Shown in pieces: positions 1 to 40,847 of a stretch of 40,847 nt of DNA. The stretch spans positions 1 through 40,847 of IMG/VR virus record IMGVR_UViG_3300022200_000121, one strand, 5' to 3'. Position 1 is the first letter of the stretch, and each line of letters begins with the position of its first letter. Source of the stretch: a virus. The notes beneath the pieces were generated by a model. It made no database searches, was not told the DNA's origin, and saw only the letters and a list, made by a program, of their open reading frames with translations. The position numbers and the translations under genes are program-made.

Positions 1-175
1 AATCACAAAGGCGGTGGTATGGGTAGGGCAAATAGTAGACGTACCTGCAACGGAGGAAACAGAAGCTACCTTTATAGATGGCTATCACGTAGACGTAATG
101 CTAACGGAAACTAGAGATTTTGGAAGTTCTGAAACATTCCCTAAAACTCCGGCACATAAATTTGGAATAAAATGA
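1..175 (+). CDS. 3' end of a phage protein of unknown function (partial)
   Basis: An open frame enters from the left edge (first full codon at base 2) and gives 57 residues before TGA at 173-175. The visible part is mixed polar/hydrophobic with no transmembrane segment or catalytic motif I recognise. The stop overlaps the ATG of the holin gene (ATGA at 172-175), so it is probably in the same late transcript and translationally coupled to lysis. The start and most of the protein lie outside the window, so no function is offered. By position it could be a tail or other late protein. Confidence 0.7.
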   Translation, partial: ITKAVVWVGQIVDVPATEETEATFIDGYHVDVMLTETRDFGSSETFPKTPAHKFGIK

Positions 176-603
176 AATACATTAACTATTTATTAAGCTC
201 TATATTACTTATGTTTGTTCCCATTCAAGGAATATTAATAGCTGTAGGAGCGTCTATAGTCTTAGACACTTTTACAGGAATTTTTAAAACTGTAAAAATA
301 AAAGGTTGGAAAAGTGTGAGAAGTAGAACATTATCAAATATTGTTTCTAAAATGCTATTGTATGAAATATGTATTTTATTTTTATTTATAATGGACAAAT
401 TTATTTTTAATGAGTTCATATATAATTGGCTTAGTGTAGATTATATGTTCACAAAAATTTGCGGAATACTTTTAATTTTTATTGAATTAGTATCAATAAA
501 GGAAAATGTAGAAGAATCTTATAATATTAAGATTTGGGATATGCTTAAAAAAGCATTTCTTAGAGCGAAAGAAATTAAAAATAATATGAATGATATTGTA
601 TAA
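172..603 (+). CDS. Phage holin (holin family 4-like)
   Basis: A 143-aa protein, likely the inner-membrane holin that times lysis and releases the endolysin. Hydrophobic segments lie at about residues 5-30, 62-80 and 92-110. The stretch LDTFTGIFKTVK (about 31-42) resembles the DT-TG core of the phage_holin_4_1 family, followed by a basic segment with SR. The C-terminus is short, charged and probably cytoplasmic. It starts in an ATGA overlap with the preceding gene and its TAA (601-603) touches the endolysin ATG at 603. Its place directly before an M15 endolysin and a u-spanin supports the call; the family assignment is by eye. Confidence 0.82.
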   Translation: MKYINYLLSSILLMFVPIQGILIAVGASIVLDTFTGIFKTVKIKGWKSVRSRTLSNIVSKMLLYEICILFLFIMDKFIFNEFIYNWLSVDYMFTKICGILLIFIELVSIKENVEESYNIKIWDMLKKAFLRAKEIKNNMNDIV

Positions 604-1151
604 TGGATAAACTTACAATCGAAAGAATAGGCACTTTACATCCTAAAATAAGGAATGAGGTTATGAGTGCTTACTTGCACGTAAATAACATACTTCTTGG
701 AAAAGGTGTTCGTCTTAGATTTTCATCTACTACAAGAACCATTAAAGAGCAAGACGTTTTATTTTCTCAAGGAAGGACTAAACTTTTTGACTCAATTGGA
801 AGAAGGTTAGGGATTGTAACTAATGCAAAAGGAGGTCAAAGCATACATAATTATCATTTAGCTTTTGATATTGTGTTATTACTTGACAATGACAGTAATG
901 GTTCTTTTGAATCAGCTAGTTGGGACACTCATTTAGATTTTGATAAAGATGGGACTCCGGATTGGATGGAAGCAATTAATTATTTTAAATCAATTGGTTT
1001 TGTATGGGGAGGGGATTGGAAGTTTAAAGACAAGCCTCATTTAGAAATGACTTTTGGACATGATTGGGAATCATTAAAAGAACTTGTTGATAAGGGAGAA
1101 ACCTTTACGGAAAACATTAAAGGTAAGACTTACACTTATGCTGAAATATAG
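603..1151 (+). CDS. M15-family metallopeptidase endolysin
   Basis: A 182-aa peptidoglycan peptidase of the VanY / L-Ala-D-Glu peptidase type (M15), expected to cleave peptide stems. The zinc motif is clear: SIHNYHLAFD gives ligands H82 and D89, and KPHLEM gives H146, with D143 three residues before it as the likely catalytic acid. A conserved QGRT lies at 56-59. Between the zinc motifs are two calcium-loop-like sequences, D95-N-D-S-N-G-...-E103 and D112-F-D-K-D-G-...-E123, the latter a near-perfect EF-hand loop. There is no signal peptide, so export depends on the holin. It overlaps the holin stop by one base and the spanin gene by 14 bases. Confidence 0.9.
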   Translation: MDKLTIERIGTLHPKIRNEVMSAYLHVNNILLGKGVRLRFSSTTRTIKEQDVLFSQGRTKLFDSIGRRLGIVTNAKGGQSIHNYHLAFDIVLLLDNDSNGSFESASWDTHLDFDKDGTPDWMEAINYFKSIGFVWGGDWKFKDKPHLEMTFGHDWESLKELVDKGETFTENIKGKTYTYAEI

Positions 1152-1599
1152 TTTAATATTATTATTGATTTTTTTTTCTTCATGTGGATCTAGGAAAGTT
1201 GTTTCTGAAAAAACGAATTATGAGGTTAAAAAGGACAGTATTTCTATTGTTAAAAAGAAAGAAGTTATAATCACTGAAAACAATATAAGTATAAATACTG
1301 ATATTGATGAAATAGAAATAACCCCTATAGACGTTGAAAAACCTATTGTTATTAATGATAAAAAATATTACAACGCTAAAATAAAAGCTAAAAAGACTAA
1401 AATTAAATTATTAGATAATACTAATAAAAAAGAAATTAAAAAGGATTCTTCTGAAATAAAAGTTATAACAAATAAAAAAGAAATAAAAGAAGTAAGAAAA
1501 GTTGATAGAAAACAAAATTACTTATCTTTTTTATGGTGGATTTTATTAATTGCAGTTATTATATACTTATATAGAAGATATAAAAATATATTGTTTTAA
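1138..1599 (+). CDS. Unimolecular spanin (u-spanin) lipoprotein
   Basis: I start this at ATG 1138 (153 aa) rather than the in-frame ATG at 1084. From 1138 the protein opens with a short basic and hydrophobic lipoprotein signal and a lipobox ending FSSC (C16), whereas the upstream start would bury it. The middle (about 20-120) is a long Lys/Glu/Ile-rich periplasmic region. A C-terminal transmembrane segment follows (about 127-143, WWILLIAVIIYLY) and then a basic tail. An outer-membrane lipid anchor at the N-terminus and an inner-membrane helix at the C-terminus is the architecture of T1 gp11-type u-spanins, which fuse the membranes in the last lysis step. Position directly after holin and endolysin fits. 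Confidence 0.82.
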   Translation: MLKYSLILLLIFFSSCGSRKVVSEKTNYEVKKDSISIVKKKEVIITENNISINTDIDEIEITPIDVEKPIVINDKKYYNAKIKAKKTKIKLLDNTNKKEIKKDSSEIKVITNKKEIKEVRKVDRKQNYLSFLWWILLIAVIIYLYRRYKNILF

Positions 1600-1605
1600 A
1601 TAACA

Positions 1606-1613
1606 TACATTTG
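1606..1613 (+). promoter_or_regulatory. Bacteroidota-type -7 promoter element before fibre gene
   Basis: TACATTTG matches the Bacteroidota -7 consensus TAnnTTTG, 26 bases before the ATG at 1640 and just after the lysis cassette. A TTG at 1591-1593 is closer than the usual roughly 19-base spacing, so the -33 element is weak or absent. Inference: host primary sigma factor promoter for the fibre gene and following genes. Confidence 0.5.
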
Positions 1614-1639
1614 TAAGATGTCAATTAAATTAATAATAA

Positions 1640-2299
1640 ATGGGAAAGATAAGCGACTACAGTAATGCAGCAACACCTGAGTTATCAGATAAATTAATAG
1701 GAACAAAATCAGGAGGTAATCCTGAGAATGATACTTTTAACTTTACAATTTCAAGTATATTGCCTTTAATGAATCAAATTCAAGGATCTAGTTATGGTTT
1801 ATTTGCTCAGACATCTTTAAGCGATCCGATTGTTTTTGCAAGTGGAGAATCTTCTTTAATTGGACAAGGGGTTGGAACTTTAAGTGTACCTGCAAATTCT
1901 TTTAAGATTGGAGATTCATTTACAGCAAAGATGTGTGGTCAACTTAACTCTGCAAACAATCAAATAATTAGATTTAGAGTTCGATCTAATGGCGTTGTAA
2001 TATTAGATGCTTTAGAATATACTTTATCAACAGCGACTAATAAATTTTTTGATTTAATTTTAGACTTTACTATTGCAAACATAGGAGGAGCAGGAACTGC
2101 TGAACTATTTGCTAATGGTGTTTTTACCTATAATAAGAATGCAGGAAATACAATTGAAGGGGTAAATTTTGGATTGATAAGTAATACAGTATTTGATACA
2201 ACGGTTGAAAATAACCTTACGATTACTGCTGAATGGATTACTTCAAGTGCAGGAGATACAATACGTTCCCAAAATTTTACATTAACAAAAGTGTATTAA
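1640..2299 (+). CDS. Fibre/receptor-binding-like structural protein
   Basis: A 219-aa protein. The N-terminus (MGKISDYSNAATPELSDKLIG) looks like the short attachment segment at the start of many phage fibres. From about residue 60 the protein is a regular beta-rich sandwich with alternating polar/hydrophobic strands (for example GTLSVPANSFKIGDSF and IRFRVRSNGVVILDAL), ending in NLTITAEW...SQNFTLTKVY, a C-terminal pattern I associate with fibre/spike heads in phages of this kind. No enzymatic motif is seen. It has its own TAnnTTTG element, so it may be made at a high level. Probable role: host recognition or a capsid/tail fibre; the exact virion position is inferred. Confidence 0.55.
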   Translation: MGKISDYSNAATPELSDKLIGTKSGGNPENDTFNFTISSILPLMNQIQGSSYGLFAQTSLSDPIVFASGESSLIGQGVGTLSVPANSFKIGDSFTAKMCGQLNSANNQIIRFRVRSNGVVILDALEYTLSTATNKFFDLILDFTIANIGGAGTAELFANGVFTYNKNAGNTIEGVNFGLISNTVFDTTVENNLTITAEWITSSAGDTIRSQNFTLTKVY

Positions 2300-2311
2300 T
2301 AATTTTAAATT

Positions 2312-2539
2312 ATGGTAATTAGAAAAATCTCGGTAGGTCCTGATTATAAAAACGGAGCTATGCACTATATATTAGGACAAAAAGTCCTTAACGATACTCA
2401 AGAGATATATCTTATAAAGTACGATAATTTAAAACAATCTATTAAAATTTATATTATTAACAGAAAAAACGAAATAGTTATGTGGAAAGAATTTAATAAT
2501 ACTGTACCTGTTTCTATCGAATATAATATTAATATATAA
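2312..2539 (+). CDS. Small conserved phage protein of unknown function
   Basis: A 75-aa protein, basic and beta-rich, beginning MVIRKISVGPDYKNGAMHY. It looks like a compact single-domain protein of a kind often found in flavobacterial phage genomes, but I know no function for it. The stop (2537-2539) shares its last base with the next ATG at 2539, so the two are coupled. There are no membrane segments or catalytic motifs. The tight packing between structural genes suggests a minor virion or assembly role, which is inference only. Confidence 0.65.
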   Translation: MVIRKISVGPDYKNGAMHYILGQKVLNDTQEIYLIKYDNLKQSIKIYIINRKNEIVMWKEFNNTVPVSIEYNINI

Positions 2540-3102
2540 TGAAATCTCCATTCTACTTTATAGCAAAACCTAAAGACGGTAAAAGATACAATAACACAAA
2601 AGATATAGGAGGAATAGAATTTATAATAAGTACTTCTGAGGAAGACCATAAGTTTTCAAACAGATATGCTGAAGTTATAGAGCTTCCTTTAGGTTATAGT
2701 GGTCCTATAGAGATAGGGGATACCTTACTTGTACACCATAACGCTTTTAAGTTTTATAACGACATGAAAGGTCGTCAAAGAAGCGGTAAAAGTTTTTTTA
2801 AAGATGATTTATTTTTTATTGAAACAGATCAATTTTTTATGTACAAAAATAAGGACAGATGGTTTGCTTACGATAGATATTGTTTTGTAAAACCAATTCC
2901 TGTTACTGAATCATATATTAAAAAGCCTTTTAAAGAGGAGCCATTGATGGGCAAGATGGTTTATCCAAATGATTACTTACTTAGTCAAGGGGTAAATTCG
3001 GGAGACTTAATATCTTTTAAACCTGATAGCGAATACGAGTTTGATGTTGATGGTGAAAAACTTTATAGAATGTTTGACCATCAAATAACAATGGTGTTAT
3101 GA
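2539..3102 (+). CDS. Phage protein with possible GroES-like beta-barrel
   Basis: A 187-aa soluble protein. Residues about 43-75 (IELPLGYSGPIEIGDTLLVHHN) and the C-terminus (GVNSGDLISFKPDS, then YRMFDHQITMVL) have the look of the two ends of a chaperonin-10 barrel: a glycine turn, GD-plus-hydrophobic strand, and a hydrophobic final strand. The central part has DDLFF, DQFFMY and YCFVKPI. T4 gp31-type co-chaperonins help capsid proteins fold, so this would fit a gene just upstream of the head module. The similarity is by eye and weak; it could instead be an unrelated beta protein. The stop overlaps the next gene's ATG (ATGA at 3099-3102). Confidence 0.5.
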   Translation: MKSPFYFIAKPKDGKRYNNTKDIGGIEFIISTSEEDHKFSNRYAEVIELPLGYSGPIEIGDTLLVHHNAFKFYNDMKGRQRSGKSFFKDDLFFIETDQFFMYKNKDRWFAYDRYCFVKPIPVTESYIKKPFKEEPLMGKMVYPNDYLLSQGVNSGDLISFKPDSEYEFDVDGEKLYRMFDHQITMVL

Positions 3103-3476
3103 CAGGATTTTATGAAATGATTGAAAAGTACAACATAAACTTTGATGCTTTGAAAGAATACTTAAAATCAGAAGAGTTTTTTAAATTAGCGGGACCTGTT
3201 GTAGATGATAAAAACGAAAATTACAAAGTATCTGAATCTAAAATAGATGGGCTTGGTATATTTTCAAACAAAGAATTTATTAAAGGAGATGTTATAGGTT
3301 ATGGAAGATTTGGAGGTACAAGAACTTTAGCGGGAAGATACGCAAATCATTCAGATATAAATAACGCTAATTTTCATTATATTGAAAATAGTAAAGACGC
3401 TAAATTGGTTTGTGAGAAAGATATTGCTATAGGAGAAGAGATTTTAGTCAATTATAGAAATTATTTACATATATGA
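3099..3476 (+). CDS. SET-domain protein, putative lysine methyltransferase
   Basis: A 125-aa protein. After a helical N-terminus (1-40) comes a minimal SET domain: VSESKIDGLGIFSNKEFIKGD (44-64) matches the opening SET strands, RYANHSDINNANF (80-92) is the cofactor-binding R-x-x-NHS-x-x-x-N/A motif with N83-H84, and AIGEEILVNYRNY (110-122) is the GEE-...-Y motif with Y119. SET enzymes transfer methyl from S-adenosylmethionine to lysine. There is no pre-SET or post-SET cysteine cluster, so it is a very short version. It is translationally coupled to its neighbours (ATGA at both ends). The target is unknown; a virion protein or a host protein are both possible. Confidence 0.78.
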   Translation: MTGFYEMIEKYNINFDALKEYLKSEEFFKLAGPVVDDKNENYKVSESKIDGLGIFSNKEFIKGDVIGYGRFGGTRTLAGRYANHSDINNANFHYIENSKDAKLVCEKDIAIGEEILVNYRNYLHI

Positions 3477-3757
3477 GTTTAAAAGAAATAAAACTTAAAA
3501 TCATAGCAGCAGGTCATAAAGCTGTAGAGGAATTGATTAAAGTCGCTGAGGACTCCATATTGGACCCTAATAACGAAGGTGATGATCTAGCTGCTGACAA
3601 GCTAAAAAATGCAGCAGCAACGAAGAAATTGGCTATATTTGATGCGTTTGAGATTCTTAATAGAATTGAAGCTGAAAAAGAAAGTATTTATTTATCTGAG
3701 AAAGGTGACAATATAAACGATACACGACAAGGGTTTGCAGAAAGAAGATCTAAATAA
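3473..3757 (+). CDS. Small protein upstream of terminase, possible small terminase subunit
   Basis: A 94-aa mostly helical, charged protein with an Ala/Lys-rich middle (about 40-70). It lies immediately before, and overlaps by 23 bases, the large terminase gene, the usual position of the DNA-recognition small subunit. I see no clear helix-turn-helix, and the C-terminus (NINDTRQGFAERRSK) is basic and probably flexible. Assignment rests on position and size only. It starts in an ATGA overlap with the SET gene. Confidence 0.5.
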   Translation: MSLKEIKLKIIAAGHKAVEELIKVAEDSILDPNNEGDDLAADKLKNAAATKKLAIFDAFEILNRIEAEKESIYLSEKGDNINDTRQGFAERRSK

Positions 3758-5981
3758 GTTATATTATGTAGTTAATGATTATATATCAAAGACAGTAGTT
3801 TCTAATAAAAACAGAAACAAGTCTTGGTTATATGGTTATAATGATAAATATAATGTAATTGTTATTTCTAAAACAGGTCAAATAGGAGATGTAATAAACA
3901 TTTCAGGTATTTTTATTGCTTTACCTTTAACTCCCGAAAAGTGTTTTCAAAGACACACAAGTAAATCCGAACAATATTGGGAAAGAAAAAGTATCCCAAA
4001 ACAACTACAAAAAGTACAATCAATATTTCAATGGAATGAGATGCCTTCTGAATTTAAAAACAAGTGGGTTGATTATATTGAAAATGAATTTGATTATAGA
4101 GAGCAAGGCTTTTGGTTTATGAATAATGGTGTAAAAACCTATATTACAGGATCGCATTATATGTATTTACAATGGTCAAGTATTGACGTTGGTTATCCTG
4201 ATTTTCGTGAAGCTAATCGTATATATTGGATCTTTTGGGAGGCTTGTAAAGCAGACGAAAGATGTTACGGTTTAATATATTTAAAAATTAGACGTTCAGG
4301 ATTTTCATTTATGTCTTCTTCGGAAGCTGTAAACACAGGAACTCTTGCTCGTGATGCGAGAATTGGAATACTATCTAAAACAGGTCCTGATGCTAAGAAA
4401 ATGTTTACAGATAAAGTCGTTCCAATAAACAGTAAACTTCCTTTTTTCTTTAAGCCTATTATGGACGGTATGGATAAACCGAAAACAGAATTGGCGTTTA
4501 GAGTTCCTGCATCTAAAATTACTAAAAAAAATATGTATGAGTCTGATCTTGAGATCATTGAAGGACTAGATACAACAATAGATTGGAAAAACACAGATGA
4601 CAACTCTTATGATGGGGAGAAGTTATTACTATTATGCCATGACGAAAGTGGTAAATGGACTAAGCCTAACAACATTAAAGAGAATTGGCGAGTAACTAAA
4701 ACTTGTCTTAGATTAGGTTCTAAAATTATTGGTAAGTGTATGATGGGTTCTACTTCTAATGCTTTATCAAAAGGAGGTCAGAATTATAAAGATATGTTTG
4801 AGGATTCTAATGTTACAGTTAGAAATGGAAATGGGCAAACCAAGTCAGGGTTATATTCTCTTTTTATTCCTATGGAATGGAACATGGAAGGTTTTATAGA
4901 TCAATATGGGATGCCTCTGTTTTACAAACCTGTTGAACCAATAAAAGGTATTGATGGTGTTTTAATTAAAAACGGAGCTATAGATTATTGGGAAGCAGAG
5001 GTTGATTCATTAAAGAATGATGCTGATGCACTAAATGAATTTTATCGTCAGTTTCCAAGAACAGAGTCTCACGCTTTTAGAGATGAAAGTAAGCAGTCTT
5101 TGTTTAATCTAACTAAAATATATCAGCAAATAGATTTTAACGACAGCCTTATAAGAAAACATCATTTAACAAAAGGATCTTTTCATTGGGTAGACGGAAT
5201 AAAAGATGGTAAGGTTATATTCACTCCTGATAACAGGGGTCGGTTCTTAGTTAGTTGGACTCCTTCAAAATATTTGCAAAACAATGTGCATATTAGAAAT
5301 GGAAAAAAATATCCGGGGAATGAGCACATTGGGTCTTTTGGTTGTGACTCTTATGATATTTCTGCTGTAGTTGGAGGTAGAGGGTCTAACGGGGCACTTC
5401 ATGGTCTTACTAAATTTAATATGGACGAGGCTCCTTCAAATGAATTTTTTCTTGAATATATTGCAAGACCTCAAACTGCTGAGATATTTTTTGAAGAGGT
5501 TCTTATGGCTTGTGTTTTTTATGGTATGCCTATTTTAGTGGAAAATAACAAACCACGTTTGTTGTATCATTTTAAAAATAGAGGTTATAGAGAGTTTTCT
5601 TTAAACAGACCTGATAAACAATATAATAAACTTAGTAAAACTGAGAAAGAACTTGGAGGAATACCAAACTCTTCTGAAGACGTAAAGCAATCTCACGCCT
5701 CTGCTATTGAATCATATATAGAGAGGTATGTAGGGTTTGATGTTTCAACGCATTACAGAGATCCTGATGAAATTGGAAGTATGTTATTCACAAGAACTTT
5801 AGAAGATTGGGCTAAATTTGATATTAATAACAGAACAAAATTTGATGCTTCTATTAGTTCAGGATTAGCTATAATGGCTAACCAAAAGCATATATATTTA
5901 CCTCAGAAAAAAGAATCAAAAATAATTCTTAACTTCGCAAGGTACTCAAATGATGGAAATAACAGTCAATTAATTAGATGA
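3735..5981 (+). CDS. terL: Terminase large subunit
   Basis: A 748-aa DNA-packaging motor: N-terminal ATPase and C-terminal RNase H-fold nuclease. The ATPase shows a degenerate Walker A-like segment K184-I-R-R-S-G-F-S191 and a Walker B LLLLCHDES with D303-E304. The nuclease shows FGCDSYD with D538 and D541, followed by a strand/turn pattern SAVVGGRG. The only plausible start is TTG at 3735, within the preceding gene: the frame is open only from 3717 and the next methionine is far downstream, after conserved-looking sequence. It precedes the portal gene with an ATGA overlap (5978-5981). At 748 aa it is larger than the typical 450-650 aa. Confidence 0.85.
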   Translation: MQKEDLNKLYYVVNDYISKTVVSNKNRNKSWLYGYNDKYNVIVISKTGQIGDVINISGIFIALPLTPEKCFQRHTSKSEQYWERKSIPKQLQKVQSIFQWNEMPSEFKNKWVDYIENEFDYREQGFWFMNNGVKTYITGSHYMYLQWSSIDVGYPDFREANRIYWIFWEACKADERCYGLIYLKIRRSGFSFMSSSEAVNTGTLARDARIGILSKTGPDAKKMFTDKVVPINSKLPFFFKPIMDGMDKPKTELAFRVPASKITKKNMYESDLEIIEGLDTTIDWKNTDDNSYDGEKLLLLCHDESGKWTKPNNIKENWRVTKTCLRLGSKIIGKCMMGSTSNALSKGGQNYKDMFEDSNVTVRNGNGQTKSGLYSLFIPMEWNMEGFIDQYGMPLFYKPVEPIKGIDGVLIKNGAIDYWEAEVDSLKNDADALNEFYRQFPRTESHAFRDESKQSLFNLTKIYQQIDFNDSLIRKHHLTKGSFHWVDGIKDGKVIFTPDNRGRFLVSWTPSKYLQNNVHIRNGKKYPGNEHIGSFGCDSYDISAVVGGRGSNGALHGLTKFNMDEAPSNEFFLEYIARPQTAEIFFEEVLMACVFYGMPILVENNKPRLLYHFKNRGYREFSLNRPDKQYNKLSKTEKELGGIPNSSEDVKQSHASAIESYIERYVGFDVSTHYRDPDEIGSMLFTRTLEDWAKFDINNRTKFDASISSGLAIMANQKHIYLPQKKESKIILNFARYSNDGNNSQLIR

Positions 5982-8413
5982 AAGATATAACAATAGACAT
6001 TACATCGTCAGCTTTTCCAAGTCAGTTAGCGACTGATGCAGAAAAAGCCTCTGAACAATTTGGTCTTCAAGTTGGTCAAGCTATTCAATATGAATGGTTT
6101 AGAAAAGACGGAAACTCCTGTAGATACTATGGTCAATGGATAGAGTTTAATAGGTTGCGACTATATGCAAGGGGGGAACAGCCTGTTGGTAAATACAAAA
6201 ATGAATTAGCTGTTGATGGAGATTTATCTTATTTAAACTTAGATTGGACTCCTGTCCCTATTATTTCAAAATTTGTTGATATTGTTGTAAACGGAATGTC
6301 AAACAGACTGTTTAAGGTAAAGGCATACGCTCAAGACGCTATGTCTCAAGCTAAAAGAAGCAAGTATCAAGAAATGCTTGAGAGTCAAATGTCGGGTAAA
6401 GAAGTGTTGTTACAGATACAAGAGTTATCAGGAGTAAATCCTTTTGTAATGACGCCTGATAGCCTTCCCGGAACAGATGAAGAATTGTCTTTATATATGC
6501 AGCTTAATTATAAGCCTGCAATTGAAATAGCTGAAGAAACAGCTATAAACACAATGTTTGATGAAAATCATTATGAGGATATAAGAAAAAGACTTGACTA
6601 TGATGCTGCTGTAATTGGAATATCAATTGCAAAGCATGAGTTTCTTCAAGGATCAGGAGTGCAAGTTTCTTATGTTGATCCTGCTAATGTTGTTTACTCA
6701 TATACAGAAGATCCTTATTTTAAAGATTGTTTTTATTGGGGAGAAATTAAAACAGTTCCTATTACTGAGTTAATGAAAATAGACCCAACATTAACAAAAG
6801 ATGATTTACAAGAAATAACTCAATATAGTCAGCAATGGTATGATTATTATAATGTAGCTCAATTTTATGAAAACAGTGTTTTTTCGAGAGACACAGCTAC
6901 GTTAATGTATTTTAATTATAAAACCACTAAAAAAGTAACTTATAAGAAAAAAATACTTGAAGGAGGGGCTTCAAAAGTTATAGAAAAAGATGATACTTTT
7001 AATCCTCCTATAGAAATGATGGAAGAGGGTAATTTTGAAAAAGTTCAAAAAACTATTGACGTTTGGTATGAGGGAATAATGGTGATGGGTACTAATATTC
7101 TTTTAAAGTGGGAGCTTTCATCAAATATGGTTCGTCCTAAATCAGCTTCTCAACACGCTATATCAAATTACGTTGCTTGTGCTCCTCGTATGTACAAAGG
7201 AGTGATTGAATCTTTAGTAAGAAGAATGATACCTTTTGCTGATCTTATTCAAATTACGCATTTAAAATTGCAGCAAGTAATTAATAAAACAGTTCCTGAT
7301 GGAGTTTTTATTGATGCGGATGGTTTAAATGAAGTTGATTTAGGAACAGGAGGTGCTTATAATCCTGAAGACGCATTAAGACTATATTTTCAAACAGGGT
7401 CTGTTATTGGTCGTAGCTATACGGGAGATGGAGATTTTAATAATGCAAGAGTTCCTATTCAACAATTAACTTCTAGTTCAGGAGCTTCAAAAACTCAAAT
7501 GCTTATAGCTAATTATAATCATTATATGGATATGATTAGATCAGTTACTGGGCTAAATGAAGCTCGTGATGGCTCTAATCCGGATCCTAATGCTTTAGTT
7601 GGTGTTCAAAAATTAGCTTCTTTAAACTCAAATACAGCAACAAGACACATATTAGATGGGAGTTTATTTATATACAAAACATTAGCAGAAGCATTAACGT
7701 ACAGAATTGCTGATATTTTAGAGTATTCAGACTTTAAAGATGACTTTATTAATAAAATAGGGAGGTATAACGTCTCTATATTAAGTGATATAAGTGATCT
7801 TTATATTTACGATTTTGGAGTTTTTATTGAACTTTCACCTGATGAAGAGCAAAAAGCTCAACTCGAAGGTAATATACAAATGGCATTATCTAAAGGAGAT
7901 ATTAATCTTGAAGATGCTATTGATATACGTGAGATTAAAAATCTAAAACTTGCAAATCAATTGCTGAAAATGAAGCGTATTAAAAAGCAAGAACGTGAAG
8001 AGCAAATGGAGACGCAAAAACAAGCTATGACTGCACAATTACAAATGCAATCTCAGCAAATGGCAGCTGATACGGCTATGCAAAAAATACAACTTGACAC
8101 TCAGTCTAAAATGCAAATTAAACAAGCAGAGGTATCTTTTGAGATAGAGAAAATGCGACAAGAGGCAGCTCTTAAATTTGACTTAATGACTAAAGAATTT
8201 AATTTTAATATGCAACTTAAAGGAGTAGAAGTTGATAATTTAAGCAAAAGAGAAAACGAAAGAGAGGATGCTAAATCAAAAAGAATAAGTCAGCAAAACA
8301 CAGAACAATCAAAACTAATAAATCAAAGGAAAAACAATTTGCCCCCATTAAACTTTGAATCAAATGAGGATACTTTAGATGGATTTGATTTTGGCAGTTT
8401 TGAGCCTCGATAA
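5978..8413 (+). CDS. Portal protein
   Basis: An 811-aa portal, forming the dodecameric DNA entry ring at the capsid vertex. It sits between terminase and scaffold/capsid as expected. The core (about 30-640) has the mixed helical/beta pattern of podovirus portals, with a segment SVTGLNEARDGSNPDPNALVG (about 520-540) of the kind seen in large portals. Residues about 660-800 are a long Gln/Met/Lys/Glu-rich helix, probably coiled coil, comparable to the barrel extension of P22-type portals. There is no protease domain. It overlaps the terminase stop by four bases. Confidence 0.82.
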   Translation: MKDITIDITSSAFPSQLATDAEKASEQFGLQVGQAIQYEWFRKDGNSCRYYGQWIEFNRLRLYARGEQPVGKYKNELAVDGDLSYLNLDWTPVPIISKFVDIVVNGMSNRLFKVKAYAQDAMSQAKRSKYQEMLESQMSGKEVLLQIQELSGVNPFVMTPDSLPGTDEELSLYMQLNYKPAIEIAEETAINTMFDENHYEDIRKRLDYDAAVIGISIAKHEFLQGSGVQVSYVDPANVVYSYTEDPYFKDCFYWGEIKTVPITELMKIDPTLTKDDLQEITQYSQQWYDYYNVAQFYENSVFSRDTATLMYFNYKTTKKVTYKKKILEGGASKVIEKDDTFNPPIEMMEEGNFEKVQKTIDVWYEGIMVMGTNILLKWELSSNMVRPKSASQHAISNYVACAPRMYKGVIESLVRRMIPFADLIQITHLKLQQVINKTVPDGVFIDADGLNEVDLGTGGAYNPEDALRLYFQTGSVIGRSYTGDGDFNNARVPIQQLTSSSGASKTQMLIANYNHYMDMIRSVTGLNEARDGSNPDPNALVGVQKLASLNSNTATRHILDGSLFIYKTLAEALTYRIADILEYSDFKDDFINKIGRYNVSILSDISDLYIYDFGVFIELSPDEEQKAQLEGNIQMALSKGDINLEDAIDIREIKNLKLANQLLKMKRIKKQEREEQMETQKQAMTAQLQMQSQQMAADTAMQKIQLDTQSKMQIKQAEVSFEIEKMRQEAALKFDLMTKEFNFNMQLKGVEVDNLSKRENEREDAKSKRISQQNTEQSKLINQRKNNLPPLNFESNEDTLDGFDFGSFEPR

Positions 8414-8431
8414 AAATCAAAAAAATATATA

Positions 8432-8439
8432 TATATTTG
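8432..8439 (+). promoter_or_regulatory. Bacteroidota-type -7 promoter element before scaffold and capsid
   Basis: TATATTTG matches TAnnTTTG, 21 bases before the scaffold ATG (8461), in one of the few intergenic gaps of the late region. No good TTG is seen at the expected -33 position. Its place before the two most abundant head proteins supports a true promoter. Confidence 0.5.
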
Positions 8440-8460
8440 TGATAAATTAAATTTAATTAA

Positions 8461-9579
8461 ATGGAAAATATAAAAGTAAGATTATTAGATGGTACTGAAC
8501 AAAAAAGTGCAGTTGAAATTGAGCAAGAATTACTTAACAAGCACGAGTCCTCTTTAAACGATTCTGAAATAAAACAAGAAGTAAACCTACAAGTTGACAA
8601 ATCGAGAGAAGAAGTAAACCTAGAGGTTGACAAAGTAGAAGCCTCAGAGTTAAGTGAAGAAGACGTTCTGTCATTTATTGAAAAAAAATATAATAAGCAA
8701 ATTAAGTCGTTTGAAGATTTAATTGCTGATAAAAAAGAGTCTGTTGATTTACCTGAAGATGTTTCTGCGTATCTGAAATATAAACAAGATACAGGAAGAG
8801 GTATAGAAGACTTTATAAAATTAAATAAAGATGTTGATTCTTTAGACTCAGAAACTCTTTTAAGAAATTATTTAATTTCTACGGAAGAAGGTCTTGATGA
8901 AGATGACATAGAAGTTTTGATGGATGATTACAGATATGATGAAGATCTTGATGATGAATCTACAATAAAAAAAATTAAATTAGAAACAAAAAAGGCTGTT
9001 GCTGAAGCTAAAAAGTTTTTTAATTCTGAAAAAGAAAAATACAAGATTCCTCTTGAGTCAAGAGAAAGTCTTATTTCTGAAGAAGAAAAGGAAAACTATA
9101 ATACTTATAAGCAATATATAAATGAAGCAAAAACGATAGAAGAGGAAAATCAGAGAAAAAGACAATGGTTTGACCAAAAGTCTGATGAAGTTTTTTCAGA
9201 AGAGTTCAAAGGTTTTGAATTTAATTTGGATAACAAAAAAGTATCTTTTAATCCCGGAGACCGAAATGAGTTAAAAAAATTACAATCTACTCCTAGTAAC
9301 TTTATAAATAAGTTTTTAGATGAGCAAGGTTTGATTAAAGACGCACAAGGTTATCACAAGTCGTTGGCTGTAGCTATGAATCCTGACAGATTTGCTAAGT
9401 TCTTTTATGAGCAAGGTAAGTCTGACGCTGTAGATGGAACAATGAGGAATATAAAGAATATTCAAATGAATAGTCAAAACATTCCACAAGTAACCAAAAA
9501 CACAAATGGTATTCAAGTTAAAGAATTAAATCCTGATTCGGGAAGGAGCCTGAAAATCCGAAGTATAAAAAAAATGTAA
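8461..9579 (+). CDS. Head scaffolding-like protein
   Basis: A 372-aa, very acidic and Lys/Glu-rich, largely helical protein directly before the major capsid gene, the classic position and composition of a scaffold. Near the N-terminus is an internal direct repeat: EVNLQVDKSRE (about 40-50) followed by EVNLEVDK. A conserved-looking C-terminal part (about 275-372) includes FINKFLDEQGL and a basic end, SLKIRSIKKM, probably the capsid-contacting segment. There is no protease signature. Inferred role: internal core of the procapsid, released on maturation. Confidence 0.7.
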   Translation: MENIKVRLLDGTEQKSAVEIEQELLNKHESSLNDSEIKQEVNLQVDKSREEVNLEVDKVEASELSEEDVLSFIEKKYNKQIKSFEDLIADKKESVDLPEDVSAYLKYKQDTGRGIEDFIKLNKDVDSLDSETLLRNYLISTEEGLDEDDIEVLMDDYRYDEDLDDESTIKKIKLETKKAVAEAKKFFNSEKEKYKIPLESRESLISEEEKENYNTYKQYINEAKTIEEENQRKRQWFDQKSDEVFSEEFKGFEFNLDNKKVSFNPGDRNELKKLQSTPSNFINKFLDEQGLIKDAQGYHKSLAVAMNPDRFAKFFYEQGKSDAVDGTMRNIKNIQMNSQNIPQVTKNTNGIQVKELNPDSGRSLKIRSIKKM

Positions 9580-9598
9580 AATTTAAAAAATAAAAATT

Positions 9599-11002
9599 AT
9601 GGCAAGTACATTATTATCAAACCCTACTTTTGCGCTGCAGCCTGCAGCTGAGCAAGTAGCGTTACAGTCAAATTATATTACAAACTTCAATTTCTTAAAT
9701 CAGTATCTTCCTGATACTTATGAAAAAGAATTTGAGCGTTATGGTAATAGAACCATCGCATCATTCTTGAGAATGGTAGGTGCAGAGATGCCTTCTAACT
9801 CTGACCAAATTAAATGGGCAGAACAAGGGCGTCTTCACATTAAATATACAAACTGTACTTCGTCTGCTATTGCAGGCTCTGCTACAGCTACATTTACTGT
9901 TGCTGACTCAGGCGTTACTTTTATCGCTATTAGAGTAGGTCAAACTGTTATGGTTCAGAACAATGGATCAGGAGTTTTTAACAAAGCAATTGTAACTGAT
10001 GTTCCTTCTGCAACTACTTTTACAGTAGCTTACTATGAAGCTGCAGGTCAATCATTTGATGGCTCTCAGTGTACTGTATTTATTTACGGTTCTGAGTTTA
10101 AAAAAGGAACTAACGGAATGGTTGGTTCATTAGAAGCTGAAGATGACATCTACAGCAACAACCCAATTATCTTAAAAGATAAATATGCAGTAAACGGGTC
10201 TGATATGGCTCAAATTGGGTGGGTTGAAGTTACTACTGAAAACGGTGCTACAGGTTATTTGTGGTATTTAAAATCAGAACATGAAACTCGTTTGCGTTTT
10301 GAGGATTATATTGAAACTTCAATGATAGAAGCTGTTCCTGCTGCTGCCGGTTCAGGTGCTAAAACTGCGGGATTAATGGGATCTGAAGGTATCTTTTACG
10401 TTGTAAACGAAAGAGGAAATGTTTGGGGTGGTGGTACTCCTACAACTTTAGCTGATTGGGATTCAATCGTTTCTCGTTTAGATAAGCAAGGAGCTATTGA
10501 AGAAAATGCTTTATTTGTAAATCGTGGATTATCTTTTGATATTGACAATATGTTGTCTGCTCAAAACTCTTATGGAGTAGGTGGAACATCTTATGGTCTT
10601 TTTGATAATGACGAACAAATGGCTTTAAACCTAGGTTTCACAGGTTTCCGTAGAGGTTACGATTTCTACAAATCTGATTGGAAATACTTAAACGATCCTA
10701 CAATGAGAGGTGGTTTGAGTCAAGCTGCATCTACTGCTTCAGGTACTGTTACCGGAATGTTAGTTCCTGCAGGTTCTACTTCAGTATATGACCAAATTTT
10801 AGGTAAAAACGCTAAGAGACCATTCTTACACGTTCGTTACAGAGCTTCTGAAGCTGAAGACAGACGTTACAAGACTTGGATCACAGGTTCTGCCGGTGGT
10901 GCTTCTAACAGCGATCTAGATGCAATGGAGGTAAACTTCTTGTCTGAAAGATGTGTATGTACTTTAGGTGCAAACAATTTTGTATTATTCCGTTTCGGAT
11001 AA
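9599..11002 (+). CDS. Major capsid protein
   Basis: A 467-aa protein in the capsid position, after portal and scaffold. Codon use is visibly more regular (many GGT, CGT, GCT, TTC and AAC codons) than in neighbouring genes, as expected for the most abundant product. Residues about 1-70 form an N-arm. About 85-170 is a beta-rich, Ala/Thr/Val-rich insertion (VGQTVMVQNNG, then ATTFTVAYYEA). The remainder contains GYLWYLKSEHETR (about 220-232) and a C-terminal ERCVCTLGANNFVLFRFG, consistent with an HK97-type fold decorated with an extra domain. It is followed at once by a strong intrinsic terminator. Confidence 0.85.
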   Translation: MASTLLSNPTFALQPAAEQVALQSNYITNFNFLNQYLPDTYEKEFERYGNRTIASFLRMVGAEMPSNSDQIKWAEQGRLHIKYTNCTSSAIAGSATATFTVADSGVTFIAIRVGQTVMVQNNGSGVFNKAIVTDVPSATTFTVAYYEAAGQSFDGSQCTVFIYGSEFKKGTNGMVGSLEAEDDIYSNNPIILKDKYAVNGSDMAQIGWVEVTTENGATGYLWYLKSEHETRLRFEDYIETSMIEAVPAAAGSGAKTAGLMGSEGIFYVVNERGNVWGGGTPTTLADWDSIVSRLDKQGAIEENALFVNRGLSFDIDNMLSAQNSYGVGGTSYGLFDNDEQMALNLGFTGFRRGYDFYKSDWKYLNDPTMRGGLSQAASTASGTVTGMLVPAGSTSVYDQILGKNAKRPFLHVRYRASEAEDRRYKTWITGSAGGASNSDLDAMEVNFLSERCVCTLGANNFVLFRFG

Positions 11003-11015
11003 GATAAATGAAAAT

Positions 11016-11054
11016 ATAGAGAGTGTTTTTAAAGACACTCTCTATTATTTTTTT
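11016..11054 (+). terminator. Strong intrinsic terminator after capsid gene
   Basis: ATAGAGAGTGT (11016-11026) pairs perfectly over 11 bp with ACACTCTCTAT (11035-11045), with an 8-base loop and then a run of T (11048-11054). It lies 14 bases after the capsid stop and probably gives a high-level scaffold-capsid transcript separated from the tail genes. Confidence 0.9.
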
Positions 11055-11085
11055 ATAAAATTAAATCTAATTAAATATTTTAAAA

Positions 11086-11829
11086 ATGACAAAAACAAAA
11101 CAATCAGATAAAATCTATAGATTATTAGCGGGAAGTCCGTTATCCTACACTTTAGCATCAAGAAACCACCCTAGATTCCCTTTAATGTGGTTTGATGAAG
11201 AAAAAAACCAAAACAGAGCTTTAAGATATGCTATAAATCAAAAGTCTCCTTTCGAGGATGAGCAAGATGGAAACGCTATTGTGGAGCCAATTATATTTGA
11301 AGATGGATTTTTATCTGTTTCAAAAACAAATCCTGTTTTACAAATGTTTTTACATTACCATCCTTTAAACGAAAAAGTTTTTGTAGAAGTAGATGAGCAA
11401 AAAGAGGCAGGAGAAGATGTTGAGGATATAAATCTCGAAATCGATGCTTTAATTGCAGCAAGAGAGCTTTCTGTTATTCAAATGGAAACACTTACAAGAG
11501 TAATGTTTGGAAAAGACCCTTCTTTAATACCTACTGAGATATTAAAAAGAGACATTTTAATATTTGCTAAAACAGAACCTATTGAGTTTTTAAACATAAT
11601 TAATGACCCTGAATTACAATTTCAAGGAAAAGTTAGATTGTTTTTTGAAAACAAACTATTATTAACAAGAAATAGTGATAAAGAGATTTGGTTTAATACT
11701 CCAACTAATAAAAAGAAAATGATGTCAGTTCCTTATGGACAAACTCCTTTTGAAATGGCAATCAGTTACTTACAAAGCGATGAAGGTTTAGATTCATTAA
11801 AAATGCTAGATACTCTTTTAACTGAATAA
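11086..11829 (+). CDS. Virion-module protein of unknown function after capsid
   Basis: A 247-aa protein between the capsid and ring genes. It is acidic and helical, with a conserved-looking N-terminal block (YTLASRNHPRFPLMWFDEE, about 21-39) and a Glu-rich middle (about 100-125). I do not recognise a named family. Terminators on both sides isolate it from capsid and tail transcripts. The position suggests a head-completion, neck or capsid-associated role, which is an inference. Confidence 0.6.
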   Translation: MTKTKQSDKIYRLLAGSPLSYTLASRNHPRFPLMWFDEEKNQNRALRYAINQKSPFEDEQDGNAIVEPIIFEDGFLSVSKTNPVLQMFLHYHPLNEKVFVEVDEQKEAGEDVEDINLEIDALIAARELSVIQMETLTRVMFGKDPSLIPTEILKRDILIFAKTEPIEFLNIINDPELQFQGKVRLFFENKLLLTRNSDKEIWFNTPTNKKKMMSVPYGQTPFEMAISYLQSDEGLDSLKMLDTLLTE

Positions 11830-11854
11830 CAAAAAAAGATCTACATATAAATTC

Positions 11855-11886
11855 AAAAAGGGACGCAATATGCGCCCTTTTTTTTT
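11855..11886 (+). terminator. Intrinsic terminator
   Basis: AAAAAGGG, a bulged A, then CGC (11855-11866) pairs with GCGCCCTTTTT (11872-11882) around the loop AATAT, followed by T to 11886. It lies 26 bases after the 247-aa gene and just before the next promoter element. Confidence 0.85.
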
Positions 11887-11889
11887 ATG

Positions 11890-11897
11890 TATATTTG
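11890..11897 (+). promoter_or_regulatory. Bacteroidota-type -7 promoter element before tail genes
   Basis: TATATTTG matches TAnnTTTG, directly after a terminator and 17 bases before the ATG at 11915. A terminator-promoter pair in this short gap makes it the best-supported promoter of the window, although the -33 position lies in the terminator T-run and shows no TTG. Confidence 0.6.
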
Positions 11898-11914
11898 TAT
11901 AAACTATTTTAAAA

Positions 11915-12877
11915 ATGATAAACGAAGTTAGAAATACTGTTTTATCTGTTCTTAATAAAAATAATTACGGATATATATCCCCATCAGATTTTAATTTATA
12001 TGCTGAAAATGCACAAATGGAAATATTTGAGGATTATTTTAGCAACTACAACAAGGCTATAAACATGGAGAATGCCCGTATGGCAGGAAGTGATTATGCT
12101 GAAATCGAAGGTCCTATTGCTGAGACAATGGAGGCGTTTTTAGTTAGTAATTTTTTATATAATAGTGCGATTTCTCCTTCTCTTCCAACGAGTAATTATT
12201 TTCTTGTTCCTTCTGTTACAACTACAGGAGACACGTCTTATTACATATTAAAGATGCTTTACCATACAAAAATTATTGGTTCAGGAACTAATAGTAGTGT
12301 TAGTGCTGGTAGTAATCTTCTTATATCTTCTTCAGCTCAATTTACTACATTAGGAATTGTTAATGGAGATATAGTAGTGAATGTAGATACTTCAAGAACA
12401 GCAAGAGTTGTTTCTGTTCTTTCAGATACTACAATAGTATTAGATTCTAATATTTTCTTAACTGATCCTGTAAATTATCTTATAATTTCTAAAGCGTCAA
12501 AAGAAGCAGAAAAGGTTAGCGTTGGTAAAATAACTGCTTTAAACAATTCAATGCTAACAAGCCCAACGAATATATTCCCGGCTTACACATTAGAGACGAG
12601 GTTTATTAAAGCATATCCTGAAACAATAAATCAGTTTGGTCAAGTAGAAGCTGTTTATTTTAGACACCCTAAGCCTCCAAAATGGACTTTTATTTCTTTA
12701 GTAAATGGAGAGCCTGTTTTTGACCAATCACAATCTGATTATCAAGATTTTGAGCTTCCTATAGAAGACAATTATAGATTAGTAATGAAAATACTTCAAT
12801 ACTGTGGTGTTTCTATTAGAGAAAATGAAGTCGCTTCGTTTGCAATGGGACAACAAAATTTACAAGATCAACAATAA
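11915..12877 (+). CDS. Ring/adaptor (head-tail connector) protein
   Basis: A 320-aa protein, first gene of the tail module. An N-terminal helical part (about 1-75, INEVRNTVLSVLNKNNYGYISP, then EIFEDYF) and a C-terminal part (about 200-320, including EAVYFRHPKPPKW) flank a small beta-rich insert (about 115-195: NGDIVVNVDTSRTARVVSV, then TTIVLDS). Gene order (portal, scaffold, capsid, connector, tubular protein) and this fold pattern suggest a ring protein stacked under the portal. The central insert resembles the capsid insert in style. The function is inferred from order; no named family was confirmed. Confidence 0.55.
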   Translation: MINEVRNTVLSVLNKNNYGYISPSDFNLYAENAQMEIFEDYFSNYNKAINMENARMAGSDYAEIEGPIAETMEAFLVSNFLYNSAISPSLPTSNYFLVPSVTTTGDTSYYILKMLYHTKIIGSGTNSSVSAGSNLLISSSAQFTTLGIVNGDIVVNVDTSRTARVVSVLSDTTIVLDSNIFLTDPVNYLIISKASKEAEKVSVGKITALNNSMLTSPTNIFPAYTLETRFIKAYPETINQFGQVEAVYFRHPKPPKWTFISLVNGEPVFDQSQSDYQDFELPIEDNYRLVMKILQYCGVSIRENEVASFAMGQQNLQDQQ

Positions 12878-12888
12878 AATAATAAAAA

Positions 12889-13800
12889 ATGGCATATCTA
12901 TCTCAGTATCAATACTATGATAACGCAGGTAATCAACCTCAAAATGAAAATTGGGGATCTTATCAATATGTAAGTCTTGAAGATATAGTTAACAACTATA
13001 TGCTCATGTATTCAGGAAACCATTCTTTAGTAAATAATGAAGAGCGTTATAAAATTTTATTCCACGCCAAACGTGCTATTCAAGAATTAAACTATGATGC
13101 TTTTAAAGAAATAAAAGTTTTACAACTTACGATTGCAGACTCATTAAGATTTGTATTGCCTTCTGATTATGTAAATTGGGTTAGAATATCATTATATAAA
13201 AATGGTTTTCTTAGACCACTTACCGAAAACATACAAACATTATCTTCAAGAGCATATTTGCAAGATAATCAAGGAGACATATTATTCGATCAAAACGGAA
13301 ATATTTTAGAACCTGAATATTCAGAAATAGACTTTGATAGGCTTACTAAGAATAAAAAAAGCATTTACTTAAATCAAGGACATCAATTTGATGGTTGTGA
13401 AGGTTGGTGTGAGAACGGTAATTGGTATTTTGAAACAAGATTTGGATTAAACACAGAGACTGCTAATTTTAATCCTACGTTTAACATTGATAAGAAATCA
13501 GGGGTTATAAATTTTGATTCAAGTATGTCAGGAGAATCTTGTATTTTAGAGTATGTTTCTGACGGAATGGAGGGTGGAGATGATTCTGTTATTTCTGTAA
13601 ACAAGCTATTTGAAAAGTATATTTATGCTTATATTACTTACGAAATATTAAACGCTAAACTTGGAGTTCAAGAGTATATTGTTTCTCGTGCTCGTAAAGA
13701 AAGAGGAGCGTTATTAAGAAATGCAAAGATTAGAATAAGCAATATTCATCCGGGACGATTACTTATGAATTTAAGAGGGATAGATAAGATAATTAAATAG
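12889..13800 (+). CDS. Tail tubular protein A-like connector
   Basis: A 303-aa protein. The N-terminal half is helical and has the pattern of gp11/TTPA-type adaptor rings (RYKILFHAKRAIQELNYDAFKE, a helix pair, then a hydrophobic strand pair ADSLRFVLPSDYVNWVRIS, about 85-103). The C-terminal half has a beta insertion and a final helical, Arg-rich end. It directly precedes the very large nozzle gene, the normal order TTPA then TTPB in short-tailed phages. The stop at 13800 is one base from the next ATG. Role: junction between portal/ring and tail nozzle. Confidence 0.6.
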   Translation: MAYLSQYQYYDNAGNQPQNENWGSYQYVSLEDIVNNYMLMYSGNHSLVNNEERYKILFHAKRAIQELNYDAFKEIKVLQLTIADSLRFVLPSDYVNWVRISLYKNGFLRPLTENIQTLSSRAYLQDNQGDILFDQNGNILEPEYSEIDFDRLTKNKKSIYLNQGHQFDGCEGWCENGNWYFETRFGLNTETANFNPTFNIDKKSGVINFDSSMSGESCILEYVSDGMEGGDDSVISVNKLFEKYIYAYITYEILNAKLGVQEYIVSRARKERGALLRNAKIRISNIHPGRLLMNLRGIDKIIK

Positions 13801-13801
13801 T

Positions 13802-16800
13802 ATGGCAAACGTAACAAGAAATTTTATAGCAGGGAGAATGAACAAGGTCGTTGACCAACGACTGTTACCTGAAGGAGAGTATGTTGATGCTATGAATGTT
13901 AGAATGGGTTCAACTGAAAATTCAGAAGTTGGAGTTGTTTCTAATACAAAGGGTAATGACTCTATGACATCATTATCTTACATTAATGGTACTCCATTGA
14001 GTGTTAATGCAAAATGTATTGGTGCTTTAGAAGATAGTGCTAGAGAAACCATTTATTGGTTTGTACATGATCCAAGTTTTCCTTTAGGAGCCACAAACAA
14101 ACTTGATTTAATAGTCTCTTTTAATGTGTTTACTAATATTTTAAATTATCATATTGTAAGCATAGATGATGGAAGCGGAGTAAATACTACTTTAAATTTT
14201 AACCCTGATTATTTAATAACAGGAGTTAATATGGTAGAGGATTTAATTTTTTTTACTGATGATTTTAACCCTCCAAGAGAGATAAATATTAATAAAAACT
14301 ATTCAAATCCTATTTTAAACATAGACCAATTTTCATCAGAGTCTATTCTTGTTATTAAAAAACCACCTATTGAATCTCCTCAAGTTCAATTAATCACAAC
14401 GGGAGGTCAAGAAAATTATTTAGAAGACAGATTTATTTGTTTTGCGTATAGATACGAATATGAAAATGGAGAATATTCAGCCACCTCTCAGTGGTCTGAT
14501 GTTGCTTTTATTCCTAATGCTTTTGAATTTAGCGTAAATAGTATGTTAAATGAAGGTATGACTAACTTTGCAAATACTGCAATTATAAGTTATAATACAG
14601 GAGGACCTTTAGTTGTAGGTATAGACTTATTGTTTAAGCAATCAAACAACAATGTTATAAAATTAATTGAAAAACTAAACAAATCAGTATTAGGTATTGC
14701 AGATAATCAAATAGAACAGTATTCATTTAATAACAGCAAAATATTTACCGTTTTAACTGAAGCAGAAATACTTAGACTTTACGACAATGTTCCAAGATTT
14801 GCTAAAGCCCAAACTATTATGGGTAATAGGCTTATGTATGGTAATTATGTTGAGGGATATGATCTTATTGATAATAACAAGCAACCTACAAGATTAGAGT
14901 ATATTACATCATTAGTATCTAATGAAATAGGAACAACAGAAGTGCCTGACTCTACAGCATTCGGAAGTTATTCAATTTACGGTCCTTTATCTGTTCCTGA
15001 TTCAGTAGTTTTTATTGATTTGGCAGAAGCTAATTTAGTAGCAGGCTCTTTTATTAGTTTAAATATAACAATAACTCATGCGTCTTTTTCAGGAGATTTA
15101 CCTTTTCCTACAGAAACTACAGATGACATAGCCGTAACTTTTGATTTCTTTTTAAATGCAAATTACTCTTCCGTTTATGATCTTGCTACAAGTACAGAGT
15201 TTCAGGAAGCGGTAGGTGTTGCGTCTAATATATTACCTGTAGCTACATCGTGTGATGGTATTACATTTACAGACAATATAAATTGTCAGCTTCCTAATAA
15301 TTTAGATGAATTAGAAAAATTTGCAAGTGGTATTTCATCAGTAAACCAACCAATAGGAATAATTACATCTCCTTCAAGTTCTGAGATAGGGTTTCAAATA
15401 TGTGCAATGCAATATGTTGATGATATAGTTTCTCCAACAGGTTTTGTTTTTGAGTATTATAGTATAGTTTTTGCAGAAGCTATTTTTCAAGAAATAGGTA
15501 ATCCAAGAAGTTTACATAGTAATAGAGGTTATGAAGTAGGGATTGTGTATATGGATGAGTTTAATAGAGCATCAACAGCTTTAGTGAGCCCAAACAATGC
15601 TATTCATATTCCTTGTGGATTATCAGCTAATCAAAACTCTATTCAAGTTACAATACCAACAAGTCAAAAAGCTCCTTTTTGGGCTAAAAGATATAAGTTT
15701 GTAATTAAACCTGATGAAGAAAACTACGAGACTATATACTCGAATTTATTTTTTACAGACCCTAACACAAATTCTGTTTTCTTTTATTTAGAAGGAGAAA
15801 ACCCGAAAAAAGTAGAGGTAGGAGATAGGTTAATTGTTAAGTCAGATACAGATGGTCCTAAAGATAACTGTGCATACGCTACTGTTCTTGAGAAAGAAAG
15901 TCAGCCATCAGGTTTTATAGAACCTATTGAAGACGTAGTAGTTCCTGCAGGAGTATATATTAAAATAAATCCAAATAGTTTTTCTGCAGTTCTTGATCCT
16001 GACGCTGTTGTTGCATTAGGAAGAGAGCAAGTATGTGCTCCTAAAGGGGGTAATTTTGCTATATTAAGTTACTCTGTAAATCAAGAAGATCCTAATAATC
16101 CCGGAATGTTTTTGGACTATAGTATTCCTGCCGGAAGTATTATAAATTTAAACTTAGATTGGAATAGAAAAGGAGTAGGGAGTTCTTGTGAAGCAAGAGG
16201 TTATTTATTTGAAAGAAGATTAACTGTTTCTGCTAATTATGATAATTTTGAAGATTGGTGGAATGGAGATAATGTTGACGCTCTTTTAGATACAGGAATT
16301 TCAAAAGATGGAAGTACAGAATTAGAGTATATTTCTTCAAACGGAATACTAACTCAGACTAGCTTTGGAACAATGTATCTTCGTTTTTATAGAAACCCTG
16401 TTACTAATGAGCTTTTGTTGCAAATGTCAACAGGTAAAAGTTGTACAGGATCAGGTTATCCTAATTCAAGAAAATATTGTGTAACTGCTGATATAGAGGT
16501 GTTTAGAGCAATTGACTTAATAGTTTTTGAAACAGAGCCTCAAGACGCTTTACCTGATGTGTTTTTTGAAAACAATTTATCTTTTGAAATTGATAAAAAT
16601 GGTAATCATTTAGGAAATGTTCAAAATCAAGACATATCAGGAGGTGTTCCTGCTATAATTGATACAAAGTTTTTTAATTGTTTTTCTTTTGGAAACGGTG
16701 CTGAAAGTTATAAAATAAGAGATTCTATTGTAGGAAGAACTTTTAATTTAGGAGAAAGGGTTACGTCTGTATCAGAACAAGAGTACGCTGAAGTAGATAG

Positions 16801-18190
16801 GTTTGCGGATATTACTTACAGTGGTAACTTTAATTTAGAAACCAACCTTAATAGATTAAATGAGTTTAACAAGGGATTGATTAATTATAAAAACTGCGAA
16901 ATATCTTTCGGAGAAATACAAATTTTAGACGGTAGAGAAACCGATGTATTAGTTCTTCAAGAGGATAAAATATCTTATGTATTAGCAGGTAAAAACTTAT
17001 TGTCTGACGCTGCTGCAGGTGGAGTTATTACGTCAGTACCTGAAGTACTAGGTACTCAAATAGCTCGTATTGAAAAGTATGGTATTAGTTTTAATCCTGA
17101 AAGTTATGTTCATTGGGGTTTTGATAGATACTTTACAGACGCTAAGCGTGGGGCTGTAATTCAATTAAAGGGAGGTTCATCACAAAGCGATCAATTAATA
17201 GTGATTTCTGAACAAAGTATGAGAACTTGGTTTAGAGATACTTTTAATGAATCTTTCAATACTCAAAAACTCGGAGGATTTGATCCTTATATGAATGAGT
17301 ATGTTTTAAGTTCAAATGATGTATTACTTCCGTCTAATCCTAAGTGTTTAGATTGTGGTATCACTCAAGTATTTACTCTTTCAGTAAATAAAGAACCATT
17401 TAAAGAATTTAACTATTGTGTTAATTTAGGATCTGTAGTAGGTGTAAGTGAAATAAATTGGTCTTTTACATCTATAGAGCCTTTGGCTACTTTTGAAGTT
17501 GAAGTAAATTACAATGGAGTTATTACTAATTCAGGTCCTACATCTTTACCGGGAAGTATCTTTTTTGATAAAAACTTAATTACAGAAGAAACTGCTGAAA
17601 TAACCATTAAATACACAGGAGATATGGTTGTCTCTGTATTGGCTGAATGTTGTTTAACTGAAACATTAAACATAGTAGAGGTAGTTGTTACTAATGATTT
17701 TGAAGCAGGTAAGACAATTCATAGTCAATATAGATATACTAATGGAAGTTTTACAGGACCTTTATTATCTAACTTGGTTGTTTTTGATTCAGGTTCAAGT
17801 ATTCCTATAGTTTCAAGATACAACATTTCAACAGGTTTTGTTGGGACGGGTGGTTTCCCTCCTGAGTTAAGTACGATGATATTGTCTACAAACAAAATAG
17901 CTCCTGATAATTACGACTTTAATGTACTTCAAGACAAGTTTAGATTTTTAAGAACAAATGTTTTATATGATAGTAACGACACAGACATACAAGCCTTATT
18001 AGCTGCCTCTACGGTAGCAACGCCTGTACTAGGGTCAAATCCTATATATTATGCAGACTTCGTCGTTCCTGCAAGCTCTAATGGGCAATTTTTATATTTG
18101 ATTTGGGATTTAAGAGACGCTAATCCTGTTGAATTGTGTTATTCGGAAATTGATCCTAATGATGCTTGTTGTAATTGTGAAAAAAATTAA
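13802..18190 (+). CDS. Tail nozzle / stabilization-type protein (TTPB-like)
   Basis: A 1462-aa protein. The N-terminus (NFIAGRMNKVVDQRLLPEGEYVDAMNVR, about 6-33, then GVVSNTKGN) is the signature I associate with the stabilization or nozzle proteins of crAss-like and related short-tailed phages. The rest is long, beta-rich and multidomain. It contains several cysteine pairs (KCLDCG, ECC) and ends SEIDPNDACCNCEKN. There are no hydrolase motifs that I can see. The large size fits a nozzle carrying extra surface domains. It likely sits at the tail tip below the tubular protein. Confidence 0.65.
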   Translation: MANVTRNFIAGRMNKVVDQRLLPEGEYVDAMNVRMGSTENSEVGVVSNTKGNDSMTSLSYINGTPLSVNAKCIGALEDSARETIYWFVHDPSFPLGATNKLDLIVSFNVFTNILNYHIVSIDDGSGVNTTLNFNPDYLITGVNMVEDLIFFTDDFNPPREININKNYSNPILNIDQFSSESILVIKKPPIESPQVQLITTGGQENYLEDRFICFAYRYEYENGEYSATSQWSDVAFIPNAFEFSVNSMLNEGMTNFANTAIISYNTGGPLVVGIDLLFKQSNNNVIKLIEKLNKSVLGIADNQIEQYSFNNSKIFTVLTEAEILRLYDNVPRFAKAQTIMGNRLMYGNYVEGYDLIDNNKQPTRLEYITSLVSNEIGTTEVPDSTAFGSYSIYGPLSVPDSVVFIDLAEANLVAGSFISLNITITHASFSGDLPFPTETTDDIAVTFDFFLNANYSSVYDLATSTEFQEAVGVASNILPVATSCDGITFTDNINCQLPNNLDELEKFASGISSVNQPIGIITSPSSSEIGFQICAMQYVDDIVSPTGFVFEYYSIVFAEAIFQEIGNPRSLHSNRGYEVGIVYMDEFNRASTALVSPNNAIHIPCGLSANQNSIQVTIPTSQKAPFWAKRYKFVIKPDEENYETIYSNLFFTDPNTNSVFFYLEGENPKKVEVGDRLIVKSDTDGPKDNCAYATVLEKESQPSGFIEPIEDVVVPAGVYIKINPNSFSAVLDPDAVVALGREQVCAPKGGNFAILSYSVNQEDPNNPGMFLDYSIPAGSIINLNLDWNRKGVGSSCEARGYLFERRLTVSANYDNFEDWWNGDNVDALLDTGISKDGSTELEYISSNGILTQTSFGTMYLRFYRNPVTNELLLQMSTGKSCTGSGYPNSRKYCVTADIEVFRAIDLIVFETEPQDALPDVFFENNLSFEIDKNGNHLGNVQNQDISGGVPAIIDTKFFNCFSFGNGAESYKIRDSIVGRTFNLGERVTSVSEQEYAEVDRFADITYSGNFNLETNLNRLNEFNKGLINYKNCEISFGEIQILDGRETDVLVLQEDKISYVLAGKNLLSDAAAGGVITSVPEVLGTQIARIEKYGISFNPESYVHWGFDRYFTDAKRGAVIQLKGGSSQSDQLIVISEQSMRTWFRDTFNESFNTQKLGGFDPYMNEYVLSSNDVLLPSNPKCLDCGITQVFTLSVNKEPFKEFNYCVNLGSVVGVSEINWSFTSIEPLATFEVEVNYNGVITNSGPTSLPGSIFFDKNLITEETAEITIKYTGDMVVSVLAECCLTETLNIVEVVVTNDFEAGKTIHSQYRYTNGSFTGPLLSNLVVFDSGSSIPIVSRYNISTGFVGTGGFPPELSTMILSTNKIAPDNYDFNVLQDKFRFLRTNVLYDSNDTDIQALLAASTVATPVLGSNPIYYADFVVPASSNGQFLYLIWDLRDANPVELCYSEIDPNDACCNCEKN

Positions 18191-18199
18191 TAAATAAAT

Positions 18200-19417
18200 A
18201 TGGCTACATTAGGAAATTATTTTTTAAACGGACCATCTTTAGGTTCATCAACAACTATATTTTTAGACGCAAATCTAACTTTGATTGCGCCTAATGGATT
18301 CTACTCAGATGGTGTAACATCAAGAGAGCAAGTATCAGGAGTTTTGTTGCCTGCAGTAACTTGTGGCTCTTGTGCTACTCCTTGCGGAGACACTATAAGT
18401 GCGAGTGGGGGTCAAGGTATTTATCTCCTTAATTTAGATGCAGGAAGTACGGTAAGTGATGTAGGGGCTGTTGTTATTAGGTTTAATCCTTTTAACATAC
18501 CTGATGGTATAAAAGCAATTTTTGACGGGAATGTTTATAATAAAATAAGCTCTCCTGTAGATGGATACCATCAAAGCACGGATCCTAATGGATTTACAGT
18601 ACTAGGTCAATTATCAAATGATTGTGGGTTAACAGGTAATATTTCTAACTTTCCTGCACTACAAGAATTTATTTTTAACGGTACGTCTTTTGTAGCTACA
18701 GGAAACACTCAAAATATAACTATAACTCCCGGAGATGTTAGCTTAGGTTCTTTATCTCCCGATGTTTGTGTTATGGTAATTCCTAAAACAGCTGCGACTC
18801 CTTCTCTAGTAAATATAGAAGTAGTAGGTCCTTGTGGTGGAACAGCATTTAATGTGTCTGTTGATTGTCCTGTTTTATTGCCTTCTTTTTCAAGTTCAAT
18901 AAAATATAATTCTTCTAATATATCTTGCGAAGAGCCATTAGGTAAAACTTTTCATTTTGTTAAAGTTCATACAGCAACAGATACTTTTGTAGGCTTATAT
19001 GATTATGTTTTTGAAGATTCTTTTGGGGCGCTTGCTCTTGCAGATGGATTTTATTTAATTGATAATGTAGCTTCACCAAATAAGGTAATAGAAGTTGTAA
19101 ATGGAATAGTGGTAGCTTTTACAGATTGTTCTGCTTCACCGTCTTTTGTTTACAATAGTGTGGTGCTTGTAGAAGATTGTAACGATCAAACAGGTACAGC
19201 TACAACTATTCTTGATATTAATGAAGCAGATGTTATAATTGGAGGTCAGCTTACATCAACAAGTGGAGGTAATTTAACGCCACTTAATCCGGGTGTTTAC
19301 AGAATGTCTTTAGACTTAATAGATGGTCAAGTATATAATTTAGTTTCAATCCCTGTTTCAACGTATATTGTTCAAGTTGATAATAGTGGATTTATTATTA
19401 ATAAAACTCAATGTTAA
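18200..19417 (+). CDS. Cysteine-rich beta tail protein of unknown function
   Basis: A 405-aa beta-rich, Gly/Ser/Thr-rich protein. An early cluster CGSCATPCGD (about 59-68) and further scattered cysteines suggest disulfides or a bound metal. The remainder looks like tandem immunoglobulin- or fibre-like sandwiches. It lies between the nozzle and another conserved tail protein with only 9-10 base gaps, so it is likely part of the tail tip. I recognise no family and make no functional claim beyond structural. Confidence 0.55.
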   Translation: MATLGNYFLNGPSLGSSTTIFLDANLTLIAPNGFYSDGVTSREQVSGVLLPAVTCGSCATPCGDTISASGGQGIYLLNLDAGSTVSDVGAVVIRFNPFNIPDGIKAIFDGNVYNKISSPVDGYHQSTDPNGFTVLGQLSNDCGLTGNISNFPALQEFIFNGTSFVATGNTQNITITPGDVSLGSLSPDVCVMVIPKTAATPSLVNIEVVGPCGGTAFNVSVDCPVLLPSFSSSIKYNSSNISCEEPLGKTFHFVKVHTATDTFVGLYDYVFEDSFGALALADGFYLIDNVASPNKVIEVVNGIVVAFTDCSASPSFVYNSVVLVEDCNDQTGTATTILDINEADVIIGGQLTSTSGGNLTPLNPGVYRMSLDLIDGQVYNLVSIPVSTYIVQVDNSGFIINKTQC

Positions 19418-19427
19418 ATAGATAAAT

Positions 19428-20240
19428 ATGAATTACACATTAACGTATAGCGAGGGGGTAGCCGGTTGGGCTTCTTTCTATTCTTATTATCCTGATTGGA
19501 TGATTGGAATGAACAACTATTTTTATTCTTTTAAAGGAGGTAATTTGTATCGACATAACGTAAATGAAATTAGAAATACATTTTATTTACCTTGGTGGGA
19601 GCAACAATTTCTTCCTCAAAATTCGTTTACTGAAACAAGTATTCAAAGTGTTTTTAACACCTCTGTACTTGAAAATAAATTATTTAAGACCATTAACTTG
19701 GAGGGAGATGCTGCTTGGTCTGTTCAATTAGTAACTGATTTAGAGTTTTCAGGATTTATTGAACAACAGTGGTTTGTAGAAAAAGAAGCCTCGTTTTTTG
19801 CTTTTATAAGAAATAATATTATTGGACAACTAGCTCTTAGAAGTGTAAATGGAATTGGTAATAGTACTACTGTAACCAATCCGGGAACAAACAATACTGA
19901 AATAAATTTTAGTATAAACCCTTTAATATCTATTGGAAGCATTTTAAGTGTTGGGGATTTTGTTTATTTTTCTTCTACAATTCAGTTTGCAGGAGAAGTT
20001 ATAGCAATAAATGTTGACTTACCAAACGGAATAAACCAAGTAGTTATAGACAACGCTATGGGTGCTCCTTTGTCGATTTCTATTCCAAGTAATGTTGAGT
20101 ATTTTTTCTATATTAAAAATTCAGTAGCAGAGTCTCACGGAGTATTAGGTCATTATTGCACCTTTACTTTACAAAACTTATCGAGCTCAAAAATAGAATT
20201 ACTTGCTATAGAATCAGAAGTAATGAAAAGTTTCCCTTAA
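19428..20240 (+). CDS. Conserved tail protein
   Basis: A 270-aa protein whose N-terminal block, EGVAGWASFYSYYPDWMIGMN (about 9-29) then FYSFKGGNLYRHN, is aromatic-rich. I have seen this pattern in structural genes of crAss-like and other Bacteroidota podoviruses, where the role is uncharacterised. A central beta insert (about 140-220) precedes a C-terminal strand pair. It closes the tail block; the next gene has its own promoter-like element. Tail-tip or nozzle-associated is the likely location. Confidence 0.55.
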   Translation: MNYTLTYSEGVAGWASFYSYYPDWMIGMNNYFYSFKGGNLYRHNVNEIRNTFYLPWWEQQFLPQNSFTETSIQSVFNTSVLENKLFKTINLEGDAAWSVQLVTDLEFSGFIEQQWFVEKEASFFAFIRNNIIGQLALRSVNGIGNSTTVTNPGTNNTEINFSINPLISIGSILSVGDFVYFSSTIQFAGEVIAINVDLPNGINQVVIDNAMGAPLSISIPSNVEYFFYIKNSVAESHGVLGHYCTFTLQNLSSSKIELLAIESEVMKSFP

Positions 20241-20246
20241 ATTTAA

Positions 20247-20254
20247 TATCTTTG
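20247..20254 (+). promoter_or_regulatory. Bacteroidota-type -7 promoter element, near-leaderless
   Basis: TATCTTTG matches TAnnTTTG and ends 8 bases before the ATG at 20262. Because transcription normally starts a few bases after this element, the message would begin at or very near the start codon (leaderless). No clear TTG lies at -33. Confidence 0.45.
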
Positions 20255-20261
20255 TTACTAT

Positions 20262-20672
20262 ATGGAATTAACTATTAGACAGCTTAACGATACCGATTAC
20301 GAAAATATTTTATTAGATTGGTGGGATCAGTGGGGTTGGAAAGCTCCTAAGAAAGACTTTTTACCCGACGAAGGAAAAGGAGGGTATATTATTTACGATG
20401 GAGATATTCCTGTATGTGCAGGATTTATATACGTAACTAATTCAAAAGTGTCTTGGGTAGATTGGATAATTTCAAATAAAGAATATAGGGTAAAACCAAA
20501 AAGAAAAGAAGCTATAAGTTTGCTTATAGAATCACTTACTAATATTTGTAAAATGTCAGGAAGTAAATATATTTACGCTTTAATAAAAAGCAATAACCTT
20601 ATTAAGACTTATGAAAGTCTTGGGTACATAAAAGGAGATTCATATACAAGTGAAATGATAAAAGTATTATAA
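20262..20672 (+). CDS. GNAT-family N-acetyltransferase-like protein
   Basis: A 136-aa protein with the GNAT strand order: N-terminal IRQLNDTDYENILLDWW, a beta hairpin YIIYDGDIPVCAGFIYV (about 47-63), SWVDWIISNKEYR (about 68-80), a helix, and the C-terminal SLGYIKGD (about 118-125). The Q/R-x-x-G-x-G/A acetyl-CoA loop is not canonical (NKEYRVKPKRKEA). That makes the enzyme either divergent or a non-catalytic fold member. Phage GNATs of this size are common between tail and internal virion genes; the substrate is unknown. Confidence 0.6.
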   Translation: MELTIRQLNDTDYENILLDWWDQWGWKAPKKDFLPDEGKGGYIIYDGDIPVCAGFIYVTNSKVSWVDWIISNKEYRVKPKRKEAISLLIESLTNICKMSGSKYIYALIKSNNLIKTYESLGYIKGDSYTSEMIKVL

Positions 20673-20673
20673 T

Positions 20674-21456
20674 ATGGCAGTAGCAACAGCAACAGCAATA
20701 GCAATAGGGGGATTAGCGGTATCAGCAGCATCAACCACAGCTTCATTCATCCAAGCAGGAGAGCAAAAGAAAAAGCAAAGAGAGGCAGAAGCCAAGGCTG
20801 CAGAGGCAATGGCAGAAGCTCGTAAAAAACTTGAAATAAACTTTGCAGAAAGTTTGTCAATTCAAAAAGAACCTTTTGAACTTGAAAGAGAAGCTATGCT
20901 ATCTCAAGGAGCATTAGCTATACAAGCAGGTGTAGAAAGCGAAAGAGGTTCTGAAGCTACAGCAGGAAGGGTTCAGATGGCTCAAAATGTAGGACAAGCA
21001 GGCATAAGAAGTGCTATGGGTCAAGAGTTGATGGGTCTTGAGCAGCAAATAGTAAATGAAGATAGTAGGTTAAGAGATATTGGTGTTCAGTTAGACTTAG
21101 GAGAGGTAGAAGGGGCTCAATTAGCAGCGAGAGATGCAGAGGAAGCAAGAGCCGCAGCTATTACTCAGGGTTTTGAGGGCTTAAGTTCAACAGTAAGTCA
21201 GGGGTTGGATATGGTTCCTTTGTTTCAAAAAACTGCAGGTGTTAGACAGACTCAAAAATTATCAGATGCAGCTTCAAAGCAAGGTATTAGTCAAGCTGAT
21301 TTTCAAAAAAATATAACCACATTATCTGCAGACCCTCAATTTAATTATTTATCAGGGCTTGGAGCAAAAGATGCTGACTTTAATGCTTTTATGTCAGGAC
21401 TGTCAGGAGATCAAATTAGAGCTGTTGGTAAAAAATTAAAACTAGAAGGTTATTAA
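20674..21456 (+). CDS. Internal virion protein, small (T7 gp14-like style)
   Basis: A 260-aa protein rich in Ala, Gln, Glu and Gly. It has a hydrophobic N-terminal segment (TATAIAIGGLAVSAASTTASF, about 5-25) followed by long Ala/Glu-rich helices (about 28-160). This composition and its place first among three genes before a giant virion protein match the small ejected internal protein of short-tailed phages, which inserts in the outer membrane. Codon use here is more GC-rich than in neighbouring genes. The call rests on composition and position. Confidence 0.55.
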   Translation: MAVATATAIAIGGLAVSAASTTASFIQAGEQKKKQREAEAKAAEAMAEARKKLEINFAESLSIQKEPFELEREAMLSQGALAIQAGVESERGSEATAGRVQMAQNVGQAGIRSAMGQELMGLEQQIVNEDSRLRDIGVQLDLGEVEGAQLAARDAEEARAAAITQGFEGLSSTVSQGLDMVPLFQKTAGVRQTQKLSDAASKQGISQADFQKNITTLSADPQFNYLSGLGAKDADFNAFMSGLSGDQIRAVGKKLKLEGY

Positions 21457-21472
21457 TACTATAATATAAGAT

Positions 21473-23266
21473 ATGTCATACTATAAATATGCAGAAAGAG
21501 ATGCCGACTCGCAGATAAATTGGGCTGAGGTAGGTAAGGGTTTAAGCGATATGCTCTCTGAAACCAATCGTGTAAGAGAGGAAAAAAAAGACGCTCTTGA
21601 CAAGGCTCAGCGTGAAGCAATAAATTACGTTGCTGAAACTCCAAACGGAGAGCACGTTGGAGCAAGAACTTCAATATTAGAATATTCTGACCAAGTATCA
21701 AACAGATTAAGAATAGCAGACCAATTATTAAAAAGTGGTCAAATGAGCGTCAAAGATTACACTATTTTTAGACAAAATATAGTAGACAATACTAATCTTG
21801 CTTTTAATGCAAATAAAGTATATCAAGAAAAATACTCTGATGTAATGAAAGGTGTTGCTGATAAAGAATATTCTCAATTATATGCCGATAATTTTGCTGA
21901 AGTAGAAGGATTTGGAAATTGGAAGAATATAGGTTGGGAAATCTCTCCTAACGGGACTGTTATGGCAGGAAAAATGATTGAGGAAGAAGTAGATGGTAAA
22001 AAAGTAAGAACGTTAGATAAAACACCCGGTTCATTAAGAAGTATGAATTATGTGAATCAAGCATTAGTAGGTCAAATAGATTTTTACAATTATGACAATA
22101 AAATAAAATCTTTTAATGATAACCTAGGAACGGAAACAAATACAATAGCTATTCTTGGGAAATATCAAGAACAAGGATTGATAACGACTGTTAAAGACAT
22201 TACAAGCAGAAAAGATATTGACCCTGAAACTAAGAAAGTATTGTCAAGTTTTATTGAGGCTGAAAACGACCAAATAGCTGTAATTGTAGGTGCTCCTTTA
22301 GATGCCGCAAGAGTTCTTATAGACAGTGCTATATTTGCTCCAAATAAAAAACAATACAGTATAACGACAAGCGAAGAAGAGGCGAAAAATAATCCTGAAA
22401 AAATACTTAAAGTTGTTGACACTGAAACGGGAGGCTTTAAATATGTAATAAGCGAAAAACAACAAGAAGACGTTAATGATTTCATTAGAAACCAAATGAG
22501 AGCTCAATATGATTATGAGGAAGATAAAAAAGTAGTTGTACAAGTATCAAGAAATGAAGAGTCTGACTCCGGAAGGAAAGCAAGAGATCTTAGAAAAGAC
22601 GCTGAAAACTTTGGTAGGCAATTAGGTACTGCTATAAAGAGTGGTAATCCTGAAGATGTTGCAAATTCTATTAAATATTTAGCTCAAAAATCAAAAAGAC
22701 AAGTTGATAGACAAGGCGATAAAATAACAGTTCGTAACTTGGACGGAACAGGAGAGTCTGTTTTTGACTTAAACTCTGCCCCTGATAAAATAGCTGAGGC
22801 TATAGTTAGTGCATTTGGCACTAATTTACCTGAAGATGTTATTCTTAAATTTGCTAAAGAAACACTTAAAGGAAACCCTGCCAATACAACTGCTGTAGCA
22901 ACAGGAATTTTGGTTCCTGAACAAGCTGCTACTAACGAGTCTTTTTTCTTAAAGGAAGAAGAAGTTGACCTATTTACAAATCAAAATAGTGATGACACAG
23001 CCGAGGTTCTTAGGATAAAATTTGATAAAATACCGGGGATAAAAATAGAGGCTGAAGGAGGAGGTTGGAGTAAGGGGAACAAAATAAAAATTACAAAACC
23101 CGGAGCTGACCCATTATTTATAAATTCAAACGAAAAAGGACAAAAAGCTGCTAATCAACTTATAAAGTTAAATGATTGGTTAGAAAAAAATCAAGGTGGC
23201 GAAACAGGTGGAACAGGCGGTGGTTCTTTAAGTCTTAATGCTACACAAAGAAAAGGTTCAAATTAA
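21473..23266 (+). CDS. Internal virion/cargo protein, medium
   Basis: A 597-aa soluble protein, mostly helical and charged, with a flexible Gly/Thr-rich end (about 575-597, GGETGGTGGGSLS). It starts MSYYKYAERDADSQINWAEVG; this kind of N-terminal segment is typical of T7 gp15-like cargo proteins in marine and Bacteroidota podoviruses. It lies between the small internal protein and the giant one, the same order as gp14-gp15-gp16 of T7. There is no catalytic motif. Inference: packaged in the capsid and ejected with DNA. Confidence 0.55.
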   Translation: MSYYKYAERDADSQINWAEVGKGLSDMLSETNRVREEKKDALDKAQREAINYVAETPNGEHVGARTSILEYSDQVSNRLRIADQLLKSGQMSVKDYTIFRQNIVDNTNLAFNANKVYQEKYSDVMKGVADKEYSQLYADNFAEVEGFGNWKNIGWEISPNGTVMAGKMIEEEVDGKKVRTLDKTPGSLRSMNYVNQALVGQIDFYNYDNKIKSFNDNLGTETNTIAILGKYQEQGLITTVKDITSRKDIDPETKKVLSSFIEAENDQIAVIVGAPLDAARVLIDSAIFAPNKKQYSITTSEEEAKNNPEKILKVVDTETGGFKYVISEKQQEDVNDFIRNQMRAQYDYEEDKKVVVQVSRNEESDSGRKARDLRKDAENFGRQLGTAIKSGNPEDVANSIKYLAQKSKRQVDRQGDKITVRNLDGTGESVFDLNSAPDKIAEAIVSAFGTNLPEDVILKFAKETLKGNPANTTAVATGILVPEQAATNESFFLKEEEVDLFTNQNSDDTAEVLRIKFDKIPGIKIEAEGGGWSKGNKIKITKPGADPLFINSNEKGQKAANQLIKLNDWLEKNQGGETGGTGGGSLSLNATQRKGSN

Positions 23267-23277
23267 ATACAGAAAAA

Positions 23278-26200
23278 ATGGAAGAAAAGTATATCCAAGA
23301 TTTATATAATGAATTAGGAGGTCAAGAAAAATTTGGCTCTTTTGAAGATTTTAAAACTTTAATAACTACAGACGAAAATTATCAAAAAGATTTTTATGAT
23401 TCTTTTGGAGAATCCACTTTGGGTAAATTTAATGACTTTATAAGCCTTGTAAAAAAAAAAGGAGATACTACGGTATTACCTTCGGAAGATGGTTCGTTGG
23501 AGTCTCAAGAAGTTGTTTTTAGTGAACCAAAGCCACAACCACAACAACTCCCTGCGTCTAATCAAACAGAGCCTCCTGATGTAGTTCTTGAAAAGGAAGA
23601 AGAAGAAGAAAGTTTTGGTAGTTATTTAATAAATGCTTTAGATGTAGGAGTATCTACAGTTTCAAAGTCCATATATGACTTACCTTCTATAATTTACGAT
23701 TCAGCTGCATTTTTTACAAACCCAATTGCTAGATTGTTAGGAGCTGAAGAGGCTAGTTCTGAAAAGTTTGCTAAGACGTATGGGCTTAAGAACATACCCT
23801 CTGAAATAGTTGGAAAACATATACAGGAAAAATCAAAAGAAATACAAGAGTATAATGATAAGAATGGAGGAGATGCTTTCACTGCTCTTGAAAATGGAAA
23901 TGTTTTAGGTTCTGCAAAAATGATTGCAGGAACAACAGTTCAGTCTTTACCTTTAATGTCAGTCGCTTTTATGACAGGAGGCTCTAATCTTGGTATGGGA
24001 GTTGTTGCAACATCTACAGCTTCGACTAAAGCTGCTCAATTAAAAGAAGAAAATCCTGAAATGGATGTTAATGATAGAACCTTAAACGCAGTTACTTCAG
24101 GTATGTTGGAAGCTACTTTAGGTCAACTATTGACAGGAGCTTCAGGAGCTGTTACTAAAAAAATATTAATAAATGAGGGAAGTAAAAAAGGGGCTAAAAT
24201 AATAACAGACTCATTTAAGAGTGTATTGGAAAACACTATAGAAAAAAGCCCTTTACTCCCGTTGTTTGGAGAGGTGTTAGAGGAAAGTTTGGTTTCTGTT
24301 GGAGAACAACTTATAGATATTTCAACAGGAGTTAAGACTGATTTCGACATGAAGGAGGTTATAAACTCAGGACTATCTGCCACAGGGATGGGTGGTGTAA
24401 ATACAGTTGCTATATACGGAGCTAAAGGATATGTTTCTTCCAAGGATTATGTTAAATTGAAAAAAATAAATAAAGATCTTTCAAAATTATCCGATGAGGT
24501 TTTAGCTAGTAACTTACCTGATGAAGAAAAGGATCTTCTAAATAAGTCTATAGAGAGGCTAAAGTCACAAGGTAAAAAGGTGGTAGATGATGCTAAAAAT
24601 AAAGTCTCATTACTTCCTGAAGAAGCTAGAAAAGAACTTGATAATACCATTTTAAATCTAGACGGAATTAGTATTTCTGCGTTTAAAATCAAAAGTAATA
24701 AAGATCTTTCTGATGAAGTAAAGAAAGCTATGCTTAATGAGTTAAAGTTTCAAGCAATAGAACTTACAGATAAGAAAAATAAAATACTATCTAAAGAATA
24801 TAAATTAAATGAATTTGAGACATTACCTGATAATGAGAAATTAAAATTAAAAGAAGAGGCGTCTAAAATTTTATTAAAAGAAGCTCAAGATCAAGGTCAG
24901 ACTAATATAAATATTACAGATAATCAAATAAGCAAAAAAGCATTTGAGATATATAACAACAAAGAAAAAGCACCTTTAAGCAATCAAGAGATTGCTAGAA
25001 AAAATAAATTGGAAGAGGTTCTTTCAAATACAAAAGAAAACTTAATAACTATTGACGGTTCAGTTTTATCTAGGGAAGACGCTGTTAATGAATTACAACA
25101 ACTTAATAAAAAAGAAATTGATGCTGTTCAAACTCCTTTTGAAACTGATAAGGTTTCCACAGAAAGAATAGAAAGAATTTCTGAATTGAATAGTTTACTT
25201 GCTTCTGACGCTGCAAGTCTTCAAGAGACAGGGACAGGAAATTTACTTCCTGAAGCGAGGCAAGAAGTGCAACAAGAATTAGAAACTTTAAAATCAGAGC
25301 AATCAGCATTTGAAACTTTGGCGGAAGAAACACCCCAAGCAGGAACTGAAGTCGTTACCGAAACGCAAACTATCATCGAATCATTAAATGACGTAGGTGC
25401 AGTATTTGTTTACGATGGCAAGAAGGGTCAGTTAACTACAATTGGTCAAACAGTTGTGTTAGAAACGCCAACTGAGATAATTGATTTAGGAAATGTTGAC
25501 GAGTTATCTGACAGCACGCTGGATGACTTTGGTATTCAGAAAGAACAAGAATTAAATATTCAGCTTAATAAAGACAATAGTGTAGTTGTAAACGAAAATA
25601 CTTATTTAAACAATTATAGCAATCCTGACTCGGCAATAAGCCAAGACAAAGATGGTAACTATAGTGTTACGCTTGATACTGAGAACGGTCAAAAGAGAAC
25701 ATTCAGAGGTCAACAAGCAGAACAAATAGTTTACCAAATGAAACTTAAAAACTTTGAACAAAATGGAACAGAACAAGACATTGACGCAGCAATCGAACTC
25801 GCAAACGAAGCTATCAGAATTGAAGAGGAAGTTGGACAGCCTTCCCCTGAGCGAGAGGGTAAAAGTGTTAGAAAAGGTAAGCGTAAACAACGCACCCTTA
25901 AAACCGTAAAAGAATCTTTAGCTAAAATAGAAAAACAAGATGAAACAAGACAACAACCAACGGTACAACCCCAACGCACCAGAGACGGAGGAACAAGACG
26001 GACTCCAATCAGCAAAACTACGCCTCTCAAGGGTGCTCCAAAGGTCGAAGGGGCAACAGGACCCGACCAACAACTCGTATCAGTTGCTGAAAAATATGCA
26101 GCTGAAAATGGTATTGACCTCAAAAGACAAGGAGAGTACGTTGAAGTAGACGAGAAAAGAGCTAAAAGAATAGCAGATGCTTATGAAGCAATGGAGAATA

Positions 26201-29200
26201 ATCCTCAAAATCCAAAAGTAAAAGAGGCTTATGCTGAATTGATAAAACAAACTAAAGCTCAATATCAAGCCTTAGTAGATGCAGGATATAAGTTTTGGTT
26301 TATTGATTTAAACAATTCTGAAAATATTGATTACATATCATCTCCTTATAACGCTATGCGTGATTTACGCCAAAATAAACAAATAGGTGTATTTCCAACA
26401 GAAGAAGGATTCGGTTCAAACGAAGATGTTGATGTGTCCCAAAATCCTTTATTAGAAGACACAGGTATAGAGTGGGCAGTAGGAGGTTTAGATGGAGAAA
26501 TGAAATCTGTTACTGCTAATGATTTATTTCGTGCTGTACACGATGCTTTTGGGCACGGATTAGAAGGAGCAGGATTTAGAGCAAGAGGAGAAGAAAACGC
26601 TTTTCAAGCTCACTCAAGATTGTACACAGGTGCTGCTATAGGAGCTATGGCAAGTGAAACAAGAGGTCAAAACTCTTGGGTAAACTACGGACCTAAAGGA
26701 GAGCAAAACAGAACAGCAAGTGCTGAAGATACTGTGTTTGCAGACCAAAAGGTTGGGCTAATGCCTGATTTTACTTGGACAGAAGGACTTGCAGGAGATA
26801 TGCAAACTGAAGCCTCGGTAGAAGAAGATGTACAGGTTCGATTAGATGAACTTGTTAGATTAGACCCAACAGAAAAAGGTACTGCTAAAAAAGTTCTTGA
26901 TGGTCTTGATAAAATGATTGGCGATATTGAGAATTTTGAAAAAGGAACTCTCGGTGTTAATATTGCTTTGCCTATAATGAAGAATATACTAAAAGGTATT
27001 CGAGCGTTAGTACAGGCAGGTGTAGCTATTAAAGATGCTATCAAAAAGGTTGCTAAAGACAATAATGTAACAGTAAAACAAGTAGTGGATGGTATTAATG
27101 CAGTGAGCCAAATCCTGCCAATACAAGCCGAGTATAATGCCTTAATGAAAAAGGCTGATAAACTAATCGCTAATCAAAAATCAAGAGGTATTGCTGAGAA
27201 AAAAATTGTATCTAATTTAGATACGATGATTCGTAACTCTGAGGTGTATAAAAATGCCAATGATGCACAGCGCAAAATTATGGAGCGTGAAGCTCGTTTA
27301 AAGATGGGTGTTGGTCCTCGTAAAGCCGCATCAATCGGACGTGTTATTGGAGTTCTTAAAGATATTACCAATGTATCAAGAAAAGAAAAATTTCAAATAA
27401 TATCAAGGATTCGTGCGCTGTCAAAAGGCGTTGCCAAGGATTTAGCTCAGGAGATTCGTGCGTTAGCTAAAGAGGGTAAAATAACTACTGCTCAATCGGC
27501 AAACGTTATCGCTAAATTTGGCAAAGTCAATTTACTTAATGAGATGTCAGTATCAAACTTTGTTGATTATATGGCTAAGGTTTTTGCTGATGCCGAGTAT
27601 GACAATAAGATTAAAGTAGCAAAAAGTAAACTATCTAAAGCAAGGAAGAGCATTGCTACCAAGATTGGTATTTCTGACGGATTGATGTTGTCTTTAAAAA
27701 AGCTGTTTGCAATAAATCCCTCTTTGATTCCTGACTCATCTCTTGAACGTTATTTGGAATTGCTTAATATGTTTTCTGCAAATCAGCAAGTGCTTACTCT
27801 TGAGCAGAGAGATGTTGTTAAAGCTGATGTTGATGCTATCTTAAACGAAATAAATAATGAGCAATCAAAAGCTGACGTATTAGCTGAAATATTTAACAAC
27901 TCAGACAATAGAGTTTTTGAAGATGGAGAATTAGATTATGCTGCTTCATTAAAGAATATGATTAAGGAAGAAGATATAACCAATGAGGATGCAGAAGTTA
28001 TGCGTAAATACAAGCAGAACATTTTGCCTCAAGTTGAAAAGTCTCCATTGTCCGAACAGGAAATTTCTGAAAAGAAAGAAGAGTACATTAAAGCATTAAA
28101 ACAAATGGCTGTGTCCGGGGACGGTTTGCCTTCTCAGGATGAAAGAAACTTAGCTAAGAGATTAGCTGAGTTAATAAGTGATACTCCTATAGAAATTTTG
28201 ATGAAGTTAGGTGTAAATGATTTAAAAAATCTTTTAAAAGTTGCGGATAATATTAACAACGATTATTTACCTCACTACGCTCAAATAATGGTAGAGAAAA
28301 TTAATGGACTCAATAACGGAAAGGTTATTGCTAATTCCGTAAAAAAAGCTAAGCCTTTAGCGTTTTCTGCACTCTACTCTAAGTTAAAAGCAGTTGTCAT
28401 AAGGAGCAGAAAAGGCGGTATCGCTGAAATGGTAAGAAGAAATCCTTTGTTTGTTATCGACCAAGTATTTGGAGATTTTAAGACTAAGGATATATTTAAT
28501 GCGTTATTTGCTAAAACCGCAGAAGCAGAAGCAAGTTTTAAATCTGAGCTTAAAAAGGTTCAGACTATTTTAGAAAATGCTGAGGCTAAAGTCGCTAAAT
28601 CATTTAAGTTAAATCCTGATGAAACTTTAATGTCTAAGTTCAAGATGATGACCTATATGATTCAACTTGAATACGAATCCAACGTAGGAAGTCAACAAGT
28701 TAATTCTGCTTCTGAATACTTAAAAGCCACTATAAAACATATTGACGAGGGCAAATCAAGATTTGGAGAGAGAGATGCTAATATGTTGAAGGAGGTTCTT
28801 GATAAGTATGCAGCTGATGGCGAGATTGATATTGAAAAGCTATTTAACTCATTTAATAAAGCAGAGAAAGACGCTATAAAAGCAATACGTGGCATTAATG
28901 AATCATTAAAAGATAAGGCTCAATACACTGCTGCTATTATACGTGGAGATGCAATAGACCCTTTAAATAATTATGTTCACTTAAACGTATTGCATGATAC
29001 AGAAGCTCTTGATGTTAGTGCTGCTACCGATTTCTTGAATCAAGCAAATAACTCAAGAAAACCATCTACAAAAGCCAAATCTTTAATATCAAGAACCAAG
29101 GGTGCTAAACCTTTAAATTTTGATGTATTTACTTCTGCTCATCGTGGCGCTAAGTTTGTAATTTTAGACTATCATTTAACAGAGCCTATTCGTACTGCAC

Positions 29201-31002
29201 GTAGAACAATGAATCAAGCTACTGCAGATTTAGAAGCCAATGGAAGAATACCTAAGCAACAAAGAGAAATTAAAAATGCTATTGATTTTGCTTTTGAAGA
29301 AGCTGTAGAAAACCTATTAACTAATTCAATACTTCAAAACTCTTTGGCTGACGAAGCTATTGATTTTATTAGCAAGCAAGGTTATCGTGCTGTACTTGCC
29401 GGGACAGGCAGGTTTGCGGCTGAATTAACATCAAACATTACATTTGCGGTATTAGCAGATCCTAAATCATTTAGTTTAGGAACAAAATACAAAGGCTTTA
29501 TCATGTCCACAGATGCCCCATTGGTAATGGAGAATGTAAATAGTAAACAGACCAATAGAGTATTTCCTTCTGATACATTGTCGGGTAAATTTATAGACAC
29601 ATCTATATTAAGTCAAGCAAGTGGTATTCAAAGCGCAAGCTCAAAAAACCCGGTGTTTAATAAAATGCAACAAATATGGAATCTTTCCGGCAAAAAATAT
29701 CAAAATGTTGTTGAATTAACTGCTGACGCTTTAATATCAACTCCTGATAAACTCGTTATGAGACCTATGTGGTTTGGTTCATTTGCTAATGAATTTAAAA
29801 AAATCACAGGAGTAGATGTAGATTTTAAAAAAATTGCATCAAATGACCAAGCATATATGGATGCTAACAAAGATGCGATTAAACAATCAAAAGAGGAGGC
29901 AGACAATAAATCTGTAATGATGGGAGCAACTGATAATTCTTTCATGGGTATTCTTAAAGGCACAATTAAACCTAATCAAAGTTTATCAACAAGAGCTTTT
30001 AATAATTTCAACAATTATATGACTCGATTCTTGATATTTGAATACGTTACAGCACGTACAGCCATATACGCAATGGTAGGTAATGGTACGTTATCTAAAA
30101 GACAAGGAGCAGCAATGCTTGCTGCTGTAGCTACACGTATGACGGTATATACTCTACTGTCTCAAATGCTTGCAAATGTTATTATGGGATTATTTGGAAT
30201 AGAAGAAGAAGAAGAAGACGAAAAATCATTAATGCAAAAAATAGGAAGGGCTTTAGTTAGCACTTTTACATCTCTTTTAATAGGTAGAGACTTTGGTAAC
30301 GCCACTAAACTTGTAATAAATTATGGACTAGAAGAGGTAAACGAAGAGTTCCTTGACTTTTTAAGAGAAGGAGAGTATGACCCCTACAAAGATGGTATTT
30401 CTTACTCTATAATTCCTAGAGATGGAAAAGATAATGAGTTAGGAAAACTTCTTATGAATATGGGGGGGTCCTTTGGTCCTGCTTTAAATACAGCTTCTTT
30501 AATTTATAAAAACAGAAAGGGGATACCTGCTGTATTGTCAGGGGGCACAACCAAAAAAGAAATTGATGCAATAGAAAGAGAAGAGAGGGTTGTTAAAGAA
30601 AGAATACCATTAGAACTTTTAGGACACGCAGGTCTTATTCCTTTATATAAGGACGTAAGAAATTTGGTAAACAAATCTATTTACGCAAGTATTAAAGAAG
30701 CTGAGGCTGCTGTTGAATTAAAAAAGCAAAGAGCAAAAGATTTACTTGGTGGTTACAAAAATAAAACTGACCTAAAAAGATATGACCCTAAGTTGTATGA
30801 GAAGAACTTCGGAAAGGGGTCAGAGTGGTATGAATCAACCAAGGAAGAACGTGAAGCTAAATTAAAAGAAGCTAAGGAAGAAAGAGAAATGAAAGATAAG
30901 ATGTATAACTATACTAAGAAAGGTGGTTTTGGATCAAAAAAGTTCGAATCAAAAAAGTTCGGTAGTGGTAGCTTTGGTAGTAAAAAGTTTGGAGGAAATT
31001 AA
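23278..31002 (+). CDS. Giant polyvalent internal virion protein
   Basis: A 2574-aa protein, the gp16-like giant of the module, probably packaged and injected. The N-terminus (2-58) has two similar short motifs with GSFEDF and GKFNDF. About 215-245 is Gly/Ala-rich and hydrophobic. About 930-1180 is a compact domain with H1088-D-A-F-G-H1093, RGEENA (1103-1108) and ETRGQNSW (1127-1134), of a type recurrent in phage and plasmid polyvalent proteins. About 1180-2200 is long and helical. A membrane-like segment lies near 2280-2312. The end (about 2545-2574) repeats GSKKF/ESKKF. Composition shifts inside the gene (see findings). Its stop overlaps the convergent gene. Confidence 0.75.
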   Translation: MEEKYIQDLYNELGGQEKFGSFEDFKTLITTDENYQKDFYDSFGESTLGKFNDFISLVKKKGDTTVLPSEDGSLESQEVVFSEPKPQPQQLPASNQTEPPDVVLEKEEEEESFGSYLINALDVGVSTVSKSIYDLPSIIYDSAAFFTNPIARLLGAEEASSEKFAKTYGLKNIPSEIVGKHIQEKSKEIQEYNDKNGGDAFTALENGNVLGSAKMIAGTTVQSLPLMSVAFMTGGSNLGMGVVATSTASTKAAQLKEENPEMDVNDRTLNAVTSGMLEATLGQLLTGASGAVTKKILINEGSKKGAKIITDSFKSVLENTIEKSPLLPLFGEVLEESLVSVGEQLIDISTGVKTDFDMKEVINSGLSATGMGGVNTVAIYGAKGYVSSKDYVKLKKINKDLSKLSDEVLASNLPDEEKDLLNKSIERLKSQGKKVVDDAKNKVSLLPEEARKELDNTILNLDGISISAFKIKSNKDLSDEVKKAMLNELKFQAIELTDKKNKILSKEYKLNEFETLPDNEKLKLKEEASKILLKEAQDQGQTNINITDNQISKKAFEIYNNKEKAPLSNQEIARKNKLEEVLSNTKENLITIDGSVLSREDAVNELQQLNKKEIDAVQTPFETDKVSTERIERISELNSLLASDAASLQETGTGNLLPEARQEVQQELETLKSEQSAFETLAEETPQAGTEVVTETQTIIESLNDVGAVFVYDGKKGQLTTIGQTVVLETPTEIIDLGNVDELSDSTLDDFGIQKEQELNIQLNKDNSVVVNENTYLNNYSNPDSAISQDKDGNYSVTLDTENGQKRTFRGQQAEQIVYQMKLKNFEQNGTEQDIDAAIELANEAIRIEEEVGQPSPEREGKSVRKGKRKQRTLKTVKESLAKIEKQDETRQQPTVQPQRTRDGGTRRTPISKTTPLKGAPKVEGATGPDQQLVSVAEKYAAENGIDLKRQGEYVEVDEKRAKRIADAYEAMENNPQNPKVKEAYAELIKQTKAQYQALVDAGYKFWFIDLNNSENIDYISSPYNAMRDLRQNKQIGVFPTEEGFGSNEDVDVSQNPLLEDTGIEWAVGGLDGEMKSVTANDLFRAVHDAFGHGLEGAGFRARGEENAFQAHSRLYTGAAIGAMASETRGQNSWVNYGPKGEQNRTASAEDTVFADQKVGLMPDFTWTEGLAGDMQTEASVEEDVQVRLDELVRLDPTEKGTAKKVLDGLDKMIGDIENFEKGTLGVNIALPIMKNILKGIRALVQAGVAIKDAIKKVAKDNNVTVKQVVDGINAVSQILPIQAEYNALMKKADKLIANQKSRGIAEKKIVSNLDTMIRNSEVYKNANDAQRKIMEREARLKMGVGPRKAASIGRVIGVLKDITNVSRKEKFQIISRIRALSKGVAKDLAQEIRALAKEGKITTAQSANVIAKFGKVNLLNEMSVSNFVDYMAKVFADAEYDNKIKVAKSKLSKARKSIATKIGISDGLMLSLKKLFAINPSLIPDSSLERYLELLNMFSANQQVLTLEQRDVVKADVDAILNEINNEQSKADVLAEIFNNSDNRVFEDGELDYAASLKNMIKEEDITNEDAEVMRKYKQNILPQVEKSPLSEQEISEKKEEYIKALKQMAVSGDGLPSQDERNLAKRLAELISDTPIEILMKLGVNDLKNLLKVADNINNDYLPHYAQIMVEKINGLNNGKVIANSVKKAKPLAFSALYSKLKAVVIRSRKGGIAEMVRRNPLFVIDQVFGDFKTKDIFNALFAKTAEAEASFKSELKKVQTILENAEAKVAKSFKLNPDETLMSKFKMMTYMIQLEYESNVGSQQVNSASEYLKATIKHIDEGKSRFGERDANMLKEVLDKYAADGEIDIEKLFNSFNKAEKDAIKAIRGINESLKDKAQYTAAIIRGDAIDPLNNYVHLNVLHDTEALDVSAATDFLNQANNSRKPSTKAKSLISRTKGAKPLNFDVFTSAHRGAKFVILDYHLTEPIRTARRTMNQATADLEANGRIPKQQREIKNAIDFAFEEAVENLLTNSILQNSLADEAIDFISKQGYRAVLAGTGRFAAELTSNITFAVLADPKSFSLGTKYKGFIMSTDAPLVMENVNSKQTNRVFPSDTLSGKFIDTSILSQASGIQSASSKNPVFNKMQQIWNLSGKKYQNVVELTADALISTPDKLVMRPMWFGSFANEFKKITGVDVDFKKIASNDQAYMDANKDAIKQSKEEADNKSVMMGATDNSFMGILKGTIKPNQSLSTRAFNNFNNYMTRFLIFEYVTARTAIYAMVGNGTLSKRQGAAMLAAVATRMTVYTLLSQMLANVIMGLFGIEEEEEDEKSLMQKIGRALVSTFTSLLIGRDFGNATKLVINYGLEEVNEEFLDFLREGEYDPYKDGISYSIIPRDGKDNELGKLLMNMGGSFGPALNTASLIYKNRKGIPAVLSGGTTKKEIDAIEREERVVKERIPLELLGHAGLIPLYKDVRNLVNKSIYASIKEAEAAVELKKQRAKDLLGGYKNKTDLKRYDPKLYEKNFGKGSEWYESTKEEREAKLKEAKEEREMKDKMYNYTKKGGFGSKKFESKKFGSGSFGSKKFGGN

Positions 31003-31412
31003 ACGTATCTTATGTACTTTAATTCTTTTTGTTTTTCATAGTAAACCATAAGCTCTTCGTCATTAAAGGAGTCTTCTCTTGGGAATCTACCTCCCCAACG
31101 GATGTCTCCTTTTAATTTATTTGCTTTGCCATAAATTATACCATCTTCACAAGCCCATATAACAACAGGGTTTAATCTTTTATCAATTAACTTAACCAAC
31201 TTTCGTGCTGAGACAGGAAGAGGGTAAGCATTGTATATGGTTTTAATTCTGCCTTTTACCTCCACATAAGCTATCAAGTTTTTATCTTTATCAAATACTT
31301 TGTAGTCAATATCTTTTGGATCAAGTTTTTTGAATGACCCTTTAAATACATTTACAAAAGTTTCAATAGCTTTTTTTTCTCTAATTAAATCTTGTTCAGT
31401 CTCAAAAATCAT
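30999..31412 (-). CDS. PD-(D/E)XK-like nuclease, small
   Basis: A 137-aa protein with a compact restriction-like core: a preceding helix containing E17, then D36 in KDIDYKV, and E51-V-K53 in AYVEVKGR, followed by a basic helix (ARKLVKLIDKR). This is the D-...-E-x-K arrangement of PD-(D/E)XK phosphodiesterases. It is the last gene of the leftward early operon. It overlaps the 59-aa gene upstream by 11 bases, and its stop overlaps the stop of the giant virion gene. Likely a DNA-processing nuclease; the substrate is not evident. Confidence 0.6.
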   Translation of the reverse strand: MIFETEQDLIREKKAIETFVNVFKGSFKKLDPKDIDYKVFDKDKNLIAYVEVKGRIKTIYNAYPLPVSARKLVKLIDKRLNPVVIWACEDGIIYGKANKLKGDIRWGGRFPREDSFNDEELMVYYEKQKELKYIRYV

Positions 31413-31581
31413 CTTCTTGTATTGATTTTAGAACATAACGTAACTCTATAATTAAAAACTGAATATCAGTTTGAGCATACTTAAATTCTCTATCAACTAA
31501 ATTTTCATAAATATTGGCGAGTAATAAATGATACTCTTCTATTAGCTTACATATTCTTTCTGCTCGTTTTTGTTCTTCCAT
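31402..31581 (-). CDS. Small helical protein (59 aa)
   Basis: An ATG at 31581 opens a 59-aa frame ending TGA at 31402, inside the start of the small nuclease gene. The protein is acidic and helical (begins MEEQKRAERICKLIEEY, ends SIQEDDF), with no membrane segment. It fills an otherwise empty 180-base gap in a tightly packed operon and couples translation to the nuclease. These are the reasons for accepting it as a gene. The function is unknown. Confidence 0.6.
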   Translation of the reverse strand: MEEQKRAERICKLIEEYHLLLANIYENLVDREFKYAQTDIQFLIIELRYVLKSIQEDDF

Positions 31582-31592
31582 AGTTTTAAAAT

Positions 31593-32051
31593 TTAACCTG
31601 TAAACAGGGGTAATATATTTTCTTTACAATAATTTATATCAGGCATACAGCCTTTTTCTTTTTCATAATTCTCTAAATAATCAATAAATTCATTTAACAT
31701 ATTCTTGTTTTTAAGTAAAGCTAAATCAAGTTCTTCTTTTAATTTAATAGCAGTACCATATATGTCTTGATCACTTGAATTTTTATTTGAAAAAACAAAC
31801 TTATTTTTTGCTAACTCATATTTTTTTCTAAATGAAGAGTCGTGTAATATAATGTTATCAAATGATTTTATATAATGCAGGATTGTTGTTCTGTCTTTAC
31901 CTATAGTATCACCTATATATCCATAACAATATCCTTCTTCACTTAATATCTTTGAATAAACTTTTCTTGCATCAACATAGCTTCTTCTTCTTGTATTATC
32001 AGACAAGTCTGCATTGAACAAATCATTTACTATTTTTTTTAATAATTCCAT
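31593..32051 (-). CDS. DnaA domain IV-like DNA-binding protein
   Basis: A 152-aa protein. Residues about 20-65 resemble the DnaA C-terminal DNA-binding domain: RRRSYVDARKVYSKIL, then YGYIGDTIGKDRTTILHYIK, corresponding to the conserved arginine helix and the IG-x-x-G-x-R/D-H/T-T-V helix-turn-helix. No AAA+ ATPase is attached. The second half (about 75-152) is helical and acidic, possibly for partner contact. Stand-alone DnaA_C-like proteins in phages may mark an origin or act as regulators; which applies here is not visible. It lies in the early operon, 4 bases after the VRR-NUC gene. Confidence 0.72.
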   Translation of the reverse strand: MELLKKIVNDLFNADLSDNTRRRSYVDARKVYSKILSEEGYCYGYIGDTIGKDRTTILHYIKSFDNIILHDSSFRKKYELAKNKFVFSNKNSSDQDIYGTAIKLKEELDLALLKNKNMLNEFIDYLENYEKEKGCMPDINYCKENILPLFTG

Positions 32052-32055
32052 TTAA

Positions 32056-32298
32056 TTAAATTGGTTTATGTACTTCAACTTCTACTCCGTGTTCTTTTAA
32101 TTCCTTAATTCTAAAATCTTGTATTGGACGTGTGGATCCCTTTGGACCTTTTACCTCTATAAACAAAACATCTGAATCTTTAGGTATTGCTATCAAGTCA
32201 GGGATACCTTTTTTATTAGTCAAGATTAGCTTAATAACATAGTATCCCTGAGACTCAAGCTCTTTAATTTTTTTAGACTGTATCTGAGCCTCTGTCAT
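32056..32298 (-). CDS. VRR-NUC domain nuclease
   Basis: An 80-aa stand-alone VRR-NUC protein of the PD-(D/E)XK superfamily. Motifs: E3 in the first helix, GIPD with D34, FIEVKG with E48 and K50, and Q60 in the following helix, then a final strand VEVEVHKP. Stand-alone phage VRR-NUC proteins are structure-dependent nucleases, consistent with a role in resolving replication or recombination intermediates alongside the adjacent helicases. The ATG overlaps the stop of the 35-aa ORF (ATGA). Confidence 0.85.
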   Translation of the reverse strand: MTEAQIQSKKIKELESQGYYVIKLILTNKKGIPDLIAIPKDSDVLFIEVKGPKGSTRPIQDFRIKELKEHGVEVEVHKPI

Positions 32299-32402
32299 TC
32301 TTTAATTTCGTTTATATCGTTCTTAGTCAACCAACTTCTTCTAACTTTTAGTTTCAAGTTAGGTATATTTATGTTTAAGACGTTAGAATCTGTTGTTGTC
32401 AT
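32295..32402 (-). CDS. Very small coupled ORF (35 aa)
   Basis: ATG at 32402 (within the TGA stop of the 92-aa gene, ATGA) to TGA ending at 32295 (within the ATG of the VRR-NUC gene, ATGA). The 35-aa product is basic (KLKLKVRRSWLTKNDINEI) and predicted helical after residue 15. Exact four-base overlaps at both ends, in an operon where every other gene is similarly packed, argue that it is translated. The function is unknown; it may simply maintain translational coupling. Confidence 0.6.
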   Translation of the reverse strand: MTTTDSNVLNINIPNLKLKVRRSWLTKNDINEIKE

Positions 32403-32677
32403 TTTTTTGTACTTTTAGAGTTCTGACCATTTCTTGCTCTATTAGTTTTAGCTTTTTCTTTTACTATTTTTCCTGATTTTGTGTGGCTCATATCCAAACC
32501 ATCTCCATTACCATAAGTTCCTGCTTTCTTATTAGCTCTATTAAGCTCAGCTCTGTATTTTTTTCTTTTCTCAGTAGCTTGATACTTTTTGTCGTATGCT
32601 AATTTCTTTTTCTTTCTATCCTCTGACATTCCTAACTTATCATAAGAAGGGTGTTTGCCTGCTAATTTATTTTTCAT
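32399..32677 (-). CDS. Basic phage protein of unknown function
   Basis: A 92-aa protein, strongly basic (Lys/Arg about a third), with a conserved-looking core RAELNRANKKAGTYGNGDG (about 42-60) followed by DMSHTKSGKIV and NRARNG. I have seen this core in many phage genomes but know no function. The charge suggests nucleic acid binding; DMSHTKSG with two adjacent hydrophilic turns is not enough for an HNH call. It overlaps the helicase stop at its start (32674-32677) and the 35-aa ORF at its end. Confidence 0.6.
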   Translation of the reverse strand: MKNKLAGKHPSYDKLGMSEDRKKKKLAYDKKYQATEKRKKYRAELNRANKKAGTYGNGDGLDMSHTKSGKIVKEKAKTNRARNGQNSKSTKK

Positions 32678-33903
32678 AAATAAAAATTTTTTTTAAAGTG
32701 TGTTAATGTGAAATCTTTCTTTTTTGTTACTGCTTTATAAATTTCATGTTCAATACCTCCTTTTGAAAATATCCAAAATATCTCATTTTCAAGCCTGTCT
32801 TTTGTTGTCATTCTATCTTTTGACTGCCAATAACTTGTTGCACTGAAGTCTATGTTATAATAAACTAAGTACTCTGCTTTCTTTAAAGATATTCCCTCAC
32901 GACCTGAAACTATCTGCAATGCTATGTTCTTATCTGTTTCTTCAAAGACACTCAGTTCAGTAGTTAATTCATCTCCAAAAACTTGTTTCAATGCCTGTAG
33001 CTCTTCTTTAAATTTATAAAATATTGCAATTTTACAACCTTCCCAAGACTCTTTTATGAAATCTGCCTTTGATGTATCTAATATCATCGACTTTCCGCTT
33101 TCAAATTTAACAGTTCCTGAGTACAACTGATGCAATTTCATCATTAATTTAACAGGAGTATCTGCTAATATTATTTCTTCCTTACCTTCAACCACTAAAT
33201 TCTTAGTAAGTTTTTTAATTAACCTATAGGTTGATTCTTTTAACTCTACCTCAAAAACTTCTTCTGTTGTCTTAGCTATAAAGCCTGCTTCTTCTTGTGT
33301 GTAATTAATGGTAAATGGTTCCATTGCCTTTATTATATCTTGCCTACCATCGGAGTAATCATTCATCAATAAACCGTTTATCATTTTCTGTTTTACATTT
33401 ACAAATTTATCACAAAATCTATAGAAATTTTTAAATTCTTTAAATGGATTTTTTGGTATGCCATATACTTGATGGTACATTTGAGAATAAGACTCAGGAG
33501 TTGGTGTTCCTGATAATAAAATCACCTTTGCTTTTGTCTTATTTAAAATCTCTTTTACTTGCTTTGCTCTTTTACTTGGTTTTGCAAAAGCACCTAAACT
33601 GTGTGCTTCATCACAAACTATCATATCCCATTTTGTGTTAGGCAACTTATGTATGCTTTCATAATTCATTACAGTAAGATTGTATATTGGGGAAAGGCTG
33701 TCATAATCTGACTCGATACTTGATATTGCTTTTTTCTTAGTCAAGAACAAAACATCACTTACCCCTAACATATCTGCAATACCTAGACTCGTCAAGGTTT
33801 TCCCTGTGCGAACTTCCATTGCAAGATAAAGGAACCCTGATTGTTTTATTACCTCAGTTCCTTTTGCTATAATATCTTTTTGGTAATCTCTAAACTTAAT
33901 CAT
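32674..33903 (-). CDS. SF2 (SNF2-like) DNA helicase/translocase
   Basis: A 409-aa ATPase with full SF2 motifs: EVRTGKT (30-36, Walker A), VCDEAH (96-101, motif II), LLSGTP (129-134, motif III), IVSGREGISLKKAEYLVYYN (331-350, motif V) and SYWQSKDRM (357-365, motif VI, where the usual Q-x-x-x-R-x-x-R is slightly altered). Length and motif spacing match compact phage SNF2-like proteins that unwind or remodel DNA during replication and recombination. It overlaps the upstream gene by 8 bases and the downstream gene by 4. There is no nuclease or zinc domain. Confidence 0.86.
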   Translation of the reverse strand: MIKFRDYQKDIIAKGTEVIKQSGFLYLAMEVRTGKTLTSLGIADMLGVSDVLFLTKKKAISSIESDYDSLSPIYNLTVMNYESIHKLPNTKWDMIVCDEAHSLGAFAKPSKRAKQVKEILNKTKAKVILLSGTPTPESYSQMYHQVYGIPKNPFKEFKNFYRFCDKFVNVKQKMINGLLMNDYSDGRQDIIKAMEPFTINYTQEEAGFIAKTTEEVFEVELKESTYRLIKKLTKNLVVEGKEEIILADTPVKLMMKLHQLYSGTVKFESGKSMILDTSKADFIKESWEGCKIAIFYKFKEELQALKQVFGDELTTELSVFEETDKNIALQIVSGREGISLKKAEYLVYYNIDFSATSYWQSKDRMTTKDRLENEIFWIFSKGGIEHEIYKAVTKKKDFTLTHFKKNFYL

Positions 33904-34300
33904 AGCTCTTAAACTTTATAGGATACTTTGATAAGTAATCAACAACATTTTTTAATTTGGCAAATTTTATATATTTACCATCAGTGTCAAGTACTTTTAT
34001 CATTTCTATTATTATTCTTGGCTCTTCGTTTATGGTATCAAATTTGTATTTAACCACCTCTAAACTTCCTACTTTTTTACTTTCCATTTCATATAATTTT
34101 TTATAGTGTTCGCAGCTTCTTACTATCCTGTCTATAACTTCTTTACGTGTATTATGTTTTAATTTTTTTGTAATTACAACATTCTTGCCTCTACCTGATT
34201 TAGTATCTATAGTCATAGTGACAATTTTTTTAAGAATTTCACATTCTTTCCACATCATTTCGTTGCTATAGGATGGTATTCTACTTAATACATCTGACAT
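33896..34300 (-). CDS. Early protein of unknown function
   Basis: A 134-aa basic protein with alternating strands and helices (for example NVVITKKLKHNTRKEVIDRIVRS, about 40-62, and PRIIIEMIKVLDTDGKYIKF). I recognise no family. It sits between the primase-helicase and the SF2 helicase, overlapping the latter, so a replication-linked role such as DNA binding or helicase accessory is plausible but not shown. Confidence 0.55.
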   Translation of the reverse strand: MSDVLSRIPSYSNEMMWKECEILKKIVTMTIDTKSGRGKNVVITKKLKHNTRKEVIDRIVRSCEHYKKLYEMESKKVGSLEVVKYKFDTINEEPRIIIEMIKVLDTDGKYIKFAKLKNVVDYLSKYPIKFKSYD

Positions 34301-34308
34301 AATTAAAG

Positions 34309-36705
34309 CTATTCTTTTTTCTTAAATATAATCCACCTTCCGATTTGATCTCTGTTTTCCTCAGCTTCAATTCCTTCTTTAAAATTCGCATAAGATGTAA
34401 GCCACCTGTAAAACTTAGTTCTACTTATACTCATCTTTCCTCTTGAACTATAATCCGGATATTCATTAACAAAACTGTTATACAATTCATTCTTATAAAG
34501 CCTTACGTTATGCTCTATTACACTATTACTATCTGTGCTATCTACCAAACCTACCCACTCTATAAATTCGTGAGAGGTTTCTTGAGACAAGTGTCTTACT
34601 TTTAAGTTAACAAATTTAGACTTGACAAGACCTGTGTTCAGATAATTTTTAAGACATTGTATCATATAGTTATCAAATTGAAACCAATCATCATCGTTCC
34701 AATCTCCAAATAGTAGTTTACCAAACTCGTCTTGTGGTGTAAAGTTTTTACTGTAATATTGGTATAACTCTAGCTCCCATTTTCTTCTTAAAAATGAATT
34801 TCCTGAACCTTTAATTGCGTAGTTAGTTGTTATAGCAACCTTTGGAGACTTTGCAAATGGTATCTTGATAGCATCTTTGTTCTTCTTCTCAAGAGTTAAT
34901 CCCTCTGTAACCACACTAAATAGTCTCTCAAAGTCAAAGTGTTTCTTAACATCATCAAATACAAGTATCTGAGTGTCAACTGAAACTAACTGATACGCAA
35001 AACTTCTTTCAAATGTAAAAGACTTACCATCAATAGTAACTACTTTTTTCATTTTGCTTAGTGCGTTCATAATTAATCCCTTACCTGTACCCCCTTCAGG
35101 ATTGTCACTAATTACCTCATCATTCAAAATAACAGCAGGACAAAAGGATAGATTTTTATATCCGTGCATTAAGAATCCTAAAGTGCTCTCCATTGAATTA
35201 GTTCTATTTTCATCGGAACCATTAATGTTTGATATAAATTTTCTAAAGTCACAAGCGTCTGTTACCTCTCCTATTGTAAAAATTCTATCTATTACGTGAT
35301 CCTTCCAAACGTATCCACCTAAATCTAAATAGTCAATAGTAGTAACGTTATCTTTAGTTATTTTAACTGCACAGTTTTTATAGTATAAATAAGAGGTGTC
35401 TTTTGAATCTGCTATAAAATAAATTTCTATAGTTGATATTAATGATAAGAACTCTTCCTTAAAGAATCTTGTGTTATCTGCAAAGTAGTTATAAATGGAA
35501 ACATCATCTAAGTCAAGAAGATAATCGAGAACAAAGTCTTTAATTTCTTTCTCAGAAGTATGGTCAATTAGGTTGTTAGTTACTTTTACAAAAACATAAT
35601 TCTTTCCTCCTTCGGGACAAAACTTATAAAATCCATTATCCTCAAGAAACTGCTTAAATAAAATATGAACTATCTTGATAATACCTTTATCGTTCTTATT
35701 CCAAAAAGTCATCTTAGCATTTTCCTCCTCAATTCTAATCAGTACAGAATCAATTACATCCTCATCCAAGTTTGACTCTTGAAGTTGGTATCTAATTTCT
35801 TTCTTTGATGCCCCTCGTCTTAATTTAGCTTTGATATTATTTATACGCTCTTCATCCTCATAGTACTTGGTTCCAAAGTTGGCTTTGTTTTTATAAGCTG
35901 AATCAATAGTAAGACTGATCTCTTCAAGGGTAAAGTCACTTGAGGCAAATTGATTAAGTACATAACCTGCTAAACTTTTGTTTATTCCAAAGTCATTAAA
36001 TGCCATTGCAAGTACATAGGCGTTTTGATTTCTCTGACCCTCTTGCATAGGGTATTTCTTTTCCCACCACTTAACAAGTATCTCAACTATCTTATTTTCG
36101 TCTGTAATGGGTATAGTAGCCTTATCTCTTGTTCGGTTAACCTCTACGTACTCCGGCTCCTCAATCGTGTCCCAAATCGAAGAATTTTGATTTATATGAA
36201 GAAGTGGATCATAACTCTCATAACATACTCTACTAATATTTTTACTTGTCTTGTCGAAATAAGGAGAATTAAAATACTTTTCAAGACTATTAAAATAATT
36301 TGTATGGTTATCAGGATCTGCAGGTATCTTAACTAATACCTTTAAGCCATTTCCTGATGGAGATATAAAAACTGAATAAACATATTTGTTTTTAGACAAC
36401 GTCTCTTTGTTTTGCAACAATTCTTTTTTCTTTTGATACCCATCAAAGTCCAAGCAAATAAAGCCTGAGTGCTCAAATAAAGCTGAATCCAATCTCTTAG
36501 TAAACTTACCACTAAAGCATATAGCAGGCAATTGCTTTTTTATTTCGTTCCTATCCGACTTATTTTTTTCTAATCTTATTTTCTTTACTATGTCCTTAGT
36601 AGTCCCCGCTCCGTCTTTTATCCTGTTGAGAATCAAGTTAATATCTCTGTAAAAAGGAGTATCTGTGTCTCTAATGTTTTGAAATATAGTTACTAACTGT
36701 GCCAT
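34309..36705 (-). CDS. Bifunctional primase-helicase (BT4734/VirE-N-like primase plus SF3 helicase)
   Basis: A 798-aa replication enzyme. The N-terminal part (about 55-175) resembles the BT4734/VirE_N archaeo-eukaryotic primase-like domain: LPAICFSGKF, then CLDFDGY with D86-x-D88, then SPSGNGLKVLV (115-125). A helical PriCT-like segment follows (about 222-275). The C-terminal ATPase (about 500-700) has GGTGKG (538-543, Walker A with Gly after Lys), ILVFDD (580-585, Walker B) and ITTN (625-628, SF3 motif C asparagine), as in DUF5906/phage SF3 helicases. The end may be a winged helix. It is preceded by an AT-rich leader that may hold an origin. Confidence 0.85.
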   Translation of the reverse strand: MAQLVTIFQNIRDTDTPFYRDINLILNRIKDGAGTTKDIVKKIRLEKNKSDRNEIKKQLPAICFSGKFTKRLDSALFEHSGFICLDFDGYQKKKELLQNKETLSKNKYVYSVFISPSGNGLKVLVKIPADPDNHTNYFNSLEKYFNSPYFDKTSKNISRVCYESYDPLLHINQNSSIWDTIEEPEYVEVNRTRDKATIPITDENKIVEILVKWWEKKYPMQEGQRNQNAYVLAMAFNDFGINKSLAGYVLNQFASSDFTLEEISLTIDSAYKNKANFGTKYYEDEERINNIKAKLRRGASKKEIRYQLQESNLDEDVIDSVLIRIEEENAKMTFWNKNDKGIIKIVHILFKQFLEDNGFYKFCPEGGKNYVFVKVTNNLIDHTSEKEIKDFVLDYLLDLDDVSIYNYFADNTRFFKEEFLSLISTIEIYFIADSKDTSYLYYKNCAVKITKDNVTTIDYLDLGGYVWKDHVIDRIFTIGEVTDACDFRKFISNINGSDENRTNSMESTLGFLMHGYKNLSFCPAVILNDEVISDNPEGGTGKGLIMNALSKMKKVVTIDGKSFTFERSFAYQLVSVDTQILVFDDVKKHFDFERLFSVVTEGLTLEKKNKDAIKIPFAKSPKVAITTNYAIKGSGNSFLRRKWELELYQYYSKNFTPQDEFGKLLFGDWNDDDWFQFDNYMIQCLKNYLNTGLVKSKFVNLKVRHLSQETSHEFIEWVGLVDSTDSNSVIEHNVRLYKNELYNSFVNEYPDYSSRGKMSISRTKFYRWLTSYANFKEGIEAEENRDQIGRWIIFKKKE

Positions 36706-36880
36706 TATATGTTGTTTATGTGTCGATTTTATGTTGTTTTTTGATACTTAACTTATTGATTACTAATACTAATGTCTTTAATGTTAATTTTAAAAATGAA
36801 ACGAAATAATATAAAAATAAGAAGAAGAAGAATAATATATATATATATATAGAAAATTTTTTTTGACATTGTTAAAAGCT
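36706..36880 (-). other. AT-rich intergenic leader, candidate origin/regulatory region
   Basis: About 175 bases without a gene, upstream of the primase-helicase. It holds two direct repeats TATGTTGTTT (36708-36717 and 36730-36739), a purine triplet run of AAG units near 36820-36832, an alternating TA tract (about 36834-36851) and an A/T run. I see no TAnnTTTG promoter on the minus strand here. Repeats plus easily melted DNA beside a primase-helicase and in the same operon as a DnaA-IV-like protein suggest an origin. It could equally be a promoter or leader. Confidence 0.4.
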
Positions 36881-36905
36881 AAAAAAAGGGGAACTTAATC
36901 CCCTT
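36881..36905 (-). terminator. Intrinsic terminator after SSB-like gene
   Basis: On the minus strand AAGGGGA (36905-36899) pairs with TCCCCTT (36892-36886) around a 6-base loop, followed by a run of T (36887-36881). It closes the first early transcript (39.3 to 36.9 kb) 14 bases after the SSB-like gene. Confidence 0.85.
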
Positions 36906-36918
36906 GATCTAATAGGTG

Positions 36919-37227
36919 TTAAAAAGGTAATTCATCATCTACATCGTCCTCTACTTTTAAAGACGCCACAGGGGTCTGTATTTCCCTTTTAGGGGGTGCT
37001 GAACTATCATTGTTCGGAACGAACGTATCCAACTCCATATAATGATTACCACTCCTAGCTTCTTTAATGTCTAAATTTACCCAACCATTCTTTTCATGGG
37101 TTTTTAAAAAAGAAACAGCTTCTTCTACTTTAATTGATACTCTACCCACTACAAACTCAGGAGCTTTTGGGTTTCTTTTGAAGATGAATCCATCTGCAAA
37201 AATCTTCTCTTGTTGATCTTGTGCCAT
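36919..37227 (-). CDS. SSB-like single-stranded DNA-binding protein
   Basis: A 102-aa protein. Residues about 10-70 are beta-rich with aromatic/basic pairs (ADGFIFKRN, FVVGRVSIK, GWVNLDIKE, HYMELDTF), consistent with a small OB-like fold. After a Pro-rich linker it ends in an acidic tail, EDDVDDELPF (about 93-102), very like the D-D-D-I-P-F tip of bacterial SSB that recruits partner proteins. Its neighbours, an annealing protein and a RecE-like exonuclease, are the typical company of phage SSBs. The fold is not the textbook SSB sequence, so the call rests on tail and context. Its leader carries the interleaved inverted repeats at 37249-37303. Confidence 0.68.
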   Translation of the reverse strand: MAQDQQEKIFADGFIFKRNPKAPEFVVGRVSIKVEEAVSFLKTHEKNGWVNLDIKEARSGNHYMELDTFVPNNDSSAPPKREIQTPVASLKVEDDVDDELPF

Positions 37228-37248
37228 TATAAATGTTTTTTTTAATTT

Positions 37249-37303
37249 GCCTCAGTCTGTTTTAAACCAACTCAATACCCCTGAGGCTAAGCAAAGAGTT
37301 GGT
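37249..37303 (-). promoter_or_regulatory. Interleaved inverted repeats, predicted H-type pseudoknot in SSB leader
   Basis: In the 89-base gap before the SSB-like gene, GCCTCAG (37249-37255) is complementary to CTGAGGC (37281-37287), and ACCAACTC (37266-37273) is complementary to GAGTTGGT (37296-37303). The arms alternate A-B-A'-B', so both helices (7 and 8 bp) can form only as an H-type pseudoknot or as alternatives. Connecting stretches are 10, 7 and 8 bases. In the message the structure ends about 21 bases before the start codon. There is no T-run directly after it, so it is not an ordinary terminator. Confidence 0.7.
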
Positions 37304-37316
37304 ATCTTTAATTGTT

Positions 37317-38069
37317 TTAAAATAAATATTCATCAATGTAATAATTCACTATCTCATCACATGGATTATCTCCAAAGTATTTATCGTGCATCTCAATAGC
37401 TTTGGCTACCTTGTCTTCTCCTGATTTGATAAACTCCTCAGTAGGTCTGAAAATACCTAGTAAGCCATTAGTCTTATCAATAACATAGAACACTAAAGGT
37501 TTACCGAATAGCGTCTGATAGATATAACATTGAGAATCGTAGTTGTACTTTTTAGCATTCCACTTGAACTTGTCTATATCTGAGGTGGTCTTGAGGTCAA
37601 TTATTACTTCATCTGTAACAATGTCCGCCTTACCCTTCCACATCATACCTTGAATTTCTCCAATAGCAGGTACCTCATATTGATTTCCTTCTTTATATAT
37701 TTCTTCAAAGAAAGCAATATTTCCATTAATTATACCTACAAGATTCTGAATATCCAACACCTCTTTTTCTAACATACAAAAAGGCAGGTTGTTAGCTACA
37801 CAAAAGTCTTTATATATTTTTGTGTTACGAGTGCTCGCATCGACATATAATATATCCTTAGCTTTCTCAGGTTCAAGAATCAATTGATGAAAATATCTGC
37901 CTTCCATAAAAGCCTTATTGTCTTCTCTTGGCTTACCAAAATCTTTTGGATTATTAAGCAATGTTCCAATGTCTGAATTGGACAAGTAATTCTTCCCAAT
38001 GCCTCCATAATATTCTTGGTCATTTTTTAACAACTCAAGAACTGGTACGTTTTCATGTACAACTCCCAT
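37317..38069 (-). CDS. RecE/DUF3799-like PD-(D/E)XK exonuclease
   Basis: A 250-aa exonuclease expected to resect double-strand ends to feed the annealing protein. Motifs: YLSNSDIGTLL (28-38), GRYFHQLILEP (57-67, with H61), E132, GKADIV with D149, IIDLKTT with D158-L-K160, and SQCYIYQ with Q180 and Y184. These are the G-x-x-x-H, D, D/E-x-K and Q-x-x-x-Y motifs of the RecB/RecE-like family (DUF3799 type). Its stop is followed by the SSB leader and its start touches the stop of the annealing-protein gene (38069), so the two are coupled. Confidence 0.87.
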   Translation of the reverse strand: MGVVHENVPVLELLKNDQEYYGGIGKNYLSNSDIGTLLNNPKDFGKPREDNKAFMEGRYFHQLILEPEKAKDILYVDASTRNTKIYKDFCVANNLPFCMLEKEVLDIQNLVGIINGNIAFFEEIYKEGNQYEVPAIGEIQGMMWKGKADIVTDEVIIDLKTTSDIDKFKWNAKKYNYDSQCYIYQTLFGKPLVFYVIDKTNGLLGIFRPTEEFIKSGEDKVAKAIEMHDKYFGDNPCDEIVNYYIDEYLF

Positions 38070-38776
38070 TATTTCTCTGATATTAAGTTAGCAATTTCCT
38101 TTTTAATTGCTGCTGTCATTTTATATTTTCTGTTAAGCTGTTTACCTATAGCTTCAATACCTAATGGTTTGTTAGCTGTAACGTATTTAACTACCTTATT
38201 CCAATTATCCGTATCCTTTTTAAGTTCTTCTAACTTAGGTTCAGGAGCATCTTGTTTAGTTTGTGATTGAACATCTGCTCTTGTTGGTGCTTGAGTAGCC
38301 TTGGTTTCTGTTTCAGGTAAATCTTCTCCGGCATAGATATATAATCCTAGTCCGAACATAGCTAAGTTTTTAGTCAAGCATCTCATCAATGTTTTGTTGA
38401 TGTCAAACATAGTTGCTGCATCTACCTTTTTCTCTACCTCAGTTTTCTTTCCGTTAATCCAAGCGAAACCCTTGTAAGTATATGGAATATCCATCATAGA
38501 TTTATTGGCTCCGTCCATAACGGGCAACCACATTTCTAAAGTTTCACCATCTATAGTAACTTCTGTCATAACCATATACCCAAGACGGTCATCGTAAAAG
38601 TATGGTTTTTGTGTAGTTGGATCTGTGATTACTTTATACGAAGCATCAGGACAAGCCTTTTTAACCTCAGCCCAAGCATAAGCCCAACTAAGATAAGTAA
38701 GGTTACTCTTTTTCTCTACTTTGTCGTTGACATTAACAGCCGACAATCTCTCGAAAGTTTCTTTCTTTTTTTCCAT
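38069..38776 (-). CDS. Single-strand annealing protein (DUF1071/Sak-type)
   Basis: A 235-aa protein. The segment NLTYLSWAYAWAEVKKACPDASYKV (about 25-49, hallmark W-A-x-A-W) is the signature of DUF1071-type phage recombination proteins (Sak3-like, Erf/Redbeta functional class). Residues 1-155 form the annealing core (GYMVMTEVTIDGETLEMWLPV and INKTLMRCLTKNLAMFGLGLYIYAGED). The rest is a Gln/Thr/Pro linker and a C-terminal helical lysine-rich domain (about 180-235). It pairs complementary single strands with the adjacent exonuclease and SSB, a complete recombination set. It ends on the exonuclease's first base. Confidence 0.86.
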   Translation of the reverse strand: MEKKKETFERLSAVNVNDKVEKKSNLTYLSWAYAWAEVKKACPDASYKVITDPTTQKPYFYDDRLGYMVMTEVTIDGETLEMWLPVMDGANKSMMDIPYTYKGFAWINGKKTEVEKKVDAATMFDINKTLMRCLTKNLAMFGLGLYIYAGEDLPETETKATQAPTRADVQSQTKQDAPEPKLEELKKDTDNWNKVVKYVTANKPLGIEAIGKQLNRKYKMTAAIKKEIANLISEK

Positions 38777-38794
38777 TTGATTAAATTTAATTGA

Positions 38795-39310
38795 TTATTT
38801 CTTTATTTTAAATTCTTTTCCTACTATCTTAGTTAATTGTTCCATGGTGTATTCGGGGATATCGAATCCTCTAGATTCTCCTTTATAATTTTTATAGGTT
38901 AAACAATTACCCTTATCATCGTAGGTTTTTTCAGCCCAATAACCAGTAGAATGTGTATAAAATTCATATACTAAACTACCTTTATCATTGTAAAGTTTTA
39001 AGTTCTCTGATTTTCCTAATATGTTTTTCATTTCTTCACCTACTATCTTAGTTAATTCTTCCATTGTGTATTCGGGAATATCAAAACCTCTGCTTACTCC
39101 GTTAGAATCTTTAAAGGTTAGTAAATCATCGTTATCGTCGTAGGTGCTTTCAATCCAATCACCGTTAGAGTTTTTAAAGGTTAGTTCATTACCGTTATCA
39201 TCATAGGTGCTTTCCCAGTAACCATCAAAGTCTTTATAAAACTCATATACCAAAACCCCATTTCTATTGTAAAGTTTTAAGTTCTCCTCTTTGCCTTGTA
39301 TATTTTTCAT
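38795..39310 (-). CDS. YD/MORN-like repeat protein made of two fused gene copies
   Basis: A 171-aa protein built from two homologous copies. Copy 1 (1-93) begins MKNIQGKEENLKLYN and copy 2 (94-171) begins MKNILGKSENLKLYN; both end SRGFDIPEYTME-LTKIVG. Copy 1 has an extra 21-residue unit (TYDDNGNELTFKNSNG then TYDDNDDLLTFKDSNG). The G-x-W-x-x-x-TYDD-x-G-x-x-LT-x-K pattern is like YD/MORN-type repeats seen in Bacteroidota phage proteins of unknown role. ATG 39031 inside the gene could start a shorter product. First gene of the early operon. Confidence 0.7.
   Translation of the reverse strand: MKNIQGKEENLKLYNRNGVLVYEFYKDFDGYWESTYDDNGNELTFKNSNGDWIESTYDDNDDLLTFKDSNGVSRGFDIPEYTMEELTKIVGEEMKNILGKSENLKLYNDKGSLVYEFYTHSTGYWAEKTYDDKGNCLTYKNYKGESRGFDIPEYTMEQLTKIVGKEFKIKK
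39101..39223 (-). repeat. 63-base tandem repeat inside the repeat protein
   Basis: Two consecutive units starting at 39101 and 39164 (period 63, encoding 21 residues) differ at scattered positions only. They lie in copy 1 of the fused gene; copy 2 has a single unit. Slippage between units would change protein length without shifting the frame. Confidence 0.7.
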
Positions 39311-39341
39311 TTCTTAATTTTAAAGTTACCTATCATTTTAG

Positions 39342-39422
39342 TAGTCAGGACAGGATTCGAACCTGTAACTTTAGTAGGGTAATATCCCATTGCTTTGCGT
39401 CTTACCATTCCGCCACCTGACT
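39342..39422 (-). tRNA. tRNA-like gene, anticodon not assignable (possible pseudo-tRNA)
   Basis: Read on the minus strand: acceptor AGTCAGG (39422-39416) pairs with CCTGACT (39349-39343) with discriminator A (39342). A D-arm GCGG...ACGC has a GG in its loop and is Leu-like. A perfect T-arm is ACAGG-TTCGAAT-CCTGT (39366-39350). Total 81 bases, no encoded CCA. The middle does not fold as a normal anticodon arm: no 5-bp stem around a 7-base loop forms at the expected place. The only hairpin there is GGG-ATATTA-CCC. Either the tRNA has degenerated or it has a non-standard middle. It also stands between the phage operon and the cassette-like region. Confidence 0.7.
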
Positions 39423-39444
39423 ATATTTAATTATTTCTTGATTT

Positions 39445-39612
39445 TTACTTAATAAACTGGACACCGTGTAACCGTAATTGCTCGTCGGCATATTCCTGCA
39501 TAATCCTACCCTCCTCTTCTCTATTTACTAAGGCAAGGAATTTCTTCATCCTTGGTCTTGTAGCGTTCTCTATTGTTTTCTGTCTGAAAAACTCTTCCGC
39601 TTCTTTGCTCAT
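39445..39612 (-). CDS. Small protein (55 aa)
   Basis: ATG at 39612 to TAA at 39445 gives 55 residues, highly charged and helical (MSKEAEEFFRQKTIENATR at the start, EYADEQLRLHGVQFIK at the end). Codon use is more GC-rich than in the phage genes nearby. It lies between the palindromic element at 39637-39687 and the tRNA-like gene, in the same orientation as the other small ORFs of this end. The function is unknown. Confidence 0.55.
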   Translation of the reverse strand: MSKEAEEFFRQKTIENATRPRMKKFLALVNREEEGRIMQEYADEQLRLHGVQFIK

Positions 39613-39636
39613 ATCGTTTATTATTTGTTAGTTAAC

Positions 39637-39687
39637 TACAACTTTGTATAAGGCACATTAAAACGATGCCTTATACCTTTGTTATAA
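39637..39687 (-). repeat. Palindromic attC-like element 1
   Basis: Core GTATAAGGCA (39646-39655) pairs perfectly over 10 bp with TGCCTTATAC (39667-39676), loop 11 bases. It is flanked by TACAAC (39637-39642) and GTTATA (39681-39686), giving an AAC...GTT-bounded site. The stop of the 77-aa ORF (39684-39682) lies inside the outer box, as in integron cassettes. The boxes do not match the full canonical attC consensus. Confidence 0.55.
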
Positions 39688-39915
39688 GCCATTTAGAGCA
39701 ACTTCTAAAAAAGCCTTTAAATATTTTGCATCTTCAATACTCATTACAAATCCTGTTTCATTGGGTATAATTGCGTGTTTCGGCACATCATCTGGTACAT
39801 TATTTAATTCAAAATATATAACATTCTCTTTTTGTTCTGTATTTTTATCAATCCATTCTGTTTTTTCTATATCCATAGAATACCAGAAATTTTTATCAAA
39901 GGCTTTTAACATCAT
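39682..39915 (-). CDS. Small cassette-like protein (77 aa)
   Basis: A 77-aa soluble acidic protein (MMLKAFDKNFWYSMDIEKTE...). The frame is open a little further upstream (…VRLKPDE before the two Met codons), so the start may have been moved or lost; ATG 39915 and 39912 are the only standard choices. It ends within the attC-like element 1. No family is recognised. Orientation and spacing match the other small ORFs of the right end. Confidence 0.5.
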   Translation of the reverse strand: MMLKAFDKNFWYSMDIEKTEWIDKNTEQKENVIYFELNNVPDDVPKHAIIPNETGFVMSIEDAKYLKAFLEVALNGL

Positions 39916-39918
39916 TTC

Positions 39919-39969
39919 GTCAGGTTTTAGTCTTACTTTTTCATTTACTTTGTCAGGTTATAGCCTTAC
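39919..39969 (-). repeat. Direct repeat in leader of the 77-aa ORF
   Basis: GTCAGGTTTTAGTCTTAC (39919-39936) and GTCAGGTTATAGCCTTAC (39952-39969) match at 16 of 18 positions with a 33-base period. The second copy overlaps a hairpin, GTTATAGCC (near 39957-39965) with GGCTTATAAC (39976-39985). It may reflect a local duplication at a cassette junction. Confidence 0.5.
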
Positions 39970-39981
39970 AAAAACGGCTTA

Positions 39982-40100
39982 TAACAATGTATATAAAAAA
40001 GGCGGTGTTCGTTGCTGAACTCTTATCTTCGTCTAAAGCAAGGTAATATCCTAACCCTTACTGCACTGGTACGATACCGCCCATTTCATATACGGTTACG
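39982..40100 (-). repeat. Palindromic attC-like element 2 with structured interior
   Basis: Arms GTATATAAAAAAGGCGGT (39989-40006) and ACCGCCCATTTCATATAC (40076-40093) are complementary at 15 of 18 positions. TCGT (40009-40012) with ACGA (40071-40074) continues the helix inward. It is flanked by TAACAATG on the left and a GGTTACGTT box on the right. On the minus strand the left arm reads as ACCGCC followed by TTTTTT, so it may also act as a terminator. It follows the 74-aa ORF stop by about 25 bases. Confidence 0.55.
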
Positions 40101-40117
40101 TTGGCGGTAATGCAAAA

Positions 40118-40342
40118 TTAACTCATATTGCAACTACCAGTCATCCATTCCATAGCGGAAACTAAATCAGGTTTACTAAGTCCATTTTTGGCGTAGGCAT
40201 TTATCAGCTTAAACAGATCGTCTGTAAACTGTAAAGCACTACCGCCAACACCCAATAAACCCAATAAAAGTTTTCGTGCTTCTTGGTCAGTTATCGTGCC
40301 TTGTTCAAGGTCTTCAGCTATTTTTGAAAGTTCTGTTTTCAT
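40118..40342 (-). CDS. Small conserved cassette-like protein (74 aa)
   Basis: A 74-aa protein starting MKTELSKIAEDLEQGTITDQ. N-termini of this type (a short amphipathic helix, then GTIT-x-x-EA-x-x-LLL) are, from memory, frequent in small hypothetical proteins of flavobacteria and their phages; no function is known. It is followed by the attC-like element 2 and preceded by a shortened AAC/GTT junction. There are no membrane or catalytic motifs. Confidence 0.6.
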   Translation of the reverse strand: MKTELSKIAEDLEQGTITDQEARKLLLGLLGVGGSALQFTDDLFKLINAYAKNGLSKPDLVSAMEWMTGSCNMS

Positions 40343-40365
40343 AATCTTTTACTGTGTTTATTTTT

Positions 40366-40378
40366 AACGTTAGCAAAC
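40366..40378 (-). repeat. AAC|GTT junction, possible residual cassette site
   Basis: AACGTTAGCAAAC on the plus strand (GTTTGCTAACGTT on the minus strand) abuts the two outer boxes of the other elements with no palindromic middle. The stop of the 73-aa ORF (40372-40370) lies in it. GTTAGCAAAC (40369-40378) is inverted as GTTTGCTAAC at 40602-40611, so the 73-aa ORF is flanked by a 10-bp inverted repeat. Confidence 0.45.
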
Positions 40379-40591
40379 ATAACCCAATGAACTACCTACT
40401 ACTAAACCAATACAAACACCAAGAGAAACTAATCCCTTCTTGTTTAGCTTTTGGTCGCCTGTGTAGTAATGTCTTATTGCTTTTGGTATATCGCTATTCC
40501 AATGATGTATTGCGTTACTTGCTTCTTCATAGTGTTCTAATGCACTATTCATTAAATCTTCTTTTGGTGTTTGATACGCTTGATGTTCCAT
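40370..40591 (-). CDS. Small membrane protein, cassette-like (73 aa)
   Basis: A 73-aa protein: a charged helical N-terminal half (MEHQAYQTPKEDLMNSALEH...) and a C-terminal glycine-rich transmembrane-like helix (about 53-73, GLVSLGVCIGLVVGSSLGYVC) with glycine spacing. The start ATG 40591 follows attC-like element 3 and the stop lies in the residual junction at 40366-40378. The longest opposite-strand frame here lacks such features. Function unknown; small membrane proteins are common in mobile cassettes. Confidence 0.55.
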   Translation of the reverse strand: MEHQAYQTPKEDLMNSALEHYEEASNAIHHWNSDIPKAIRHYYTGDQKLNKKGLVSLGVCIGLVVGSSLGYVC

Positions 40592-40601
40592 AATAAGTTA
40601 C

Positions 40602-40725
40602 GTTTGCTAACAATGTGTATAAGCAATAGCCTGTCAGCCTTTTAACTATTGCTTGGTTATTAATTTAAAGTTCTGTTCATTTATCAAAGGTTAGTGTAGG
40701 CTACTGCTCATACACTCAGCGTTAA
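40602..40725 (-). repeat. Palindromic attC-like element 3
   Basis: Arms GTGTATAAGCAATAGCC (40615-40631) and GGCTACTGCTCATACAC (40699-40715) are complementary at 15 of 17 positions on the plus strand. On the minus strand the two mismatches become G-U type pairs, so that strand folds better. It is flanked by TAACAATG (40608-40615), identical to element 2, and CGTTAATT on the right. A second perfect pairing, AAGCAATAG (40621-40629) with CTATTGCTT (40646-40654), competes with the long arm. The stop of the rightmost ORF lies in the arm. Confidence 0.55.
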
Positions 40726-40847
40726 TTCAAACGCTACTTCTATTATTTTTGAAATCCTTTCGGTTTCTTCAAAGTTCAAATCTTCAAAATATATATCTTT
40801 ATATTCTAATTTTTTCCACATTAACAATTCAAATTCTTCTTTACTCA
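40708..40847 (-). CDS. Small acidic protein, cut by the window edge
   Basis: A frame runs from the right edge to TGA at 40710-40708, giving 45 residues (SKEEFELLMWKKLEYK...IIEVAFELTLSV). The last visible bases, TG followed by AGT, suggest that the ATG begins one base beyond the window, so the protein is probably 46 aa. It is acidic and helical. Its C-terminus runs into the arm of attC-like element 3, as cassette ORFs often do. Function unknown. Confidence 0.55.
   Translation of the reverse strand, partial: SKEEFELLMWKKLEYKDIYFEDLNFEETERISKIIEVAFELTLSV

Follow-up and report, generated by a model that had tools for sequence, protein, structure and literature searches.

The gene for a small SSB-like protein in the window (the whole 40,847-nucleotide stretch of viral DNA analysed) is preceded by a conserved H-type RNA pseudoknot, which is formed by the sense-strand transcript, is linked to this gene and stands at a fixed distance from its start codon, and a sister clade carries a second class of pseudoknot in the same place. 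From analogy with phage T4 we infer that the protein recognises its leader and represses translation, and on balance we lean towards the reading that the leader is a translational operator bound by the SSB-like protein itself, convergent with that of gp32.

The gap between the stop codon of the upstream gene (37317-37319) and the ATG of the SSB-like gene (37225-37227), on the minus strand of the window, comprises 89 bases (37228-37316) and contains two exact inverted repeats, one of 8 bp (ACCAACTC/GAGTTGGT, at 37266-37273 and 37296-37303) and one of 7 bp (GCCTCAG/CTGAGGC, at 37249-37255 and 37281-37287). The repeats are interleaved with connectors of 10, 7 and 8 nt and the last one stops 21 nt 5' of the start codon, exactly as described in the initial annotation. 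On the mRNA the 8-bp stem comes before the 7-bp stem, and the leader (37303-37249) is an H-type pseudoknot in which the apical loop of stem 1 forms 7 bp with a nearby downstream sequence, the order from 5' to 3' being ACCAACTCTTTGCTT (stem 1, 5' strand), A (loop 1), GCCTCAG (stem 2, 5' strand), GGGTATTGAGTTGGT (stem 1, 3' strand), TTAAAACAGA (loop 3), CTGAGGC (stem 2, 3' strand), 21 nt and ATG. RNAfold, which is unable to draw knots, reproduced stem 1 exactly, with AGCCUCAG as its 8-nt apical loop, and seven of these eight bases are complementary to sequence 10 nt 3' of stem 1; the 8-bp repeat proved to be the lower portion of a longer stem 1, which extends past two U-U mismatches (Table 1). 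Dinucleotide shuffling of the 89-nt leader produced an interleaved perfect pair as good as this one (S1+S2 of at least 15 bp, connectors of at most 12) in 5 of 10,000 trials, and across both strands of the 40.8-kb window such a pair was found solely in the tile over the SSB-like leader, the matches on the two strands marking the same place. The decisive evidence for the element is comparative and reaches beyond the window alone.

Table 1. Coordinates of the leader elements and adjacent genes in the window
Feature	Position	Strand	Basis or remarks
Stem 1, 5' strand: ACCAACTCTTTGC plus TT (two further U-G pairs)	37289-37303	-	Pairs with 37266-37280; U-U mismatches 37295/37274 and 37294/37275
Loop 1, single A	37288	-	Sole invariant column of the 56-sequence alignment
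Stem 2, 5' strand: GCCTCAG	37281-37287	-	99.2% of cells paired (alignment A3); two-sided changes in 7/7 pairs
Stem 1, 3' strand: GGGTATTGAGTTGGT; loop 2 absent	37266-37280	-	Covariation and RNAfold
Loop 3: TTAAAACAGA	37256-37265	-	Conservation (T/A)(N)AAA(T/C)AGA
Stem 2, 3' strand: CTGAGGC	37249-37255	-	Covariation
Spacer of 21 nt, A-rich, G-free, presumed ribosome-entry tract	37228-37248	-	19-21 nt in 50/58 leaders
SSB-like gene, 102 aa, acidic tail ..DDVDDELPF, bb-a-bb core	36919-37227	-	ORF, conserved tip, modelled core
Upstream gene, RecE/exonuclease VIII-like (DUF3799); context, outside the element	37317-38069	-	Family match
Sak-type single-strand annealing protein; context	38069-38776	-	Family match

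A protein search yielded four loci with three distinct leaders of the same shape and altered stems, and a degenerate DNA pattern run against the whole viral collection matched 26 contigs, in all 26 directly 5' of the same small gene; a looser pattern returned 38 stretches, the additional ones being chance matches inside genes. Two profile searches gave 413 and 506 protein relatives, 80 of which were kept in each case. Because a perfect-helix pseudoknot finder overlooks leaders, that of the window among them, in which stem 1 is mismatched or bulged, presence was scored using a duplex-tolerant finder (duplex stem 1 plus 7-bp stem 2). In the first set this identified 58 distinct leaders of the same architecture (type I) in related viral contigs, with sixteen versions of the stem-2 sequence, and the second set adds about 13 type I leaders with further stem-2 sequences, for example GGCGTGG/CCACGTC, GATATGG/CCATATC and ACCCCAA/TTGGGGT.

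Compensatory changes in homologous leaders, which the initial annotation had proposed as the test of its pseudoknot, were found in both helices, 21 of the 22 pairs having changed on both sides in an alignment of 56 sequences (alignment A3), with the repeats kept in relatives. Double-sided cells numbered 183 versus 49.9 in shuffles and the covariation score was 0.499 versus 0.228 in shuffles, both shuffle values ignoring kinship, and versus 0.06-0.17 when the partner was slid; this weakness does not affect the slid control, the multiplicity of stem-2 versions or the strand polarity described below. Stem 1 was paired in 84% of cells, an underestimate since the aligner misplaces bulged leaders. 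The two bases 5' of loop 1 pair with the two bases after stem 2 (inner pair U-A in 43 sequences, C-G in 8 and U-G in 4), and stem 1 therefore extends right to the one-nucleotide loop 1. G-U cells far exceeded A-C cells (189 versus 15) and one U-G pair was retained in 54 of the 56 sequences, indicating that selection acts on the sense RNA and not on the DNA or the opposite strand. As the fold has been kept by evolution while its letters changed, the pseudoknot is, on this comparative evidence, a real and conserved H-type structure. A Bacteroidota-type promoter pattern was not clearly above chance in the window, and the earlier attribution to a Bacteroidota phage was not established; two relatives lie in a MAG labelled Aliivibrio, which is perhaps misbinned.

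Linkage to the gene was assessed by scanning 2.4 Mb (the relatives' loci, on both strands) with a descriptor, which gave 53 distinct matches: 51 preceded an ssb start, one fell in coding sequence and one was an apparent relic, versus 0 matches in a Markov control. These loci were centred on ssb, whereas the contigs of the whole-contig pattern scan and twelve records of about 60 kb were not, and the twelve records held at most one copy each. The upstream gene is not constant (31 of the 58 leaders follow an exonuclease gene, 24 follow other genes and 3 have no gene close by) and its stop codon lies from about 0 to 342 nt from the knot, often with an intervening tRNA T-arm, such an arm standing just 5' of the knot in 22 leaders. 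The distance from knot to AUG is 19-21 nt in 50 of the 58, and the spacer (A 61%, G 2%) contains, of the UUAAA/UAAA repeats that belong to the T4-type tract, isolated UAAA-like stretches in some leaders, without a regular repeat. The 19 nt before the start hold 0.45 G at ssb versus a mean of 1.75 for other genes of the same loci, A-rich and G-poor starts being partly general in these phages.

The apparent relic is a second type I pseudoknot in locus L097 (2735-2980; descriptor match L097:2741), nearly identical to that of L069, which precedes a short orphan reading frame; it sits after an inserted DNA methyltransferase gene, is followed by a tRNA-like element and then by the normal ssb pseudoknot, and apparently derives from recombination at the ssb leader. 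Further tRNA-like elements were observed in the window (39341-39422, minus strand) and in L010, L013, L015, L020, L025, L029, L051, L090, L117 and L193, with several different copies per genome and often one directly 5' of the ssb pseudoknot; their acceptor, D and T arms are conserved (GTCAGGTGGCGGAAT..ACAGGTTCGAATCCTGTCCTGAC), a hypervariable middle of 35-110 nt replaces the regular anticodon arm, and ARAGORN rejects most of them. A dispersed 16-nt palindrome, GTGTCTTNNAAGACAC, occurs at 3941-3956, 11023-11038 and 32936-32951 of the window and in 78 of 248 loci, frequently in the stretch that separates the upstream stop codon from the ssb pseudoknot, with one-mismatch copies in the window above chance, and is possibly a terminator or processing hairpin. 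The 7-bp pair GTTCCAA..TTGGAAC, which is identical in sequence to stem 2 of L125, is retained upstream of ssb in L109, L121, L133, L164, L198 and L215; it was rejected as an element, as it falls where the coding part of the upstream gene ends and shows no covariation, and may be a coding chance.

The 102-residue protein gave no match in Pfam, PHROG, NCBIfam or the PDB, and none to the OB-fold family of canonical bacterial-type SSBs (PF00436). A first full-length AlphaFold model was poor (pLDDT 64.6) and the fold matches obtained from it were meaningless; a core of 77 residues modelled with 63 homologues comprises two strands, a helix and two strands (pLDDT 87.3), and this modelled core was without a match in the PDB. 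The acidic C-terminal tip ends in P-F, with P101 and F102 present in at least 90% of 53 relatives, the neighbouring genes encode the Sak annealing protein, the RecE-like exonuclease and a primase/helicase with a BT4734-like N-terminus, and no canonical SSB was found in 13 records (the window plus twelve related ones, about 60-65 kb). Given the acidic D-x-L-P-F tip, the recombination neighbours and the lack of a canonical SSB, the protein is probably an SSB and, for the same reasons, would be expected to bind single-stranded DNA; the earlier designation as SSB-like thus gained from tail and context, and drew nothing from the Pfam, NCBIfam and PDB searches. The protein is unrelated to gp32.

A sister group without type I carries a different leader, type II, of the form GGAG-UCAG(N)-[6-7 bp]-CUCC-AACU-[6-7 bp']-18 to 20 nt-AUG. 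Leaders of this form were identified by pattern in 26 contigs, and the 17 distinct ones precede a gene of the same family in every contig that extends far enough. Stem 2 of type II covaries (score 0.376 versus 0.099 shuffled); stem 1 is invariant and hence by itself uninformative. In a tree of 123 distinct proteins, 70 had type I leaders, 18 had type II and 35 neither, and the type II proteins formed one group with a support of 93. The presence of different knots before the same gene at the same distance argues for a function that was retained while the structure was replaced, and in the 35 relatives with neither class such control would be dispensable or different. A minimal type I leader occurs in L202 (AAGUGG-A-UACCUCAA-CCACUU-9 nt-UUGGGGUA) and is near T4 in size.

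The main competing explanation is a constitutive expression element, in which the knot would shield a processed 5' end from nucleases, or position or recruit the 30S subunit, and so provide high ssb expression without feedback. The rigid 20-nt spacing to the AUG fits such a role, and tRNA processing at the T-arm that immediately precedes 22 of the leaders could bring the knot close to the 5' end of the mRNA, as T4 gene 32 mRNA is likewise cleaved by RNase E near its pseudoknot (PMC3014915). However, most leaders are without an upstream tRNA, and a general enhancer or protector would be expected before other strongly expressed genes, whereas the whole-contig scans place the knot only before ssb. 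Because ssb alone carries the knot, this explanation is disfavoured, and we consider it unlikely but by some way the strongest competitor. Recognition of the knot by another ligand, be it a small molecule, a different phage protein or a protein of the host, ribosomal or otherwise, with the leader serving as a riboswitch or general ssb regulator, would account for the conserved sequences of loop 1 and loop 3, which are as expected of a specific binding site. Against it, the element is tied to one gene, the start site is covered by neither knot class, and neither the window region nor any of 16 related loci, with type I and type II leaders alike, reached the gathering score of an Rfam family, so that a known riboswitch or Rfam family was rejected; we consider another ligand decidedly improbable.

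Repeats acting as folded single-stranded DNA, at a replication or recombination site, would suit the surrounding replication and recombination genes, but this possibility is largely refuted by the strand polarity of the G-U and A-C cells and is further opposed by the constant AUG distance, leaving it very little credence. Frameshift pseudoknots have a long stem 1 and H-type topology, which the leader resembles, in the window the -1 frame stays open beyond the stop codon across most of the knot, and a weak score was obtained against the Rfam mycoplasma_FSE model (22.8 bits versus a cut-off of 88). A programmed -1 frameshift stimulator for the upstream exonuclease gene is nevertheless the least credible of the explanations considered: no conserved slippery site was found, the fixed distance is to the downstream AUG, and as a general role it is refuted by upstream genes that differ, with stop codons at the variable distances given above and often a T-arm between.

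The reading as an operator bound by the SSB-like protein is favoured by covariation in two helices, strand polarity, linkage to ssb only, an AUG distance that is constant despite varying upstream genes, the position of type II at the same distance, the T4-like junction, the SSB-type tail, the recombination neighbours and the lack of a canonical SSB in the 13 records; a spacer half as long as that of T4, a protein fold without a PDB relative, the 35 relatives with neither knot class and the partly general nature of A-rich, G-poor starts count against it. The knot (stem 1 of about 13-15 positions, loop 1 of one A, stem 2 of seven bp, no loop 2, loop 3 of eight to ten A-rich nt) would end near the upstream edge of the footprint of the initiating ribosome, with the G-poor unstructured tract continuing from it to the AUG. 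At a distance of 20 nt, we take the knot to lie roughly where the 30S initiation footprint begins on its upstream side, so that the knot alone need not impede initiation and protein nucleated there would. When in excess over single-stranded DNA, the SSB-like protein would nucleate on the pseudoknot and then spread across the A-rich tract, blocking 30S binding, and plentiful single-stranded DNA would draw the protein away and allow translation to restart. Two unrelated pseudoknot classes, with T4 junction geometry and a rigid 20-nt spacing, stand before one SSB-like gene family of uncultured phages. If the protein binds these knots, it would represent a new SSB fold, and the leaders would offer a second natural body of data on the way in which an ssDNA-binding protein indifferent to sequence recognises its own mRNA, which has been described as unclear for T4 (PMC535899). 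More tentatively, phages outside the T4 group may have independently evolved self-regulating pseudoknot operators for a new-fold SSB, with two knot classes in one gene family, and a knotted ssb leader at a fixed AUG distance might then be a recurrent solution and not a T4 oddity.

Among known systems, the knot of the E. coli rpsO operator involves the ribosome binding site, unlike the leader described here, which belongs to another protein and has its knot in another position, stopping 20 nt before the AUG. The two would be alike in autogenous control of translation through a leader pseudoknot, as noted for S15 (PMC3014915) and proposed here by analogy. The STAXI motif is likewise a pseudoknot RNA near ssDNA-binding-protein genes, but occurs in Enterobacteriales in tandem copies (two or three), often with UUCG loops and near several kinds of gene (PMC2864571), whereas the present leader is single-copy, lies directly before ssb and is without an Rfam match. 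The closest counterpart is the gene 32 operator of T4, T2 and RB69, in which the leader of a phage gene for an ssDNA-binding protein (SSB-like by inference in the present case) likewise forms an H-type pseudoknot; T4 gp32 nucleates on this pseudoknot and spreads over a less structured A/U-rich tract holding the ribosome binding site (PMC535899, PMC3014915). In our own reading of its sequence the T4 leader runs TGCC-A-GCTATGA-GGTA-AAGTG-TCATAGC, followed by 39 nt, and on this reading of the T4 stems the likeness first suggested in the initial annotation extends to the junction geometry, with a single-A loop 1, a 7-bp stem 2 and no loop 2, as well as to an unstructured A/U-rich tract from knot to AUG. 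The leaders differ from T4 in stem 1 (13-15 positions versus 4-5 bp), in the spacer (20 nt versus 39 nt), in being without a Shine-Dalgarno-like stretch, in the second pseudoknot class of the sister clade and in the protein (102 versus about 300 aa). Because the protein is unrelated, the leader does not belong to the gene 32 operator family through common descent, though it is alike in the parts that can be compared.
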